From NCBI GenBank assembly GCA_013204985.1, contig JABMLG010000002.1, positions 248,001-312,000 of the forward strand: DNA of 64,000 bases, given 5' to 3'. The position numbers and the translations under genes are program-made. Below are positions 1 through 64,000 of the stretch, one piece after another. The notes beneath the pieces are model-generated. The model did not search any database and was not told where the DNA came from. It saw nothing but the letters and a program-made list of their open reading frames with translations. How positions within the stretch are numbered: the first letter of the stretch is position 1; each line of letters opens with the position of its first letter. This DNA comes from Microbacteriaceae bacterium VKM Ac-2855 (GTDB lineage: Bacteria; Actinomycetota; Actinomycetes; Actinomycetales; Microbacteriaceae).

Positions 1-1472
1 GCCTGGTCGTCGCCCCCGTGGCCGTCACCGCATCGGCGCCGGCGCCGGTGATCGCCGAGCGGATGCTGGTGATGCTCCGGCACAGCGGCGCTCGGTTGAT
101 CCTCACCGATACGGCGACGTGGACGGTGTTGGCGGAGAGCACGCGCGGTGCGCTCGACGGGGTCACGGTGCACCTCGTCGACGTCGACGATGCGGGGGAT
201 CCGGCCGATTGGCGACGCCCCGATCTCGGGCCCGACGATCAGGCGATCCTGCAGTACACCTCCGGCTCGACCGGCACGCCGAAGGGCGTGATGATCACCC
301 AGGCGAATCTGCTCGCGAACCAGTCCGTGATCCGGAGCGCGCTGCGCACCTCGGCCGATGGCGTCGCCGTCGGCTGGCTGCCGCACTATCACGACATGGG
401 GCTGATCGGCCTCCTCCTGCACCCGATGTTCGTCGGCATGGACGCGGTACTGACCTCGCCCCTGCAGTTCTTGAAGCGCCCCGCGTTCTGGCTCCGGCTG
501 CTGTCGGAGCACCGGGCGACGACGACGGTCGCCCCGGATTTCGCGTACGCGATGTGCGCGCGCCTCGTCACCGATGAGGTGGTGGCCGAGCTCGATCTCT
601 CGTCCCTGGCCGTCGCGATCACGGGGGCGGAGCCGGTCAAGGCCCGCACCCTGCAGCAGTTCGCCGACCGCTTCGCTCCGGCCGGATTCCGGGCGGACGC
701 TTTCGCTCCCGCCTACGGAATGGCCGAGACCACCCTGCTGGTGTCCGGATTCCGACCCGCCGGCGAACCCGTCCGCATCCGCCGTACCGATCTCGCCGCT
801 CTTGCGGAGGGGCGTTTCGAGGAAGCCGTCGACGGGGCCGCCGCCGTGGAGTCGGTCGCGTGCGGAGCGGTCGCGGAGGGACACGCGGTCAGCGTGGTCG
901 ATCCGGTGACGAGGCGACGACGCGCGCCGGGCGAGATCGGTGAGCTCTGGGTCAGCGGGCCGAGCGTCTCTGCCGGCTACTGGCGCGACGAAGCGGCGAC
1001 GCTCGCCGATTTCGGAGCCGAGATCGCGGATGAAGGCGGGGTGCGCCGACTGCGCACCGGTGATCTCGGGATCGTGGTGGACGGCGATGTCATCGTGACC
1101 GGCCGGATCAAGGATCTGATCATCGTGCGGGGCAAGAACGTCTATCCGCAGGATGTGGAGGAGCGCGCCGCCGTCCTGTTGCCGGGCGTGGTCGGGGCGA
1201 ACAGCGCCGCATTCTCACACGGCATCGACTCGGATCGCGTCGCGCTCGTCCTCGAGATCGAGCCCCGAGCGCTCAGCGTGCCGGGCGCCGGCGATGACCT
1301 CGAGCGGATCCGGCTCATCCTCGTGCGCGAATTCGGTCTGCCCTCTTTGGATGTGGTGACCGTGCGCCGGGGATCGCTGCCGCGAACGACGAGCGGCAAG
1401 ATCCAGCGCTCCGGCACCCGTGAGCTCTTCGAGACGAACGCCCTGCAGCGGGTCGAGTTCGTAGCCTCATGA
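1..1472 (+). CDS. Fatty acyl-AMP ligase (FAAL), 5' end outside the window
   Basis: Adenylates a fatty acid with ATP and, as a FAAL, would hand the acyl group to an acyl carrier protein rather than to CoA. The reading frame is open from the first full codon at base 3, so the N-terminus lies upstream. Seen in order: the phosphate-binding loop TSGSTGTPKG (visible residues about 80-90), GWLPHYHDMGLIG, the FAAL-typical SPLQFLKRPAFWL followed by PDFAYAMC, AYGMAETTL, TGDLG, KDLIIVRGKNVYPQDVE and the C-terminal SGKIQR with the catalytic lysine. The stop overlaps the next ATG by four bases, so translation is probably coupled. The ACP and PPTase downstream fit its role as the loading enzyme. A true acyl-CoA synthetase is less likely given the FAAL-type motifs. 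Confidence 0.88.
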   Translation, partial: LVVAPVAVTASAPAPVIAERMLVMLRHSGARLILTDTATWTVLAESTRGALDGVTVHLVDVDDAGDPADWRRPDLGPDDQAILQYTSGSTGTPKGVMITQANLLANQSVIRSALRTSADGVAVGWLPHYHDMGLIGLLLHPMFVGMDAVLTSPLQFLKRPAFWLRLLSEHRATTTVAPDFAYAMCARLVTDEVVAELDLSSLAVAITGAEPVKARTLQQFADRFAPAGFRADAFAPAYGMAETTLLVSGFRPAGEPVRIRRTDLAALAEGRFEEAVDGAAAVESVACGAVAEGHAVSVVDPVTRRRRAPGEIGELWVSGPSVSAGYWRDEAATLADFGAEIADEGGVRRLRTGDLGIVVDGDVIVTGRIKDLIIVRGKNVYPQDVEERAAVLLPGVVGANSAAFSHGIDSDRVALVLEIEPRALSVPGAGDDLERIRLILVREFGLPSLDVVTVRRGSLPRTTSGKIQRSGTRELFETNALQRVEFVAS

Positions 1473-3139
1473 CGCCCGACGAGTTCGACGACGCCCTCGG
1501 CGAGCCCACCGAGCCGGGATCCGTGATCGATTTCGCCACCTCCCTGGCCGACGACGAGCGCTCCGCGTTCCCGCAGTCGGCCGTCGACGCGATCGACGCG
1601 CTCGGTCTCGCGCGGCGCTACGTGCCGAGAGAGTTCGGTGGTGACCTCGGCGACGTGCTCGAACCGATGAGGATGATCCGATCGATCGCCGCGCGTGATC
1701 TCACCGTCGCTGTCGCGCACGGCAAAACGTTCCTCGGGTCGGTCAGCACCTGGGTAGCGGGCGGAGCCGATGTGCGCCGTCGGGTGGCCGACACGGTGCT
1801 CGCCGCGCAGCCCGTCTCGTGGGGTCTCACCGAGCGCGGCCGTGGCAGCGACCTCGGGGCCACCGCCACGACGGCGCGCTTCGGTGCCCGCGGCATCGAG
1901 GTGAACGGCGAGAAGTGGCCGATCAACAACGCGACGCGTGGCCGGGCGATCACCGTTCTCGCTCGAGTGGATGACCGCACCGGGCCCCGCGCGCACACCC
2001 TGCTCTACGTCGATAAAGCCGACCTCCCGGCCGATCGCCATCGCGCGTCGCCGAAGGTCGCGACGCACGGCATCCGCGGCGCCGACATCAGCGGCATCGC
2101 GTTCGAGAGGGCGATCGTGCAGCCCGACGTGCTGATCGGGGAACCGGGCACCGGGCTCGAGGTCGTGTTGAAGAGCCTGCAGCTCACCCGGCCGCTCTGC
2201 ACGGCCCTTTCGCTCGGCGCTGCCGACCTGGGTCTGCGGATCGCGGGCGGGTTCGTGCTCGAGCGACGGATGTTCGGACGCGAACTCGCTGCGCTCCCCG
2301 CCGCTCGGGCGGCGCTGGTGGGCGCGGCTGCGGATGCTCTGGCAGCGGAGGCCGTCGCGATCGTGGGCGCGCGTCACCTGCACGAGCGGATCGACGAGAT
2401 GGCGCTGGTCAGCTCGCTGGTGAAGTTCTTCGTGCCCGACACGGTCGACCTGCTTCTGCGCGATCTCGCCCAGTTGCTCGGCGCCCGTTCGCAATTGAGC
2501 GACCTCGCCCCCGGCAACGTCTTCCAGAAGGTGCAACGCGACCACCGCATCGTGGCGATCTTCGACGGCAATTCGGTGGTCAACCTGGGCGTCATCGTGG
2601 GCGAGTTCCCCTCGATGCTGCGCGAGGCGGACGCCGCCGACCTGGAATCGCGTCGACGACTCGGCGCCCTCCGGGCCAACAGGGTCGACATCGACTTCGC
2701 GGCGCTGCGCCTGTTCTCCCGCCGCGGGTCCGCGCTGCTTCGAGCGCTGCCGGCGATGGCGGATGCGGCCGCGGCGCGTGTCGACGATGATCACTTCTCG
2801 CGGGATTGCGCGGCCCTGGTGGCGGAATTCGAGGCGACGATGGCCGAGATCCGCACATTCAGGCGCGCACCCTTCCCGCCGCCGGAGCAGTACCTGGCGG
2901 CCGAGCGCCTGGCGACGCTGTTCGCGGCAGCCGCGGCGTTCGCGCTCGCGGAAGGCAGCTCCGACGCGGTGGACGGCTTCGGGGCCGATGGACTGTGGCT
3001 GCGCCTCGTGATCGGTCGGCTGGCGCAGCGGCTCGGGCTCGGAGCACCGAGCGCCGCCCTCGTCGACGCAGGTTTCGCTGCGGTGCAGCACCGGCTGAGC
3101 GCCGGCTCGACCGTCTCGTTGCTCGGGGTGGCCTCATGA
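1469..3139 (+). CDS. Acyl-CoA dehydrogenase-like protein, first of a pair (556 aa)
   Basis: Predicted FAD-dependent desaturase of an acyl thioester, here probably acyl-ACP. The flavin-side signature appears as LTERGRGSDLG (residues 120-130, family pattern LTEPxAGSD), then WPINNATRGRAITVLAR (150-166). The C-terminal catalytic segment reads QRDHRIVAIFDGNSV: family members carry YEGT, and this protein has Asp366 where the catalytic base Glu usually sits. The alternative isovaleryl-type Glu position is Thr240 (LQLTRP). At 556 aa it is about 170 aa longer than a usual 380-aa dehydrogenase, the extra being a C-terminal helical extension. It overlaps both neighbours by four bases (ATGA). A heteromer with the next gene product is an inference. 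Confidence 0.82.
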   Translation: MTPDEFDDALGEPTEPGSVIDFATSLADDERSAFPQSAVDAIDALGLARRYVPREFGGDLGDVLEPMRMIRSIAARDLTVAVAHGKTFLGSVSTWVAGGADVRRRVADTVLAAQPVSWGLTERGRGSDLGATATTARFGARGIEVNGEKWPINNATRGRAITVLARVDDRTGPRAHTLLYVDKADLPADRHRASPKVATHGIRGADISGIAFERAIVQPDVLIGEPGTGLEVVLKSLQLTRPLCTALSLGAADLGLRIAGGFVLERRMFGRELAALPAARAALVGAAADALAAEAVAIVGARHLHERIDEMALVSSLVKFFVPDTVDLLLRDLAQLLGARSQLSDLAPGNVFQKVQRDHRIVAIFDGNSVVNLGVIVGEFPSMLREADAADLESRRRLGALRANRVDIDFAALRLFSRRGSALLRALPAMADAAAARVDDDHFSRDCAALVAEFEATMAEIRTFRRAPFPPPEQYLAAERLATLFAAAAAFALAEGSSDAVDGFGADGLWLRLVIGRLAQRLGLGAPSAALVDAGFAAVQHRLSAGSTVSLLGVAS

Positions 3140-4839
3140 CCGATCTCGAGACCGTTCTGGGCGACCCGACCGTGCCTGGTCCCTTCGATTTCGACGCGAT
3201 CGTCGAGGCCGACGACGCTCGGGTTCTCAGCGCGTGGGGGGAGTCGGCGCTCGCCGAGTGGGGCTGGGGCGCCGAGTTCGTGCCCGCGTCGCTCGGTGGG
3301 CGTTGGGTGTCGACCGAGGATCTGGTGCAGCGGCTGAGGCCGGTGTTCCGTCGCGATCCAGCGCTCGGCCTCGGGCACGGGCTCACCACGATGATGGCCG
3401 CCGTGAACGTCTGGGCGGGCGGGGACGAACGGATCCGCGGAACGGTGGCCGGGCAGTTGTTGGCCGGAGATCGGATCGCCGTCGGTTTCCACGAGCTGGC
3501 GCACGGCAACGACGTGCTCGGCAACGAGTGCAGCGCCGAGATCGGCGACAGTACCGTGCGCGTGTTCGGCGGCAAGCAGGTGGTCAACAACATCGACCGG
3601 GCCGAGTCGGTCCTGCTGTTCGCCCGCAGCTCGCCGTCGCCGGGGCCGCGCAGCCACACGCTGGTTCTCTGGAAGAAGAGCGACGTGGATGGTTCGCGCG
3701 TCGACACCGGGCACCGTTACCCCACCGCCGGAATGCGGGGCTGCCTTCTCGGCGGTGCCGACTTCGACGGCCTCGAGCTGCCGCGGGACGCCGTCGTCGG
3801 TGAGGTGGGCGGAGCCGTCGGCGTCGCCCTCCGGGCCTTCCAGGTCACCCGCGCAGCGATCCCCGCGCTCGCTCTGGGTGGGCTCGACACCGGACTGCGA
3901 CTCGCCACCGGTTACGCGCAGTCGCGACGGCTCTACCGCGGCTCGGTCGCGGATCTCCCGCACGCGCGTTCGCTTCTGGCCGAGGCCGCGGCGGATCTGC
4001 TGCTGTGCGACGCGTTCAGCGGGAGCGTGGTGCGCGCTCTGCACCATGCGCCGCGAAGCGCCTTCCTGCTCAGTGCGGCCAGCAAATACCTGGTGCCGTC
4101 GACGATCAACGAGGCGATGCGCACCCTCGCGGTGCTCTTCGGCTCCACCTTCTACGCGCGGGTGAGCCCCTACGCGGTCTTCGAGAAGCTCTGCCGCGAC
4201 CTGCAGGTGGTGCCGATCGGTCACGCCGGGGCGACCACGTGCCTGCTGTCGATCATCCCGAACCTTCCCGCGTGGCGCCGGCGCGCCGAGCGGGTGCTCG
4301 ATCCGCAGGACGCTCTGTTCATCCCGGGTTCGAGTACGGAGGAGCTCGACTACTCGCGCTTCGAGCTCGGAGCCGGGGCGGGGGATCCCTTCGGCGCCGA
4401 GCTCACACCGAGGTCGACCGGTTCGGCGCGAGCGGATGAGCTGATCGCCGAATTCGCCCGTCGCCGCGGCGAGCTGATCGTCGACGCGGCGGCTCTGGAT
4501 CCGCGCGGTCTCGGCCCCGACGCCGGCGTCGACACCTTCGCGCTCGCCCGCCGCTACGCGCTGGTGCAGGCCGCCGGCGCGTGCGTCGGTGTACAGCGCT
4601 GCGCAACGGATGCGGCGACCAGCGATCCGCGCTGGCTCTCCGCCGCGCTGCAGCGCCTCGATGCCCAGTACCGGGGCCGTCGCGCGGTGCTCGATGCCGA
4701 CAGCATCGACTTCCTCGTCGAGCGGACCTTCGAGCGCTGCGACGACGGGCTCGCGCTCACGCTCGACTCGACACCCGTCTCTGTCCGCACCATCCGCTCC
4801 ATCGAAGAACCCGCCCCCACCGAAAGGACCCTGTCGTGA
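3136..4839 (+). CDS. Acyl-CoA dehydrogenase-like protein, second of a pair (567 aa), catalytic base missing
   Basis: Diverged paralogue of the preceding protein with the same overall length and C-terminal extension. The signature LTEPxAGSD is degraded to FHELAHGND (residues 118-126); KQVVNNIDRAESVLLFAR matches the next conserved block. At the catalytic position (first protein IFDGNS) it reads IGHAGA, with His363 and no acidic residue, and the alternative position is Thr238. It may therefore be a structural or substrate-binding partner of the first dehydrogenase, as in heteromeric mycobacterial FadE complexes; that is inference. Start chosen at the ATG that overlaps the previous stop (ATGA); an upstream open frame exists but lies inside the previous gene. 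Confidence 0.78.
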   Translation: MTDLETVLGDPTVPGPFDFDAIVEADDARVLSAWGESALAEWGWGAEFVPASLGGRWVSTEDLVQRLRPVFRRDPALGLGHGLTTMMAAVNVWAGGDERIRGTVAGQLLAGDRIAVGFHELAHGNDVLGNECSAEIGDSTVRVFGGKQVVNNIDRAESVLLFARSSPSPGPRSHTLVLWKKSDVDGSRVDTGHRYPTAGMRGCLLGGADFDGLELPRDAVVGEVGGAVGVALRAFQVTRAAIPALALGGLDTGLRLATGYAQSRRLYRGSVADLPHARSLLAEAAADLLLCDAFSGSVVRALHHAPRSAFLLSAASKYLVPSTINEAMRTLAVLFGSTFYARVSPYAVFEKLCRDLQVVPIGHAGATTCLLSIIPNLPAWRRRAERVLDPQDALFIPGSSTEELDYSRFELGAGAGDPFGAELTPRSTGSARADELIAEFARRRGELIVDAAALDPRGLGPDAGVDTFALARRYALVQAAGACVGVQRCATDAATSDPRWLSAALQRLDAQYRGRRAVLDADSIDFLVERTFERCDDGLALTLDSTPVSVRTIRSIEEPAPTERTLS

Positions 4840-5102
4840 GCACCGCCACTCCCACTGCCGCCGAGATCGAGACCTGGATCGTCGAGAAGGCGCTGATCTA
4901 CACCGACATCGACGAGTCCGCGATCAACCCCGACGTCTCGCTCGTCGAGCTCGGCCTCGACTCCGCTTTCGCTCTGACTCTGGCGGGGGACATCGAGGAC
5001 ACCTACGGCATCGAGGTCGACCCCACCTTCGCCTGGGACTACCCCACGCTGCGCAGTTTGAGCGAGGGCGTCGCGGGCGCCATCGCCGACGCGAAGGCCT
5101 GA
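4836..5102 (+). CDS. Acyl carrier protein (88 aa)
   Basis: Carries the acyl chain on a 4'-phosphopantetheine arm. The attachment site is Ser43 in VELGLDSAFAL, and the following acidic helix and WDYPTLRSLSEGV are typical of stand-alone carrier proteins of FAAL and polyketide clusters. Start is the GTG at 4836, which overlaps the previous stop as GTGA and is preceded by AAAGGA; a longer open frame upstream is inside the dehydrogenase gene. Its position between the dehydrogenases and a PPTase gene suggests the acyl-ACP is the species being desaturated. It is not the fatty-acid-synthase ACP, whose gene normally sits in the fab cluster. Confidence 0.9.
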   Translation: MSTATPTAAEIETWIVEKALIYTDIDESAINPDVSLVELGLDSAFALTLAGDIEDTYGIEVDPTFAWDYPTLRSLSEGVAGAIADAKA

Positions 5103-5104
5103 GG

Positions 5105-5671
5105 GTGCGCGTGGCCGTGACCACGGTCGGGCTGCCCGCGGACCCGGCGGTACTGCTCGGCGAGACGGAACGTTGGCAGCGGATGCCGGCGCTTCGGGGC
5201 CGGGAGTTCCTCGCCGGCCGGGCCCTGGCTCGGCGTCTTGCGACCGCCTCCGGCTCACCCTGGGTGGGCCTCGAGGTCGTCTCGGAACGCTGGAAACCGA
5301 GACCGGTCGCCGGCGGGTACGACGTGAGCATCGCCCACGACGGGCGTTTCGTCGCGGCCGCGATGGCCACGACGGGGAGGGTCGGGATCGATGTGGTCGA
5401 TGCCGAGCGGGCACTGGCCGTCGGCATCGCACGCCGACTCTGCACGCCGGCGGAGAGCCGGGCCCTTCCCACCGGGCCCGCGGGGCTCCCGCGCTTGCGC
5501 GAGTTGCTCGCGGTGAAGGAGGCCTACGCGAAGGCGCTCGGCGTCGGTCTGGCTCTGGGCTTCGACGGCGTGGCCGCGGAGGAGATCGAACGCCTGCCCG
5601 GCGTCACCGTGATCAGCCGCCGAACCGCCGAGATGGAGCTGTGTGCCGTGCACATCGAGGACGCAGCATGA
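5105..5671 (+). CDS. 4'-phosphopantetheinyl transferase superfamily protein (188 aa)
   Basis: Would convert the apo-ACP encoded just upstream to its holo form using CoA. Diagnostic motifs are GIDVVDAE (Mg-binding, mid-protein) and LLAVKEAYAKALG (the KEA...K signature). YDVSIAHDGRFVAAA matches the conserved SxSH/D region. Its length is shorter than Sfp-type enzymes (about 220-230 aa) but within the superfamily. GTG at 5105 is used as start; GTG codons at 5111 and 5117 are alternatives. The gene starts two bases after the ACP stop, so a dedicated ACP/PPTase pair is likely. Confidence 0.87.
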   Translation: MRVAVTTVGLPADPAVLLGETERWQRMPALRGREFLAGRALARRLATASGSPWVGLEVVSERWKPRPVAGGYDVSIAHDGRFVAAAMATTGRVGIDVVDAERALAVGIARRLCTPAESRALPTGPAGLPRLRELLAVKEAYAKALGVGLALGFDGVAAEEIERLPGVTVISRRTAEMELCAVHIEDAA

Positions 5672-6969
5672 GTGTCTCGAGCGGCGGAGTCGAGGTCGAA
5701 CTGCTGCGCAGTCTCGATGAGAAGTATCTGGTGAACGTGATCGCCTATGAGGCGATGCACGCCGCGGCCGCGCTCGTGCTCGACTCGAGCACCTGGCGCG
5801 ACGCCGACGGCGCACTCGATCGTGCCGCGATCACGGAGCAGATCGAGTGGCTCGCAGCCAGTACCCCCGAACTGCGCAAACGCATCGTGCGCGTGCCGCT
5901 CGGCCTCACCACGCCGGCGTGGGTGCCGGATGGGGGCTTCGCGATCGCGAACCACCTGCGCTTCCTGGACGAACCGGTCGACGTGGGTCCCGCGGGGATG
6001 GAGACGCTGACCGGCCGCTGTTTCGACTTCCTGCCGGTGGGGCGCTCGCCGTGGGAGATCGTGGTCGCCGAGGCGCTCGACGGTCGGGTCGTTCTGATCG
6101 TCCGGTTCCAACACGTGATGGGTGACGCGATCTGGGCCATGGGTGTGCTCGATCGTTTGCTCACCGTCGGGCCCAGCGGCGAGCGCGCGCGGCCGAAAGC
6201 CGTGCCGGTGCGTGCGCCACGATTCGCGGCCGAGCTGCTGCTGGTCGCCGGCCGGAACTGGTACGCGGAGCAGGGCTCGCTCGGCGACGCGTGGCGGGAG
6301 TACTGGCGCAAGCCTTTCCGGCGACGGCTCCGTCGCAGTGCCGGTCGACTGATCCGACCGGTCCGCAACACGCTGATCGAGCGGCGCGGCCTGCGGGCGT
6401 CGCATCTGCCGCCGCGTCACTCCGCGTGGATCGCCCTCGATCTCAGCGTGGTCACCGCGCACGCCAAGCGTTACCCGTGCACCGTCAGCGATCTCGTCCT
6501 CTCGACGGTTCTGTCCGCCATCGCCGGCGGCGCGGCGGCGGCGCTCCTGGTGCCCGTCTCGCGCCGGGGTAAGGCGGATGCGGCGGCCCGCAACCACGTC
6601 AGCGTCGTGCGCGTCGCGATCCCCGGTCATCAGCCGCTCGCCGATGTCGTGCCGGCCGTGCGCGCGCAGATCCGCGCGGCGATCTCCGCCGGTGCCGCGG
6701 GTCTGCCTCCGGTGACAGAGCCGGTCTCGGGCTACGCCACCTTCATCCCTCTGACGGGTAAGGACCGCTACATCGGCTCCGCCCGTCTCGAGGAGGTCCT
6801 CGCGTGGCCGGCCGGGGACCCGGCTCACGACATCGCCTGCTTCGCCACTTCGTATTCGGGGCGTCTGGTGATCACGATGACGACCAGGACGAGCACGGAT
6901 GTGACCGAGCTGCTCGCGCGCGTGGCTCGGGCCATCGAAGAAGGCGCGACAGTCGCGGCAGAGGCCTGA
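5668..6969 (+). CDS. WS/DGAT-like or condensation-like acyltransferase (433 aa)
   Basis: Probable final enzyme of the operon, transferring the acyl chain from ACP to an alcohol or amine acceptor. It carries QHVMGDAIW near residue 150, a variant of the HHxxxDG active-site motif of wax ester synthase/diacylglycerol acyltransferases and condensation domains: the second His and the Asp are kept, the first His is Gln and the Gly is Ala. The surrounding pattern (N-terminal acceptor half, LVPVSRRG segment, late GY-FIPLTG and AHDIACF...SYSGRLVITM) resembles WS/DGAT proteins. ATG at 5668 overlaps the PPTase stop (ATGA). The acceptor is unknown. The 3' end overlaps the antisense DUF222/HNH gene by 145 bp. 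Confidence 0.72.
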   Translation: MSVSSGGVEVELLRSLDEKYLVNVIAYEAMHAAAALVLDSSTWRDADGALDRAAITEQIEWLAASTPELRKRIVRVPLGLTTPAWVPDGGFAIANHLRFLDEPVDVGPAGMETLTGRCFDFLPVGRSPWEIVVAEALDGRVVLIVRFQHVMGDAIWAMGVLDRLLTVGPSGERARPKAVPVRAPRFAAELLLVAGRNWYAEQGSLGDAWREYWRKPFRRRLRRSAGRLIRPVRNTLIERRGLRASHLPPRHSAWIALDLSVVTAHAKRYPCTVSDLVLSTVLSAIAGGAAAALLVPVSRRGKADAAARNHVSVVRVAIPGHQPLADVVPAVRAQIRAAISAGAAGLPPVTEPVSGYATFIPLTGKDRYIGSARLEEVLAWPAGDPAHDIACFATSYSGRLVITMTTRTSTDVTELLARVARAIEEGATVAAEA

Positions 6970-8483
6970 GCTACCTCTCCCACAGGCCCCCCGCCGGTGA
7001 GGTTGTCGGTGGTGGCGGTGGCGGATCCGGTTCGGTTGCGGGGGGTTCGTGGTCGTCTTCGGGTGATGCCGGCGATGGTGGCGCGTTGGTTGCCCATGCG
7101 TCGTGGTGTCTGTCGGGGGTCGATGTGGGGTGGTGCGATGAGGTGGGGTCGTAGGCCTTCGGCGGTGGGCAGCATGTGGATGCGCCAGCGGGTTTTCGCG
7201 TGGATGACGTGGTGGTGGAAGCTGCAGAGCAGAATTCCGTTGTCGATGGATGTCTGACCGCCTCGGCTCCACCAGGTGACGTGGTGGGCTTCTGTCCAGG
7301 CGGGTGGGGCGGTGCAGCCGGTCCAGGCGCAGCCGCCGTCGCGGGCGGCGAGGAGGCGTTTCTGTTTCGTGGTGAAATCGCGGGCGGGTTGCCCGAGCGC
7401 GCCGGTCTGCGCGTGGGTGCCGGTGATCGCGATGCGCACGTCGCCGAAGCAGCGCAGCCGCCGCACGGTCGCTGCTGGTACGGGCTCCTCGACGTGGTCG
7501 AGGTAGGCGGGGCCGGTCGCGGTTTCGTCGGTGAGATCGTCGGCGTGGATGTGGGCGGTGATCTGCGGGGTCGCTCCGATGGGGGATTCGGCGACGATCA
7601 ACGACACTGCGGCGTCCGCGGTCTTCTGCCCGCTCGTGCGGGTGTCTGTGAAGATCGCGGCGTCATCCACGTCACCGTTCTCGGCGGCGTCGCAGTCCGC
7701 ATCCGTGAACCGCGGCTTGCGGGGGCTGGTGTGCGGCGAGAGCGACGCTTTCACCGCCGCCGCCTGCTCCGTCGTCAACGTCAGCACGAGCGTCTCAAGC
7801 CCGTTCTTCCCGCGCCGCCACACGCCGTTGCGTTTCTCGAACGCCTCCTCCTCCGTCGGTTCGAGCCCATCGGGATCCAGTCGTGCCTTCCACGCGAGCG
7901 CCTGAACTTTCACGAGGTCTGCGGCGATCCCGATCCCGGTCAATCCACCCGAGGTCGCTGCTTCCCCGTCGGGGTCGGTCGCTGCGGCGAGGATCGATTC
8001 TTCGGCGATCGCGAGCTCATCCGGGTGGATGCGCGCAGCGGCCGGCCCGAGGGTGGTGGTGAGGGCTTCGGCCGCATCCGGATGCAGACGCCCCTCACGC
8101 ACCGCCTGCCCCACGGCGGGGAACACGGCGGGCACCTCTTGGCCCAGCATCCCGACGCCGGCGAAGACGCTCTGCGCGAGCCGGATCCGCCGCCCCGCGG
8201 TCGCCTCTGAGCATCCGGTGAGCATCGCGAGCAGTGCTTTGCCAGTGCGCCGCCCGAGCGTGCTCGCGAGTGCGTCCATCCCCCGCTCTCGCCCCGACGC
8301 GCCTTCGATGACACCGGCGACCACGACGGCACTCCCCCTGACGGCTCGCTCGAGTTCTCCGAGCGCGACGGACGCTGCGACGAGTTCGGTTTCGGTCATC
8401 CGCGTCCAGTCGACCCCGGTCAGCTCGGCGCGGACGGTCGCGGCGAGGGCTGCGATCCGTGTGCCGGGCGTCGAAATGCTCAT
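6825..8483 (-). CDS. DUF222 / HNH endonuclease domain protein (13E12-type, 552 aa)
   Basis: Member of the actinobacterial family with an N-terminal DUF222 and a C-terminal HNH nuclease domain; the biological role is not established. The nuclease core is visible as CAWTGC, then EAHHVTWWSRGG, DNGILLC and HHHVIH. The start is taken at ATG 8483, since CATAGT lies six bases before it, rather than the in-frame GTG at 8501. The last about 50 residues run through the 3' end of the convergent acyltransferase gene (6825-6969), and this tail (ending EYEVAKQAMS) is not typical of the family, so an ancestral stop codon may have been lost. Confidence 0.85.
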   Translation of the reverse strand: MSISTPGTRIAALAATVRAELTGVDWTRMTETELVAASVALGELERAVRGSAVVVAGVIEGASGRERGMDALASTLGRRTGKALLAMLTGCSEATAGRRIRLAQSVFAGVGMLGQEVPAVFPAVGQAVREGRLHPDAAEALTTTLGPAAARIHPDELAIAEESILAAATDPDGEAATSGGLTGIGIAADLVKVQALAWKARLDPDGLEPTEEEAFEKRNGVWRRGKNGLETLVLTLTTEQAAAVKASLSPHTSPRKPRFTDADCDAAENGDVDDAAIFTDTRTSGQKTADAAVSLIVAESPIGATPQITAHIHADDLTDETATGPAYLDHVEEPVPAATVRRLRCFGDVRIAITGTHAQTGALGQPARDFTTKQKRLLAARDGGCAWTGCTAPPAWTEAHHVTWWSRGGQTSIDNGILLCSFHHHVIHAKTRWRIHMLPTAEGLRPHLIAPPHIDPRQTPRRMGNQRATIAGITRRRPRTPRNRTGSATATTDNLTGGGPVGEVAQASAATVAPSSMARATRASSSVTSVLVLVVIVITRRPEYEVAKQAMS

Positions 8484-8489
8484 GACCCC

Positions 8490-8495
8490 ACTATG
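8490..8495 (-). promoter_or_regulatory. -10 element of the DUF222/HNH gene
   Basis: CATAGT, then six bases, then ATG 8483. This spacing leaves no room for a ribosome binding site and supports the shorter start. Confidence 0.5.
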
Positions 8496-8548
8496 GGTCA
8501 CACCACCGACAGTGAATGCACCCCACGTCCCCCCGGCGCAGCCTCATC

Positions 8549-8622
8549 TTGCGAGGGACCCGGCTCGGTTCGAGGGCGCCCCCGAGGGAGGCGCCGTCGC
8601 ACCGAGAAGGGTTCCCTCGCAA
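8549..8622. repeat. Intergenic imperfect palindrome sharing modules with two other repeat families
   Basis: The outer arms read TTGCGAGGGACCC on the left and GGGTTCCCTCGCAA on the right; the left arm matches the ends of the elements at 46387, 47544 and 61488. The interior CGGTTCGAGGGCGCCCCCGAG-type segment (8565-8586) recurs at 39714. It lies between the start of the DUF222/HNH gene and the 3' end of the DUF4349 gene, so it may end transcription of the latter. Confidence 0.6.
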
Positions 8623-8643
8623 CCGTGGTGGGTGGGCGGTCGG

Positions 8644-9573
8644 TCACTCGCCCGGCGCGGAGGTCGGAGGCGCCGATCCAGTCGGTGCGGGCGTGGGCGC
8701 CGCCGGCGCCGGCGCAGCAGCGCGCCGGCGGGCCGCACGCCGCAACGCCAGCGCGAGAACCACGGCGATGACCGCGAGCGGAAGCAGCCAGGGCAGGAGA
8801 ACGCCGAGGACCACCAGGAACCCCGAGGCCGCGGCGACGAGAGCGGTCCAGCCGGCGGCGAGGCCCTGCCAGAAGTCTTGCGGCCCGGAGCCGACGACGG
8901 TGCCCGGAGCCACCAGGTCGACGGTCAGCGTCGACATCGCCACCTGCTCGCCGAGGGCCGCGCGCTGAGCGGCGAGCGCATCCAGGTCGGCTTGCCGGGT
9001 CGACAGGCTCGACTCGATCTCGATGAGGTCCGCGGTCGACGTCGCCTGGGCGAGAAGTGCCTGCAGCCGATCGACCGATGCCTGCAATGCGGCGATCCGT
9101 GCGTCGAGGTCGGTGACGCTCGCCGTGACGTCGTTCGCCGACACCGAGACCGAGACCGGGTCGCCGAGTGCTTCCAGCTGGTCGAGCGCCTGGTCGAGCT
9201 CGTCGGCCGGGATCCGGAGGGTGAGCGAGGCGCGGGCGGCGATGGTTCCGTCGGCGCTCTGCTCGGTGCGATCGTCGACCCTCCCTCCCGCAGCGGTGGC
9301 GATCCGGGTCGCTTCATCGGCGGCGTCGGCCGGATCCGGCACGGTGATGGTCGCGTAGCCGGTCTGCACGACCTGCCGCTCGCCCTCGGCGACGGTGGTC
9401 GATCCGTCCGCGCGGGCTTCGTCGGGAGCGGCACCACTGCCAGCCTCGGAACCACCCATCGGCGCCTCGACCGAATCCGAGCTGGACTGGTTCGAGGCCG
9501 TACATCCCGCCAGGCCGATCGCCGCGGCGAACAGCAACGCGGCGACGGCTGTGAGTCTCGATGATCTGCTCAT
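8644..9573 (-). CDS. DUF4349-type lipoprotein with C-terminal membrane segment (309 aa)
   Basis: Cell-surface protein of unknown function. A lipoprotein signal peptide is visible: MSRSSRLTAVAALLFAAAIG followed by the lipobox LAGC. The middle part contains an ATITV...ADEATRIATAAGGRV domain and a coiled-coil of alternating Leu/Ala/Asp heptads (DLDARIAALQASVDRLQALL), followed by a transmembrane segment (VVLGVLLPWLLPLAVIAVVL), a basic cluster and an Ala/Pro-rich tail. This order is that of DUF4349 proteins. Start ATG 9573 is preferred over 9600 because TACCGT lies six bases upstream and the signal peptide then begins correctly. Confidence 0.82.
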   Translation of the reverse strand: MSRSSRLTAVAALLFAAAIGLAGCTASNQSSSDSVEAPMGGSEAGSGAAPDEARADGSTTVAEGERQVVQTGYATITVPDPADAADEATRIATAAGGRVDDRTEQSADGTIAARASLTLRIPADELDQALDQLEALGDPVSVSVSANDVTASVTDLDARIAALQASVDRLQALLAQATSTADLIEIESSLSTRQADLDALAAQRAALGEQVAMSTLTVDLVAPGTVVGSGPQDFWQGLAAGWTALVAAASGFLVVLGVLLPWLLPLAVIAVVLALALRRAARRRAAAPAPAAPTPAPTGSAPPTSAPGE

Positions 9574-9579
9574 GCCGTC

Positions 9580-9585
9580 ACGGTA
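9580..9585 (-). promoter_or_regulatory. -10 element of the DUF4349 lipoprotein gene
   Basis: TACCGT, six bases, ATG 9573: leaderless arrangement. Confidence 0.5.
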
Positions 9586-9768
9586 GGCCGATGCCGTCAC
9601 CCGGCGCCGGGTCGATCTCTGGGAGTTCGGTCACAATCAGATGTCGGCGAGGGGCGCCGCAATAGCATCGGAAGCGGCCGCGGCACCGTCCGGAGCATCA
9701 GCTCGGCGGTGCCGCTTCCATTTCAGACCACGCCGGGCTGCGGGCCCGGCACGTACGGAGGAGGTCAT

Positions 9769-9984
9769 ATGGGATTCGTGGATGACGCGAAAGACGCCCT
9801 GCACGCAACCGGCAAGAAGATCGGCGAAGCCGTCGACGATGCCAAGGAGCGAGTCTCCGACAAAGCCGACGAGCTGAAAGCTGACGCCGAGGTCAAGAAG
9901 GCCGAAGCCGACGTGAAGAAGGCCGAAGCCGAGCGCGAATCGACGCAGGCGAAGAACGAGTACAAGGAGGAGCTGCGCAACTAG
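9769..9984 (+). CDS. Small highly charged helical protein (71 aa), CsbD/LEA-like
   Basis: No enzyme motif. The sequence is almost entirely Lys, Glu, Asp and Ala in helix-forming order, with near-repeats AEVKKAEADVKKAEAE, resembling small stress or desiccation proteins; a relation to CsbD or LEA proteins is inference from composition only. ATG 9769 follows a strong ribosome binding site (GGAGGAGGT, spacing about six), which argues for high expression. A strong terminator follows 18 bases after the stop. Confidence 0.72.
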   Translation: MGFVDDAKDALHATGKKIGEAVDDAKERVSDKADELKADAEVKKAEADVKKAEAERESTQAKNEYKEELRN

Positions 9985-10001
9985 CGGAGCCCCCTGAGCC
10001 G

Positions 10002-10034
10002 AAAGGCCCGCCGTCTCTGAGACGGCGGGCCTTT
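10002..10034 (+). terminator. Rho-independent terminator of the small charged protein gene
   Basis: Perfect 15-bp stem (10002-10016 pairs with 10020-10034) with a CTG loop; the A-rich left end and T-rich right end (AAA...TTT) make it functional on both strands. Confidence 0.88.
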
Positions 10035-10044
10035 CTGCGTACAC

Positions 10045-10085
10045 GGGTTGTCACTCCGTCCCGCGTGGGGACGGAGTGACAACCC
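10045..10085. repeat. Dispersed hairpin, family 1, copy 1
   Basis: 18-bp perfect arms (10045-10062 and 10068-10085; core GTTGTCACTCCGTCCC) around a five-base loop. It sits between convergent genes, five bases beyond the stop of the M28 peptidase gene, and probably terminates that gene. Related copies at 31896, 58268 and 60789. Confidence 0.85.
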
Positions 10086-10090
10086 ACTGG

Positions 10091-11797
10091 TCAGGCCTTG
10101 CGGCGTCGCAGCGTCGTCAGGAGCAACGCTCCGACGCCGGCTGCGACGAGCAGACCGCCGACTCCGAGCGGCAGCGATGCATCCGCACCGGTCGCGGCGA
10201 GAGTGCGCGGCGGCTTGGCAGCGGCGGGTGCCGGTACGGCCGTGGCGGTCGCGGTCGGCGTTGCGGTCGCGGTCGGCGTAGCCGTTGCGGTCGGCGTTGC
10301 GGTGGGGGTCGGGGTCGTGGGAGGCAGCACGCCGTTGATGGACGAAGTGTCCATCGCGAACTTCGCCGTCACGAACGCGATCGCCTTCGAGGTGATCCCG
10401 AGCGCTTCCTGGTTGATGTTGTCGATGTCGTCACCGGCCGAGTGGTAGTTCGGATCCTGCGTGATGCCGGCGGTGCCGCCGAACAAGGCGACCTGCTCGG
10501 CCGTCTTCACCTCGTCCGCGCCGGTGAACAGACCGGAAGCGGGGATGCCGGCCGAGATGAAGCCGTCGTAGTCGCTCCGGCCGTCGAAGGCGGTGTCGAT
10601 CCAGGGCTGCCCGATCGAATCGAAGTAGTCGGTGAACGCCGCCTCGGTCGCGATGGATCCCTCGGGAACTTCGACCGGGGCCTCATAGGTCGACTCGTTC
10701 GCGTCGTACACCGAGATCACGTAGTTCGGCGAGGCGACCATGTCGAAGTTGAGGTAGGTCGCGATCTTCGCCGCATCCTCCTCCGACAGCTCGTCGACGT
10801 AGGTGTAGGAGCCGACCAGGCCGACCTCCTCCGCACCCCACCACGCGAAGCGGACGGCGTTGTTGATCTCGCCGTTGGCACCGAGCTGCACGGCCGTCTC
10901 GAGGAGGGCCGCGGATCCGCTGCCGTTGTCGTTGATGCCGGGTCCTTCGGGCACGCTGTCGAGGTGCGCGCCGAGCATCACGACGTTGTCGTGGTTGCCG
11001 GTCGTGGTCTCGGCGAGGATGTTGAAGGTCTTCACCAGCTCGGATTCGCCCTGCACGTCGACCGTCGCGGTGACCGGTCCCTGCGCGATGGCGGCCACCA
11101 GCTCCGCACCCTCGTCGGGGGTGAAGCCGACCGAGGGGATCAAACCCTCTTCGGGCTGGCCGAGCGTGCCGTTGAGCGCCTCGTCGCCGACCTCGGAGTT
11201 GTTGTAGATGAACACGGCCGAGGCTCCGGCCTCGCCGGCGGCGATCGACTTCTCGGCGAACGAGCAGGTGCCCCGGCTGACGACCGCGATCGTGCCGGTC
11301 AGGTCGGCGCCGTCGTAGGCGTCGACGGTGCACGCCAGCGGGTCCAGCGCCGGTACGACGAGCTCGCCCGTCACGCCGCCCACTGCGGTGGAGGGGCTGA
11401 ACGACATCACGATGCCGGCATCGAGCGGGGTGCCGCTGGGGATCTCCAGCGAGTAGTCGCCCGGGGTGTAGACCCAGGTCTCGAAGTCCTGCCGGGTCGG
11501 CGTGTAGCCGGCGGCGGTGAGGGTCGACTCGACGTATTCGGCGCTCGCTTCGTAGCCCGACGTGCCCGCGGCGCGATTGCCGTTGTTCGCATCGGCGACG
11601 TCCTGCAGCGCCTGCAAGTGCGTCGTGATGCCCTCCGCCGTCACGGCCTCGGCGAACGCCGACGGCTCGACCGCGGATGCGCTCGGCGCGAACGCCATGC
11701 CGGCGACCAGCACGCCGACACCGATCGTGGTGCCGGAGGCGATCAGTCGGCCGCGCCGGCCGGGAGCGGAGGACTTCGTGTGTGTGGATCTGACCAC
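10091..11797 (-). CDS. Secreted, sortase-anchored M28 family aminopeptidase (568 aa)
   Basis: Extracellular zinc peptidase releasing N-terminal amino acids. Order: basic N-terminus and signal peptide ending ASA (about residue 45), a PA-type insert (GTCSFAEKSIAAGEAGASAVFIYNN), then the M28 metal site: GAHLDSV (His, Asp), NDNGSG (Asp), WWGAEEVG (Glu), NFDMV (Asp) and YHSAGDD (His). The C-terminus has a Thr-Pro-Ala repeat, then LAATG, a hydrophobic segment and RRRKA: an LAXTG signal for a class E sortase. Start GTG 11797 is preceded by GAAGGG; an in-frame ATG at 11881 would bury the signal peptide. A vacuolar aminopeptidase-like, Leu/Lys-specific activity is possible but not shown. Confidence 0.88.
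   Translation of the reverse strand: MVRSTHTKSSAPGRRGRLIASGTTIGVGVLVAGMAFAPSASAVEPSAFAEAVTAEGITTHLQALQDVADANNGNRAAGTSGYEASAEYVESTLTAAGYTPTRQDFETWVYTPGDYSLEIPSGTPLDAGIVMSFSPSTAVGGVTGELVVPALDPLACTVDAYDGADLTGTIAVVSRGTCSFAEKSIAAGEAGASAVFIYNNSEVGDEALNGTLGQPEEGLIPSVGFTPDEGAELVAAIAQGPVTATVDVQGESELVKTFNILAETTTGNHDNVVMLGAHLDSVPEGPGINDNGSGSAALLETAVQLGANGEINNAVRFAWWGAEEVGLVGSYTYVDELSEEDAAKIATYLNFDMVASPNYVISVYDANESTYEAPVEVPEGSIATEAAFTDYFDSIGQPWIDTAFDGRSDYDGFISAGIPASGLFTGADEVKTAEQVALFGGTAGITQDPNYHSAGDDIDNINQEALGITSKAIAFVTAKFAMDTSSINGVLPPTTPTPTATPTATATPTATATPTATATAVPAPAAAKPPRTLAATGADASLPLGVGGLLVAAGVGALLLTTLRRRKA
10236..10318. repeat. In-frame tandem repeat coding Thr-Pro-Ala linker
   Basis: Repeated GCGGTCGCGGTCGGCGT-like units encode the TPTATATPTATA spacer that would span the cell wall between peptidase and anchor. 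Confidence 0.7.
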
Positions 11798-11957
11798 GGG
11801 GTGTTTCCCTTCGTCGGTTTCGGGACGAGGAGACCAGGGCGACGGCATCGTTGCCGTGGCTGAGAAATCGGTCACCTTCACCGAGGCTATGGACAGCTCA
11901 GTGTCACCGAAAGCCAGGGTTCGCAGATTAAACGTCCCCGAAACACGGACACGCTCG

Positions 11958-12707
11958 TCAGTCGCGCGATGACGCCTCGGACGTCGTCAGGGGAGACTCC
12001 GCCCACTCGCGCAGCATCGCGAGGGTCGCGGCCGGCCGATCCCGGTGCGGCCCGTGACCGGCACCCGCGACCGGGGCGTAGCGGATGCGCGGATTGGCGC
12101 GAAGCAGCTCGGCGGCGAGGGCGGTGCCGATGAAGGTGAAGACCGCGGGATCCCCGGCGAGGACCAGCGTCGGCACGGAGATCGCGGCGGCGTCCGTGCG
12201 GAGGTCCCACGGATCGTTCTGGTCAAGGGTGGCGGCGACCGCTCCGGCATCGGCGGCCTGCGCGGCGGCGACCTTCTCACGTCGATCGCGCTCGTGCCAG
12301 TGCGGCTTCTCGGCCGCGAGCGACGCATCCGTGGCGGTGAGGTCGTCGAGCTCGCCGGCACGGACCTCCGCGCGGATCTCGTCGGGAAGGTGCAGCACCG
12401 GATCGAGCAGTGCGAGTCGGCGCGCCCAGCCGGCGTCTCTCGCGGACGCCCGCACGGCGATGGCGCCGCCAAGGGAGTGCCCGACCACGAGGTCCCACGT
12501 GCCGTTCGGGGGACGCAGGGCGAGCGCGTCGTCGGCGTAGGCGTCGTGGCGGTAGTCGGCGCGCCGGATGCCGGAGGCGTGACCGCGGAGATCGGGCGCG
12601 GTGACCTGCCATCCCGCGGCCGTGAGCTCGTCGCGGATGCGCCACCAGGTGGCTGCGGAGCCGGCGAGGCCGTGCAGAAGCAGTGCGGTACCCGGCTCAG
12701 ACGTCAT
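11958..12707 (-). CDS. Alpha/beta hydrolase (249 aa)
   Basis: Probable esterase or lipase-like hydrolase. LLLHGLAGSAATW gives the oxyanion HG, GHSLGG the nucleophile elbow (Ser near residue 97), VLAGDPA precedes the acid region and GAGHGPHRDRP carries the catalytic His. Length is normal for the family. The substrate cannot be told from sequence. It starts at ATG 12707 with TAGCCT six bases upstream, implying its own leaderless transcript. Confidence 0.87.
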   Translation of the reverse strand: MTSEPGTALLLHGLAGSAATWWRIRDELTAAGWQVTAPDLRGHASGIRRADYRHDAYADDALALRPPNGTWDLVVGHSLGGAIAVRASARDAGWARRLALLDPVLHLPDEIRAEVRAGELDDLTATDASLAAEKPHWHERDRREKVAAAQAADAGAVAATLDQNDPWDLRTDAAAISVPTLVLAGDPAVFTFIGTALAAELLRANPRIRYAPVAGAGHGPHRDRPAATLAMLREWAESPLTTSEASSRD

Positions 12708-12713
12708 CGCCCC

Positions 12714-12719
12714 AGGCTA
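12714..12719 (-). promoter_or_regulatory. -10 element of the alpha/beta hydrolase gene
   Basis: TAGCCT, six bases, ATG 12707. Confidence 0.55.
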
Positions 12720-12815
12720 AGCGGGCGTGATCGGGAGACTCCGCATCGGCGGAGTCGATGGCTGGATGCGGCGGTCGCGAGGCAGGAATTCGGCGGCGTC
12801 AGGAAATCGGCGGCG

Positions 12816-13640
12816 TCAGTCGAGCTCGGGATCGCGACCGGTTCGCCCGCCGGTCTCGAGCGCTGCGATCGCATCGAGATCGCCGCCGTCGAGTTCGAAT
12901 CCGAAGACATCGATGTTGGCGCGGATGCGCTCCGGCGTCACCGATTTGGGGATCACCACGACCCCCATCTGCAGGTGCCAACGGATCACGACCTGCGCGG
13001 GCGAGACGCCGTGCTTCGCGGCGATCCGCAGCAGGGTCGGTTCCTCCAGCAGCCGGCCGCGGGCGAGGGGCGACCACGCCTCGGTGAGGATGTCGTGTGC
13101 TTCGTCGAATTCGCGCAGCTCCTGTTGCGGCAGTCGTGGGTGCAGCTCCACCTGGTTCAGCACCGGCACGACGTCGGTCTCGAGCAGGAGGCGCTCCAGG
13201 TGCGGGATCGCGAAGTTCGAGACGCCGATCGAACGCGCTCGCCCCTCGGTACGGATCCGCTCGAGGGCGCGATAGGTCTCCACGTACCGGTCGCGCGACG
13301 GGATCGGCCAGTGCACCAGGTAGAGGTCGACCTGCTCGAGTCCGAGCAGAGCGAGACTGCGATCGAAGGCACGCAGCGTCGCGTCGAAACCGTGGTCGTC
13401 GTTCCAGACCTTGGTGGTGACGAAGACCTTGTCGCGCTCGAGACCGCTCGAGCGGATGCCGTCACCGACACCCTTCTCATTGCCGTACAGGGCCGCGGTG
13501 TCGATGTGTCGGTAGCCCGCCTCCAACGCGACGCGCACGCAGTCGGCCGCCTCCGCATCCGGGATCTTGTAGACACCGAGCCCGAGCTGCGGGATCGTGC
13601 GGCCGTCGTTGAGAGCGAGCAGGGGAACAGGAGGCGTCAT
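12816..13640 (-). CDS. Aldo/keto reductase (274 aa)
   Basis: NADPH-dependent reductase of the 2,5-diketo-D-gluconate reductase group. The active-site tetrad is seen as GYRHIDTAALYGNE (Asp, Tyr), TTKVWNDDHG (Lys) and LVHWPIP (His). SIGVSNF and LNQVELHP follow, and VVVIPKSVTPERIRAN is the NADPH 2'-phosphate-binding signature. Full length. The GGAGG just before ATG 13640 is a ribosome binding site, but CAGGAT six bases upstream could equally be a -10 element. The substrate is unknown. Confidence 0.93.
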   Translation of the reverse strand: MTPPVPLLALNDGRTIPQLGLGVYKIPDAEAADCVRVALEAGYRHIDTAALYGNEKGVGDGIRSSGLERDKVFVTTKVWNDDHGFDATLRAFDRSLALLGLEQVDLYLVHWPIPSRDRYVETYRALERIRTEGRARSIGVSNFAIPHLERLLLETDVVPVLNQVELHPRLPQQELREFDEAHDILTEAWSPLARGRLLEEPTLLRIAAKHGVSPAQVVIRWHLQMGVVVIPKSVTPERIRANIDVFGFELDGGDLDAIAALETGGRTGRDPELD

Positions 13641-13677
13641 GCCTCCATCCTGCCTCGCCCGCGGCCGACGAGCTCGC

Positions 13678-14226
13678 CTACAGCTGCCAGCCCAGTTCGC
13701 CGTTGGGGCCGAGATCGACGGCGTCCTCGATCAACGCCGCCATCCCCGCGACTCCGAAGAGCGTGCGGTAGTCGGGCTCCTGACCGCGAGGATCGCGACG
13801 GAGGCGCTGCATGGTGATGTACACGTCGTGCGAGGGCAGCAGGCCCTCGACGTGATCGCGCTCGGTGTGCTTCCACAGGTGCTGACTCGGTTGGCGCACG
13901 GTGCCGAGCCCGTGCCAGAGCGAGCCGGTCTCGAGGAGCACCACGGTCGCCGCGGCCGAACCGATCGCGGTCTCGGCGTGCGCGGTCAGCTGCCAGCCGA
14001 AGCCGAGGTGGTGCAGTCGCACGAGCGTGGGCCCGCGCCAGGGCAGGCTCGCCGAGTCCAGCTGGAAATACGCGGGATGCGGGCGGTAGGAGCTCTCCCA
14101 GAGAGCGGCGGCCAGCTCGGCGCACCACTCCGGTTGGTCGGGCTCCTCCCACGGTGCTGACGCCGGGGTCACGGAAGCCTGTTGGTGCACGCGCACCAGC
14201 TCCAAAGCGTCATCGCGCAACGTCAT
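13678..14226 (-). CDS. Hypothetical protein (182 aa)
   Basis: Not recognised. No signal peptide or membrane segment; the sequence is rich in aromatic residues (W, H, Y) and contains LHHLGFGWQLTAHAETAIG and RDPRGQEPDYRTLFGVAGM. Start ATG 14226 is preferred because AGGTGG lies five bases upstream; in-frame ATGs at 14256 and 14421 lack a good site. It runs divergent from the unknown gene at 14408; the shared intergenic region must hold both promoters. Confidence 0.6.
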   Translation of the reverse strand: MTLRDDALELVRVHQQASVTPASAPWEEPDQPEWCAELAAALWESSYRPHPAYFQLDSASLPWRGPTLVRLHHLGFGWQLTAHAETAIGSAAATVVLLETGSLWHGLGTVRQPSQHLWKHTERDHVEGLLPSHDVYITMQRLRRDPRGQEPDYRTLFGVAGMAALIEDAVDLGPNGELGWQL

Positions 14227-14407
14227 CCCGACCACCTCTGAACCCGTATCCCCCATGGACAGTGCCCGTACCCGCGAGCTTAGGGGGAGCGCGCACCCGG
14301 TTTCCAGGGGGTGATTCGGTACCCACAGCGGATGCGATGGGTCGGATGCCCGGACCACCCGCGAACGGGGGTATTCGATGTCGGAGGTCGATGCGACAGT
14401 TCCGACC

Positions 14408-14839
14408 ATGGAAACGATCACCCCTTCAGCACAGTTCTTCCTCGACCACGTCTTCGCTCAGGCTCTCGTGGGTCTCGGCGCGACGGCCGCCGCCCGAACC
14501 CGCCGGGTGCAGCAGCACATCCGCGCGTTCGTCGACAGCCACGGATCGGCCGTGATGTGCGCCCACCAGCTCACCGAGCACGAGCTCGAGAAAGAGCTCG
14601 ACACTGTCGGCGCGGCAGCACGGGTACTCGCGCCGGTCGACCTGTTCGTGCTCCTCGAGCGCTACGCCGAGCCGACGAATCTGCTGCCGGATCGTCTTGA
14701 CGCCTCCCGGCAGGTGCAGGTGCTGAGCGATCTGACGGCCCGCCTGATCCGCGGCTACGACTGGGGCGACATCGCCTGCGAGGCCCTCGAGCTCCGATCC
14801 GCGATCACCCGGATGCGCGCTGCGCAGAGGCGGCGCTGA
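14408..14839 (+). CDS. Hypothetical helical protein (143 aa)
   Basis: Not recognised. Predicted all-helical and soluble, with Arg-rich ends (ARTRRVQQHIRAF; RMRAAQRRR). ATG 14408 is preceded at seven bases by GACAGT, a weak -10; the in-frame ATG at 14378 with GGGGG upstream is the alternative and would add ten residues. It ends nine bases before the end of the convergent MFS gene. It shares no motif with the divergent unknown gene at 14226. Confidence 0.5.
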   Translation: METITPSAQFFLDHVFAQALVGLGATAAARTRRVQQHIRAFVDSHGSAVMCAHQLTEHELEKELDTVGAAARVLAPVDLFVLLERYAEPTNLLPDRLDASRQVQVLSDLTARLIRGYDWGDIACEALELRSAITRMRAAQRRR

Positions 14840-14847
14840 TGCGCGGG

Positions 14848-16053
14848 TCAGCTCGGTACGTCGACCGGTTCCGTGTCCGGCAGCGGCGACGCGTCGCGAC
14901 CGCGCAGGTCGGGGTGCCAACGCCGGCCGAGGGCGGGTACGACGAAGCCGACCGCCGCGAAGCAGGCCGCGACCGCGATCGCGGCGGTGGGGCCGCTCTG
15001 ATCGATCAGCACACCGGCGATGGCCGAGCCGAGTGCGGCGCCGATCAGTTGGCCGGTACCGACCCAGCCGTACGCCTCGGCCGTGTCCGAGAACTTCACG
15101 CTCGCCGCGACGATCGTGAACAGAGCGGCGAGGGCCGGGGCGATTCCGACGCCCGCGATGAACAGGGTGGCCAGCAGCCACCAGAAGTTGGTCGAGATGA
15201 CGGCGAGCGCCATCCCCACGGTGACGATGAACATCCGTCGCGCGGTCGCCCACGGGCCGATCGGGATGTGGCCGAGGGTGAGCCCACCGACCAGGGAGCC
15301 CACGGCGAAGACGGCGAGGACGTAGCCCGAGTCGGGGCCGCCGTGGCCGAAGATCGCCACGACACCGGCTTCCACCGCGGCACAGGCGCCCACGAGCAGG
15401 AAGCCCACCACGGTCGCCAGCAGCACGGGTGGTTTGGTGAGCACCGCGCCCAGCTTGCGCTTGGAGCGGGGGATCCGTACCCGACCGACCTCCGGCGAGG
15501 CGATGAACCAGATGCCGCCGCCGACCAGGAACAGTGCTGCAAGGAGGATGCCCGCGACGGTGGAGATCTGGATGGAGACGAAGGTGGTGATCACGGGGCC
15601 GAGCACCCAGATGATCTCCTGCGCCGAGGCATCGAGCGAGAACAGCGGAGTCAGCTGCGAGCTCGTGACCATCTTCGGGTAGATCGTGCGGACGGCGGGC
15701 TGCACGGGCGGCATGCTGAGTCCGGCGACGAAGCCGATCACGACGAACTGCCAGATCTCGAGCGGGAGCACCGCCATCGCGATGATCGCGATCGAACAGA
15801 TGATCAGCGTGATGGTGAGCACTTGGCGCATCCCGAGCCGACCCATCAGGCGGCTGGTGAGCGGGCCCGCGATCGCCTGGCCGATCGACATCGCACCGAG
15901 CACCAGCCCGGCCGCGGCGTACGAATCGTGCACCCGCTCGACGTGCAGCAGGAAGGCCAGCGAAAGCATCCCGAACGGGAAGCGCGCAGTGAGCTGCGCC
16001 GCGATGATCCGGCCCACGCCGGGCGACTTCAGGAGTTCGGTGTAGCTGCCCAC
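14848..16053 (-). CDS. MFS transporter (401 aa)
   Basis: Cytoplasmic-membrane secondary transporter with about twelve hydrophobic segments in two halves split by a charged loop (EVGRVRIPRSKRKLG). AAAGLVLGAMSIGQAIAGPL and RLMGRLGMRQVL form the family's signature after the second helix. It resembles drug-efflux-type MFS proteins; the substrate is unknown. Starts at GTG 16053 with TACACT six bases upstream (leaderless). Confidence 0.87.
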   Translation of the reverse strand: MGSYTELLKSPGVGRIIAAQLTARFPFGMLSLAFLLHVERVHDSYAAAGLVLGAMSIGQAIAGPLTSRLMGRLGMRQVLTITLIICSIAIIAMAVLPLEIWQFVVIGFVAGLSMPPVQPAVRTIYPKMVTSSQLTPLFSLDASAQEIIWVLGPVITTFVSIQISTVAGILLAALFLVGGGIWFIASPEVGRVRIPRSKRKLGAVLTKPPVLLATVVGFLLVGACAAVEAGVVAIFGHGGPDSGYVLAVFAVGSLVGGLTLGHIPIGPWATARRMFIVTVGMALAVISTNFWWLLATLFIAGVGIAPALAALFTIVAASVKFSDTAEAYGWVGTGQLIGAALGSAIAGVLIDQSGPTAAIAVAACFAAVGFVVPALGRRWHPDLRGRDASPLPDTEPVDVPS

Positions 16054-16059
16054 CGAGCG

Positions 16060-16065
16060 AGTGTA
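16060..16065 (-). promoter_or_regulatory. -10 element of the MFS gene
   Basis: TACACT, six bases, GTG 16053. Confidence 0.55.
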
Positions 16066-16100
16066 GCGGGGCGTCGCGGCCGGGTGGGGGGACGCCGCTG

Positions 16101-16388
16101 ATGGCGATCAGCAGGATTATGTATTACGATAACGGCGTCGCCGTGCACGAATCTTCTCTGAAGCACGGCGTCAAACCCTCGGATGCAATATTCGTCGTCA
16201 GGAGCTTCATCGAGGCGATCGATCTCGACGCTGGTGAGCCGAGTAGGCAGATCCGCATCGGATTCACGTCATCCGGAGATCTGATAGAGATCGTGGTCCT
16301 GACATTCGACAGCAAACGTCAGATGGTGATTCACGCGATGCCTGCGCGACGTCACCTGAGGAGCAGAATCGGTCAGAAAGGTCTGTGA
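16101..16388 (+). CDS. Putative toxin of a toxin-antitoxin pair (95 aa)
   Basis: Small basic protein ending VIHAMPARRHLRSRIG, a motif seen in short RelE/BrnT-like proteins that precede ribbon-helix-helix antitoxins. Base composition is clearly AT-richer than the neighbours (runs such as ATTATGTATTACGATAA), suggesting acquisition. It overlaps the next start codon (TGATG). ATG 16119 is a possible alternative start. Function is inferred from size, motif and partner; toxicity is not shown. Confidence 0.62.
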   Translation: MAISRIMYYDNGVAVHESSLKHGVKPSDAIFVVRSFIEAIDLDAGEPSRQIRIGFTSSGDLIEIVVLTFDSKRQMVIHAMPARRHLRSRIGQKGL

Positions 16389-16651
16389 TGGAACTCAACG
16401 AAACGATCAACGGCGTGCCTGTTACGGAAGATCAGATCGAGACGTGGGTCGCGGAGGCGGAGTGCGGTTACGACATCGACGAACTACGGCGGCGCGGTCG
16501 GCCTCGGATGGGCACCGGTGTCGCTCGCGTCACCACCCTTCGCCTCGATCCGGAACTCGAAGCGGCACTGGATGAACGCGCCTCCCGGGACCACCTGTCG
16601 CGAAGCGATGTGATGCGCGACGCGTTACGAGCGTGGTTGAGAAGCGCGTAG
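16388..16651 (+). CDS. Ribbon-helix-helix antitoxin-like DNA-binding protein (87 aa)
   Basis: The C-terminal half, RVTTLRLDPELEAALDERASRDHLSRSDVMRDALRAWL, is a CopG/MetJ-type ribbon-helix-helix: beta strand, helix, SRSD turn, helix. The N-terminus (NGVPVTEDQIETWVAEAE, then RRRGRPRMG) is the usual toxin-binding and linker region of antitoxins in this arrangement. The toxin-first order suggests the RHH protein autoregulates the pair. ATG 16388 shares bases with the toxin stop; GTG 16385 is an alternative. Confidence 0.72.
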   Translation: MELNETINGVPVTEDQIETWVAEAECGYDIDELRRRGRPRMGTGVARVTTLRLDPELEAALDERASRDHLSRSDVMRDALRAWLRSA

Positions 16652-16655
16652 CGGC

Positions 16656-19600
16656 TCAGCCGGCGAGCACTTTGCGGATGCGCTGCAGCGAGACCGACTC
16701 GGCGGTACCGAGCGATTGCGCGAAGAAGCTGATCCGCAGCTCCTCGATCAGCCACCGAGCGCGTTCGATCGCTGCCGGCGCGTGCGACGGAAGCGGCAGG
16801 CTGCCACCCGCGGTGCGGTACACCTCGAGTGCGGCCTGGACCTCGTTCATCCAGACGCGGTCACGACCGAGGTTCTCGCCGATCTTGCCGAATCGCTCCG
16901 TGATGCCGCCGAGGTAGCGCGGCAGGTGCCGCAGACGATCGAGCCCGGTCGCCGACACGAAACCCGGATAGACGAGTCCGCCCAACTGTTCCTTCGCATC
17001 CGAGAGTGCGGGCAGCAACGCCATGCTGGAGGACGCCTTCAGCGTCTTCTCGACGGTTCGGGAGGCGACGATGATCGTGGTGATCGTCTTCACCGTCTCG
17101 AACATGGAGTCCATCAGGTTGGCCGAGACGCGGTCGCGTACGGCGTCGAACTCGGCCTTGAGGAAGAGCATGCCGTCGGGCTTCATCCGCCAGAGCACGC
17201 TGTCGACGCAGGCGAGCAGCGCATCCGCGAAGAGCGCGTTCGTGTTGGCATAGGGACTCTGCGCCAACGTCAGCTTCTCGGTGGAGGTCAGATGCTGCTG
17301 AACGTAGGCGACCGGGCTGGGCGTGACGAGCATCAGCAGCCGCCGGATTCCCTTCGGATGCTCGCGCGCCTGGTCCTCCGCGGTCGCCATCAGACGGATC
17401 GAGACCGAGGTGCCGTCGTCGATCAGAGCCGGGTAGGCGCGGATGGTGTTTCCGCCCTGACGGGTGTCGGTGGTGCGCGGCAACTCGGGGAAGTCCCACG
17501 TGGTGATGCCGCGGCGCTCGAGAGCGTCCGGCACGCGGGCCTCGACCACGCGGGCGACTTCCTCCCGCACCCGGGAGCGCAACTGCTGCTGCAGGGGAGC
17601 CAGTTCCTTGCCGGCGGCGATCGTACGGCCGCGTTCGTCCGCCACCGCGAAGGTGACCCGCAGATGCGAGGGCACGCGCTCGAGTTCGAAATCGGACGCC
17701 TTCACCACGGTTCCGGCCAGACGCTGGATGGTGGTGGCGAGCGTCGTCGCGAACGGCTCGACGGGTGGGTTCGGCGCCTCCTCGGGCAGAGCGGCGATCA
17801 ACTTGGCGGCCCAGTCGTTCGCGGGCACCACGGTGCGGCGGATGTGCTTGGGCAGCGCCTTGATCATCGCGACCACGAGTTCGCTGCGCAGCCCCGGCAC
17901 CTGCCAGTCGAAACCGAGCGGAGTGACCCGCGGCAGCAACGCGATCGGCACGTGCACCGTGACCCCGTCCTCCTCGGTGCCGGGTTCGAAGCGGTACGAC
18001 AGCCGGAAGCGCTGGTCGGCCTGGCGCCACTGCGTGGGGAACGCTCGCTCGTCCACATCCGCCGCGTCTTCGGGAAGCAGCGCCTGAGCCGTCATCGTCA
18101 GCAGCTTCGGGTCGTCGTGCTGGGCGGTGCGCCACCAGGTCTCGAACGAGCGGACGTTGTTGATGTCGGCGGGGATCCGACGGTTGTAGAACTCGAAGAC
18201 CGCCTCGTCGTCGACGAGGATGTCGCGGCGGCGGGTGCGCTCCTCGAGTTGCTCCAGCTCGGCGCGCAGCTTGCGGTTCGCGCGGTCGAACGCGTGCCGC
18301 GCATCCCACTCGCCCTCGACGAGCGCGTGCCGGATGAACAGCTCACGCGCGTACTGCGCGTCGATGCGGGCGAACTGGATTCGCCGCCGCGCGATGATCG
18401 GCACGCCGTACAGCGTGACCTTCTCGTAGGCGACCGCCGAGCCCTGGGCCTTCTCCCAGTGCGGCTCGCTGTACTGCCGCTTGGCTAGATCGCCCGCGAT
18501 CACCTCGGCCCATGCCGGGTCGATCGCCGCGTTCGAACGGGCGAACAGCCGGCTGGTCTCGACCAGCTCGGCGCTCATCAGCGCATCGGGCTGCTTCTTC
18601 GCCAGGGCACTCCCCGGGAAGATCACGAACTTCGCGTTGCGGGCGCCGAGGTACTGCACGGAGGCGCGCTCGCCGCGCCCCTTCGCGCGCTGGGCCTCCT
18701 TCGACGCCGTGTCCTTGATGCCGATGTGCGAGAGCAGGCCCGCCAGCAGCGAGCGATGGATGCCGTCCGGGTTCACGGCCGGCTCACCGATCGTGAGGCT
18801 CAACGGCTTGGCGAGCTGGCGCAGCTGACGGAAGACGTCCTGCCACTCGCGTACACGGAGGTAGTTGAGGTACTCGGCCTTGCACATCCGCCGGAAGGCG
18901 CTGGAGGAGAGTTCCTTCTGCTTCTCCTCGAGGTAGTTCCAGAGGTTCAACAGGGTGAGGAAGTCGCTGGTGGCGTCGACGAAGCGCGCGTGCTGCTGAT
19001 CGGCCTGCGTGCGCTTCTCGAGCGGGCGCTCCCGCACATCCTGGATCGTGAGCCCGGCGACGATCGCCATCACCTCGCGGCTGGTGGAGTGCCGACGCGA
19101 CTCGACCACCATCCGGGCGAAGCGCGGATCGATCGGCAGGCGCGAGAGGTCGCGGCCGATGCGGGTGAGCACCGGTGCGGATCCGGTCGCGCCCGTCACC
19201 GCGCCGAGTTCGGTCAGCAGGTCGACGCCGTCCTTGATGCCGCGCGAGTCCGGCGGCGTGAGGAAGGGGAAGGCCGCGATGTCGCCGAGGCCGAGCGAGA
19301 TCATCTGCAGGATGACGGCGGCGAGTCCGGTGCGCAGGATCTCGGGGTCCGTGAACTCGGGTCGCTTCTCGAAGTCCTCCTCCGAGTACAGCCGGATCGC
19401 GATACCGGCGCTGGTGCGCCCCGAGCGACCGGAGCGCTGATTCGCGGAGGCCTGCGAGATCGCCTCGATGGGCAGCCGCTGCACCTTCGAACGGGCGGAG
19501 TAGCGCGAGATGCGCGCCGTACCGCCGTCGATCACGTAGCGGATGCCCGGGACGGTGAGGCTGGTCTCGGCGACGTTCGTGGCGAGGATCACACGGCGAC

Positions 19601-20480
19601 GGACACCCGGAGTGTGCCGCTTCTCGAAGACGCGATGCTGATCGGCGGCGCTGAGCCGGCCGTAGAGCGGGAGCACCTCGGTGCCGGGGAGGGCGCGTCC
19701 CCGCACCGCATCCTCGGCGTCGCGGATCTCGTTCTCGCCCGAGAGGAACACGAGCACGTCGCCGCTGTCTTCGCGGGCCAGCTCGTCGAGGGCATCGAGG
19801 ATGCCGGTCATCAGGTCGCGGTCGCCACTGGCCGCATCCGGCTCGTCGTCGCTCTCGTCGTCGGGTGCGTCCGCGACCAACGGGCGGTAGCGGATCTCGA
19901 CGGGGTAGGTGCGGCCCGACACCTCGATGATCGGGGCGGGTCGGCCCTGCGCATCCGCGAAGTGCTTCGCGAAGCTCTCGGGGTCGATCGTCGCCGAGGT
20001 GATGATCACCTTGAGGTCGGGGCGCTGGGGGAGCAGCCGGTTGAGGTAGCCGAGCAGGAAGTCGATGTTGAGGCTGCGCTCGTGCGCCTCGTCGATGATG
20101 ATCGTGTCGTACTTGCTCAGCAGGCGATCGTGGTTCATCTCGTTGAGGAGGATGCCGTCGGTCATCAGCTTGATCTTCGTCGACGCGCTCGCCTTGTCGG
20201 TGAAGCGCACCTGATACCCGACGATGCCGCCGACCTCGTCACCGAGTTCCTCCGCGATCCGCTCGGCGATCGTCCGCGCCGCGATCCGGCGGGGCTGGGT
20301 GTGCGCGATCGATTCGCGCCCCAGCTCGAGGCAGATCTTCGGCAGCTGCGTCGTCTTGCCCGAACCCGTGGCGCCCGCCACGATGACGACCTGGTGGTCT
20401 CGGATCGCGTCGGCGATGTCGCCGCGCCGCGCACTGACGGGGAGTTCGGGCGGGAAATGGATGGCGGGCGCGTGATTCAT
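16656..20480 (-). CDS. hrpA: ATP-dependent RNA helicase HrpA (1274 aa)
   Basis: DEAH-box RNA helicase, implicated in other bacteria in mRNA processing and rescue of stalled ribosomes. Motif I is GATGSGKTTQLP (about residue 36), motif II IIIDEAHERS, motif III SATIDPESF, motif V ILATNVAETSLTVPGI and motif VI QRSGRSGR; the helicase-associated winged helix and OB-like domains follow. The long C-terminal extension, containing WDFPELP, is the HrpA mark and explains the length near 1300 aa. The stop lies four bases from the antitoxin stop (convergent). Confidence 0.96.
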   Translation of the reverse strand: MNHAPAIHFPPELPVSARRGDIADAIRDHQVVIVAGATGSGKTTQLPKICLELGRESIAHTQPRRIAARTIAERIAEELGDEVGGIVGYQVRFTDKASASTKIKLMTDGILLNEMNHDRLLSKYDTIIIDEAHERSLNIDFLLGYLNRLLPQRPDLKVIITSATIDPESFAKHFADAQGRPAPIIEVSGRTYPVEIRYRPLVADAPDDESDDEPDAASGDRDLMTGILDALDELAREDSGDVLVFLSGENEIRDAEDAVRGRALPGTEVLPLYGRLSAADQHRVFEKRHTPGVRRRVILATNVAETSLTVPGIRYVIDGGTARISRYSARSKVQRLPIEAISQASANQRSGRSGRTSAGIAIRLYSEEDFEKRPEFTDPEILRTGLAAVILQMISLGLGDIAAFPFLTPPDSRGIKDGVDLLTELGAVTGATGSAPVLTRIGRDLSRLPIDPRFARMVVESRRHSTSREVMAIVAGLTIQDVRERPLEKRTQADQQHARFVDATSDFLTLLNLWNYLEEKQKELSSSAFRRMCKAEYLNYLRVREWQDVFRQLRQLAKPLSLTIGEPAVNPDGIHRSLLAGLLSHIGIKDTASKEAQRAKGRGERASVQYLGARNAKFVIFPGSALAKKQPDALMSAELVETSRLFARSNAAIDPAWAEVIAGDLAKRQYSEPHWEKAQGSAVAYEKVTLYGVPIIARRRIQFARIDAQYARELFIRHALVEGEWDARHAFDRANRKLRAELEQLEERTRRRDILVDDEAVFEFYNRRIPADINNVRSFETWWRTAQHDDPKLLTMTAQALLPEDAADVDERAFPTQWRQADQRFRLSYRFEPGTEEDGVTVHVPIALLPRVTPLGFDWQVPGLRSELVVAMIKALPKHIRRTVVPANDWAAKLIAALPEEAPNPPVEPFATTLATTIQRLAGTVVKASDFELERVPSHLRVTFAVADERGRTIAAGKELAPLQQQLRSRVREEVARVVEARVPDALERRGITTWDFPELPRTTDTRQGGNTIRAYPALIDDGTSVSIRLMATAEDQAREHPKGIRRLLMLVTPSPVAYVQQHLTSTEKLTLAQSPYANTNALFADALLACVDSVLWRMKPDGMLFLKAEFDAVRDRVSANLMDSMFETVKTITTIIVASRTVEKTLKASSSMALLPALSDAKEQLGGLVYPGFVSATGLDRLRHLPRYLGGITERFGKIGENLGRDRVWMNEVQAALEVYRTAGGSLPLPSHAPAAIERARWLIEELRISFFAQSLGTAESVSLQRIRKVLAG

Positions 20481-20502
20481 GAGCGTTCCAGCTTACGCCG
20501 TA

Positions 20503-20546
20503 CCGAAAAGGTGCAGGAGTCGGCGGCCGACTCCTGCACTTTTCGG
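20503..20546. terminator. Dispersed hairpin, family 3, copy 1; terminator of the small PLDc_N protein gene
   Basis: Nearly perfect palindrome: left arm 20503-20524, right arm 20526-20546, one bulged G. Its core TGCAGGAGT...ACTCCTGCA with TTTTCG edge recurs at 56544. It lies downstream of the 20557-20784 gene and upstream of hrpA. Confidence 0.8.
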
Positions 20547-20556
20547 ATGGGGACGT

Positions 20557-20784
20557 TCAGCGCTCGAAGAACCAGCCGGTGCGTCGGCGCACGAGAGTCG
20601 TTCCGCGCGGGCGGCGCGAGGCGTAGATCAGGTAGGCGATGCTGCCGGCCAACGGGATGATGACGATCACCGCGCACCAGCCGACCTTGGCCATGCCGCT
20701 CAGCCGGGCGTTGGAGGTGACCCCGTGGATCGCGAACAGCAGCAGCACGATGTTGATGCAGGCGATCAGGCCGGTGGGATTCAC
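20557..20784 (-). CDS. Small membrane protein with PLDc_N-like domain (75 aa)
   Basis: Two transmembrane segments (GLIACINIVLLLFAIHGV and VGWCAVIVIIPLAGSIAYLIYA) followed by a basic tail; the pattern WCAVIVIIPLAGSIAYLIYASRR matches the phospholipase D N-terminal membrane domain found alone in many actinobacteria. Role unknown. GTG 20784 is chosen because TAGCCT sits seven bases upstream; the longer frame to 20868 has no such support. Confidence 0.7.
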   Translation of the reverse strand: MNPTGLIACINIVLLLFAIHGVTSNARLSGMAKVGWCAVIVIIPLAGSIAYLIYASRRPRGTTLVRRRTGWFFER

Positions 20785-20791
20785 GGGGTCC

Positions 20792-20797
20792 AGGCTA
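20792..20797 (-). promoter_or_regulatory. -10 element of the small membrane protein gene
   Basis: TAGCCT, seven bases, GTG 20784. Confidence 0.55.
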
Positions 20798-20867
20798 CGC
20801 GTCTCGCGAGCGCGTTCGAGGTGGTGTAACAGGACGAAACACGCTCCCACCACCGCGCCACGCGACA

Positions 20868-20873
20868 TAACCT
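20868..20873 (+). promoter_or_regulatory. -10 element of the 20880 operon
   Basis: TAACCT, six bases, ATG 20880: the three-gene operon begins with a leaderless start. Confidence 0.6.
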
Positions 20874-20879
20874 CACTGC

Positions 20880-21932
20880 ATGACCGACACCACGCGCCTC
20901 GCCCGTTCCCTCTCGACCGCCCCCGCGGTCGAGATGTGCGCGGCGCCGGTGCTCGGCAGCGTCGCGGATCTCGTGGGCAACACGCCCCTCGTCGAACTGC
21001 AGAAGTTGACCGCTGGGCTGAACGGGCGCGTCTTCGTCAAGCTCGAGGGCCGCAACCCCGGCGGATCCGCGAAGGACCGCATCGCGTTGCACATGATCCG
21101 TCAGGCGGAGGCGAGCGGCGAGCTGCTCCCAGGAGCCACGATCGTGGAGTCGTCCTCGGGCAATACCGGGATCGGCCTCGCCATCGTCGGCAACCTCACG
21201 GGCCACCCCGTGATCATCATCCACAGCCAGTACATCTCCGACGAGAAGCGCGCCCTGCTGCGCGCGTACGGCGCTCAGCTGATCGAGGCCGACTGGGAGG
21301 CCGGGCCCGACAGCCCGAACAACGCTCGCACGATCGCCGATCGCATCGCGTCCGAGCTGCCGAACTCGTGGCGGGCCTCGCAGTACACCAATACCAACAA
21401 CCCCGGCGCGCACTACGAGAGCACCGGGCCCGAGATCTGGTCGCAGACCGGCGGTACCGTGACGCAATTCGTCGCTTCCGTCGGCACCGGAGGCACCATC
21501 AGCGGTACCGGCCGGTACCTGAAGGACGCCAGCGACGGATCCGTGCGCGTGATCGGTGCGGATCCGCTCGGCTCGACCTACAGCGGCGGCGACGCCGGGC
21601 TGATCAACGTCGAGGGGGCGGGTAACCGTTGGCAGTCGGCCGACTGGCCGGCGACGTACGACCAGACCGTGGTCGACGAGTTCGTGGTGGTGCCCGACCA
21701 GGAGATCTACGACACCGTGCACGCGCTCGCGGCGCAGGAGGCTCTGCTGCTCGGGCAGTCCTCCGGCCTCGCAGTCGCGGTGGCGCTGCGGCGGGCCGCA
21801 TCCGCTCGCCCCGGCGAGGTGATCGTGGTGATCGCTCCCGACAAGGGCGAGAACTACCTGACCAAGTCGTTCGACGCCGCCTGGCTCAGCGAGATCGGTA
21901 TCACGAGCACCGTCGCGGCGGCGGGAGAGTGA
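20880..21932 (+). CDS. PLP-dependent cysteine synthase family protein (350 aa)
   Basis: Fold-type II PLP enzyme. NPGGSAKDRIAL carries the Schiff-base lysine, SSGNTGIGLA binds the substrate carboxylate, and GTGGTISGTGRYL binds the PLP phosphate. It could make or break cysteine, or act on a related beta-substituted alanine; the CysK pattern is good, but an N-terminal extension of about 25 residues and its partners (an FMN monooxygenase and a lyase) argue for a special substrate instead of housekeeping cysteine synthesis. Its stop overlaps the next GTG start. Confidence 0.85.
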   Translation: MTDTTRLARSLSTAPAVEMCAAPVLGSVADLVGNTPLVELQKLTAGLNGRVFVKLEGRNPGGSAKDRIALHMIRQAEASGELLPGATIVESSSGNTGIGLAIVGNLTGHPVIIIHSQYISDEKRALLRAYGAQLIEADWEAGPDSPNNARTIADRIASELPNSWRASQYTNTNNPGAHYESTGPEIWSQTGGTVTQFVASVGTGGTISGTGRYLKDASDGSVRVIGADPLGSTYSGGDAGLINVEGAGNRWQSADWPATYDQTVVDEFVVVPDQEIYDTVHALAAQEALLLGQSSGLAVAVALRRAASARPGEVIVVIAPDKGENYLTKSFDAAWLSEIGITSTVAAAGE

Positions 21933-23227
21933 GCGCGCCGAAGCATTTCGGCTGGTTCCTGGGTGCCGGATTCGGTGTGCAGGGCTGGGGTGACCCCACC
22001 TATCGGCAGGGCTACGACTGGAAGAAGCCGCGCGTCTACCAGGATGCCGCGGCCGCTTTCGAGGGCGCGGGCCTGGACCTGCTGATCATCGAGGACGGTG
22101 TGACCGTGCCCGACACCTACGGCGGTACCGCCGAGGTGAATCTGCGCGACGCGCGCTTCGTGCCCAAGCACGATCCGTTGCCCCTCGTGCCCTACCTGCT
22201 GCAGGCGACCGAGCACCTCGGCATCGTGCCGACGCTGAGCGCGAGCTTCTACGAGCCCTTCACCGCGGCGCGCCTGCTGGCGACGCTGCAGCACTTCGCG
22301 GACGGCCGGCTCGGCTTCAACGTGGTCACCTCCGGCTCGGACATCGCCGCGCAGAACTACGGACTCGACAAGCAGATCGATCACGACCTCCGCTACGACC
22401 GTGCGGAGGAGTGGGTCGACGTGGTCCGCAAACTCTGGCGTTCGTGGGACGCGGACGCGATCGTCGAGGACACGGAGCGCGGCGTTTTCGCCGACTTCGA
22501 GAAGGTGCGCCCGATCCATCACAAGGGAGAGTTCTTCCAGGTGCGCGGACCGATCAACACCGCGCCGCTCGAGGAGGAGCCGGTGATGGTGCAGGCCGGC
22601 GCCTCGGGGCGCGGGCGGGATTTCGCCGGGGCGTACTCGGATGTGATCCTCGCGCTCTCGACGACTCCGGAGCGGAACGCGGTGTTCCGCGACAGCATCC
22701 GCGAGGTCGCCGCGGCGCACGGACGTGATCCCGACGACGTGAAGGTGCTCTTCGTCGTGCAGCCGCTGGTCACGGCGAACGACGAAGAGAGCGCCGCGCT
22801 GCGCGCCCGTCGCGCCGAGCTGACCCAGGCCGCGATCGACGAGCAGCTGCAGTCGATCTCGTACCTCGCGGGCGTCGATTTCAAGACGTTCGACCTCGAT
22901 GCGCCGCTGCCGGAGCTGACGACGAACAGCAATCAGGGCACGCTCGACAACTTCGTGAAGTCGGCGCCGGAGGGGTCGACGCTGCGACAGATCCTGCAGA
23001 CGCGGGCGAACAAGGACGGTCTCGCCCTCATCGGCACGGCGGAGCAGATCGCCGATCGGCTCGAGGAGCTGGCGCCGTCGGCCGACGGCTTCCTCTTCTC
23101 GGGGCAGGTGCATCCGGCGAACGTGCACCGCACGCTCAACCCGCTCGCTCCGGTGCTCCGCCGACGCGGGCTGCTGCGCCGCGAATACACCGGCCGCGGG
23201 TTGCGGGCGAACCTGCGGGAGTTCTGA
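21929..23227 (+). CDS. FMN-dependent monooxygenase, NtaA/SnaA/DszA/SoxA type (432 aa)
   Basis: Luciferase-like two-component monooxygenase using reduced FMN. Typical blocks are GWFLGAGFGVQGWG near the N-terminus, GLDLLIIEDG, GRLGFNVVTSGSDIAAQNYGLD (the family's FMN/phosphate region), RYDRAEEWVDVVRKLW, PVMVQAGASGRGRDFAGAYSD and the long C-terminal TIM-barrel part. Relatives oxidise nitrilotriacetate, EDTA, dibenzothiophene sulfone or modified cysteines. No reductase gene lies next to it. GTG 21929 overlaps the previous stop (GTGA). Confidence 0.85.
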   Translation: MSAPKHFGWFLGAGFGVQGWGDPTYRQGYDWKKPRVYQDAAAAFEGAGLDLLIIEDGVTVPDTYGGTAEVNLRDARFVPKHDPLPLVPYLLQATEHLGIVPTLSASFYEPFTAARLLATLQHFADGRLGFNVVTSGSDIAAQNYGLDKQIDHDLRYDRAEEWVDVVRKLWRSWDADAIVEDTERGVFADFEKVRPIHHKGEFFQVRGPINTAPLEEEPVMVQAGASGRGRDFAGAYSDVILALSTTPERNAVFRDSIREVAAAHGRDPDDVKVLFVVQPLVTANDEESAALRARRAELTQAAIDEQLQSISYLAGVDFKTFDLDAPLPELTTNSNQGTLDNFVKSAPEGSTLRQILQTRANKDGLALIGTAEQIADRLEELAPSADGFLFSGQVHPANVHRTLNPLAPVLRRRGLLRREYTGRGLRANLREF

Positions 23228-23229
23228 TC

Positions 23230-24573
23230 GTGCTGATCGGCGGCCGCCCGGCTCGCCCGGCCGATGTGGTCGCGATCGCCGACGGTGCAGCCGTCTCGCT
23301 GCATCCGGAAGCCGTCGAGCGGATCGCCGCCGCCCGAGCGACCGTCGAGCGCGTGCTCGCGGCCGGCACACCGACCTACGGGCTGAACCGGCACCTCGGT
23401 TCGGGGCGCGACATCGCGGTGACGGATGTCGCGGCGCAGCAGAACCGGATCATCGACAATCACCGCGGCGGGATCGGCGACCCGCTGCCCGAACGCGAGG
23501 TGCGGGCTCTGATCGCCGCGCGGTTGATCGGATTCGCGCACGGCGGCTCCGGGGTGCGGGTCGAACTGGCCGAGGAGTACGCGCGGCTGCTGAACGAGGG
23601 GGTCGCTGTCGTGGTGCCCGCGATCGGCTCCATCGGCGCCTCCGACCTGACGCAGCTCGCCGAGGTCGCCGCCGTCGCGCGCGAGCGGGTGCCGCTGCAG
23701 GCGCACGAGGCGCTCGCCGCCGTGAGCGCCAACGCGTACTCGGTGGGGGTGTCGGCACTGTTCGCCGACGAGCTGGTGCGTTTCGCAGCGGATGCGGACC
23801 TCGCCGTCGCGGTGTCGTTGCAGGCGCTCGGCGCCAACGGGCGCGGCGGATCGCTCTCGCCATTCGATCCGGCGCTGCAGCGCGGACTGCCGACGACACG
23901 CGTGCCCGAACTGCTGCGCGGCGGCTTCCTCGAGCAGGCGGAGGCACCGTCGGTGCAGGACCCGATCTCGTTCCGCTCGTCGCCGCGGATCCACGGAGCG
24001 TTCCGACGGGCGGTCGAAGCTCTCGCCACGGCGATCGAGGATGAGCTCGCGACCCCGGCCGACAACCCGCTCGTCGTCGACGGGCGGATGCTCTCGGGCG
24101 GCAACTTCGACGCGGTGGCGCTGGCGCTGGCGCTGGAGGGTGCCCGCCTCGCGCTGGCGACGGTGGCGAACGCCTCCGAACGACGCATCGCCCACCTCAC
24201 CGCTCAGGCCGCCGACCGCCGTCGCGCGGGGCGCAACCGCGCGCCGGGACTGCTCTCGTACTCGGCGGCCGCGCTGGTCGCGGAGCTCCGGCAGCTCGCG
24301 AGCCCGGTGACGCTCGGGGTCACCTCGCTCTCGGAGGGCGTGGAGGATCACGCCTCGCTGGCGCCCCTGGCGCTGCAGGCGGGCCGGCGTGCGTTGACGC
24401 TGGCGCGACAGCTGCTGGCGATCGAGCTGCTGACCGCCGCCGACGCGATCACGGCGGCGGGCGTGCATCCGCTGGGCGAAGGCACGGTCACCCTCGTCGC
24501 CGCCCTCGACGACGTACTCGCCTCACATCGTGCCGGCGCCGACCAGGTCGCCGCCGCCCTCCGCCTGCTCTGA
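23230..24573 (+). CDS. Aromatic amino acid ammonia-lyase-like protein with altered MIO motif (447 aa)
   Basis: Histidine/phenylalanine ammonia-lyase superfamily. TPTYGLNRHLGSG matches YGxNTGFG with the catalytic Tyr, and LSEGVEDHASLAPLA matches the C-terminal EDH block. The cofactor-forming triad Ala-Ser-Gly is not intact: GSIGASDLTQLA lacks the Gly of GASGDL, so the MIO prosthetic group may not form or may differ. It is about 60 aa shorter than bacterial HAL (about 510). It is the last gene of the operon; the convergent gntR gene ends 31 bases further on. Catalysis of ammonia elimination is therefore uncertain. Confidence 0.75.
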   Translation: MLIGGRPARPADVVAIADGAAVSLHPEAVERIAAARATVERVLAAGTPTYGLNRHLGSGRDIAVTDVAAQQNRIIDNHRGGIGDPLPEREVRALIAARLIGFAHGGSGVRVELAEEYARLLNEGVAVVVPAIGSIGASDLTQLAEVAAVARERVPLQAHEALAAVSANAYSVGVSALFADELVRFAADADLAVAVSLQALGANGRGGSLSPFDPALQRGLPTTRVPELLRGGFLEQAEAPSVQDPISFRSSPRIHGAFRRAVEALATAIEDELATPADNPLVVDGRMLSGGNFDAVALALALEGARLALATVANASERRIAHLTAQAADRRRAGRNRAPGLLSYSAAALVAELRQLASPVTLGVTSLSEGVEDHASLAPLALQAGRRALTLARQLLAIELLTAADAITAAGVHPLGEGTVTLVAALDDVLASHRAGADQVAAALRLL

Positions 24574-24604
24574 ACCGGGCTGCCCGGCACGGAGGGCGGG
24601 GCGG

Positions 24605-25267
24605 TCAGCCGCCGACGAGGCGCAGGCCGCGGGCGCCGAGAGCGCGACGATCGGCGGTCAGGGTCGCCACCAGGCGGTCTGTCGTGTCGTTCAGGTGGGC
24701 GGTGATGGCATCGACGGCCGCCTCGGCATCGCGCCGCGAGATGCAGTCGAGGATGTGGGCGTGCTCGCGCCAGGCCTGCTCGCGGGAGCCCGGGGTGCGC
24801 ACCTCGAGCCATCGGGTACGGGCCAGCCGGGTCATGGCGCCCTGCACCGTGGTGACCATGAACGCGTTGCCCGAGAGTCGCGCGAGCTCGGTGTGGAAGT
24901 CGGCGCCGAGCTGAACGGCCTCGTCCCCCGCAGGGCGGAACGATTCGAGCAATTCGGCCAGCGCCGCGATGTCGTCGTCGGAGGCGCGGGCGCACGCGAG
25001 CCGCACGGCCCCGCCCTCGACCGCTTCACGGAGTTCTGAGAGGGCCCGGATCTCGTCGAGGTCGATCGGCGTGACCGTCCACCCCCGGCCCTCGCGACGC
25101 ACGAGGCCGTCGGCCTCCAGGCGAAGCAGGGCGGCGCGTACCGGGGTGCGGGATGCGCCGAAGTCGGCCTCGAGTCCGCGTTCGGTGAGGCGCTGGCCCG
25201 GCACGAGATCGAGGTCGAGCACGGCGCTGCGCACCTGGGCGTAGAGCTCGGCGGCGGTGTCGGTCAT
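24605..25267 (-). CDS. GntR family regulator, FadR/FCD subfamily (220 aa)
   Basis: Predicted repressor responding to a small carboxylate. The N-terminal winged helix is LTERGLEADFGASRTPVRAALLRLEADGLVRREGRGW; the FCD effector domain follows with the metal-binding pattern (DFHTELARLSGN, later HAHILDCISRRD and HLN). Divergent from the MFS gene; the palindrome at 25293-25314 between them is the likely operator. It probably controls the transporter and perhaps the 20880 operon. The start is ATG 25267; the frame is open far upstream but only as antisense noise. Confidence 0.9.
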   Translation of the reverse strand: MTDTAAELYAQVRSAVLDLDLVPGQRLTERGLEADFGASRTPVRAALLRLEADGLVRREGRGWTVTPIDLDEIRALSELREAVEGGAVRLACARASDDDIAALAELLESFRPAGDEAVQLGADFHTELARLSGNAFMVTTVQGAMTRLARTRWLEVRTPGSREQAWREHAHILDCISRRDAEAAVDAITAHLNDTTDRLVATLTADRRALGARGLRLVGG

Positions 25268-25292
25268 GGTGCGTCCGTTCCGGTATCGTTCT

Positions 25293-25314
25293 TGGTATCC
25301 CAAAACGGATACCA
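25293..25314. promoter_or_regulatory. Predicted GntR operator
   Basis: Perfect inverted repeat TGGTATCC, six bases, GGATACCA, with further GTATC half-sites at 25283, 25320 and 25333. It overlaps the spacer of a possible promoter for the MFS gene (TTGGTA at 25292, 17 bases, TAACCG at 25315). Confidence 0.72.
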
Positions 25315-25357
25315 TAACCGTATCCCAGATGCGCGTATCTCGAGGAATGGAACCGCC

Positions 25358-26566
25358 ATGACGACCGTCGAGACCCGCTGCATCCGCACGCCCCGCCCGT
25401 GGCTGATGCTCGGACTCGGAGTGGCGGCGCAGACGGCGACCACCGTCTTCGTGAGTGTTCCGGCGTTCCTGATCCCGCTGCTGCACACCGAATTCGGCTT
25501 CTCCTTGGCCCAGGCCGGTCTGCTCGCAGCAGCGCCGAACGTGGGTCTGGTGCTCACCCTGATCGCGTGGGGTGCGATCACCGACCGCGTCGGTGAGCGG
25601 GCGGTGATCTCGATCGGCGTCGCCCTCACCGCGGTCGCCGGCGCCCTCGCGATGCTGTCGGACGACGTGATCTGGCTCGGCGTCTTCTTCCTCCTCGGCG
25701 GTATGGCGTCGGCGAGCGTCAACTCCGCGAGCGGGCGCGTCGTGATCGGCTGGTTCCCGAAGGAGCGTCGCGGGCTGGTGATGGGCATCCGCCAGATGTG
25801 CCAGCCGTTGGGCGTCACGATCGCCTCGCTGACGGTGCCGCCGCTGGCCGCCGGCGTGAGCATCATGGCGGCGATCGCGGTGCCGGTGGCGATGCTCGGC
25901 GTGCTCGCAGTGGCGTGCGCGATCGGCGTCGTCGACCCGCCGCGAGCGCCGCGGGCCGAGCTGGCGACGCCGCCCGCGAATCCGTACCGGGCGCACGGGG
26001 CCTTGTGGCGCATCCATCTCGTCTCGGCACTGCTGGTGGTGCCGCAGTTCACGCTGTCGACCTTCGGACTGGTCTGGCTCGTCGCTGACCAGGGCTGGGA
26101 CCCGCTGGCCGCCGGCGTTCTCATCGGCGCGGCACAGTTCGCCGGCGCGTTCGGGCGCCTGGGTGTGGGCCTGCTCAGTGACCGGGTCGGCTCGAACCTG
26201 CGCCCGCTGCGGTGGGTCGCGATCGCCGGCGTGGTGGTGCTGCTCTGCCTGGCGGGCGCGAGCGCGGCGCACGCCGGGATGTTCCTCGCGGCCGCTCTCT
26301 TCGTGATCGCGACGACGGTGTCGGTCGCCGATAACGGGCTCGCCTTCACCTCGGTCGCGGTGATCGCCGGGCCGTATTGGTCGGGGCGGGCCCTCGGAGC
26401 CCAGAACACCGGGCAGTTCGCCGCGGCAGCGATCGTCGGCCCGGCGGTCGGCGCGCTGATCGGGGTGGTCGGCTACCCGCTGGCCTTCGTCGCCGTCGCC
26501 CTGGTGCCCGCGATCGCGTTGCCGATCGTGCCCTCCGCCCGCCAGGAGGCCGAACTCTCGGACTGA
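25358..26566 (+). CDS. MFS transporter (402 aa)
   Basis: Twelve-helix secondary transporter of the OFA/CynX-like type: WGAITDRVGERAV after helix 2, SASGRVVIGWFPKERRGLVMGIRQ in the fourth helix region, and LLSDRVGSNLRPLRW in the second half. Divergent from the GntR gene with a shared operator, it is the likely importer of the compound used by the 20880-24573 enzymes. ATG 25358 is preferred over upstream in-frame codons, which would place the operator inside the gene. Confidence 0.85.
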   Translation: MTTVETRCIRTPRPWLMLGLGVAAQTATTVFVSVPAFLIPLLHTEFGFSLAQAGLLAAAPNVGLVLTLIAWGAITDRVGERAVISIGVALTAVAGALAMLSDDVIWLGVFFLLGGMASASVNSASGRVVIGWFPKERRGLVMGIRQMCQPLGVTIASLTVPPLAAGVSIMAAIAVPVAMLGVLAVACAIGVVDPPRAPRAELATPPANPYRAHGALWRIHLVSALLVVPQFTLSTFGLVWLVADQGWDPLAAGVLIGAAQFAGAFGRLGVGLLSDRVGSNLRPLRWVAIAGVVVLLCLAGASAAHAGMFLAAALFVIATTVSVADNGLAFTSVAVIAGPYWSGRALGAQNTGQFAAAAIVGPAVGALIGVVGYPLAFVAVALVPAIALPIVPSARQEAELSD

Positions 26567-26617
26567 GAATGGGCGGGCACTTCGTCGGCACGCGTCCGAC
26601 GACGCACGAACCCTTCC

Positions 26618-26623
26618 TAGGCT
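26618..26623 (+). promoter_or_regulatory. -10 element of the DUF255 gene
   Basis: TAGGCT, six bases, ATG 26630. Confidence 0.6.
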
Positions 26624-26629
26624 GGAGTC

Positions 26630-28408
26630 ATGGCCGATCGACTGCGCTCGAGTGTGAGCCCCTACCTTCTTTCGCACGCCGACAATCCGGTGGACTGGTT
26701 CCCGTGGGGTGAGGAGGCGTTCGCGGAGGCCGAGCGCCGGGGTGTGCCGGTGCTGGTCTCGATCGGCTACGCCACCTGCCACTGGTGCCACGTGATGGCA
26801 CGGGAGTCGTTCTCGGACCCGCTCCTCGCCGCCGAACTGAACGCGCGCTTCGTCGCGGTGAAGGTCGACCGGGAGGAGCATCCGGATGTCGACACCAGCT
26901 ACCTCGCCGCCGCGAGCGCCTTCACGCAGAATCTCGGCTGGCCGCTGACGGTCTTCACCACACCGAGTGGCGAACCGTTCTACGCGGGCACGTACTTCCC
27001 GCCCGTCGCGGTCTCGGGTGCGCCTGCCTTCCGCGACGTGCTCGCCGCGGTCACGGAGGCGTGGACGGACCGGCACGAGCAGGTCGTCCAGACCGCGACG
27101 GCGGTGGCGGATGCGGTGCGCTCGGCCAGCACGCCGCGAGGGTCCTCGACTCTTCCGAATGATGCCGAACTCGACGCGGCGGTCGAGGCCCTGGCCGCGA
27201 TGGAGGATCCGGACTTCGGCGGCTTCGGCGGTGCACCGAAGTTCCCCGTCGCCCCCGTGCTCGGCTTCCTCGCCGGCCGAGATGCGGGACGCGGCCTCGC
27301 CCGCCGAACGCTCGCCGCGATCGCCGCGTCACCGCTGCGCGACGAGGACGGCGGCATCTTCCGCTACGCCACCCGCCGCGACTGGTCGGAGCCGCACTAC
27401 GAGCGGATGCTCTACGACAACGCGCAACTCCTCGACATCGCGGTGACCCTCGGCGACGAGGCGACCGCCCACGGCATCGCGGGTTTCCTGCTCGCCACGC
27501 TGCAGCAGCCCTCGGGCGGATTCGCCAGCGCGCAGGACTCGGAGAGCGAGATCGACGGCCGCCGCGTCGAGGGCGACTACTACCTCCGCACGCTCGCGGA
27601 CCGCGACCTGCTCCGCCCGCCGGCCGTCGATGAGAAGGTGCTGACCGGTTGGAACGGCCTCGCCATCGGCGCCCTCGCGCGCGCCGGCCGCATCGGGGCC
27701 GCCCGCGAGGCCGCCGATTTCCTGCTGGCGAGGCACGTGCAGAACGGTCAGGTGACGGTCCGCGCCTCCCTCGGCGGGGCGATCTCATCGGCCCGCCCGG
27801 CCCTCGAAGACATCGGAATGCTCGCGGGCGGACTCCTCGACCTCGCGCTCGCTAGTGGAGACGTGCGCTATGCAGTCAGTGCGCGCGCGCTGGTCGACGG
27901 CGCCCTCGCAGCGGGGGAGCCCTTCGGTGTGCCCGGCGGCGGCGACGCGACGCTCGGCGCTCGTGGCTTGCTGCTGGCCAGTGATCCGTCCGAGGGCGCG
28001 TATCCGTCGGGTGCCTCGGCGCTCGGCCACGCCTCCGAGACGCTCTTCCTGCTCACCGGGGAGCGGCGCTACCGCGAGACCGCGACGGCGGTCGTGGGCG
28101 CGGTCGACATGCTCACACATCCGCTCGGGTTCGGAGCCGTGCTCGCGCTGGCGACCCGCTTGGCGCGGCCCGTGACGCAGCTCGTTGTGGTCGCACCGGA
28201 TGCAGCCGCCCTGCGTCCGCGGGCGAAGCCGAGCGACCGGTCGGTCGTCGCGATCGTGACGGGGGATGAGGCGCAGGCATTCGCGGACGCCGGCTTCGAG
28301 CTGTTCGACGGACGCGGGGTCCGCGGCGGGACCGCCACTGTCTACGCGTGCCAGGACTTCGTCTGCGCGCTGCCGACCGTGGAGCTGCCGGAGGACGTCT
28401 TCGGCTGA
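26630..28408 (+). CDS. DUF255 thioredoxin-domain protein, YyaL/SSP411 type (592 aa)
   Basis: The N-terminus has the family hallmarks [22 protein letters not shown], then [17 protein letters not shown] with a CxxC, and [13 protein letters not shown] long (alpha/alpha)6-barrel part resembling N-acylglucosamine 2-epimerase follows ([43 protein letters not shown]). The length is somewhat below the usual 650-700 aa, by shortening of the C-terminal part. The biochemical function is not established. Confidence 0.92.
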
Positions 28409-28415
28409 CGGGCTC

Positions 28416-29288
28416 TCAGACCGTGACGACGAGCGGCAGCGCCGGGTCGTCGGCCCACTCGGCCAGCGAGCCGTCGTAGACCGCGACATCGCCGGCTCCG
28501 AGCAGCGTCAGGGCCAGCGCATCCGCCGCCGCCGAGATGCCCCCGCCGCAGTAGAGCACGATGCGGGATGCGCCGAGTGCGTCCGCGAAGAGCGCACTCA
28601 GCCTCGCGCGCGGAAGCAGGGTGTTCGTATCGTGGTCGACCAGCCGGCCCGCCGGAACGCCGAGAGACCCAGGGATGTGTCCAGCGCGGGCGCGCGGGCT
28701 GGACTCGCCGCTGAACTCCTTCGGCGGTGCAGCGCACACCAGGGCCCCTGCGGAATCACCCGCCACGATCCGCTCGACCTCGGCCCGATCAGCCCAGAGC
28801 TCGGACCGCTCGGTGCCCACGACGAATCTCCGGCCCCCGCGGGGCGGGACATGCCCGACATCCAACGGGCGCTCCTCCGCACGCCAGGCCGTGAGCCCAC
28901 CATCGAGCACGGCCACCGCGTCGAAACCGAAGCTGCGGAACAGCCACCACACCCGGGCTGCCCACTGGCCGACCCCGGAGTCGTAGACGATCACGGTGCT
29001 GCCCGCATCGATCCCGTGCTCGGAGGCGGCGGATTCGAACGCCTCCCTGCTGGGCCGGGTGAACGGATACCGGCCGCTCGGGTCGGATAGGTGCTCCATC
29101 ACGTCGGCGAAGACCGCGCCCGGGATGTGCCCGTCGACCAAGAACTGATCCTCACCCGTGAGATAGCTCATCCGCCCATCGAAGCCGCGCACGAGCAGGA
29201 CGCTCGCGTCGAGGACGACGAGTTCGTCGCCGCCGAGGTGGTCCGCGAGCCACTGCGTCGATACCACGGGCGAGGCGAGGGAAGTCAT
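28416..29288 (-). CDS. Sulfurtransferase, thiosulfate/3-mercaptopyruvate type (290 aa)
   Basis: Two-domain rhodanese. The first, inactive domain contains DGHIPGAVFADV and VIVYDSGVGQWAARVWWLF; the second ends in the active loop LYCGGGISAAADALALTLLG with the catalytic Cys. HIPGSLGVPAG and VYDGSLAEWADDP are the conserved flanks. The loop differs from CGSGVTA or CGTGVTA of textbook enzymes, so the preferred sulfur donor cannot be assigned. ATG 29288 has TAGCGT seven bases upstream; the ATG at 29297 is less likely. Confidence 0.92.
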   Translation of the reverse strand: MTSLASPVVSTQWLADHLGGDELVVLDASVLLVRGFDGRMSYLTGEDQFLVDGHIPGAVFADVMEHLSDPSGRYPFTRPSREAFESAASEHGIDAGSTVIVYDSGVGQWAARVWWLFRSFGFDAVAVLDGGLTAWRAEERPLDVGHVPPRGGRRFVVGTERSELWADRAEVERIVAGDSAGALVCAAPPKEFSGESSPRARAGHIPGSLGVPAGRLVDHDTNTLLPRARLSALFADALGASRIVLYCGGGISAAADALALTLLGAGDVAVYDGSLAEWADDPALPLVVTV

Positions 29289-29295
29289 GCGTTCC

Positions 29296-29301
29296 ACGCT
29301 A
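29296..29301 (-). promoter_or_regulatory. -10 element of the sulfurtransferase gene
   Basis: TAGCGT, seven bases, ATG 29288. Confidence 0.5.
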
Positions 29302-29349
29302 ACCGCGCCGCTCCCGCGCTTCAGGCCGGCACGTAACGCGCGGTCATCC

Positions 29350-30726
29350 TCAGCACTCGATCACGTTCACGGCGAGGCCGCCCTCGCTGGTCTCCTTGTA
29401 CTTCGAGCTCATGTCGATGCCTGTCTGCCGCATCGTCTCGACGACGGTGTCGAGCGAGACCAGGTGACTGCCGTCGCCGTGCAACGCCAGTCGGGCGGCG
29501 CTCACCGCGGTTGAGGACGCGATCGCGTTGCGCTCGATGCAGGGGATCTGCACCAGCCCGCCGACCGGGTCGCAGGTGAGACCGAGGTGGTGCTCCATCG
29601 CGATCTCCGCCGCATTCTCCACCTGCGCGGGAGTGCCGCCGAGCACCGCGCAGAGCGCACCCGCGGCCATCGCGCAGGCGGTGCCGACCTCGCCCTGGCA
29701 GCCCGCCTCCGCGCCCGAGATCGAGGCGTTCGTCTTGAACAGCGAGCCGATCGCGGTCGCCGTCAGCAGATAACGACGGATGCCCTCGCGATCGGCCCCG
29801 CGGACGAATCGCAGGTAGTAGTGCGCCACGGCCGGGATGATCCCCGCCGCACCGTTGGTCGGGGCCGTCACGACACGGCCGCCGCTCGCGTTCTCCTCGT
29901 TCACGGCCAGGGCGAAGGCGTGCAGCCACTCGATCGCCGTCGCCCGCGCCGGATCCGTCGGATCGTTCTCGATCTCATCGAGGTGTGCGCGCAGTCGCGA
30001 CGCGCGTCGCTGCACACCGAGCCCTCCCGGAAGGACCCCGCTCGTGTTCAGGCCGTGGGCGACGCAGGCGGCCATCGCGTCCCAGATCGCGTCGAGCCGT
30101 TCATCGACGTCGTCACCCTGCAGAGCGTGCTCGTTCGCGGCAGCGAGTTCGTCGATCCGCAGGCCGGTGTCGTGGCAGAGCTGCAGCAACTCGACCGCGG
30201 AGTCGTACGGGTAGGGGTGTGCAGCGAGCGATGCCAGCTCGGCGCGTTGGCCGGCCTTGCGGATGAAGCCGCCGCCGATCGAGTAGTAGCTCTGCTCGAT
30301 CGCGGGCAGCGGATCCGCGTCCAACCAGACGCTGAAGGTGAGCGCGTTCGGATGCTCGGGCAGCCGGGTGCGCGGTTCGAACGCGACGTCGTCGCGGCGC
30401 ATCCGCACCGGGTGCACGCCCGAGAGCAGGATCCGCGAGTCCTCCCCGAGGCCCGACCACGCGCCCTGCACCGCGGTCGGATCGCAGTCCGCCGGGTCGA
30501 GACCCGACAGCCCGGCGACCACCGCGTCGGGGGTGCCGTGACCGATGCCGGTCGCGCCGAGCGAGCCGTACAGCGTGCACGTCACCTGCGACACCTGCTC
30601 GAGGAGACCGTCGTCGGCGAGCTGCTGCGCGAACGCCCGCGCCGCGTTCATGGGCCCGACCGTGTGCGAGCTGGAGGGCCCGATCCCGACGCTGAACAGA
30701 TCGAACGCAGACACGTACGCACTCAT
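29350..30726 (-). CDS. sdaA: L-serine ammonia-lyase, single-chain iron-sulfur type (458 aa)
   Basis: Deaminates L-serine to pyruvate. The beta domain starts [25 protein letters not shown], and the alpha domain holds the cluster cysteines in [14 protein letters not shown] and [22 protein letters not shown]. Full-length single-polypeptide form as in E. coli SdaA. TAGAGT six bases before ATG 30726 indicates a leaderless mRNA. The C-terminal [19 protein letters not shown] with a terminal Cys is normal for the family. Confidence 0.96.
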
Positions 30727-30732
30727 GACCCG

Positions 30733-30738
30733 ACTCTA
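30733..30738 (-). promoter_or_regulatory. -10 element of sdaA
   Basis: TAGAGT, six bases, ATG 30726. Confidence 0.6.
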
Positions 30739-30795
30739 CGCTCGGGCATCGACGCTTCGGCAACGCGCTTCGGCCATGCGTGCGGGAAGGCGCTG

Positions 30796-30865
30796 ACGCA
30801 ACCTCGGCTGAGACGCGTCGTCAGCGCAGATGGCGGTTGAGCGAGCGTCTCAGCCGAGGTTGCGT
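30796..30865. repeat. Long inverted repeat between divergent genes
   Basis: Perfect 21-bp arms (30796-30816 and 30845-30865, inner ends GAGACGC/GCGTCTC) separated by 28 bases. Being between divergent genes it is not an ordinary terminator; it may be a mobile-element remnant or a large protein-binding palindrome. Confidence 0.8.
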
Positions 30866-30955
30866 CGGGGCATGCCCGCGATGCTACGCCGCGGCGCGCG
30901 AATCGGGGCGCGCACCCATTGCCGTGCAATGCGTCGGGGGGCCAGGATCGGTGTT

Positions 30956-31879
30956 ATGACTGAGCCGTCGATTCCTCCTACGCCGCCACCGTACGGATCG
31001 CCCGCCGCCGGATCCGACCCGGTCGCGCCGCCGTCGTACTCGGCGCCGGCCCCGCCCGCCTACGCCGCACCGGGTGGCGGACCCGGTGCTCCCTACGGAA
31101 GCCCGCCGCCCACCGGGCCGCGCCGTTTCAACGGGCTCGGCCTCGCCGCCCTGATCTGCGGCGGCATCGCCCTCCTGGGTTCGTTCATCCCGTTCTTGAA
31201 CTACTTGACCGGCTTCCTCGCGTTCGTCGGCCTCGTGCTCGGCATCATCGGTCTGGTGCTGAAGGGCCGCGCCAAGGGGCTCGCCGTCGCAGGGACGATC
31301 GTCAGCGCAGTCGCTCTGGTGCTGTCGATCGTTCTCGCCATCGTCTACACGGCGGGAATCGCCAGCAGCGTGTCGGACGCGATCGCGTCGGCCGAAGCGT
31401 CGGCGGAGGCGACGTTCCCGACCGACGAAGCGCTGCCGAGTGACGCAGCGACGGATCCAGGACTGGGGGAGGAGGCCCCGGTCGGCGGTGCGGACGGCGC
31501 GTTCGGTGACACCATCGCCTACGACAACAACGTGACCATCTCGGTGTCGGCGCCGTCGCCGTTCACTCCCAGCGAGACGGCCTTCGGCGCCGATCAGGCG
31601 AACCAGGTGCTCGTCACGATGACCATCACCAACGGCAGCGCCGAGAACCTCGAGCCGAGCGTCTACGCCACGGCCTCCTCGGCGGGCGTCGCGGCGACCG
31701 ATATCTACGACAGCGGCAACGCGGCCGGCGACGTCGGCGCTTCGCCGACGACGACGATCCTGCCCGGTGGCACCGCCACCTGGGTGCAAGCGTTCTCGGT
31801 CGCGGACCCGGCCGACATCGTGCTGCAGATCAGCCCGTCCTTCGACTACGACGACGTGATCTTCTCCACGACCCCCTAG
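30956..31879 (+). CDS. Membrane protein with Pro-rich N-terminus, two TM segments and extracellular DUF4352-like domain (307 aa)
   Basis: Residues 1-60 are Pro/Gly/Ala/Tyr-rich (PPTPPPYGSP) and cytoplasmic. Two or three hydrophobic segments follow (GLAALICGGIALLGSFIPFL, FLAFVGLVLGIIGLVL, VAGTIVSAVALVLSIVLAIVY), as in DUF4190 proteins. After an acidic linker, the outer domain (TISVSAPSPFTPSE, VLVTMTITNGSAENLEPS) looks like a beta-sandwich of the DUF4352 or telomeric-repeat-binding-factor-like type. ATG 30956 has AGGA nine bases upstream. Function unknown. Confidence 0.75.
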   Translation: MTEPSIPPTPPPYGSPAAGSDPVAPPSYSAPAPPAYAAPGGGPGAPYGSPPPTGPRRFNGLGLAALICGGIALLGSFIPFLNYLTGFLAFVGLVLGIIGLVLKGRAKGLAVAGTIVSAVALVLSIVLAIVYTAGIASSVSDAIASAEASAEATFPTDEALPSDAATDPGLGEEAPVGGADGAFGDTIAYDNNVTISVSAPSPFTPSETAFGADQANQVLVTMTITNGSAENLEPSVYATASSAGVAATDIYDSGNAAGDVGASPTTTILPGGTATWVQAFSVADPADIVLQISPSFDYDDVIFSTTP

Positions 31880-31895
31880 CCCGAGACGCGGCTGC

Positions 31896-31956
31896 ACAAC
31901 GAAGGGGGTTGTCACTCCGTCCCACTGCGGGTCGGAGTGGCAACCCCCTTCGTTGT
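31896..31956. repeat. Dispersed hairpin, family 1, copy 2
   Basis: 24-base arms 31896-31919 and 31933-31956 with a single G:T-type mismatch, the longest of the four copies. It sits between convergent genes (31879 and 31966) and can terminate both. Confidence 0.85.
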
Positions 31957-31965
31957 CGGCGAGGC

Positions 31966-32553
31966 CTAACGGATGGTCTTGCGCGCGGTGATCTGGCCGG
32001 TGTCGAAGCCGAGCAGGTGCAGACCGCCGTGGAAGCGGGCGTGCTCTACCTTGATGCAGCGGTCCATCACCACGGTGAGACCCTTCGACTCGCCGTACTC
32101 GGCGGCCTCCTGGTTCCAGATTCCCAGTTGCACCCACACGGTTTTCGCGCCGATCGCGACGACGTCGTCGATCACGCTCGGGATGTCGCTGCCCTTGCGG
32201 AAAACGTCGACGATATCGGGCACGACGGGCAGGTCGGCGAGCGTCTTGTAGACGGGCTGCCCCAGGATCTCCTTCGCGAACGGGTTCACGAAGTAGAGGT
32301 CGTAGTCGCTGGACTGCTGCAGGTAGGTCGCGACGAAGTAGGAGGAGCGCGCCGGGTTCGGCGAGGCGCCGACGATCGCGATCGACTTCGCCTTCCGCAG
32401 GATGGTGAGGCGTTCCTTCGCATCCGGACCCACCCAGGTGCGCTGCGACTTCAGCAGCTTCGCGAGCGGCGAGTTGGTCGGAACGGAGCAGCTCAGCCCG
32501 TTGGAGAGCTGCACGGTCTCGGTGGTGTCTGTATCGGCGGTTGCGGTGCTCAT
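31966..32553 (-). CDS. CoA-binding domain protein, YccU type (195 aa)
   Basis: Rossmann-like CoA-binding fold: SIAIVGASPNPARSSYFVATYL, YFVNPFAKEILGQPVYKTLADLP, DIVDVFRKGSDIPSVIDD, VWVQLGIWNQEAAEYGESKGLTVVMDRCIKVEH. Close to short succinyl-CoA-synthetase alpha N-domain relatives; no enzyme activity is known. It starts two bases after the metY stop, so the two are co-transcribed, a linkage suggesting a role near sulfur amino acid metabolism (inference). Confidence 0.9.
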   Translation of the reverse strand: MSTATADTDTTETVQLSNGLSCSVPTNSPLAKLLKSQRTWVGPDAKERLTILRKAKSIAIVGASPNPARSSYFVATYLQQSSDYDLYFVNPFAKEILGQPVYKTLADLPVVPDIVDVFRKGSDIPSVIDDVVAIGAKTVWVQLGIWNQEAAEYGESKGLTVVMDRCIKVEHARFHGGLHLLGFDTGQITARKTIR

Positions 32554-32555
32554 GG

Positions 32556-33920
32556 TCAGACCTCCACGGTCGGAGTGGTGAGGGGCGCGGATCCGGCGTC
32601 GGCGGGGAGCTCGGTCGGGGCGTCGTCATCGGCGACGGTGATCGCCTTCGTGAGCGCCTGGTCGAGATCGTAGATGATGTCGTCCGCATCCTCGATGCCG
32701 ACGGACAGACGCACCACACCGGGCAGCACGCCGGCGTCGAGCAGCTGCTGCTCGGTGAGCTGGGCGTGCGTGGTGGAGGCGGGATGGATGATCAGCGTTT
32801 TCGCGTCGCCGATGTTCGCCAGGTGGCTGGCGAGGTCGACCGATTCGATGAGCTTCTGCCCCACGGCGCGGCCGCCCTTGACCACGAAGCTGAACACCGA
32901 ACCCGGGCCCTTGGGCAGGTACTTCTGCGCGCGCTCGTGCTGCGGATGCGCGGGCAGGCCCGCCCAGTTCACGGCCTCGATGCGCGGATCGGCGTCGAGC
33001 CACTCCGCGACCTTGCGAGCGTTGTCGACGTGGGCCTGGATCCGGTAGGGCAGCGTCTCGACGCCCTGCGCGAGCAGGAAGGCCGAGTGCGGCGCCAGGG
33101 TGGGGCCGATGTCGCGCAGCTGCTCGGCCCGCAGCCGGGTCAGGAAGCCGTACTCGCCGAAGTTGCCGTCCCAGCTCAGGTCGCCGTAGCTGGCGACAGG
33201 ATCGTGCAGCAGCGGGAACTTCTCGTGCGAGTAGTGGAAGCGGCCCGATTCGACGACGACGCCGCCGAGGGTGGTGCCGTGTCCACCGAGGAACTTGGTC
33301 GCCGAGTGGATGACGATGTCGGCACCCCACTCGATCGGGCGGAGCAGGTACGGCGTGGCGATCGTCGAGTCGATGATGAGCGGGATGCCCGCGGCGTGCG
33401 CGACAGCGGCGAGGCCCTCGATGTCGGCGATCTCGCCGGAGGGGTTCGAGATGGTCTCGGCGAAGACGAATTTGGTCTTGTCGGTGATCGCCGCGGCGTA
33501 GTCGGCCGGGTCGGAGGAGGAGACGAACGTGGTCTCCACGCCGAAGCGACGCAGGGTGACATCGAGCTGAGTGATCGACCCGCCGTAGAGGTTCGCGGAG
33601 GAGACCACATGCTCGCCGGCACCCACGAGGGCCGAGAAGGTGATGAACTGCGCCGAGAGTCCGGATGCGGTGGCGACCGCACCGAGCCCGCCCTCGAGGC
33701 TGGCGACGCGTTCCTCGAACGAGGCGACCGTGGGGTTCGCCAGACGCGAGTAGATGTTGCCGTACTTCTGCAGCGCGAAGCGGGCCGCCGCATCCGCGGT
33801 GTCGTCGAAGACGAACGCGCTCGTCTGGTAGATGGGCAGCGCACGCGCTCCCGTCACCGGGTCGGGGATGTTGCCCGCGTGGATTGCACGCGTCTTGAAG
33901 CCGTACTCGCGATCTGCCAT
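32556..33920 (-). CDS. metY: O-acetylhomoserine sulfhydrylase (454 aa)
   Basis: Cys/Met metabolism PLP enzyme making homocysteine from O-acetylhomoserine and sulfide. Seen: ADREYGFKTRAIHAGNIPDP, PIYQTSAFVFDD, YSRLANPT, SSANLYGGS, and the PLP lysine in IHSATKFLGGHGTTLGG. Length and N-terminal sequence fit MetY rather than MetB/MetC (about 380 aa). The last about 25 residues (DDDAPTELPADAGSAP) are an acidic low-complexity addition. ATG 33920 has TAACGT seven bases upstream, so no leader and no SAM riboswitch. Confidence 0.95.
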   Translation of the reverse strand: MADREYGFKTRAIHAGNIPDPVTGARALPIYQTSAFVFDDTADAAARFALQKYGNIYSRLANPTVASFEERVASLEGGLGAVATASGLSAQFITFSALVGAGEHVVSSANLYGGSITQLDVTLRRFGVETTFVSSSDPADYAAAITDKTKFVFAETISNPSGEIADIEGLAAVAHAAGIPLIIDSTIATPYLLRPIEWGADIVIHSATKFLGGHGTTLGGVVVESGRFHYSHEKFPLLHDPVASYGDLSWDGNFGEYGFLTRLRAEQLRDIGPTLAPHSAFLLAQGVETLPYRIQAHVDNARKVAEWLDADPRIEAVNWAGLPAHPQHERAQKYLPKGPGSVFSFVVKGGRAVGQKLIESVDLASHLANIGDAKTLIIHPASTTHAQLTEQQLLDAGVLPGVVRLSVGIEDADDIIYDLDQALTKAITVADDDAPTELPADAGSAPLTTPTVEV

Positions 33921-33927
33921 GCAGCCG

Positions 33928-33933
33928 ACGTTA
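33928..33933 (-). promoter_or_regulatory. -10 element of metY
   Basis: TAACGT, seven bases, ATG 33920. Confidence 0.55.
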
Positions 33934-34056
33934 CCGGCAGCATCCGACACTCGTGGTTCTCTGACGTAAGGCGGGGTAATACGCGAGCCCGCGGTGTTCC
34001 GGATCTGCCCAGCTTCACGTGGGATCCTCGTCGGACGGATGCGCAGACGCGTCCGG

Positions 34057-34100
34057 CCGGACGAGGGAGCAGTACCCGGCAACGCGACAAGACTGACTCT
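34057..34100 (+). promoter_or_regulatory. Guanidine-III (ykkC-III) riboswitch
   Basis: CCGGACGAGG (34057), then GTACCCGG (34072-34079) and GACAAGAC (34086-34093) match the conserved blocks of the ykkC-III aptamer in order. CAGT (34069-34072) pairs with ACTG (34092-34095), and GAG with CTC just outside; CCGG...CCGG gives the pseudoknot side. The aptamer ends directly at the ribosome binding site AAGGAG (34101-34106), so ligand probably frees or masks translation of the SMR gene at 34112. Recognised from the known consensus, not from a covariance search. Confidence 0.9.
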
Positions 34101-34111
34101 AAGGAGTCGTT

Positions 34112-34441
34112 ATGTTCGCCTGGATCGTCCTCATCGCATCCGGAATCCTCGAAGCCGTCTGGGCCACGGCCCTCGGCCGCTCGCACAATTTCACGAAGCT
34201 CGCGCCTACCCTCGTGTTCGCCGGCGCTCTCGTCGCCAGCATGGCCGGCCTGTCGCTCGCGATGCGCGACATCTCGACGGGCACGGCGTACGCCGTCTGG
34301 GTCGGCATCGGCGCCGCACTGACGGTCGGCTGGGCGATGCTCTTCGGCGGCGAGGGCGCGAGCCTGGTCAAGGTGCTGCTCATCCTCGGCATCGTCGCCT
34401 GCGTCGTCGGCCTCAAGCTCGTCGACGGCGGCGGCCACTAG
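34112..34441 (+). CDS. SMR family guanidinium exporter (109 aa)
   Basis: Four-helix small multidrug resistance protein of the SugE/Gdx branch, exporting guanidinium against protons as a dual-topology dimer. The key segment ASGILEAVWATALGRS contains the central Glu (residue 13) and Trp16; GTAYAVWVGIGAALTVGWAMLF is the Gdx-type helix 3. The upstream guanidine riboswitch settles the substrate class better than sequence alone. AAGGAG lies five bases before ATG 34112. The gene ends 20 bases before the convergent YeiH-type gene. Confidence 0.93.
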   Translation: MFAWIVLIASGILEAVWATALGRSHNFTKLAPTLVFAGALVASMAGLSLAMRDISTGTAYAVWVGIGAALTVGWAMLFGGEGASLVKVLLILGIVACVVGLKLVDGGGH

Positions 34442-34460
34442 TCAGAGGGTGGCCGCAGCG

Positions 34461-35447
34461 TCACGACAGCCATACCGCGCCCAGCGCCGCCGCCGCGATG
34501 AAGGTCCAGGAGGCGAGCGCCACGACAAGGGCCCGCCAACCCGTGCGCAGCAGCGGGCCGAGCCGCACGGCGATCCCCAGCCCGAACAACGCGATCGCGA
34601 GCAGCCAGGTCTGCGCGGTGTCCGCTCCGGCGAGCAACGCATCCGGCAGCGGCACGAACGTTCGCAGAAGCACGGCGGCGAGGAAGCCCGCCACGAAGAG
34701 CGGCACGACCGCCGGTCGTGCCCCGCCCGCGGTGCCCCGGCGACGCTCCACAGCCGCCGCGACCGCGACCATCGGCGCGAGCATGAGCACGCGCGTCAGT
34801 TTCACGACCACGGCGATCGCCAGCGCCGACGCACCCGCGATCTGCGCCGTGGCCACCACCTGGCCGACGTCGTGCACCGAAGCGCCGACCCAGTGCCCGA
34901 ACTGCACCTCCGAGAGACCCAGTGGATTCCACAATGCCGGCAGCACCGCGATCGCCAGCGTTCCGCACAGCGTCACCAGGGCCACCGGGGTCGCCTGCTC
35001 CTTCTCGCTCGCCTTCGTCACGCCCGCCATCGCACCGATCGCGGACGCACCGCAGATCGAGAAGCCGGTCGCGATCAGCAGCGGCTCCTGGCCGGGCAGC
35101 CGCAGCAGCCGACCGAGCGTGTAGGTGAAGCCGAAGGTCGCCAGCACGAGCAGCACCACCAGCAGGATCGCCGGCCAGCCGAGGGCGGCGATGTCGATGA
35201 GCGACAGCTTGAGCCCCAACAGCACGATGCCGAGCCGCATCAGCGTGCGCGAGGCGAACTTCAACCCGGGCGCGAGGACCCCGCCGAGCATCCCGCGCGC
35301 CGCCGGCAGCTGCGCGACCAGGATGCCCAGCGCGACCGCTGCGGTGAGCATCGGTACCGCGGGCAGCGCGAGATGCAGGCCGAAGGCGAGCACCGCCGCG
35401 ACCAGCGCGACGCCGACCCCCGGAAGTCGTTGCTGCGCTAGACCCAC
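34461..35447 (-). CDS. YeiH/UPF0324 family putative sulfate exporter (328 aa)
   Basis: Ten or so hydrophobic segments. Family marks: GILVAQLPAARGMLGGVLAPGLKFASRTLMRLGIVLLGLKLSL, FSICGASAIGAMAGVTKASEKEQATPVALVTLCGTLAI and HWVGASVHDVGQVVATAQIAG. Members are annotated as sulfate exporters, weakly supported experimentally. GTG 35447 overlaps the end of the mannosyltransferase gene by ten bases, implying an operon; no clear ribosome binding site is seen, so re-initiation is probable. Confidence 0.86.
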   Translation of the reverse strand: MGLAQQRLPGVGVALVAAVLAFGLHLALPAVPMLTAAVALGILVAQLPAARGMLGGVLAPGLKFASRTLMRLGIVLLGLKLSLIDIAALGWPAILLVVLLVLATFGFTYTLGRLLRLPGQEPLLIATGFSICGASAIGAMAGVTKASEKEQATPVALVTLCGTLAIAVLPALWNPLGLSEVQFGHWVGASVHDVGQVVATAQIAGASALAIAVVVKLTRVLMLAPMVAVAAAVERRRGTAGGARPAVVPLFVAGFLAAVLLRTFVPLPDALLAGADTAQTWLLAIALFGLGIAVRLGPLLRTGWRALVVALASWTFIAAAALGAVWLS

Positions 35448-37153
35448 GACGGGAACCACATGTGCGCCTGCCAGAAAGCGAACGACGTCTGCTGGCCGGT
35501 CCACAGTGGGTAGAAGTACGCGGTGAGGGCGACGGCGATCACCAGGAAGACGCCGACGATCCACAGGCCGCGCGTGCGTCGCATCCGCTCGTCGTCGCGG
35601 GAGCCGAGGATCACCTTCGCCGTCATCGCGAGCGCGAGCATCATGTAGGGCTCGAAGATTACGCAGTAGAACTGGAAGACGGTGCGGTCGAGGTAGAGCA
35701 TCCAGGGCAGGTAACCGGCGACCATGCCCATCAGGATGAAGCCGGCCTTCCACTCGCGGTAGCGCAGCACGCGGTAGACCAGGTACAGCAGTGCGGCGAC
35801 GCCGGCGTACCAGATCAGCGGATTCGCGATCGAGGTGATCGCCTCGTCGCAGCGCGCGGCCGTGCATCCGGAGACGCCTTCGGCCTGGTCGACGAAGTAC
35901 ATGCTCGTCGGCCGGTACATGAACAGCCAGCTCAGGGGGCTGGCCTGGTAGGGATGCGTCGCCCGCAGGTTGATCGAGTACTCGTACATCTGTTGGTGGA
36001 AACGCCACAGACTCTGCGCCCAGTGCGGCACCCACGAGAACGCGCCCGTCCAGGCGTTGCCGGGCTCGTCCGCGTAGTTCCGATCCCAGCCGCCGGAGGT
36101 CACGATCCAGCCGCTCCAGGTGATCACGTAGGTGACGATCGCGACCGGGACGAGAGTGAGGAACGAGATCGGCCCCTGCTTGAGGATCGCCCCGCTCGCG
36201 AAGAACGGCACCCCGGCACGGCGGCGCGCGAGCAGATCGACGAGCACCACGTACACGCCGTACGCGGCGAGGAAGTAGATGCCGGTCCACTTGATGCCCG
36301 AGCCGAGCCCGAAGATGATGCCCGCGGTGAACAACCAGGGCCGCCACCACAGCACCGGCCCCCAGCTGGGCAGGGCGTTCGCGGCGATCTTCTGCGCCAG
36401 CCGCACCTCGGCCCACTGCCGGTCGAGCAGGATCGCACCGACTCCGGCGAGCGTGACGAACATCAGGATGCCGTCGAGCAGCGAGACCCGCGACAGCACG
36501 ATCGCGTGGCCGTCGATCGCGAGCAGGAAGCCGGCGAGCGAGGCGATCGCGGTGGAGTGGAACAGCCGCTTGGCGATCAGGATCACCAGTACCACGGCGA
36601 GGATGCCGCAGACGGCCGCCGAGACGCGCCAGCCGAAACTGCTGTCGGCCCCGAAAACGGCCATACCCAGCGCGATGATCCACTTACCGAGCTGCGGATG
36701 CGCGATGAACGACGCGTTTCCGGTGTAGCTGTTCACATCGCCGGCGATGAAACCGGGATCGGGGTTCGCGGGCCACTCGCCCTCGAAGCCGAGGTTGAAG
36801 AGGGTCCAGGCGTCCTTCACGTAGAAGGTCTCGTCGAAGACCAGCGCGTGCGGATGCGCGAGGTTCCACAATCGCAGCACCGCCGCGATCAGCACCACCA
36901 CGATCGGTGCGCCCCAGACCCACGCGCGGAGCCGGCCCGGGGTCGACACGATGCGACCGAACCAGTCGTCGAGGCGGGAACCCCGCGGGCCCTCCGGCAA
37001 CGGCTCCAGCCCGAGGCGCTCGGCGGGCGGACGCGGATCCGCCGGCTGCTGCGCCGGTTCCGCGACCACGGCCGGCACCTCGAAGGTGGAGCGGCCGGCG
37101 GCGGCGCCGTCCATCAGCAGGTCGTCGAAGTCGCGCTGAGGTCTGTCCGTCAC
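35438..37153 (-). CDS. pmt: Dolichyl-phosphate-mannose--protein mannosyltransferase (571 aa)
   Basis: Membrane GT39 enzyme that O-mannosylates proteins during Sec export, using polyprenyl-phosphate mannose. After a cytoplasmic N-terminus, LRLWNLAHPHALVFDETFYVKD contains the catalytic DE pair in the first outer loop; GNASFIAHPQLGKW, FSVL-like helices, LLAIDGHAIVLSRVSLLDG and GLGSGIKWTGIYFL follow, with about eleven helices in all. The C-terminal FYCVIFEPYMMLALAM is typical of actinobacterial Pmt. Start GTG 37153 with TACGAT six bases upstream. Divergent from rsmI, the usual actinobacterial arrangement. Confidence 0.94.
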   Translation of the reverse strand: MTDRPQRDFDDLLMDGAAAGRSTFEVPAVVAEPAQQPADPRPPAERLGLEPLPEGPRGSRLDDWFGRIVSTPGRLRAWVWGAPIVVVLIAAVLRLWNLAHPHALVFDETFYVKDAWTLFNLGFEGEWPANPDPGFIAGDVNSYTGNASFIAHPQLGKWIIALGMAVFGADSSFGWRVSAAVCGILAVVLVILIAKRLFHSTAIASLAGFLLAIDGHAIVLSRVSLLDGILMFVTLAGVGAILLDRQWAEVRLAQKIAANALPSWGPVLWWRPWLFTAGIIFGLGSGIKWTGIYFLAAYGVYVVLVDLLARRRAGVPFFASGAILKQGPISFLTLVPVAIVTYVITWSGWIVTSGGWDRNYADEPGNAWTGAFSWVPHWAQSLWRFHQQMYEYSINLRATHPYQASPLSWLFMYRPTSMYFVDQAEGVSGCTAARCDEAITSIANPLIWYAGVAALLYLVYRVLRYREWKAGFILMGMVAGYLPWMLYLDRTVFQFYCVIFEPYMMLALAMTAKVILGSRDDERMRRTRGLWIVGVFLVIAVALTAYFYPLWTGQQTSFAFWQAHMWFPSWV

Positions 37154-37159
37154 CCGGCC

Positions 37160-37165
37160 ATCGTA
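37160..37165 (-). promoter_or_regulatory. -10 element of pmt
   Basis: TACGAT, six bases, GTG 37153. On the other strand a weaker GAGACT (37196-37201) lies six bases before rsmI. Confidence 0.55.
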
Positions 37166-37207
37166 ACGGCGGGCGTCGGCCCGCCCGAGACGCGCGAGAC
37201 TGGGAGC

Positions 37208-38026
37208 ATGATCATCCTCGCGGGCACCCCCATCGGCAACCTCGGTGACGCCTCGCCGCGCCTCGTCGAGGCGCTCTCGACGGCCGTGCACGTCGCCTCC
37301 GAGGACACCCGCGTCACCATCCAGCTGATGCGTGCGCTCGGCATCGAGAACCGGCCGACCCTGTACGCGCTGCACGACCACAACGAGCGCCAGCGGGCCG
37401 GCGAGCTGGTCGAGCTCGCCCGAGACACCGACCTGCTGGTGCTGAGCGATGCCGGCATGCCGACGGTCTCGGACCCGGGCTACCACCTGGTCGAATCCGC
37501 CATCGCGGCGGGAGTCGGCGTCAGCTGCATCCCGGGCCCCTCCGCCGTGCTGATGGCGCTCGCCGTGGCCGGGCTGCCGACGGACCGCTTCAGCTTCGAG
37601 GGCTTCCTGCCCCGCAAGCACGGCGAGCGGATGAGTGTGTTCCGCGCCTTGGCCGACGAGCGCCGCACCATGGTGTTCTTCGAGAGCCCGAACCGCGTCG
37701 CGGCCTCGCTCGCCGACCTCGGCGAAGCGATGGGTGCCGACCGCCGGGTCGCGCTCTGCCGCGAGCTGACGAAGATGTACGAAGAGGTCAAGCGCGGCAC
37801 GGCGACCGAGCTGGCCGCGTGGGCGGCCGAGGGAGTGCGCGGCGAGGTCGTACTCGTGGTCGAGGGGGCCCCGGCGCGCACCGCATCCGTCGAGGATGCG
37901 CTGGCCGACGTGCTCGCCCGCGTCGCCGCAGGCTCCCGGCTCAAGGAGGCGTCCGCCGAAGTCGCCGAAGCGACCGGGCTGTCGCGTCGCGAACTGTACG
38001 AAGCCGCTTTGGCGTCACGGCGCTGA
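37208..38026 (+). CDS. rsmI: 16S rRNA (cytidine(1402)-2'-O)-methyltransferase (272 aa)
   Basis: SAM-dependent tetrapyrrole-methylase-fold enzyme that 2'-O-methylates C1402 of 16S rRNA. LAGTPIGNLGDASPR at the N-terminus, ASEDTR, LVLSDAGMPTVSDPG, CIPGPSAVLMALAVAGLPTDRFSFEGFLPRK and FFESPNR are all present. Full length, with the usual C-terminal helix of RsmI (SRLKEASAEVAEATGLSRRELYEAAL). Divergent from pmt; next to metG as in many actinobacteria. Confidence 0.96.
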   Translation: MIILAGTPIGNLGDASPRLVEALSTAVHVASEDTRVTIQLMRALGIENRPTLYALHDHNERQRAGELVELARDTDLLVLSDAGMPTVSDPGYHLVESAIAAGVGVSCIPGPSAVLMALAVAGLPTDRFSFEGFLPRKHGERMSVFRALADERRTMVFFESPNRVAASLADLGEAMGADRRVALCRELTKMYEEVKRGTATELAAWAAEGVRGEVVLVVEGAPARTASVEDALADVLARVAAGSRLKEASAEVAEATGLSRRELYEAALASRR

Positions 38027-38088
38027 CGCACCGTCCGATCCGCGCCGCATCCGCTCGCCACACGGCGGGACGCGGCCCGGCGGCGCTT

Positions 38089-38094
38089 TAGGAT
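38089..38094 (+). promoter_or_regulatory. -10 element of metG
   Basis: TAGGAT, six bases, ATG 38101; no room for a T-box leader. Confidence 0.6.
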
Positions 38095-38100
38095 GTAGCA

Positions 38101-39681
38101 ATGTCCGACGGCTCTTCCTTCTATCTCACGACGCCCATCTTCTACGTCAACGACGTACCGCACATCGGGCACGCCTACACCGAGGTGGCCGCCGATGTCG
38201 TCACGCGCTGGCACCGCCAAGCGGGCGACGACACCTGGCTGCTGACCGGCACGGACGAGCACGGTCAGAAGATCCTGCGCACCGCGACCGCGAACGGCAC
38301 GACGCCCAAGGAGTGGGCCGACAAGCTGGTGCGCGAGGCGTGGCAGCCGCTGTTGGAGACCATCGACATCGCCAACGACGACTTCATCCGCACCACGGAC
38401 ACGCGGCACGAGGTCAACGTGCAGAAGTTCCTGCAGAAGCTCTACGACGAGGACGCCATCTACACGGGCGAGTACGAGGGCTACTACTGCGTGGGGTGCG
38501 AGGAGTACAAGCAGCTCTCGGACCTCGATGAGGGCACCGGCGAGTACGAGGGTCAGTACGTCTGCAAGATCCATTCGAAGCCCGTCGAATTGCTCAAGGA
38601 GAAGAACTACTTCTTCAAGATGAGCGACTACACCGAGCGCCTGCTCGCGCTCTACGAGGAGCGCCCCGACTTCGTGCAACCCGAGTCGGCGCGCAACGAG
38701 GTCGTCAGCTTCGTGCGTCAGGGTCTGTCCGACCTCTCCATCTCGCGCTCGAGCTTCGACTGGGGCGTGAAGGTGCCGTGGGACGACTCGCACGTCGTCT
38801 ACGTCTGGTTCGACGCGCTGCTGAACTACGTCACCGCCGTCGGCTACGGCCAGGACGACGAGGAATTCGCCCGCCGCTGGCCGGCCACGCACATCGTGGG
38901 CAAGGACATCCTGCGCTTCCACGCGGTGATCTGGCCCGCCATGCTGCTCGCCGCCGGACTCGAGGTGCCCAAGCAGGTCTTCGGGCACGGCTGGTTGCTC
39001 GTGGGCGGCGAGAAGATGTCGAAGTCGAAGCTGACCGGCATCGCGCCGAACCAGATCACCGACACCTTCGGATCCGACGCGTTCCGCTACTACTTCATGC
39101 GCGCGATCTCGTTCGGGCAGGACGGCTCGTTCTCGTGGGAGGACCTCTCGGCGCGCTACCAGTCCGAGCTCGCGAACGGGTTCGGCAATCTGGCCTCGCG
39201 CGTGATCGCGATGCTGAACCGCTACTTCGACGGCGTCGTGCCGGCTCCCGGTGCGTACACCGACGCGGAGTCGCGCGTGCAGAAGACGGTGGCGGATGCG
39301 ATCTCCACCGCAGACGCCGCGATCGACGCCCTCGCGATCCACGACGCGATCGCCTCCGTGTGGACGATCGTCGACGAGTTGAACGGTTACATCACCGAGC
39401 AGGAGCCCTGGGCTCTGGCGAAGAACGAAGCCGATCGGGAGCGGCTGCAGACCGTGCTGTACACGGCGGCCGAGGGGCTGCGGGCGCTCGCCGTCGCGCT
39501 CTCGCCGGTGGTGCCGAAGGCGACCGAGAAGCTCTGGACCGCGCTCGGCACCACGGACGCGCTCGGCGCCCTCACGGCGCAGCCGCTGCGTTCGGCGGGA
39601 GAGTGGGGCGCACTGCCGGTCGGTACCCGCGTCGGCACGCTCGAGCCGCTCTTCCCCCGCATCGAGACCCCCGCCTCCTGA
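38101..39681 (+). CDS. metG: Methionine--tRNA ligase (526 aa)
   Basis: Class I aminoacyl-tRNA synthetase. FYLTTPIFYVNDVPHIGHAY has the HIGH motif (HIGH), GEKMSKSKLTGI the KMSKS loop. A single zinc knuckle-type CVGCEEY is present but the second CxxC is not (KQLSDLDEGTG...CKIHSKP), so it is the one-knuckle MetG2-like form. The anticodon-binding domain follows and the C-terminal dimer domain is absent, giving 526 aa as in actinobacteria. An inverted repeat at 39714 follows the stop. Confidence 0.97.
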   Translation: MSDGSSFYLTTPIFYVNDVPHIGHAYTEVAADVVTRWHRQAGDDTWLLTGTDEHGQKILRTATANGTTPKEWADKLVREAWQPLLETIDIANDDFIRTTDTRHEVNVQKFLQKLYDEDAIYTGEYEGYYCVGCEEYKQLSDLDEGTGEYEGQYVCKIHSKPVELLKEKNYFFKMSDYTERLLALYEERPDFVQPESARNEVVSFVRQGLSDLSISRSSFDWGVKVPWDDSHVVYVWFDALLNYVTAVGYGQDDEEFARRWPATHIVGKDILRFHAVIWPAMLLAAGLEVPKQVFGHGWLLVGGEKMSKSKLTGIAPNQITDTFGSDAFRYYFMRAISFGQDGSFSWEDLSARYQSELANGFGNLASRVIAMLNRYFDGVVPAPGAYTDAESRVQKTVADAISTADAAIDALAIHDAIASVWTIVDELNGYITEQEPWALAKNEADRERLQTVLYTAAEGLRALAVALSPVVPKATEKLWTALGTTDALGALTAQPLRSAGEWGALPVGTRVGTLEPLFPRIETPAS

Positions 39682-39713
39682 GCTCGGCCCCCGCTCTACG
39701 AGAGACTAGCGCT

Positions 39714-39752
39714 CGGTTCGAGGGCGCCCCCGAGCGGGGCGTCCTCGAACCG
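39714..39752. terminator. Hairpin after metG, related to the element at 8549
   Basis: Arms 39714-39730 and 39736-39752 (CGGTTCGAGGGCGCCCC against GGGGCGTCCTCGAACCG) with one mismatch. It shares CGGTTCGAGGGCGCCCCC with 8565. Located between metG and tatD, tandem genes. Confidence 0.7.
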
Positions 39753-39779
39753 AGGTGGGGGCTCTCGCGGGGCACCGGA

Positions 39780-39785
39780 TAGCCT
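39780..39785 (+). promoter_or_regulatory. -10 element of tatD
   Basis: TAGCCT, seven bases, ATG 39793; GAGGGG in the spacer could also serve as ribosome binding site. Confidence 0.5.
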
Positions 39786-39792
39786 GAGGGGC

Positions 39793-40716
39793 ATGAGCGA
39801 CACGCAGCACGTCCGCGCCCGCGAGAACACCAGCGGGCGCGACCTCAGCTATCCGCCGCTGCCGGAGCCTCTGGTGGTGCCGGTCTACGACAACCACACG
39901 CACCTCGAGATCGCCGACGGCGAGGATCCGCTCGACTACCGCGAGCAGCTCGACCGCGCCTCCACCGTCGGCGTGCGCGGAGTCGTTCAGGTCGGCACCG
40001 ATGTCGCCACCAGCCGCTGGTCGGCCGAGATGGCCGCCATCGAGCCGCGGATGCTCGCCGCGGTCGCGATCCATCCGAACGAGGCTCCCGAACTCGACGC
40101 GAAGGGCGAGCTCGACGACGCGCTCGCGGTGATCGCCGAACTCGCCGCCCAGCCGCGCGTGCGCGCCATCGGCGAGACCGGACTCGATTTCTTCCGCACG
40201 GGTCAGAGCGGCCGCGGCGCCCAGTTCCGCAGCTTCGAGGCCCACATCGGTATCGCGAAAGAGCACGGCCTCGCCCTGCAGATCCACGATCGCGACGCCC
40301 ATCGCGAGGTGATCGACACGCTCCGTCGCGTCGGCGCTCCCGAGCGCACCGTCTTCCACTGCTACTCCGGCGACGCCGAGATGGCACGCATGTGCGCGGA
40401 TGAGGGCTGGTACCTGTCGTTCGCCGGCAACGTCACGTTCAAGAACGCCGAGAACCTGCGCGAGGCGCTGCGAGTGACCCCGCGGCACCTGATCCTGGTC
40501 GAGACGGATGCGCCCTTCCTCACACCGAGCCCGCTGCGGGGGCGGCCGAACGCGCCGTACCTGATCCCGCACACCCTCCGCGCGATGGCCGAGTACCTCG
40601 AGACGGATGTCGGCCACCTCGCGGCGACCATCACCTCGAACAGCGAGCAGGTCTACGGCGAGTGGGGCGGCGACCTCGGTTCGGCGCCGAGTGAGCCGGT
40701 GGGGGAGCTGGCATGA
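39793..40716 (+). CDS. tatD: TatD family metal-dependent deoxyribonuclease (307 aa)
   Basis: TIM-barrel hydrolase binding two metals. YDNHTHLEI supplies the HxH pair, GETGLDFFRTG the bridging Glu, QIHDRDAH a His, HCYSGDAEMA another His and VETDAPFLTPSPLRGR the Asp. About 30 residues longer at the N-terminus than E. coli TatD. Overlaps ksgA by four bases (ATGA), the standard tatD-ksgA-ispE operon. Confidence 0.95.
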   Translation: MSDTQHVRARENTSGRDLSYPPLPEPLVVPVYDNHTHLEIADGEDPLDYREQLDRASTVGVRGVVQVGTDVATSRWSAEMAAIEPRMLAAVAIHPNEAPELDAKGELDDALAVIAELAAQPRVRAIGETGLDFFRTGQSGRGAQFRSFEAHIGIAKEHGLALQIHDRDAHREVIDTLRRVGAPERTVFHCYSGDAEMARMCADEGWYLSFAGNVTFKNAENLREALRVTPRHLILVETDAPFLTPSPLRGRPNAPYLIPHTLRAMAEYLETDVGHLAATITSNSEQVYGEWGGDLGSAPSEPVGELA

Positions 40717-41633
40717 CCGGTCGGCACGCGGAGGCGGCGACGGGCGCGAAGCTGCTCGGTCCGGCCGAGATCCGCGACCTCGCCGAACTGCTCGACGTCA
40801 CCCCCACGAAGAAGCTCGGCCAGAACTTCGTGCACGACGCGAACACGGTGCGTCGGATCGTGAAGGTCGCGCAGGTGCAGGCGGGCGAGACGGTGGTCGA
40901 GATCGGCCCCGGTCTCGGTTCGCTCACCCTCGGGCTGCTCGAAGCGGGCGCTGCGGTGGTGGCCGTCGAGATCGATGGTCGCCTCGCCGAGCAACTGCCC
41001 AAGACGGTCGAGCTGATGGCGCCGACCGCTGCGCTGACCGTGGTGCATCAGGACGCGATGCGGGTGCTCGAGCTGCCGGGTGCACCTGCGCGACTGGTGG
41101 CGAATCTGCCGTACAACATCTCGGTGCCGGTGCTGCTGCACTTCCTCGAGCACTTCGCGAGCATCCGCTCGGGCGTCGTGATGGTGCAGGCCGAGGTCGG
41201 TCACCGGCTCGCGGCCGAACCGCGCTCGAAGGTGTACGGCAGCCCGTCGGTGAAGGCGGCCTGGTACGGCTCCTGGAGCACGGCCGGCCAGGTGTCGCGT
41301 CAGGTGTTCTGGCCGGTGCCGAACGTCGACAGCGTGCTGGTCGCGTTCGAGCGGCACGAGGAGCCGGGCGATGAGGCGCTGCGCAAGGCGACCTTCGCGG
41401 TTGTGGACGCGGCGTTCCAACAGCGCCGCAAGATGCTCCGGCAGTCGCTCTCGAGCCTCTTCGGCGACAGCGCAGCGGCGATCGAGGCCCTGGAATCAGC
41501 CGATGTCGCTCCCACCGCGCGCGGTGAGGAACTCGATGTCGAGGCCTTCATCGCGATCGGACGCCGACTCCCCGCCGAGCGGGTTCCGTCGCGTGGAGCC
41601 GCGGTGAACGAGGGGCTGGACGACAGCCTGTAG
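40713..41633 (+). CDS. rsmA: 16S rRNA dimethyladenosine transferase KsgA (306 aa)
   Basis: Dimethylates A1518 and A1519 of 16S r[21 protein letters not shown] at the N-terminus, [19 protein letters not shown] is the SAM-binding loop, [14 protein letters not shown] the acidic ribose contact and [15 protein letters not shown] the catalytic NLPY. The C-terminal DSVLVAF and [14 protein letters not shown] complete the family pattern. The stop codon TAG is also the start of the -10 element for ispE. Confidence 0.96.
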
Positions 41634-41636
41634 TTT
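41631..41636 (+). promoter_or_regulatory. -10 element of ispE overlapping the ksgA stop
   Basis: TAGTTT, seven bases, ATG 41644; its TAG is the ksgA stop codon. ispE can thus be transcribed alone as well as from the operon. Confidence 0.45.
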
Positions 41637-41643
41637 GGAAGAC

Positions 41644-42579
41644 ATGTCCTCCCGGGTGCCGTCGTCGTCCGTGCACACGCGGGCGCCCGGCAAGATCAAC
41701 GTCTTCCTCAAGGTGGGCGCGGTGCGCGAGGACGGCTATCACGACCTCGCGACGGCCTACCAGTCGGTGTCACTGTACGAAGACGTCCGGGCCAGCCACG
41801 CGACCGACTTCTCGGTCTCGTTCACCGGCTCCGTCGACACCTCGGAGCTCACCACCGACGGCTCGAACCTCGCGATCCGTGCGGCCCGCGCCCTCGCCCG
41901 GGCCACCGGCTACCGCGGCGGGGTGCGGCTCGCGATCGAGAAGAACGTTCCGATCGCCGGCGGGATGGGCGGCGGTTCCGCGGATGCGGCGGCCACCCTG
42001 CTCGCCTGCGACACGCTGTGGCGCACCGAGTGCCCGCGCGAGGAGCTGATGCGCATCGCCGCCACGCTCGGCGCCGACGTTCCGTTCTCGTTCAGCGGTG
42101 GCACGGCGATCGGCGTCGGCCGCGGCGACGAACTCAGCCCGGCGTTGGCGAAGGGCCAGTTCGACTGGGTGCTGGTGCTGGCCGACTTCGGCATGTCGAC
42201 GCCGGAGGTGTACCGCGAACTCGACCGGCACCGCGAACGGCACGTGCACGACTTCCGCCCCATCGAACTCACGCCGAGCGTCGACCCGAACGTGCTGCAG
42301 GCTCTGCGCGCGGGCGATCCGGCGATGCTGGCGGATGCGATGCATAACGATCTGCAGGCGCCGGCACTGCACCTGGCTCCGAGCCTCTCGCACGTTCTGG
42401 AGCTCGGCGAGGAGAACGGCGCGCTCGGCGGGTTGGTCTCGGGGTCGGGGCCGACGGTCGCCTTCCTCGCAGCCGATACGGACTCGGCCGGCGAACTTCA
42501 GCGCACGCTGTCCGCCGCGGGGCACACGGTCGTGCGCGCGTTCGGGCCGGTGCACGGCGCTCGCGTCATCTCCGACTGA
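41644..42579 (+). CDS. ispE: 4-diphosphocytidyl-2-C-methyl-D-erythritol kinase (311 aa)
   Basis: GHMP kinase of the MEP isoprenoid pathway. [14 protein letters not shown] (Lys, Asn), [20 protein letters not shown] (ATP-binding glycine loop) and [11 protein letters not shown] (third GHMP motif) are clear. Length normal. ATG 41644 preferred over TTG 41635. Last gene of the tatD-ksgA-ispE group. Confidence 0.96.
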
Positions 42580-42700
42580 GCCGCCCGGGCCATTCGCCTG
42601 GTCCGTCGGCGGGATCGGCTTCCGCTTCGGCCGGTCCTGAGCCACGCCGAGCTTCACCACCTGCTGCTCCGCGAGCTCGCGAGGGTGGCGATGCTGCCGG

Positions 42701-42759
42701 CCACTTCCGAGGAGCGGCGACTCGCGCCTGCTCAGAACCTCCACGTGTGAGAAGTGGCG
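42701..42759. repeat. Intergenic inverted repeat after ispE
   Basis: GGCCACTTC (42698-42706 region) and GAAGTGGCGGCC (42750-42761 region) face each other across about 43 bases in the 221-bp gap after ispE. The rest of the gap shows no gene; bases 42640-42700 hold short GAGCTCGCGAGG-type palindromes. Confidence 0.45.
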
Positions 42760-42788
42760 GCCCGCGGTGAGGCTCCAGGCAGCGGGGA

Positions 42789-42794
42789 TAACAT
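42789..42794 (+). promoter_or_regulatory. -10 element of the molybdopterin oxidoreductase gene
   Basis: TAACAT, six bases, ATG 42801. Confidence 0.55.
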
Positions 42795-42800
42795 GCGGCC

Positions 42801-44399
42801 ATGACCGCCACGCGCACCGACCGTCCGCGCACCGACCCACCCGTCGACTCCGCGATGTCCGAGCGGCGCGCCACGTCGTGGGCGGCGCTGGTGGGTGTGG
42901 TCGCTGCGGCGGCGACACTCGCGATCGCGGAGTTCGCGGCGGTGTTCGTCGGCGCCGCATCCAGCCCGCTGATCGCGGTCGGCGGATGGGTCATCGACCT
43001 CGTCCCACCGGGATTCAAAGACCTGATCATCCAGCTCTTCGGCACGGCGGACAAGATCGTTCTGATCGCCAGCCTCGCGGTCCTGGTGGCCGTGCTCGCC
43101 GCCGTGGCGGGCGTGCTCGAATACCGGCGGTCGCCGTGGGGAATCGTGGTCTTGGCCCTGGTCTCGGGCATCGCCGCGCTCGCGGTCGTGACCCGGCCCG
43201 ACGCATCCGGGTTCTACGCCGCGCCCACCGTGGTGGGGATGCTGGTCGGTGTGCTCGTGCTGCGGATGCCGCTGCAGAAGCTCGCCGCGTGGCAGCTCGA
43301 TGCGGCCACCCCGACCGTTTCGGCATCGTCGCGGCGCTCGTTCCTGCGAATGGTGGGCTTCTACGCCGCGGCGTCGGTGGTCGTGGGCGTCGGCGCGCGG
43401 ATGGCGACCGCCGCATCCGCCGCCGTCACCGCCGTGCGCGACTCGCTCACGCTGCCGACGGCTGCGACTCCCGCCGCCCCCGTTCCCGCTGCCGGCACCC
43501 TCGACACGATCGAGGGGATCAGCAGCTTCGTGACCCCGAACGCCGACTTCTATCGCATCGACACCGCACTGCAGGTACCGTCGATCGAGCCGGCGGAGTG
43601 GAGTCTGCGCATCTACGGGATGGTCGAGCAGGAGATCACGATCGGTTGGGACGAACTGCTCGCCCTGCCGCTCGAGGAGCACCTCGTCACGCTCTCCTGC
43701 GTCTCGAACGAGGTCGGCGGCGACCTGATCGGTAATGCACTCTGGCTCGGGTACCCCATCCGCGAGCTGCTCGCCCGCGCGAAGCCGACAGCCGACGCCG
43801 ACATGGTGCTCTCGCGCAGCATCGACGGCTTCACCGCATCCAGCCCGCTCGAGGTGCTGCAAGACGAGGAGCGTGCCGCGATGGTCGCGGTGGGGATGAA
43901 CGGCGAGCCGCTCCCGGTCGAGCACGGCTTCCCGGCGCGACTGGTGGTGCCTGGTCTGTACGGCTACGTCTCGGCAACCAAGTGGGTCACCGAACTGAAG
44001 GTGACCACCTTCGCGGCAGACCTCGCGTACTGGTCGACCCGCGGATGGACGGAGAAAGGGCCGATCAAGACGGAGTCTCGGATCGACGTGCCTCGCAACG
44101 GCCAGTCCGTCTCGGCCGGAACCGTCTCCGTGGCCGGCGTCGCCTGGGCGCCGCACACCGGCATCGCCAAGGTCGAGGTGCAGGTCGACGGCGGCGCCTG
44201 GAACGAGGCGACGCTGCCCGATCTGGTCACGACCGACAGCTGGCGCCAGTGGGTGTACCAGTGGGAGGCGACTGCAGGCGACCACATCCTGCAGGTGCGC
44301 GCGACCGACACCTCCGGCTACACCCAGACCTCCGACGAGGCGCCGCCCGCCCCCGACGGAGCCACCGGGTGGGACCAGCGCCGCGTCTCGGTGAGCTGA
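42801..44399 (+). CDS. Membrane molybdopterin-dependent oxidoreductase, sulfite oxidase fold (532 aa)
   Basis: Four or five N-terminal transmembrane helices (from AALVGVVAAAATLAIAEFAAV to VVVGVGA), the last carrying SSRRSFLRMVG like a twin-arginine motif, then an external domain. SLRIYGMVEQEITIGWDELLAL, LVTLSCVSNEVGG (Cys ligand of Mo), VEHGFPARLVVPGLYGYVSATKWVTEL and the C-terminal Mo-co dimerisation domain (VSVAGVAWAPHTGIAKVEVQVDGG; WEATAGDHILQVRATD) follow. It probably oxidises or reduces a small sulfur or nitrogen compound outside the membrane; substrate unknown. Confidence 0.9.
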   Translation: MTATRTDRPRTDPPVDSAMSERRATSWAALVGVVAAAATLAIAEFAAVFVGAASSPLIAVGGWVIDLVPPGFKDLIIQLFGTADKIVLIASLAVLVAVLAAVAGVLEYRRSPWGIVVLALVSGIAALAVVTRPDASGFYAAPTVVGMLVGVLVLRMPLQKLAAWQLDAATPTVSASSRRSFLRMVGFYAAASVVVGVGARMATAASAAVTAVRDSLTLPTAATPAAPVPAAGTLDTIEGISSFVTPNADFYRIDTALQVPSIEPAEWSLRIYGMVEQEITIGWDELLALPLEEHLVTLSCVSNEVGGDLIGNALWLGYPIRELLARAKPTADADMVLSRSIDGFTASSPLEVLQDEERAAMVAVGMNGEPLPVEHGFPARLVVPGLYGYVSATKWVTELKVTTFAADLAYWSTRGWTEKGPIKTESRIDVPRNGQSVSAGTVSVAGVAWAPHTGIAKVEVQVDGGAWNEATLPDLVTTDSWRQWVYQWEATAGDHILQVRATDTSGYTQTSDEAPPAPDGATGWDQRRVSVS

Positions 44400-44400
44400 C

Positions 44401-44494
44401 CCTCCCGCACTGACGCTGCCGCACTGACCCTCCCGCTGTCCCTCCCGCACTGTCCCTCCCGCACTGTCCCTCCCGCACTGTCCCTCCCGCGCTG
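44401..44494. repeat. Tandem 14-bp repeat array upstream of the ABC-F gene
   Basis: Four consecutive copies of CTGTCCCTCCCGCA start at 44436, 44450, 44464 and 44478 (the last ending CG); degenerate copies extend back to 44401, directly after the oxidoreductase stop. Confidence 0.85.
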
Positions 44495-44550
44495 TCGTTT
44501 TGGCCGCGCGCGGGTGTTCTGCCTGCAGCGCGCGGTGAAAACGACAGCGC
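44489..44550. repeat. Large inverted repeat upstream of the ABC-F gene
   Basis: GCGCTGTCGTTTT (44489-44501) pairs with AAAACGACAGCGC (44538-44550), and inside it CCGCGCGC (44504) pairs with GCGCGCGG (44528). The T-run makes it a terminator candidate for the oxidoreductase gene. Confidence 0.75.
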
Positions 44551-44575
44551 AGCGGGGAGGCTGGAGGCCCGACGG

Positions 44576-44581
44576 TAGGCT
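44576..44581 (+). promoter_or_regulatory. -10 element of the ABC-F gene
   Basis: TAGGCT, eight bases, GTG 44590. Confidence 0.5.
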
Positions 44582-44589
44582 GGACCCTC

Positions 44590-46377
<1,788 letters not shown>

Positions 46378-46386
46378 CCCCTCCCC

Positions 46387-46457
46387 GCGAGGGACCCCTC
46401 CTGTGCGCGTCGGACCCGCCCAGCGCGGGTCCCTCGCGCACAGGGCGGGTCCCTCGC
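46387..46457. repeat. Dispersed palindrome, family 2, copy 1
   Basis: Arms 46387-46409 and 46435-46457, with an internal smaller palindrome (CGGACCCGCC...GCGGGTCC). Differs from the copy at 47544-47614 by two bases over 71; the last 55 bases are identical. Confidence 0.88.
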
Positions 46458-46487
46458 TAGCATGGCCGCAGCCACGAGGGGAGGAAC

Positions 46488-47537
46488 GTGACTCGCACCT
46501 GGCTGTCGGCATCAGGGGTATCGGTCGCCCCACGTCGGCAGAGCGACCGATCCGTCGTTCTGGATGTGTCTCGCGGGGTCGCGATCGTCGCGATGCTGAT
46601 CGCGCATGCCGGCATCCTGCTGCAGGGTTTCCCGACTCCGCTGGCCTTCACCGAGAAGCAGATCAACGATCTCGCCTCCCCGCTGTTCGCGTTGACGATG
46701 GGCGCCGCCGCCTCGATCGTGATCGCGAGAGCCGGCCGGGCCGGGTACCTGCCGGTCGTCGCGCAGAACATCGTGCGCGGCGTGATCCTCATCGCGCTCG
46801 GCTACTGGACGGCGACGTGGGGGAGCTGGATCTCGATCGTGCTCGCGCCGCTCGGGCTCACCCTGCTGCTGGGCACACCGCTGCTCCGGCTGAGCACCCG
46901 GGCCCTCGCCGTTGTGCTGATGGTGATCCTTGTGGTCGGCGCGCCGGTGAACGCCACAGTCGCCGCCATCGTGATCCCGGCGCCCCTCGGTGACGTGTCG
47001 ACCCTTCTTTTTACGCATCCGAACTACCGCGTCACGAACCTGCTGCCGATGTTCCTCCTCGGCGCCCTGCTGCAGCGGATCGACTTCGGCGGAGCCCGGC
47101 TCGCTCGGATCATGATTCCGGTCGGGATCGCGCTGTTCGGCGTGGAACAGATCTTCTGGCGCTTCGTACCCGGCTACACGCGGGTCTCGGGCAACTTCCT
47201 CGACACCGTGCACGACCTCGGCCTGGTCCTCACCGTTGTCGGGGTGATCGGCGTCGCCGCGAGCCTCCGAGCACCGGGCGCCGCTCGCGTGATCGGCGCC
47301 GTCTTCGTGCCGCTGCGAGCCGCCGGTTCGGTCGCGCTCTCGCTCTACGTGCTCCAGGTCGGCGTGGTCGCCGGGTTGGCGCGCACCGGCTGGGTCGGCG
47401 CCACGTCGAACGTGCTCGGTTGGCTCATCCTCGTGGTCGGGTTGCCGTCGCTCGCGTACCTCTGGTGGCGCTTCATCGGCAAGGGCCCCCTCGAGTGGGC
47501 GATCGGCCTGGTCTCGGGCCGCTACCGCATCCGCTGA
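46488..47537 (+). CDS. DUF1624/DUF418-like membrane acyltransferase-type protein (349 aa)
   Basis: About ten transmembrane segments. RSVVLDVSRGVAIVAMLIAHA matches the N-terminal R..xD..RG..... signature of heparan-alpha-glucosaminide acetyltransferase-like proteins (DUF1624/DUF418). It may acylate a cell-envelope sugar from a cytoplasmic donor; inference from family only. GTG 46488 has GAGGGGAGG seven bases upstream. The gene is bracketed by two nearly identical 71-bp palindromic repeats, suggesting that it moved or was inserted as a unit. Confidence 0.75.
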   Translation: MTRTWLSASGVSVAPRRQSDRSVVLDVSRGVAIVAMLIAHAGILLQGFPTPLAFTEKQINDLASPLFALTMGAAASIVIARAGRAGYLPVVAQNIVRGVILIALGYWTATWGSWISIVLAPLGLTLLLGTPLLRLSTRALAVVLMVILVVGAPVNATVAAIVIPAPLGDVSTLLFTHPNYRVTNLLPMFLLGALLQRIDFGGARLARIMIPVGIALFGVEQIFWRFVPGYTRVSGNFLDTVHDLGLVLTVVGVIGVAASLRAPGAARVIGAVFVPLRAAGSVALSLYVLQVGVVAGLARTGWVGATSNVLGWLILVVGLPSLAYLWWRFIGKGPLEWAIGLVSGRYRIR

Positions 47538-47543
47538 CCTCCT

Positions 47544-47614
47544 GCGAGGGACCCCTTCCGTGCGCGTCGGACCCGCCCAGCGCGGGTCCCTCGCGCACAG
47601 GGCGGGTCCCTCGC
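47544..47614. repeat. Dispersed palindrome, family 2, copy 2
   Basis: Extended arms 47541-47566 and 47592-47617. It lies between the ends of the convergent acyltransferase-like and MarR genes, so it also acts as a possible bidirectional terminator. Confidence 0.88.
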
Positions 47615-47624
47615 AGGACGGCGC

Positions 47625-48116
47625 TCAGCCGAAGTCGATGGAGAGCTTGCGCAGGAGGGCGGCGAGCCGGGCCTGCTGGGGGTGGCTGAGGGCGCCGAGC
47701 AGTTCCTCCTCGGCGTCGACGAGGCGGGTGATCGCGGCGTCGACGCGGGTGAGCCCGCCCGCGGTCATCTGCACCAGCACGCCGCGTCCGTCGTTCGGAT
47801 CATCGAGCCGCTCGACGAGTCCGCGCTCGACCAGGCGGTCGATCCGGTTGGTCATGGTGCCGCTCGAGACCATCGTCGCCTGCAGAAGCTGCTTGGGGCT
47901 GAGCCGGTAGGGCGTGCCCGCGCGGCGCAGGGCCGAGAGCACGTCGAACTCCCACGTCTCGAGCTCCGACCGGCTGAAGGCACTGCTGCGCGCCTTCTCG
48001 AGGTGCTTGGCGAGTCGCCGCACCCGCGAGAACACCTGCAGCGGGGTGAAATCGAGGTCGGGCCTCTCTCTCACCCAGGCGTCGACGATCCCGTCGACCT
48101 CGTCGTTAGCGGTCAC
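47625..48116 (-). CDS. MarR family transcriptional regulator (163 aa)
   Basis: Winged-helix dimer, usually a repressor released by phenolic or drug-like ligands. DVLSALRRAGTPYRLSPKQLLQATMVSSGTMTNRIDRLVERGLVERLDDPNDGRGVLVQMTAGG is the full recognition helix and wing with the conserved DxRG-type segment (DGRGV). N- and C-terminal helices form the dimer. GTG 48116 is the start, with GGAG four bases upstream and GATGAT six bases upstream; its target is not evident because no divergent partner gene lies close other than tRNA-Gln. Confidence 0.9.
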   Translation of the reverse strand: MTANDEVDGIVDAWVRERPDLDFTPLQVFSRVRRLAKHLEKARSSAFSRSELETWEFDVLSALRRAGTPYRLSPKQLLQATMVSSGTMTNRIDRLVERGLVERLDDPNDGRGVLVQMTAGGLTRVDAAITRLVDAEEELLGALSHPQQARLAALLRKLSIDFG

Positions 48117-48204
48117 GGCTCCATCATCGCAGGGTCGTCCTGATGCGCAGGCAGAAGCCGCCGCGTGGGTCTGGCAGAATTGACCACTGCGCGCGTGCGC
48201 GCGG

Positions 48205-48276
48205 TCCGCCTTGGTGTAATGGCAGCACGACAGCCTTTGGAGCTGTTAGGTCTAGGTTCGAACCCTGGAGGCGGAG
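48205..48276 (+). tRNA. tRNA-Gln (anticodon TTG)
   Basis: Acceptor TCCGCCT (48205-48211) pairs with AGGCGGA (48269-48275). The anticodon arm is ACAGC, loop CTTTGGA, GCTGT, giving TTG at positions 34-36 (reads CAA). The T arm contains GGTTCGAACCC. CCA is not encoded. Located just before glmU, as often seen in actinobacteria. Confidence 0.95.
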
Positions 48277-48309
48277 CACGAGCTGAGACGCTCGAGATCA
48301 GGGAGAACC

Positions 48310-49791
48310 ATGACCGATACCACTCTCGCCGTCGTCGTCCTGGCCGCCGGGCAAGGCACTCGGATGAAGTCCCGCACGCCGAAGGTCCTGCATCCGCTGG
48401 CCGGTCTGCCGCTGGTGGGTCATGTGCTCGACACCGCCGATGCCCTCGATGCAGCTCACGTGATCGCGGTCGTCCGTCACGATCGCGAGCGGGTGGCCGC
48501 TGCCGTGTCCGAGCACTCGCCGCGGGTCGCGATCGTCGATCAGGACGAGATCCCCGGCACCGGTCGCGCCGTCGAGGTGGGCCTCGCCGCCCTCCCCGCC
48601 GATTTCGACGGTTGCGTCGTCGTCCTCAGTGCGGATGTGCCCCTGCTCGATGTCGACACGCTGCGCGAGCTGATCGAGGCGCACCGCCGCGGCGCGAACG
48701 CCCTGACGATGCTGTCGGCCGTCTTCGAGGATCCGACCGGCGCCGGGCGGATCATCCGCTCGGCCGGCGGCGCGTTCGAGGCGATCGTGGAGCAGAAGGA
48801 CGCCACGGCCGAGCAGCTGCTGATCACCGAGATCAACGCCGGCGTCTACGTCTTCGACGCCGCTGCCCTCCGGGGGGTCATCGGCGGCATCGGCACGCAG
48901 AACGCCCAGAACGAGAAGTACCTCACCGATGCGGCTTCGGCTCTGAAGGCGGCCGGTCGCGCGATCGACGCGATCCCCGTCCGCGACCACTGGCTGGTCG
49001 CCGGGATCAACGATCGCGCGCAGCTCTCGGCCGCGGCTCTCGAGCTCAATGCGCGCATCGTGCGCCACTGGCAGCTCGAGGGCGTCACGATCCAGGATCC
49101 GGCCACGACGTGGATCGACGTGAAGGCCGTACTCGCCCCCGACGTCGAACTGCTGCCGGGCACGCAGATCAAGGGTGCGACGACCATCGCGAGCGGCGCC
49201 GTCATCGGCCCCGACACGACGCTCGTCGACTGCGAGATCGGCGAGGACGCCGTCGTGAAGCGGTCGGATGCGACTCTCGCCGTGATCGGCGCGCGAGCCC
49301 AGGTCGGTCCGTTCTCGTTCCTGCGGCCGGGGACGTACCTCGGCGAGGAGGGCAAGATCGGGACGTACGTCGAGACGAAGAACGCGACGATCGGGGCCGG
49401 ATCGAAGGTGCCGCACCTCTCGTACGTCGGCGACGCCACGATCGGCGAGCACTCGAACATCGGTGCCGGTTCGATCTTCGCGAACTACGACGGAGTGAAC
49501 AAGGCCTCGTCCGTGGTCGGCTCGCACGTGCGAGCGGGCTCGCACAACGTGTTCGTCGCGCCGGTTAGAATCGGTGACGGAGCGTACACGGGGGCGGGAA
49601 CGGTGATCCGCAAGGACGTCCCTGCCGGTGCCCTGGGCATCACCGTGGCTCCCCAACGCAACATGGCCGGCTGGGTGCAGACCCACCGCCCCGGGACCGC
49701 CGCAGCTGACGCTGCGCTGGCCGCGGAGGCCGCGAACGGTGCCGACGACGCAACAACCGGAGCGGCAGCTTCCGGAAGGACTGGAGAATAG
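48310..49791 (+). CDS. glmU: Bifunctional UDP-N-acetylglucosamine pyrophosphorylase / glucosamine-1-phosphate acetyltransferase (493 aa)
   Basis: Makes UDP-GlcNAc for peptidoglycan. The N-terminal uridyltransferase begins VVVLAAGQGTRMKSRTPKVLHPLAG; NEKYLTDA marks its end. The C-terminal left-handed beta-helix shows hexapeptide repeats (VIGPDTTLVDCEIGEDAVVKRSDATLAVIG) and the acetyltransferase residues in YVETKNATIGAGSKVPHLSYVGDA and IFANYDG. The Ala/Thr-rich tail after HRPG is typical of actinobacteria. ATG 48310 with GGGAGA upstream; stop shares its last base with the prs start. Confidence 0.97.
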   Translation: MTDTTLAVVVLAAGQGTRMKSRTPKVLHPLAGLPLVGHVLDTADALDAAHVIAVVRHDRERVAAAVSEHSPRVAIVDQDEIPGTGRAVEVGLAALPADFDGCVVVLSADVPLLDVDTLRELIEAHRRGANALTMLSAVFEDPTGAGRIIRSAGGAFEAIVEQKDATAEQLLITEINAGVYVFDAAALRGVIGGIGTQNAQNEKYLTDAASALKAAGRAIDAIPVRDHWLVAGINDRAQLSAAALELNARIVRHWQLEGVTIQDPATTWIDVKAVLAPDVELLPGTQIKGATTIASGAVIGPDTTLVDCEIGEDAVVKRSDATLAVIGARAQVGPFSFLRPGTYLGEEGKIGTYVETKNATIGAGSKVPHLSYVGDATIGEHSNIGAGSIFANYDGVNKASSVVGSHVRAGSHNVFVAPVRIGDGAYTGAGTVIRKDVPAGALGITVAPQRNMAGWVQTHRPGTAAADAALAAEAANGADDATTGAAASGRTGE

Positions 49792-50768
49792 TGTCGGCCA
49801 TCACCGCCAGTAACAAGAAGAGTCTCGTCCTCGTCTCCGGCAGGGCTCATCCCGCACTGGCGGAGGCGATCGCGGTCGAGCTCGAGACCGAACTGGTGCA
49901 CACAGACGCGCGCACGTTCGCGAACGGTGAACTGTACGTCCGCTTCGACGAGTCGGTGCGTGGTGCGGATGCGTTCGTCATCCAGTCGCACACGTCGCCG
50001 ATCAACGAGTGGCTGATGGAACAGCTGATCATGATCGACGCCATGAAGCGCGCCTCGGCGAAGCGCATCACCGTGGTCGCCCCGTTCTACCCGTATGCAC
50101 GTCAGGACAAGAAGGGTCGCGGTCGCGAACCGATCTCGGCGCGTCTGGTCGCCGACCTCTTCAAGGCCGCGGGCGCCGACCGCATCATGTCGGTCGATCT
50201 GCACGCCGCGCAGATCCAGGGCTTCTTCGACGGCCCCGTCGACCACCTCTTCGCGATGCCGGTGCTGCTGGAGCACTTCCGCGAGAAGCTCGACCCCTCG
50301 ACCCTCACCGTCGTCTCGCCCGACATGGGTCGCGTCCGCGTGGCCGACATCTGGAGCGACAAGCTCGGGGCTCCGCTGGCGATCATCCACAAGCGTCGCG
50401 ACCCGAAGGTCGCGAACCAGGTCTCGGTGCACGAGATCGTCGGCCAGGTCGAGGGTCGCGTGTGCCTGCTCGTCGACGACCTGATCGACACGGGCCGCAC
50501 TATCGCCAAGGCGGCCGAGGCGTTGAAGCAGGCGGGGGCCATCGGCGTCGTCGTCGCGGCGACGCACGCCGTGTTCTCCGATCCGGCGCGCGAGCTGCTC
50601 TCGTCGCCGTTCATCGACTCGGTCGTGGTCACCGATACGCTGCCGCTGCCGGAGGAGAAGAAGTGGGATCGCCTGACGATCCTGCCGATCGCCCCGCTGC
50701 TGGCCCGCGCGATCCACGAGGTCTTCGACGATGGGTCCGTGACGAGCATGTTCGATGGCGACGCCTGA
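49791..50768 (+). CDS. prs: Ribose-phosphate pyrophosphokinase (325 aa)
   Basis: Makes PRPP from ribose 5-phosphate and ATP. FANGELYVRFDESVRGADAFVIQSH is the N-terminal substrate region, YPYARQDKKGRGREPISARLVADL the flexible loop with catalytic Lys/Arg, DLHAAQIQGFF the divalent-metal loop and VCLLVDDLIDTGRTI the PRPP-binding motif. Normal length. It begins with GTG 49791 overlapping the glmU stop by one base; GGAGAAT upstream serves as ribosome binding site. Confidence 0.97.
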   Translation: MSAITASNKKSLVLVSGRAHPALAEAIAVELETELVHTDARTFANGELYVRFDESVRGADAFVIQSHTSPINEWLMEQLIMIDAMKRASAKRITVVAPFYPYARQDKKGRGREPISARLVADLFKAAGADRIMSVDLHAAQIQGFFDGPVDHLFAMPVLLEHFREKLDPSTLTVVSPDMGRVRVADIWSDKLGAPLAIIHKRRDPKVANQVSVHEIVGQVEGRVCLLVDDLIDTGRTIAKAAEALKQAGAIGVVVAATHAVFSDPARELLSSPFIDSVVVTDTLPLPEEKKWDRLTILPIAPLLARAIHEVFDDGSVTSMFDGDA

Positions 50769-50873
50769 CGCACCGGTGCTGCCGGTGGGCGCGTGCTGAC
50801 CGGAATCGTCGTGCGTTCGGTGTTCGGCTGAACGGATCGGCCCCGCCTGCGCGATCAGCGGGCAGTTCGTGCT

Positions 50874-50879
50874 TACAGT
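50874..50879 (+). promoter_or_regulatory. -10 element of the 50886 gene
   Basis: TACAGT, six bases, GTG 50886. Confidence 0.55.
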
Positions 50880-50885
50880 GAGCGC

Positions 50886-52025
50886 GTGACGACCACGACG
50901 CGCACGCCGGCCCCCAGCGCGGCGTCCGCCGTGCTGGCGACCCTCGCGCCGGTGCTCGGCGCCGGAACGTTCTGGGTGCTCGGCCCCGCCGCCGCGCGGT
51001 CCGGGTGGTACCTGCTGGGTGGTGTCGCGGTCGCTGCGTTGGTCGCGGCGGCAGGGTTCGCCACCGCATCCGCGAATCGACGAGCGGATGCGGCGCACTC
51101 GACCGTGGGCGATTGGATGATGCTCGGCGGCCAGGTCGCGGCCTCGGCCTCCGTCGCTCTGATCGCGGGGGAGTACCTCTTCGAACCGCTGGCGCGACCG
51201 ATCGCCGTGCTCCTCGTGGTGGCCGTTCTGGTGTTCACCGTTCGCGGCGGGCGGCTGCCGCTCGGGGTGCGGATCGCGGTGCCCGCTCTGGTCGCCGCGA
51301 CGTTGATCGCGGTGGTGGTGATCGTGTCGATCGTTCCTCCGGCGCGACCCGAGTCGATCAACTTCTCGGGTGTCGGGTTCGGGCCCAGCAGCGCACTCTG
51401 GGCTGCGGGCATCCTGCTGTTCGCCTTCCTCGGGGTCCGACCCGCATCCGATGGCGGCACCCGTTACGGGCTGCTCGGCATCGCACTCGGTGCCGTCGTT
51501 CTGCTCGGACTCGGGCTCGCGCTGCTGATCGCCTACGAGTGGGCGGTGCTGACCCTGCCCTCCGCAACGCTCGCGGCAGCGGTGGCGGGTACCGGCCTCG
51601 AGCCCGTGGTGCGGGTCGCCGCCGTGGTTACCGGGATCGCCTCGCTCGCCGCCCTCGCGGACGGCGGTCGTGAGGTGTTGCGTCGGCGCGCATCCGCCGA
51701 TGAGCTTCCCGGTGTCTTCGGCGCCACGAGCCCGCGCACCGGGGACCCGGCGACGGCGCAGATCGCGCTCGCCGTCGCGGCGATCCTGGCCGTGCTGATC
51801 CTCGATGTGGAGGTGCTGGCGACGTTCGCGGTGGCTGCCGTGCTGCTGGCGATGCTGCTGGGGCACGCCCGCGCCTTCCGGGCGAACGCGCTGCCGCGGT
51901 GGATCCCGTTGGTCGGCGCGCTGGGTGGCGCCGTGCTGTTCGCTCTGCTGCCGTGGGCGGCGATCACCTCGGCGGCGACCGGTCTCGCGGTGATCCTCAT
52001 CGTGCGGGCCCTGCGCGGCGCCTGA
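50886..52025 (+). CDS. Multi-spanning membrane protein, APC-permease-like (379 aa)
   Basis: About twelve hydrophobic segments with short loops, beginning LATLAPVLGAGTFWVLGPAA. Central NFSGVGFGPSSALWAAGILLFAFLGV resembles the helix 6 region of APC-type amino acid permeases (F.G....), and DGGREVLRRRASADELPGVFGATSPRTGDP is a cytoplasmic loop placed as in that family. Shorter than typical APC proteins (430-480 aa). A transporter is likely; the substrate cannot be told. Confidence 0.6.
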   Translation: MTTTTRTPAPSAASAVLATLAPVLGAGTFWVLGPAAARSGWYLLGGVAVAALVAAAGFATASANRRADAAHSTVGDWMMLGGQVAASASVALIAGEYLFEPLARPIAVLLVVAVLVFTVRGGRLPLGVRIAVPALVAATLIAVVVIVSIVPPARPESINFSGVGFGPSSALWAAGILLFAFLGVRPASDGGTRYGLLGIALGAVVLLGLGLALLIAYEWAVLTLPSATLAAAVAGTGLEPVVRVAAVVTGIASLAALADGGREVLRRRASADELPGVFGATSPRTGDPATAQIALAVAAILAVLILDVEVLATFAVAAVLLAMLLGHARAFRANALPRWIPLVGALGGAVLFALLPWAAITSAATGLAVILIVRALRGA

Positions 52026-52030
52026 GCGCC

Positions 52031-53272
52031 TTACCCCGCCGAGCGCACGTCCGGGGTGGGCAGTGCGAGTTCGAGGGCGTGCTCCTGCACCCAGCTCAAG
52101 GCCCGCCGCACGGCGCCCACGGCGACCACCGTCTCGCCGAGCGTCGATGCTCGCAGCTTCGGGACCGGCTCATGGGCGAGCGCCGGGAGTTCGCGCTCGG
52201 CGCGCGCAAGGACCTGTCCGGCCGCCGCGGCCGTAGCCCCGGCCAGGATGATGAGCTCGACGTCGAGGACGTCGGCGAGCGCCGCGAAGACCACGGTCAT
52301 CCGCTCGCCGATTCTCTCGATGACCTCGCGCGCGAGCGGGTCGCCGGCGGCGGAGGCGGCGAACACCTCGGGCGCCGACAGTGATTCCAATGGCACCCGG
52401 TCGAGAGCGCTCCGGGCACGATCGACGCGTCGGAGCCCATCCGCCGCCCAGCGTCGGGCGAGCAGGGCGATGCCGTCGGCCGAGCCGACACCGACGAGCA
52501 GGTCGAGGAAGCGCATCTCGCCCACCCGGCCGTGCACGCCGCGCAGGAGCGCGCCATCAACGACGACGCCGGCGCCCAGACGCTCGCCGGAGAGTAGAGC
52601 GAGGTAGCTGGCGACACCGGCGCCGGCGCCGGTCCACCCCTCCGCGAGAGCCGCGAGGTTGGCGTCGTTGTCGACCAGGGTCGTCCAGCCGCGCGCGGCG
52701 AACCGCTCCTGCAGCGGCGGGTTCATCCGCGCCCAGAACCCCCCGTCGCCGCTCGGTGAGAAACCGGCCGTGTTCACAGGTGCCGGCACGCCGACGGCTG
52801 CGGCGAGGACATCGTCGGTGCGGATGCCCGCATCGCGCAGCGTCGCGAGGATCGCTCCGTCGATCTCGTCCAGGCGTCGCTCCGCCGAGATCGTGGCGTG
52901 GTCGACGGGCAGGCTGCGTTCCGCGATCTTCTCCCCCCGCAGATCGCTGACGTAGACCGTGACGCGGTGGATGCCGGCATCGACGCCGACAACGGCTGCC
53001 GCGCTGCTGTGCAGGGCGTAACGCCGGGCCGGTCGGCCCTTGCTGTACTCGCCCGCCGCCCGCTGGTTCTCGAGTTCCTCCAACCAGCCGCGGTCGACGA
53101 GTTCGTCGCAGACGCCGATCACCGTGGATCGGGTGAGTCCGGTCGCCGCGATCAGGTCGTTGGCGGTGAAGACCGTTCCGTTCCACGCGTGCCGGAGCAC
53201 CTCGGTCGCGTTGAGCTGGCGGATGACATTGGGCGACCCCGTTGGTCCGCCTCGCGACGATTCTCGCGTCAA
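52031..53272 (-). CDS. ROK family transcriptional regulator (413 aa)
   Basis: N-terminal winged helix (IRQLNATEVLRHAWNGTVFTANDLIAATGLTRSTVIGVCDELVDRGW) followed by a sugar-kinase-like ROK domain (VVGVDAGIHRVTVYVSDLRG; AAAVGVPAPVNTAG; LVDNDANLAALAE; GAGVVVDGALLRGVHGRVGEM). The usual ROK zinc motif CxCGxxGC after the GE motif is absent (GEMRFLDLLVGVGSAD). TTG 53272 is the start, with GGAGG seven to nine bases upstream. It is divergent from the sugar ABC operon and probably represses it through the palindrome at 53302. Confidence 0.88.
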   Translation of the reverse strand: MTRESSRGGPTGSPNVIRQLNATEVLRHAWNGTVFTANDLIAATGLTRSTVIGVCDELVDRGWLEELENQRAAGEYSKGRPARRYALHSSAAAVVGVDAGIHRVTVYVSDLRGEKIAERSLPVDHATISAERRLDEIDGAILATLRDAGIRTDDVLAAAVGVPAPVNTAGFSPSGDGGFWARMNPPLQERFAARGWTTLVDNDANLAALAEGWTGAGAGVASYLALLSGERLGAGVVVDGALLRGVHGRVGEMRFLDLLVGVGSADGIALLARRWAADGLRRVDRARSALDRVPLESLSAPEVFAASAAGDPLAREVIERIGERMTVVFAALADVLDVELIILAGATAAAAGQVLARAERELPALAHEPVPKLRASTLGETVVAVGAVRRALSWVQEHALELALPTPDVRSAG

Positions 53273-53301
53273 GACTTGACCTCCTCCGTCGACCGTGCCA
53301 G

Positions 53302-53338
53302 ATTACATCGCAGACTAAATGTAGTACTTAGATGTAAT
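53302..53338. promoter_or_regulatory. Predicted ROK operator
   Basis: ATTACATC (53302-53309) and GATGTAAT (53331-53338) are perfect arms; inside them ACTAA (53313) faces TTAG (53327). The stretch is strikingly AT-rich for this genome and lies between the divergent regulator and ABC genes. Confidence 0.75.
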
Positions 53339-53379
53339 GCCCGAATTTAAACCTCTACGACAGCACGGGAGACGACGAA

Positions 53380-54660
53380 GTGCCCCCTCGAACACCGATC
53401 CAGCGCGGCCTCAGCCGGCGCACCCTCCTGGCCGCCGCCGGTCTCGGCACCGCGGCACTCGGTCTTTCCGCCTGCGCTTCCGGGCCGGGCTCGGGAGTGA
53501 CCGCGATCCGCTTCTTCCAGACCAAGCCCGAGGTCGTCGGCTATTTCGACGAGATCATCGCGAGGTTCCACGAAGCGCAGAGCGCGATCCGGGTGGTCCA
53601 CGACTCGACTTCGCAAATCGCTCCGATGTTCGTTCGTGGCAACCCGCCCGACCTCGCGCTGCTCAATTACGATCTCGAGGTCGCCCGGTACATCCCGCGC
53701 GGAGTGTTCAGCGACCTCAGCGACATGCCGGAGGCGCAGCGCATCCAGCCCAGTGTGCAGGCCCTCGTCGACCAGTACGCCACCTACGAGGACACCACGA
53801 GCGTGCTGCCGTACTCGATCGCGGCCGAGGGCGTCATCTACAACAAGGCGCTCTTCGAGCAGAACGGCGTTGCGGTGCCGACGACGTGGTCGGAGTTGCT
53901 CGCCGCCTGCGACACGTTCACCGCCGCGGGCGTCACGCCCATCTACAGCACGTTCAAAGAGCCGTGGACCATCCGTCAGGGTCTGTTCGACTACTCCGTG
54001 GGAGGCGCGATCGACGTCGACGCCTTCTTCACCGACCTCGCCGCGGAGGGCTCCGACATCTCGGAGACCAGCGGCACCTCGTTCCAGAAGAACCTCGCCG
54101 ATCCGATCGACAAGATGGTCCAGCTGGCGAGATTCTCCAACCCGGATGCGGGCAGTCGCGGCTACTCGGACGGCAACCTCGCCTTCGCGCAGGGCACGGC
54201 GGCGATGCTGCTGCAGGGCCCGTGGGCGTTCGGCGAGATCGCGAAGACCGCCCCCGACCTCGACCTCGGTGTCTTCCCGCTCCCCATGACCGAGGATCCG
54301 GCCGACCTCAAGGCGCGGGTCAACCTCGACCTCGCCGCCTGGATCCCCGAGGCGTCGAAGAACCAGGAGGCCGCCCGCGTCTTCCTGAGCTATCTGATGA
54401 GCCCCGAGATCATCGATGCCTACAACGCCGACAACCTCGGTTTCGGCGTCACCACGGACGCCCCGGCCGCGACGGACCCGAAGATCACGGCCCTGCAACC
54501 GCTCATCGACGCCGGCGCCTTCTATCAGGGCGCCGGCACCTACATCCCGAACACCATCCCGGTCATGAACTACCTGCAGGCGACCGTCCGTTCCGGCGAC
54601 GGCGCATCACTGCTGCAGACCCTCGACGCCGACTGGCGCCGTATCGCCGTGCGCTCTTAG
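53380..54660 (+). CDS. Sugar ABC transporter substrate-binding lipoprotein (426 aa)
   Basis: Extracytoplasmic binding protein of a CUT1-type importer. The signal peptide has a twin-arginine-like start (LSRRTLLAAAGLGTAALGLS) and lipobox LSAC with Cys about residue 32. VIYNKALFEQNGVAVPTTWSELLAACDTF and AMLLQGPWAFGEI are typical of the MalE/UgpB group. GTG 53380 with GGGAG upstream. First gene of a four-gene operon with two permeases and a glucosidase, pointing to an alpha-glucoside as ligand. Confidence 0.93.
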   Translation: MPPRTPIQRGLSRRTLLAAAGLGTAALGLSACASGPGSGVTAIRFFQTKPEVVGYFDEIIARFHEAQSAIRVVHDSTSQIAPMFVRGNPPDLALLNYDLEVARYIPRGVFSDLSDMPEAQRIQPSVQALVDQYATYEDTTSVLPYSIAAEGVIYNKALFEQNGVAVPTTWSELLAACDTFTAAGVTPIYSTFKEPWTIRQGLFDYSVGGAIDVDAFFTDLAAEGSDISETSGTSFQKNLADPIDKMVQLARFSNPDAGSRGYSDGNLAFAQGTAAMLLQGPWAFGEIAKTAPDLDLGVFPLPMTEDPADLKARVNLDLAAWIPEASKNQEAARVFLSYLMSPEIIDAYNADNLGFGVTTDAPAATDPKITALQPLIDAGAFYQGAGTYIPNTIPVMNYLQATVRSGDGASLLQTLDADWRRIAVRS

Positions 54661-54706
54661 CGCGCCCACTCTCTCGTCCTGCATCCCACGTTCTAAGGAG
54701 CCATCG

Positions 54707-55642
54707 ATGGCGATCGCCCCCACCGTCAGCGCCTCGGCCGCCACCGCGGTCGATGCGGTGACGCATCCGAAGACCCGCACGACGCGCCGCCGCGTCGAAC
54801 CGATCCACTTCCTCTTCCTGCTGCCCGCCGTGATCCTGTTCACCATCGCGATCACGATCCCCGCGGTGGTGGGCATCTTCTACAGCTTCACGAACTTCAT
54901 CGGCTTCGGCGAGTGGCAGTTCACCGGCTTCACGAACTACATCGCGCTCGCATCCGATCCCTCGATCCTCACCTCCTACGGCTTCACCATCGGCTTCTCA
55001 CTGGTGACGGTCGTGATCGTGAACGCGGTCGCGCTCGGCCTCGCCCTGGCCTTGAGTGCCAAGGTGCGTTTCAAGACCGCGCTGCGCGGGATCTTCGTGA
55101 TCCCGATGGTCATCTCGGGCATCGTGATCGCCTACGTGTTCAGCTTCCTGTTCGCCAACTCGCTGCCGGCGTTCGCGCAGGCGATCGGATTCGGGCCGCT
55201 CGAGACCAGCATCCTCGCGGATCCGAACCTCGCCTGGATCTCGATCGTGATCGTGACCGCCTGGCAGGGGATCCCCGGCGCCTTGCTGATCTACCTGGCC
55301 GGCCTGCTCTCGATCCCCGGTGAGGTGTACGAGGCGAGCTCGCTCGACGGCGCGAACGCGTGGCAGAAGTTCCGCACGATCACGTTCCCGCTGGTCGCGG
55401 GTTACGTCGTGATCAACACGGTGCTCACGTTCAAGAACTACCTGAACTCGTACGACATCGTCGTCGGCCTCACCAACGGCGGCCCCGGCACGGCCACCCG
55501 CAGCGTCGCGATGACGATCTTCACCGGCTTCTCCGGCGGCGACTACGCCTACCAGATGGCCAACGCGACGATCTTCTTCCTCATCGCCGTGCTCATCTCG
55601 GTCGCGCAACTGCGCGTCTCCGGCGGAAAGGCAGCTCTCTGA
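54707..55642 (+). CDS. Sugar ABC transporter permease, MalF type (311 aa)
   Basis: Six transmembrane helices after a cytoplasmic N-terminus with RRRVEP. The EAA loop is EASSLDGANAWQKFRTITFPLVAGYVV, contacting the ATPase. LTNGGPGTATRSVAM is conserved in CUT1 MalF-like permeases. ATG 54707 with AAGGAG seven bases upstream; ends overlapping the next ATG by one base. No ATPase gene follows, so the pair must use an ATPase encoded elsewhere, as with the shared MsiK of streptomycetes. Confidence 0.94.
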   Translation: MAIAPTVSASAATAVDAVTHPKTRTTRRRVEPIHFLFLLPAVILFTIAITIPAVVGIFYSFTNFIGFGEWQFTGFTNYIALASDPSILTSYGFTIGFSLVTVVIVNAVALGLALALSAKVRFKTALRGIFVIPMVISGIVIAYVFSFLFANSLPAFAQAIGFGPLETSILADPNLAWISIVIVTAWQGIPGALLIYLAGLLSIPGEVYEASSLDGANAWQKFRTITFPLVAGYVVINTVLTFKNYLNSYDIVVGLTNGGPGTATRSVAMTIFTGFSGGDYAYQMANATIFFLIAVLISVAQLRVSGGKAAL

Positions 55643-56535
55643 TGACGACGGAATCCTCGACACTGCCGCGACGGGCCGCGCGCGCCGTCGCCTCGAACCG
55701 CACCGTGCGCCGGCGCGGCGAGCGCTACAACTGGCCGGTCACCATCCTGCTGATCGTGTGCGCGCTGACGGTACTGGTGCCGCTGTACGTGACCATCGCG
55801 ATGGCGTTCAAGACCAGCGCCCAATCGGTCGACGGCAACGCCTTCTCGTTGCCGGCGCCGTTCAATCCGCAGAGCTTCGTCGATGCGTGGACGCTGACGA
55901 ACTTCCCGCGCGCCTTCGCGATCTCGCTGGGTGTCGCCGTGTTCTCGGTGGCCGGCACGATCATCCTCTCGTCGCTGGCGTCGTTCGCGATCGCCCGCAA
56001 CTGGGACAAGCGGCTCTTCCGCTGGTCGTTCATCTACCTCCTCGCGGCGATGTTCCTGCCGTTCCCGGTGATCGCGCTGTCGCAGATCAAGCTCACCGCG
56101 ATGCTCGGCCTCGACAACCCCATCGGCGTGACGATCCTGCACATCATGTTCCAGCTGTCGTTCTCGGTGCTGCTGTACTCGGCGTTCCTGCGCTCGCTGC
56201 CGCTCGAACTCGAAGAGAGCGCGCGCCTCGACGGCGCCTCCACCTGGCAGGTGTTCTGGAAGCTGATCTTCCCGCTGCTCGGGCCGATGAACGCGACGGT
56301 CGGCATCTTCGCCTTCCTCGCCGCGTGGAACGACTACATGATGCCGTCGCTGATCACGGCGGATCCGGCGCTGCAGACGATCCCGGTGGTGCAGAGCATC
56401 TTCCAGCTGAGCTTCTCGACGAACTACAACATCTCGTTCGCGAGCTACCTCATGGCGATGGCGCCCACGCTCCTCGTCTACCTCTTCACCCAGCGGTGGG
56501 TGATGTCCGGCGTCGTCCAAGGCGCCATCAAGTAA
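55642..56535 (+). CDS. Sugar ABC transporter permease, MalG type (297 aa)
   Basis: Six helices, with the EAA loop EESARLDGASTWQVFWKLIFPLLGP and the usual C-terminal TQRWVMSGVVQGAIK. ATG 55642 overlaps the previous stop (TGATG). Partner of the preceding permease in the membrane channel. Followed by a hairpin before the glucosidase gene. Confidence 0.94.
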   Translation: MTTESSTLPRRAARAVASNRTVRRRGERYNWPVTILLIVCALTVLVPLYVTIAMAFKTSAQSVDGNAFSLPAPFNPQSFVDAWTLTNFPRAFAISLGVAVFSVAGTIILSSLASFAIARNWDKRLFRWSFIYLLAAMFLPFPVIALSQIKLTAMLGLDNPIGVTILHIMFQLSFSVLLYSAFLRSLPLELEESARLDGASTWQVFWKLIFPLLGPMNATVGIFAFLAAWNDYMMPSLITADPALQTIPVVQSIFQLSFSTNYNISFASYLMAMAPTLLVYLFTQRWVMSGVVQGAIK

Positions 56536-56543
56536 CTCCTCTC

Positions 56544-56586
56544 CGAGAAGTTGCAGGAGTGGAGCGCCCACTCCTGCAACTTTTCG
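56544..56586. terminator. Dispersed hairpin, family 3, copy 2 (intra-operon)
   Basis: Stem of about 19 bp: GTTGCAGGAGTGG (56550-56562) against CCACTCCTGCAAC (56568-56580), extended by CGAGAA/TTTTCG. It lies between permease and glucosidase genes, so it may lower downstream expression or protect the mRNA 3' end. Confidence 0.8.
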
Positions 56587-56616
56587 CCACAAGAACGAAC
56601 CGACCGAAAGGACCCC

Positions 56617-58260
56617 GTGACGAACACCGCCCCCGCCCCCGTGGCCATCGCGACCGAGAAGGACTGGTGGCGCCAAGCGGCCGTCTATCAGATCTATCCG
56701 CGCTCGTTCGCGGATGCGAACGGTGACGGCATCGGCGACCTCGTCGGCATCACCTCGCGCATCCCGTATCTCGTCGAACTCGGGATCGACGCGGTCTGGC
56801 TCAGCCCCTTCTACCCGTCGGCCCTCGCCGACGGCGGCTACGACGTCGACGACTACCGCGACGTGGACCCGAAGATCGGCACCCTCGCCGAGTTCGATGT
56901 GATGGTCGAGCGGATGCACGCCGCCGGCATCAAGCTCATCGTCGACATCGTGCCGAACCACTCCTCCGATCGGCACGCCTGGTTCGTCGAGGCACTCGCC
57001 GCGCCGAAGGGCTCGCCCGAGCGTGACCGCTACATCTTCCGCGACGGCGTCGGCGACCAGCCGCCGAGCGACTGGCAGTCGATCTTCGGCGGATCCGCCT
57101 GGCAGCCGGTGGGCGATGGTCAGTTCTATCTGCACCTCTTCGCCCCCGAGCAGCCCGATTTCAATTGGCACAATCGCGAGGTACGCGACGACTTCCTCCG
57201 CACGCTGCGGTTCTGGTCCGACAGAGGCGTCGACGGCTTCCGCGTCGATGTGGCGCACGGGCTCGCGAAGGCGTTGCCGGATGCGCTGCCCCCGCAATCG
57301 GTCGTCGACGAACTGCTGACCGATGGCACGCACGTGATCTGGGACCGCGACGACGTCCACGAGATCTACGCCGAGTGGCGCGAGGTCTTCGAGGAGTACG
57401 ACCCGCCGCGCACGGCTGTCGCCGAAGCGTGGGTGGATGCGTCGCGTCGCGCCCGCTACGCCAGCCCGGAAGGGCTCGGGCAGGCGTTCAATTTCGACCT
57501 GCTCGAGGCTGACTTCGACGCGGCCCTGTTCCGCGAGGTGATCGAGTTCAACCTGCAGCTCGCCGTCGCCTCCGGCTCCTCGACGACGTGGGTGTTCTCC
57601 AATCACGACGTGGTGCGGCATCCGACCCGTTACGGTCTGCCGCCGAAGGGCGATGCGGAGATCGCGCCGGCCAAGCAGTGGTTGCTGAGCGGGGGAGTCT
57701 CACCCGAACTCGACCCGGCCCTGGGTCTGCAGCGGGCGAGGGCGGCGAGCCTGCTGATGCTCGCGCTGCCCGGTTCCGCCTACCTCTACCAGGGTGAGGA
57801 ATTGGGCTTGCAGGAAGTGGTCGAGATCGCAGCCGCGCAGCGCCAGGATCCGAGCTACTTCCGCAACCCCGGCGTCGAGATCGGGCGGGACGGCTGCCGC
57901 GTGCCGATCCCGTGGACGAGCTCTGGTTCGTCCTTCGGGTTCGGTTCGGGCCCGTCGCACCTGCCGCAACCGTGGTGGTTCGGCGCACTCTCGGCCGAGG
58001 CCCAGGAGGACTCGTCCACGTCGACGCTTGCGCTCTACCGCGGTGCGCTCGCGCTGCGGCACGAGTTGCAGACCGGGGAATCGCTGGAGTGGCTGCCGAG
58101 CGCAGCCGAGGTGCTGCACTTCCGCCGCCCCAACGGCTGGCAGAGCATCACGAACTTCGGGGCGCTGCCGGTGCCGCTGCCGGCGGGCGAACTGCTCGTC
58201 TCGAGCGGCCGTGTCGAGGGCGGCCTACTGCCGCCGAACACCACCGCCTGGCTCCGCTGA
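56617..58260 (+). CDS. Alpha-glucosidase / oligo-1,6-glucosidase, GH13 (547 aa)
   Basis: Cytoplasmic glucosidase for the imported oligosaccharide. WWRQAAVYQIYPRSFADANGDGIGDL starts the barrel; GFRVDVAHG carries the nucleophile Asp, TAVAEAW the acid/base Glu and VFSNHDVVRHPTRYG the third Asp. VDIVPNHSSDRHAWF is region I. No signal peptide. GTG 56617 preceded by GAAAGGA. Alternative specificity (trehalulose, sucrose, isomaltose) cannot be excluded. Confidence 0.93.
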   Translation: MTNTAPAPVAIATEKDWWRQAAVYQIYPRSFADANGDGIGDLVGITSRIPYLVELGIDAVWLSPFYPSALADGGYDVDDYRDVDPKIGTLAEFDVMVERMHAAGIKLIVDIVPNHSSDRHAWFVEALAAPKGSPERDRYIFRDGVGDQPPSDWQSIFGGSAWQPVGDGQFYLHLFAPEQPDFNWHNREVRDDFLRTLRFWSDRGVDGFRVDVAHGLAKALPDALPPQSVVDELLTDGTHVIWDRDDVHEIYAEWREVFEEYDPPRTAVAEAWVDASRRARYASPEGLGQAFNFDLLEADFDAALFREVIEFNLQLAVASGSSTTWVFSNHDVVRHPTRYGLPPKGDAEIAPAKQWLLSGGVSPELDPALGLQRARAASLLMLALPGSAYLYQGEELGLQEVVEIAAAQRQDPSYFRNPGVEIGRDGCRVPIPWTSSGSSFGFGSGPSHLPQPWWFGALSAEAQEDSSTSTLALYRGALALRHELQTGESLEWLPSAAEVLHFRRPNGWQSITNFGALPVPLPAGELLVSSGRVEGGLLPPNTTAWLR

Positions 58261-58267
58261 CGACGAA

Positions 58268-58314
58268 GGGGTTGTCACCGCGGCCCACGCGAAGTGGGAC
58301 GCAGTGACAACCCC
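58268..58314. repeat. Dispersed hairpin, family 1, copy 3
   Basis: GGGGTTGTCAC (58268-58278) pairs with GTGACAACCCC (58304-58314), enclosing a weaker inner stem (GGCCCA/TGGGAC). Between the convergent glucosidase and gnd genes. Confidence 0.8.
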
Positions 58315-58387
58315 CTCATGGGTTGCCGTTTCTTTGACACACGCCGTCGGAGCGGTACGCCATCGCAGAAGCGATGACCGCTGACGA

Positions 58388-59845
58388 CTAGTGCGTCGAG
58401 GGGTCCTGCTCCACCTCGGAGCGGTCGCCGCTCCAGAGGGTGTGGAAGGTGCCGTCGATGTCGACGCGCTTGTAGGTGTGCGCCCCGAAGAAGTCGCGCT
58501 GACCCTGCACGAGCGCGGCCGGCAGGCGGTCGGCGCGGAGGCTGTCGTAGTACGCGAGCGACGACGAGAACACCGGGGCGGGGATCCCCGCGGTCGCGGC
58601 GTGCACCACGGTGCTGCGCCACGCATCCTGCGTGCGCGCGACCGCCTCGGTGAAGAACGGCGCCGTGACGAGCGAGACCAGCTCGGGGTTCTCGGCGTAC
58701 GCCTCCGTGATGCGGTTGAGGAATCGCGCGCGGATGATGCAGCCGCCGCGCCAGATCTTCGCGATCTCGCCCTTCTCGATGCTCCAGCCGTACTGCTGGG
58801 CGCCCGCGACGATCGCGTCGAAGCCCTGGCTGTACGCGATGATCTTCGAGGCGTACAGCGCCTGGCGCACCGACTCGATGAAGCCGTCGACATCCTCGAC
58901 AGCCACGGCCGACGGCCCGGGCAGCTCGGCGGCGGCGGCGCGCTGCGCGGGCTTCGAGGAGACCGAGCGGGCGAAGACGGCCTCGGCGATCCCGGAGACC
59001 GGCACGCCCAGGTCGAGCGCTGTCTGCACGGTCCACACGCCGGTGCCCTTGGAGCCTGCCTGGTCGACGATGACGTCGACGAGCGGCTGACCGGTCTTCG
59101 CGTCGACCTGCTTGAGCACCTCGGCGGTGATCTCGATGAGGTAGCTCTCGAGCTCGCCCTCGTTCCACTCGGCGAAGATCGCGGCGATCTCGGCCGGCGT
59201 CTTGCCGGTGCCGCGACGGATGAGGTCGTAGGCCTCGCCGATCAACTGCATGTCGGCGTACTCGATGCCGTTGTGGATCATCTTGACGAAGTGGCCGGCG
59301 CCGTCGTGACCGACGTGCGTGACGCACGGCTCACCCTCGGCGACCGCGGCGATCGACTTGAGGATCGGGCCGAGCGTGACCCAGGCCTCGTCCGAGCCTC
59401 CGGGCATGATCGACGGGCCGAGCAGCGCGCCCTCCTCGCCGCCGGAGATACCGGCGCCGACGAAGTTGATGCCGGTCTCGCGCACGGCCTTCTCGCGACG
59501 GATGGTGTCGGTGAACAGGGCGTTGCCGCCGTCGACGATGATGTCGCCCGGCTCGAAGACCTCGACCAGCTCGTTGATCACGGCGTCGGTGCCGCGACCG
59601 GCCTGCACCATGATGATCGCGGTGCGGGGCTTGGCGAGCGACGCGGCGAAGTCGGCGATGTTCTCGGAACCGACGAAATTCGCCTCGGGGTGCTCGGTGA
59701 GCACCTTCTCGGTGCGGGCGTAGGTGCGGTTGTAGATCGCGACGGTGTTGCCCTCGCGGCTCGCCAGGTTGCGCGCGAGGTTCGACCCCATCACCGCCAT
59801 CCCGACGACTCCGATGTTGGCGACTGCGGTGGGCTTGTCAGACAC
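58388..59845 (-). CDS. gnd: 6-phosphogluconate dehydrogenase, decarboxylating (485 aa)
   Basis: Oxidative pentose phosphate pathway enzyme producing ribulose 5-phosphate, CO2 and NADPH. IGVVGMAVMGSNLARNLASREGNTVAIYNRT is the dinucleotide fold, FVGAGISGGEEGALLGPSIMPGG and HVGHDGAGHFVKMIHNGIEYADMQ hold the substrate and catalytic Lys, and the all-helical C-terminal half ends HTLWSGDRSEVEQDPSTH. GTG 59845 with AAGGAG five bases upstream. Long form (about 480 aa), probably NADP-dependent. Confidence 0.97.
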   Translation of the reverse strand: MSDKPTAVANIGVVGMAVMGSNLARNLASREGNTVAIYNRTYARTEKVLTEHPEANFVGSENIADFAASLAKPRTAIIMVQAGRGTDAVINELVEVFEPGDIIVDGGNALFTDTIRREKAVRETGINFVGAGISGGEEGALLGPSIMPGGSDEAWVTLGPILKSIAAVAEGEPCVTHVGHDGAGHFVKMIHNGIEYADMQLIGEAYDLIRRGTGKTPAEIAAIFAEWNEGELESYLIEITAEVLKQVDAKTGQPLVDVIVDQAGSKGTGVWTVQTALDLGVPVSGIAEAVFARSVSSKPAQRAAAAELPGPSAVAVEDVDGFIESVRQALYASKIIAYSQGFDAIVAGAQQYGWSIEKGEIAKIWRGGCIIRARFLNRITEAYAENPELVSLVTAPFFTEAVARTQDAWRSTVVHAATAGIPAPVFSSSLAYYDSLRADRLPAALVQGQRDFFGAHTYKRVDIDGTFHTLWSGDRSEVEQDPSTH

Positions 59846-60188
59846 GATTCTCCTTGACTTGCAGCTATGTGAGGGCCGTTGTCCAGGCTATCGGCTCGGC
59901 CTCGGCGCGAGGCGGCCGATCGGATGCACGTCCGTCGCGGCCGCGCTTCACGTGCGTGCGCGACGGGCTTCACGCGCGGGGGCGACGGGCCGGCCTGGCG
60001 CGCGCCGCGCATCCGGGCTAGACTCACCCACTGAACTTCGGCGAGGGATGCGTCACGCATCCGTGATCGACGCGGTGGGCAGGCATGGCGTGCGCGAGCA
60101 CTGTCACGGGTCTTCCTCACGCTGACATGCGTTCGAGTTGAACAGACACAAACCGTGGCCACGAGCCACGCCCCAAGGAGACATCATC
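59846..60188 (+). promoter_or_regulatory. 343-bp intergenic region, rplY leader/promoter
   Basis: No gene is seen. TAGACT (60019-60024) is a possible -10 for rplY, without a clear -35 box. GGATGCG, TCA, CGCATCC (60046-60062) is a perfect small hairpin, and CGTGGC (60154-60159) pairs with GCCACG (60165-60170) just before the ribosome binding site AAGGAG (60175-60180). The two hairpins would lie in a long 5' leader and could let L25 regulate itself; this is inference. The left end holds the gnd promoter. Confidence 0.4.
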
Positions 60189-60782
60189 ATGGCTGAAGCC
60201 AGCAACAAGATCGCGGCCGAGAACCGCACCTCGTTCGGCAAGGGCGCGGCGCGCAAGCTCCGCTCCGCCGGCAAGATCCCCGCCGTCATCTACGGTCACG
60301 GCACCGAGCCCGTGCACGTGGCCCTGCCCGCGCACCAGACCGGCCTCGTGATCCGCAAGGCGAACGCGATCCTCGACCTCGACATCGAGGGCACCAACCA
60401 GCTCGTGCTGGTGAAGGACGTGCAGAAGGACCCGGTTCTGCAGATCATCGAGCACATGGACCTCATCGTCGTCCGCCAGGGCGAGCGTGTGACCGTCGAC
60501 GTGGCCGTGCACACCACCGGTGAGGCCGCTGCCGGCACCACCGTGCAGATCGAGAACAACACCATCTCGCTCGAGGCGCTGGCGATCAGCATCCCCGAGA
60601 ACGTGGTCGTCGACATCGAGGGCCTCGAGGCCGGCACCCAGATCCTCGCGAAGGATGTGCCGCTGCCCGAGGGCGCCGTGCTGCTGACCGAGGAGGACGT
60701 CCTCGTCATCAACATCACCGGCGAGGTCGAGCAGGACCTCGGCGACGAGTCCGACCAGGAAGCCGCTCAGGCCGCCGAGTAA
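60189..60782 (+). CDS. rplY: 50S ribosomal protein L25/general stress protein Ctc (197 aa)
   Basis: Binds 5S rRNA. The N-terminal L25 domain (KIAAENRTSFGKGAARKLRSAGKIPAVIYGHGTEPVHVAL) is followed by the TL5-type C-terminal beta domain (VPLPEGAVLLTEEDVLVINITG) and an acidic tail. Long Ctc form typical of actinobacteria. ATG 60189 follows AAGGAG at a spacing of eight. Located before pth as in many bacteria, with a family-1 hairpin between. Confidence 0.96.
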   Translation: MAEASNKIAAENRTSFGKGAARKLRSAGKIPAVIYGHGTEPVHVALPAHQTGLVIRKANAILDLDIEGTNQLVLVKDVQKDPVLQIIEHMDLIVVRQGERVTVDVAVHTTGEAAAGTTVQIENNTISLEALAISIPENVVVDIEGLEAGTQILAKDVPLPEGAVLLTEEDVLVINITGEVEQDLGDESDQEAAQAAE

Positions 60783-60788
60783 TCCCCT

Positions 60789-60846
60789 CGAAGGGGGTTG
60801 TCACTCCGTCCCGCCTCACGGTGAGACGCTGTGACAACCCCCTTCG
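60789..60846. repeat. Dispersed hairpin, family 1, copy 4
   Basis: Perfect 16-base arms CGAAGGGGGTTGTCAC (60789-60804) and its complement (60831-60846). It separates the tandem rplY and pth genes and may partly uncouple them. Confidence 0.85.
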
Positions 60847-60893
60847 TCGTCGCTGCGCCCCGATCGGGCGCACACATCAGAGAAGAGAACGTC

Positions 60894-61478
60894 GTGAGCA
60901 ACACCTGGCTCGTCGTCGGCCTCGGCAACCCCGGGGCGCAGTACGCGAAGAACCGGCACAACGTCGGCCAGATGGTGCTCGACGAATTGGCGCGACGGAT
61001 CTCCGCCCCTTTCAAGACCCACAAGGCGAACGCGGTCGTCGCTGAAGGCTTCGTGCGGCCGGGGGGCCCGAAGCTGATCCTCGCCAAGCCCAACAGTTTC
61101 ATGAACCTCTCCGGAGGGCCGACGTCGCAGCTGCTCAAGTTCTACTCCCTCGAGCCCGCGCAGCTGATCGTTCTGCACGACGAGCTCGACATCCCCTTCG
61201 ACACCCTGAAGCTCAAGCACGGCGGCGGGCACGGCGGGCACAACGGCATCCGTGACATCATCGCCGCGACCGGCGGCGGCGACTTCATTCGCGTACGCAT
61301 CGGCGTCGGGCGTCCGCCGGGGCGGCAGGACGCGGCCGACTTCGTGCTCAAGGACTTCGCCGGCCCCGAACGCGAGACGCTCCCCATCCTGATCGGCGAT
61401 GCTGCGGATGCGGTCGAGCTGATCGCCGAGCAGGGCCTCACCGCCGCGCAGCTCAAGGTGCACACCACCTCCTCCTGA
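60894..61478 (+). CDS. pth: Peptidyl-tRNA hydrolase (194 aa)
   Basis: Recycles tRNA from peptidyl-tRNA. WLVVGLGNPGAQYAKNRHNVGQMVLDELA contains Asn, Tyr and the catalytic His; LAKPNSFMNLSGGP, VLHDELDIPF (Asp) and GGGHGGHNGIRDI are conserved. Normal length. The start is GTG 60894 with AGAGAAGAGA upstream; an earlier in-frame ATG at 60831 would run through the hairpin and is rejected. Confidence 0.96.
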   Translation: MSNTWLVVGLGNPGAQYAKNRHNVGQMVLDELARRISAPFKTHKANAVVAEGFVRPGGPKLILAKPNSFMNLSGGPTSQLLKFYSLEPAQLIVLHDELDIPFDTLKLKHGGGHGGHNGIRDIIAATGGGDFIRVRIGVGRPPGRQDAADFVLKDFAGPERETLPILIGDAADAVELIAEQGLTAAQLKVHTTSS

Positions 61479-61487
61479 GCGCCTTCT

Positions 61488-61560
61488 TGCGAGGGACCCC
61501 TTCTGTGCGCAAGGGACCCTCCCAGGGCGGGTCCGTCGCGCACAGGAGGGGTCCCTCGCA
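61488..61560. repeat. Dispersed palindrome, family 2, copy 3; terminator of pth
   Basis: 23-base arms 61488-61510 and 61538-61560 with one mismatch (TGCGAGGGACCCCTTCTG on the left). The interior differs more from the two copies at 46387 and 47544. Confidence 0.82.
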
Positions 61561-61620
61561 GGAGCGGGGGAAGGTTGCATAGGGTCTATTGTCTTGACAT
61601 TGTGACGTGTAGAGTGGGAT

Positions 61621-61638
61621 GGTCGAATCGATTCGACC
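61621..61638. promoter_or_regulatory. Predicted LacI-type operator of the Gfo/Idh gene
   Basis: GGTCGAATCGATTCGACC is an 18-bp perfect palindrome with a central CG, the form of LacI-family operators. TTGACA (61594-61599) and TAGAGT (61610-61615) lie just upstream but only ten bases apart, so the exact promoter is uncertain. Confidence 0.65.
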
Positions 61639-61683
61639 CGCTCGTCGGGTCGGACGCCACCAGATCGAAGGAGATCGGTCACC

Positions 61684-62859
61684 ATGACCACACGTCGCAG
61701 CATCGGAGTCGGACTCATCAGCGTCGGATGGATGGGGCGCCTGCACTCGCGCGCCTACGCATCGCTTCGCTACGCGTATCCGGAAGCCGAATTCGCGCCC
61801 CGCCTCGTGATCGCCGCCGACGCCGTTCAGGCGAACGTCGACTACGCCGTCGACGTTCTCGGCTACGAGCGCGGCACGCTCGACTACCGCGCGGTTCTCG
61901 CCGACCCCGAAGTCGACGTCGTCTCCATCTGCGCCCCCAACTTCTTGCACCGCGAGTTCGCACTCGCCGCCGCCGCCGCCGGCAAGCCGTTCTGGATCGA
62001 GAAGCCCACCGGCCGCAACTCGGCCGAGACGGCCGAGATCGTCGCAGCCGCCGAGGCCGCGGGCGTCGCCACCGCGGTCGGCTTCAACTATCGCCACGCG
62101 CCGGCGGTGCAGCACGCCCGAACGATCATCACGAACGGCGAGTTGGGTGAGATCACCAATGTGAAGGTGTCGCTGCTGGCCGACTACTCCGCGGATCCGC
62201 TGGGCGCGTTCACCTGGCGTTACGAGCGTGCCCGCGCAGGTTCGGGTGTGCTCGGCGACCTGCTCTCGCACGGCGTGGACCTCGCCACCTATCTGGTGGC
62301 GCCGATCCAGGAGGTCACCGCATTGACCCAGACGGTCATCACTCAACGACCCGTTCCGGTCGGAGCGACGGTGGGCCACGTGAGGGCGTCCGCCGAAGAC
62401 CCGAAGAGGGCCGTTGAGAACGAGGACTACGCATCCCTGCTGGTGCGCTTCGGTGGCGGCTCGCGCGCGGTCGGCTTCCTCGAGGCGTCTCGGGTGGCGG
62501 TCGGCCCGCGCGCGGACTACTCGATCGAGATCTTCGGCACCAACGGCTCGCTGCGCTGGAGCTATGCGCGGATGAACGAGCTCGAGGTCTGCATCGGCAC
62601 CGGGGGAGACCTGCACGGTTACACGACGGTGCTCGCCAAACCCGGCGACGGCGAGTTCTCGCGGTTCCAGCCCGGCCCCGGCCAACCCACCGGCTTCGAC
62701 GAACTCAAAGTCGTCGAGGCGTGGCAGTTCCTCACCTCGGTCACCACGGGCGAGCAGATCGCGCCGTCGGTGGCGGATGCGCTGGCCGCGGCGCGCGTCG
62801 TCGACGCAGCGGAGGCATCGGCCGAAGACGGTCACTGGCACACGGTCGCGAAAGGCTGA
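61684..62859 (+). CDS. Gfo/Idh/MocA family oxidoreductase (391 aa)
   Basis: NAD(P)-dependent sugar or inositol dehydrogenase. GVGLISVGWMGRLHSRAYASL is the dinucleotide-binding loop (GxxxxGWMG), VDVVSICAPNFLHREFALAAAAAGKPFWIEKPTGRN contains the conserved EKP, and GSGVLGDLLSHGVDLATYLV gives the catalytic Asp/His region. GAAGGAGA eight bases before ATG 61684. A single gene with its own operator, and no sugar genes adjacent; substrate unknown. Confidence 0.92.
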   Translation: MTTRRSIGVGLISVGWMGRLHSRAYASLRYAYPEAEFAPRLVIAADAVQANVDYAVDVLGYERGTLDYRAVLADPEVDVVSICAPNFLHREFALAAAAAGKPFWIEKPTGRNSAETAEIVAAAEAAGVATAVGFNYRHAPAVQHARTIITNGELGEITNVKVSLLADYSADPLGAFTWRYERARAGSGVLGDLLSHGVDLATYLVAPIQEVTALTQTVITQRPVPVGATVGHVRASAEDPKRAVENEDYASLLVRFGGGSRAVGFLEASRVAVGPRADYSIEIFGTNGSLRWSYARMNELEVCIGTGGDLHGYTTVLAKPGDGEFSRFQPGPGQPTGFDELKVVEAWQFLTSVTTGEQIAPSVADALAAARVVDAAEASAEDGHWHTVAKG

Positions 62860-62875
62860 GGAGGACGCCCGGCAG

Positions 62876-63049
62876 GCGGGACGCCGACACTCCGTGTCGG
62901 TGCCCCGCGTATGGATGCGGGAGTGGGACGCTGACACTCCGTGTCGGTGCCCCGCGGGCTGATGCGAAAGCGGGACGCCGACACTCCGTGTCGGTGCCCC
63001 GCGGGCTGATGCGAGAGCGGGACGCCGACACTCCGTGTCGGTGCCCCGC
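62876..63049. repeat. Tandem array of four 47-bp hairpin units
   Basis: Units of 33 bp at 62876-62908, 62923-62955, 62970-63002 and 63017-63049, separated by 14-bp linkers; the last two linkers differ by one base (GGGCTGATGCGAAA or -GAGA). Each unit is a 15-bp imperfect stem around CCGACACTCCGTGTCGG. The array fills the gap between the oxidoreductase stop and the mfd promoter. Confidence 0.92.
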
Positions 63050-63051
63050 CG

Positions 63052-63057
63052 TAGACT
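63052..63057 (+). promoter_or_regulatory. -10 element of mfd
   Basis: TAGACT, six bases, GTG 63064, three bases after the hairpin array. Confidence 0.55.
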
Positions 63058-63063
63058 TCTCGG

Positions 63064-64000
63064 GTGATACTTCAGGGCTTGATCGCGGCGCTTTCGCGCG
63101 CCTCCACGTTCGACGACGCCCTGGCCTATGCCGGGCGGAACGCCGATTTCTCGCTGACGGACGGCCTGCGTGCGCCTCTCCTTGCCGGACTCCTCGCCCA
63201 GCGCGGTCGACTCGAGAAACCGCAGGCGCTCCTCGTCGTGACCGCCACCGGCCGCGAATCCGAGAGCCTCCGCGCGAGCCTCGAGGCGAGCCTGCCCGAT
63301 GCGCAGATCGTGGAGTTCCCGGCCTGGGAGACGTTGCCGCACGAGCGGCTCAGCCCCAGCGCCGAGATCGTCGGGCGGCGCCTCGACGCGTTGCGACGGA
63401 TGCGCACGTGGAGCGGCGCGCATCCGCTGATCGTGGTCGCGTCGGTGAGGGCCGCCCTGCAGCCCGTCGCCGACAACCTCGCCGACATCGAGCCGGTCGA
63501 GCTGGTCAAGGGCGCCCGCGGCTACGACCTCGCCCGCATCGCCACCACTCTCGTCGACCTCGCGTACGCACGCGTCGACATGGTGACGCGGCGCGGCGAG
63601 TTCGCGGTGCGCGGCGGAATCCTCGACGTCTTCCCGTCGATGGCCGAGCATCCCAGCCGCGTGGACTTCTTCGGCGACGAGGTCGACTCGATCCGCGCCT
63701 TCTCGGTCGCCGACCAGCGCTCGCTCGAGGGCGAGCTCGCCTCGGTCTCGCTGCCGCCGAGCCGAGAACTGCTGCTCGTGCCGGCGGTGCGCCAGCGCGC
63801 CCGCGAGATGCAGCACGAGTTCCCGAGCCTGTCGGCGATGCTCGCCAAGATCGCCGAGGGCATTCCCGTCGAGGGGATGGAGTCGCTCGCGCCCGCGCTG
63901 CTCGACCGGCTGGTGCCGATCTCGCACTACCTGCCCGAGGGTGCGGCCGTCGCCGTGATCGCGCCCGAACGCGTCGCCAGCCGGGCCATCAGCCTCGCCG
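63064..64000 (+). CDS. mfd: Transcription-repair coupling factor Mfd, 3' end outside the window
   Basis: Removes RNA polymerase stalled at DNA lesions and recruits UvrA. The visible 312 residues are the UvrB-like N-terminal module: MILQGLIAALSRASTFDDAL, LLVVTATGRESESLRASL, VEFPAWETLPHERLSPSAEIVGRRLDALRRM and VRGGILDVFPSMAEHPSRVDFFGDEVDSIRAFSVADQRS. The helicase domains lie beyond the window. The frame is open to the last base. GTG 63064 is chosen because the first residues match the family and TAGACT lies six bases upstream. Confidence 0.93.
   Translation, partial: MILQGLIAALSRASTFDDALAYAGRNADFSLTDGLRAPLLAGLLAQRGRLEKPQALLVVTATGRESESLRASLEASLPDAQIVEFPAWETLPHERLSPSAEIVGRRLDALRRMRTWSGAHPLIVVASVRAALQPVADNLADIEPVELVKGARGYDLARIATTLVDLAYARVDMVTRRGEFAVRGGILDVFPSMAEHPSRVDFFGDEVDSIRAFSVADQRSLEGELASVSLPPSRELLLVPAVRQRAREMQHEFPSLSAMLAKIAEGIPVEGMESLAPALLDRLVPISHYLPEGAAVAVIAPERVASRAISLA

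Follow-up and report, generated by a model that had tools for sequence, protein, structure and literature searches.

Small gene cassettes that supply unsaturated starter acyl chains are known from lipopeptide clusters, where a fatty acyl-AMP ligase (FAAL) and an acyl carrier protein (ACP) accompany acyl-CoA-dehydrogenase-like proteins (ACADs). According to PMC9113097, the number of double bonds matches the number of ACADs: 2,4-dienes occur in taromycin and malacidin, whose clusters have two, and a single double bond in friulimicin and laspartomycin, whose clusters have one. The same text states that no mechanistic studies of such ACADs had been reported as of 2021 (PMC9113097). In the mycobacterial acyltrehalose pathway (FadD21, Pks3/4 and PapA3), a FAAL feeds a polyketide synthase (PKS) and an acyltransferase esterifies a sugar, as described in PMC4183827. 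More generally, FAALs are mostly discussed as feeders of polyketide or peptide assembly lines or of mycobacterial lipids. The lipid genes of mycobactin encode the FAAL MbtM, the ACP MbtL, the ACAD MbtN and the acyltransferase MbtK, a GNAT-type enzyme, and the lipid undergoes no PKS elongation.

Here we describe a six-gene operon at the start of a 64,000-nucleotide stretch of the genome of Microbacteriaceae bacterium VKM Ac-2855 (the window). The operon is probably a complete carrier-protein acylation module that works independently of PKS and nonribosomal peptide synthetase (NRPS) enzymes, and in which the chain of an unsaturated acyl-ACP would be esterified to a sugar, either in a surface polysaccharide or in the lipid-linked precursor.

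Organization and conservation of the operon

The initial annotation described six coupled genes joined by four-base overlaps and one two-base gap, and the reading frames and Pfam matches agree with it at every junction (Table 1). It also expected the cluster to continue upstream, which was not the case. The FAAL gene starts at G000:C12:247715, 286 bases before window base 1, so that its first 95 codons (247715-248000) lie outside the window. Upstream of this start, the first gene is a divergently oriented Ku gene, and the operon is complete. A putative lipoprotein gene flanks the other side, and no exopolysaccharide (EPS) genes adjoin the operon.

Table 1 Genes of the operon, with positions in the window.
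Gene product	Position	Strand	Domain
FAAL (fatty acyl-AMP ligase-like)	1..1472	+	AMP-binding domain (Pfam)
ACAD1, acyl-CoA-dehydrogenase-like; proposed first desaturase of acyl-ACP	1469..3139	+	Acyl-CoA_dh (Pfam)
ACAD2, divergent ACAD paralogue; proposed second desaturase or partner subunit	3136..4839	+	Acyl-CoA_dh (Pfam)
Stand-alone ACP, GLDS attachment motif	4836..5102	+	PP-binding domain (Pfam)
Phosphopantetheinyl transferase (PPTase), presumably primes the ACP	5105..5671	+	ACPS domain (Pfam)
WSD, WS/DGAT-like acyltransferase; proposed ACP-to-sugar transferase; motif QHVMGDA	5668..6969	+	WS_DGAT_cat (Pfam)

Microbacteriaceae bacterium VKM Ac-2854 carries all six genes at the corresponding site and with identical overlaps, at protein identities of 58-88% (87.5% for the 88-aa ACP). 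Between the two operons, five genes gave Ka/Ks values of 0.16-0.22 and the PPTase gene a value of 0.50, indicating that the genes are under selection and are not chance reading frames. An empty site was sought in same-genus genomes that lack the operon (G045, G116 and G171), and in the 20 kb around the relatives of window gene 8644-9600, which share 38-41% identity with it, neither Ku nor any of three other neighbors had a match.

The solved structures nearest to the whole FAAL (585 aa) are 7r7g and named FAALs, FadD23, FadD32 and FadD28 among them; these three and a Fatty Acyl-Adenylate Ligase belong to the solved relatives that matched with E values of 1e-40 or better. When the 489 aa inside the window served as the query, the matches to NCBIfam FAAL models were strong but fell short of the cut-offs, with a similar score (337.6 bits) for a model bearing the name CoA ligase. 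The MbtM model reached 222 bits against a cut-off of 621. By sequence, the ligase is nearer to FAALs than to other AMP ligases.

A starter cassette away from assembly lines

Two ACADs of distinct types lie between the FAAL and the ACP, as in the unsaturated-starter cassettes of lipopeptide clusters. The initial annotation regarded the combination of genes as possibly uncharacterized. This may hold for the version ending in a PPTase and WSD, which was not found in the open-access literature as far as its accessible text goes, but not for the FAAL-ACAD-ACAD-ACP core, which is a known kind of cassette (PMC9113097). In a tree of ACAD1 (from which locus L074 was dropped), the Micrococcales cassettes, including the window copy, form a separate branch.

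No ketosynthase or NRPS module had been noted by the operon, and the wider comparison bore this out: PKS, NRPS or condensation-domain matches above 100 bits occurred at none of the nine Micrococcales cassette loci, compared to 55 of the 71 other loci. Ketoacyl synthase matches in the window genome comprised one full-length and three short ones, and no condensation domain scored over the cut-off. We rejected the operon as part of an NRPS or PKS cluster on the grounds of these searches for condensation domains and ketoacyl synthases in the window genome and of the nine Micrococcales loci. The frequent association elsewhere with NRPS/PKS genes (the 55 of 71 loci) would suit a lipopeptide starter cassette that no longer has its assembly line and, having no function, is subject to drift. 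Such decay is scarcely credible, since six intact coupled genes are kept in a second genome with Ka/Ks near 0.2 for five of them, the Micrococcales cassettes have a branch of their own, and a terminal transferase is present.

ACAD1 and ACAD2 lack the canonical glutamate

Alignment to solved ACADs indicated that the canonical catalytic Glu of the acyl-CoA dehydrogenase superfamily is absent from both proteins. ACAD1 has Asp at this position (Asp366, in FDGN), as do 81/81 aligned rows, and ACAD2 has His (His363, in GHAG), as do 74/81; the remaining seven ACAD2 rows are mis-picked or cut genes. At three Microbacterium loci that were read out, ACAD2 is shortened and the motif is gone, with the frame still open. 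A likeness to prolyl-carrier dehydrogenases, suggested earlier, was not supported as a function of either protein: two NCBIfam models matched at 32-37 bits, with cut-offs of 500 and 650.

Formation of a second double bond is uncertain because the residue that takes the place of the usual base in ACAD2 is not acidic. Mycobacteria have heteromeric ACADs in which one subunit is silent, and ACAD2 could likewise be a catalytically silent partner of ACAD1 within the same module, so that only one double bond would form. The conserved His and the shortened Microbacterium copies are consistent with this variant. We consider it somewhat unlikely, given that the two-ACAD taromycin and malacidin have 2,4-dienes and the one-ACAD friulimicin and laspartomycin a single double bond, as given in PMC9113097.

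WSD is related to acyltransferases of EPS clusters

WSD matched Pfam WS_DGAT_cat at 45.8 bits (cut-off 23.6). Its QHVMGDA motif keeps the second His and the Asp of HHxxxDG, with the first His and the last Gly changed; HHxxxDG is intact in the relatives from G647 (copy a), G839 and G871. The Pfam match would also be expected if WSD served lipid storage, turning the unsaturated chain into wax esters or triacylglycerol, but the score against TIGR02946, the WS/DGAT storage-lipid subfamily, was 83.1 bits, far under the cut-off of 309.95, and the relatives of WSD have an EPS setting, making storage lipid a very improbable product.

These relatives lie in one conserved EPS gene block of Microbacteriaceae at 12/12 loci, a count that includes the locus from which the queries were taken. 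FAAL modules and WSDs are physically linked within these clusters: a single EPS cluster holds both in 11 other genomes, which include close relatives and are not independent. In seven genomes the two are 13.5-16.8 kb apart inside one EPS cluster, and G939 is an eighth of the same kind. In three further genomes, one to three FAAL genes, ACP, PPTase and WSD are contiguous within the EPS cluster, without ACADs. The FAAL of G073, whose neighbors were read as non-EPS genes, the second FAAL of G839 (contig C1) and weak WSD matches in G239, G191, G064 and G089, three of which served as the outgroup in trees, were left out of the counts.

In a held-out test, 3/3 new genomes picked by WSD alone had a FAAL in the same cluster, compared with a baseline in which a FAAL was present in 4/248 genomes of the family when five candidates were scored in each. 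The association was modest in the plain family sample (2/12 vs 2/236, p = 0.012, assuming that the WSD and FAAL searches drew the same genomes). Ten of the 12 strong-WSD genomes in that sample had neither the cassette nor a FAAL match, suggesting that EPS WSDs can use another donor.

In the WSD tree, a 98/98 split placed all 15 FAAL-linked WSDs on one side together with one unlinked WSD; the 11 others are unlinked. The window WSD forms a long branch with the VKM Ac-2854 copy, positioned among those WSDs whose EPS clusters also hold a FAAL module. Counting against a role in EPS acylation, the EPS cluster of the window genome is on a different contig (C22) and includes a WSD of its own that is less closely related (30%), and FAAL, ACP, PPTase and WSD are together in one operon outside it.

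The operon might instead make a free small lipid: a small alcohol or amine would receive the unsaturated chain from WSD, giving a lipid ester or an N-acyl signal or antibiotic, and the EPS linkage would reflect a shared enzyme family only. Its position away from EPS genes, alone between Ku and the lipoprotein gene, would fit such a product, as would the QH in place of HH on a long branch and the other partners of the cassette in G221 and Cellulomonas (L039), where it occurs without WSD. We nevertheless regard a free lipid as unlikely: the window WSD is placed among FAAL-linked EPS WSDs, and the ACP-PPTase-WSD order recurs within EPS clusters of three genomes.

Proposed route to an acylated polysaccharide

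The order of steps in the initial annotation, namely activation, loading on a dedicated ACP, desaturation on the carrier and transfer, fits the gene content found. We infer each enzymatic step, as well as the chain length, the number and position of double bonds, the ester linkage and the acceptor. The PPTase would prime the ACP, and the FAAL would adenylate a fatty acid and load it onto this carrier. ACAD1 and then ACAD2 would desaturate the ACP-bound chain, most likely to the 2-enoyl and then the 2,4-dienoyl form. The final transfer would be carried out by WSD, with a sugar hydroxyl as the most likely acceptor; this sugar would belong to a surface polysaccharide made by the EPS cluster on contig C22, or to the lipid-linked repeat unit of that polysaccharide. 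The initial annotation needs widening in this respect: acceptors other than free small molecules come into question, as both the FAAL module and the WSD family have a physical link to an EPS cluster in relatives. A more specific proposal, which we put forward tentatively, is a dedicated system that decorates a Gram-positive surface polysaccharide with ACP-delivered 2,4-dienoyl fatty acids, in which the starter cassette of lipopeptide antibiotics is re-used with no PKS or NRPS and with a second desaturase that lacks the usual acidic base.

Nothing on point was found for FAAL paired with exopolysaccharide, wax ester synthase, PapA or Wzy in the accessible text of the open-access literature, and a term search of the main text of the FAAL review PMC11837247 did not find "exopolysaccharide". 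If true, FAAL biology would gain a branch in which a FAAL/ACP route leads to surface polysaccharide, and amphiphilic polysaccharides would be predicted in Agromyces, Microbacterium and relatives. The operon and its relatives are also small, assembly-line-free gene sets for the study of ACADs, and, because ACAD2 has His in place of the acid, whether a second double bond forms can be tested directly.

Comparison with known systems

WSD shares with WS/DGAT acyltransferases a WS_DGAT_cat match over the cut-off and two residues of HHxxxDG, yet it falls far below the NCBIfam subfamily cut-off and its relatives are in EPS clusters. The starter genes of taromycin and malacidin (FAAL, Tar5/MlcH, Tar6/MlcI and ACP) have in common with the window operon the FAAL, two ACAD paralogues about 30% alike, a stand-alone ACP and the same gene order, as described in PMC9113097. 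The presumed orthology of the window ACADs to Tar5 and Tar6 rests on that gene order. Unlike those clusters, the window operon has no NRPS, has its own PPTase and WSD, and belongs to a separate branch of the ACAD1 tree. The acyltrehalose pathway shares with the proposed route a FAAL and a sugar-esterifying acyltransferase, a comparison based on the description of PapA3 in PMC4183827. In place of the polyketide synthase of that pathway, the window operon has a free ACP and two ACADs. The mycobactin lipid genes resemble the window operon in having a FAAL, an ACP, an ACAD and a transferase without PKS elongation, but they include one ACAD where the window operon has two, and their transferase MbtK is of the GNAT type whereas WSD belongs to WS_DGAT_cat.

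Organization and borders of the operon

The window covers positions 248001-312000 of contig C12. The operon consists of six genes, which encode a fatty acyl-AMP ligase-like protein (FAAL), two acyl-CoA-dehydrogenase-like paralogues (ACAD1 and ACAD2), an acyl carrier protein (ACP), a phosphopantetheinyl transferase (PPTase) and a WS/DGAT-like acyltransferase (WSD). The junctions between these coupled genes exactly match those described in the initial annotation.

Genes of the operon, with positions in the window
Gene	Position	Strand	Basis
FAAL	ends 1472	+	Pfam
ACAD1	1469-3139	+	Pfam
ACAD2	3136-4839	+	Pfam
ACP	4836-5102	+	Pfam
PPTase	5105-5671	+	Pfam
WSD (WS/DGAT-like protein)	5668-6969	+	Pfam

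The solved structures nearest the whole FAAL include FadD23, FadD32 and FadD28. The cluster had been thought to run on upstream, a view that did not hold: only 286 bases of the FAAL 5' part lie outside the window, preceded by a Ku gene on the opposite strand, so the operon is complete. Microbacteriaceae bacterium VKM Ac-2854 (locus L033) carries a six-gene operon with identical overlaps, also adjoining Ku. The proteins of the two operons share 78-88% identity (PPTase, 58%), and Ka/Ks is 0.16-0.22 (PPTase, 0.50).

The end of an HNH-endonuclease gene (Pfam HNH; window positions 6825-8501, reverse strand) overlaps the 3' end of the window WSD gene by 145 bases. VKM Ac-2854 lacks the HNH gene at this site, and its WSD is directly followed by the next gene, so the HNH gene looks like a recent insertion. 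Some 12 kb upstream of the window operon, inspection by eye showed transposase-like gene fragments (L006:5476-6543).

The catalytic position of the ACADs

The catalytic base of ACADs is a glutamate. In the solved ACADs aligned with ACAD1 and ACAD2 by HMMER, it is part of YEGT or GEGT; the same position fell in FDGN of ACAD1 and GHAG of ACAD2. Aspartate occupies it in all 81 ACAD1 rows and histidine in 74 of 81 ACAD2 rows; six of the seven rows without histidine are ACAD1 genes picked by the script, and the seventh is a cut frame. In the three Microbacterium loci that were read out (L036, 11690-12786; L038; L094), ACAD2 is shortened and GHAG is absent, with the frame open.

Distribution of the cassette and its neighbors

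Occurrence of ACAD2 and FAAL was assessed as lower bounds, with the best 3 to 7 candidates scored per genome. ACAD2 matched at least 11 of 249 Microbacteriaceae genomes at E 1e-10. Among these 11, adjacent pairs of strong matches occurred only in the window genome, G142 and G221; the remaining eight had a single match each, at 23-29% identity. At least 4 of 248 family genomes matched FAAL at E 1e-60 (the same three and G073), and at least 6 of 396 genomes sampled across the phylum matched ACAD2 at E 1e-30. A scan of named genomes with the ACAD1 alignment gave 213 relatives. Most of the best 80 also have the set of FAAL, ACAD1, ACAD2 and ACP, some of the loci being broken off at contig ends.

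The flanks fetched around the cassette were searched with two query proteins and one condensation domain. PKS, NRPS or condensation-domain matches above 100 bits were found at 55 of 71 loci outside Micrococcales and at 0 of 9 Micrococcales loci. The window genome has no condensation domain over the cut-off, and its ketoacyl synthase matches comprise one full-length and three short ones. In the ACAD1 tree (84 rows, FastTree), a branch with support 100 sets the 12 Micrococcales cassettes apart from all other rows.

Several other settings were observed. At L029 (2670-17520) the cassette adjoins an NRPS and two genes resembling, by eye, those for diaminopropionate synthesis, and ACP and FAAL are separated by a free-standing condensation domain (Pfam); L080 and L086 are similar, and in these two FAAL comes after rather than ahead of the other cassette genes. 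At L030 (163-12337, reverse strand) the cassette precedes what by eye look like a one-module PKS, a ketosynthase-III-like gene and an FkbH-like gene, and related PKS genes, at 74-85%, occur in L079, L088 and L111. In two genomes (L031:9440-11872 and L032:9954-12487) an ACAD2-type gene adjoins a PPTase gene, with neither FAAL nor ACAD1 present, and its surroundings by eye resemble genes for aromatic polyketides.

WSD and FAAL in exopolysaccharide gene clusters

A WSD search of 248 family genomes yielded 17 places in 16 genomes, and surroundings were fetched for 12; the other five were the place in the window itself and four weak matches. All 12 hold one exopolysaccharide (EPS) block with a Wzy-type protein, a Wzz-like protein, family 4 and family 2 glycosyltransferases and a hexapeptide transferase, and 11 of the 12 have a second family 2 glycosyltransferase. 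These names come from Pfam, except that the Wzz-like protein, with no Pfam match, was read from the sequence. One of the 12 places, L145 on contig C22 of the window genome itself, was the source of the query proteins for the block comparison; its WSD is 30% identical to the operon WSD. The second histidine of the HHxxxDG motif is the catalytic one. The operon WSD (QHVMGDA) retains this histidine and the aspartate, and most relatives retain both histidines.

WSD was present in 8 of 9 Micrococcales cassette genomes searched, the exception being the Cellulomonas genome. In G142, G640-G644 and G646, a single EPS cluster carries both genes, WSD near one end and FAAL at the opposite end, separated by 13.5-16.8 kb. 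In Microbacterium allomyrinae (L174), FAAL-FAAL-ACP-PPTase-WSD is contiguous within an EPS cluster and lacks ACADs; the same contig holds a second cassette (L094) with ACADs and a divergent WSD. A held-out WSD search of 396 genomes of the order matched seven, three of them new (G939, G871 and G839), and all three have FAAL in the same EPS cluster as WSD. G939 is like G142, with ACAD1, ACAD2, ACP and PPTase present. G871 has three consecutive FAALs, then ACP, PPTase and WSD (L194:12422-19033), as though to handle several different acids, and G839 has FAAL, ACP, PPTase and two WSDs. FAAL and WSD thus occur in one EPS cluster in 11 genomes besides those of the window and VKM Ac-2854, eight with ACADs and three without. 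The association in the plain family sample was modest: FAAL was found in 2 of 12 strong-WSD genomes versus 2 of 236 others (p = 0.012, assuming that both searches drew the same 248 genomes).

The WSD tree (30 rows, three weak rows as outgroup) placed all 15 FAAL-linked WSDs and one unlinked WSD (G215) outside a clade of 11 unlinked WSDs (support 98/98), which includes the second WSDs from the window genome and from VKM Ac-2854. A first tree of 26 rows had split linked WSDs 10/12 versus 0/11 (Fisher 6.7e-5, not a true probability since the rows are related), and M. allomyrinae copy a, which had been one of two exceptions to that split, was later found to be FAAL-linked as well.

Proposed pathway

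In the proposed pathway, PPTase would prime the ACP, FAAL would load a fatty acid, ACAD1 and ACAD2 would desaturate the chain on the carrier, and WSD would hand it to an acceptor. WSD is flanked by a family 2 glycosyltransferase and a hexapeptide transferase in the 12 family blocks and seven FAAL-linked stretches, a position suggesting that the acceptor is a repeat-unit sugar. The module of the window genome would either cooperate in trans with the C22 EPS cluster or serve another glycolipid.

The following observations argue against a role in EPS modification. The window operon does not adjoin EPS genes. In 10 of the 12 family-sample genomes with a strong WSD, neither cassette nor FAAL matched, and EPS WSDs can therefore use another donor. 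Finally, G221 and the Cellulomonas genome have the cassette without WSD, in an alternative setting that the two share (L022:7112-16958 and L039:8190-18383, respectively). Its neighbors there are a gene resembling a regulator, another AMP ligase, a protein for which Pfam gave no match and one that matches the phosphorylase superfamily below the cut-off; the last step in this setting may be a different acyl transfer.

Comparison with lipopeptide starter genes

The initial annotation did not recognize this gene combination as a characterized pathway. That stands for the whole: searches of open-access literature found no module that lacks an assembly line, ends in a WS/DGAT-type enzyme and is tied to EPS clusters, although subscription papers may have it. 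The individual parts are known, and the core FAAL-ACAD1-ACAD2-ACP is an already known cassette. According to the review PMC9113097, ACAD genes between FAAL and ACP introduce double bonds into lipopeptide tails, with one ACAD and one double bond in friulimicin and laspartomycin, and two ACADs and a 2,4-diene in taromycin and malacidin. The review credits Tar5/MlcH with the delta-2 bond and Tar6/MlcI with the delta-4 bond, and states that mechanistic studies had not been reported. ACAD1 and ACAD2 of the window share 30% identity, like the 30-32% between the two paralogues of the lipopeptide cassette (PMC9113097), and gene order suggests that ACAD1 would correspond to Tar5 and ACAD2 to Tar6.
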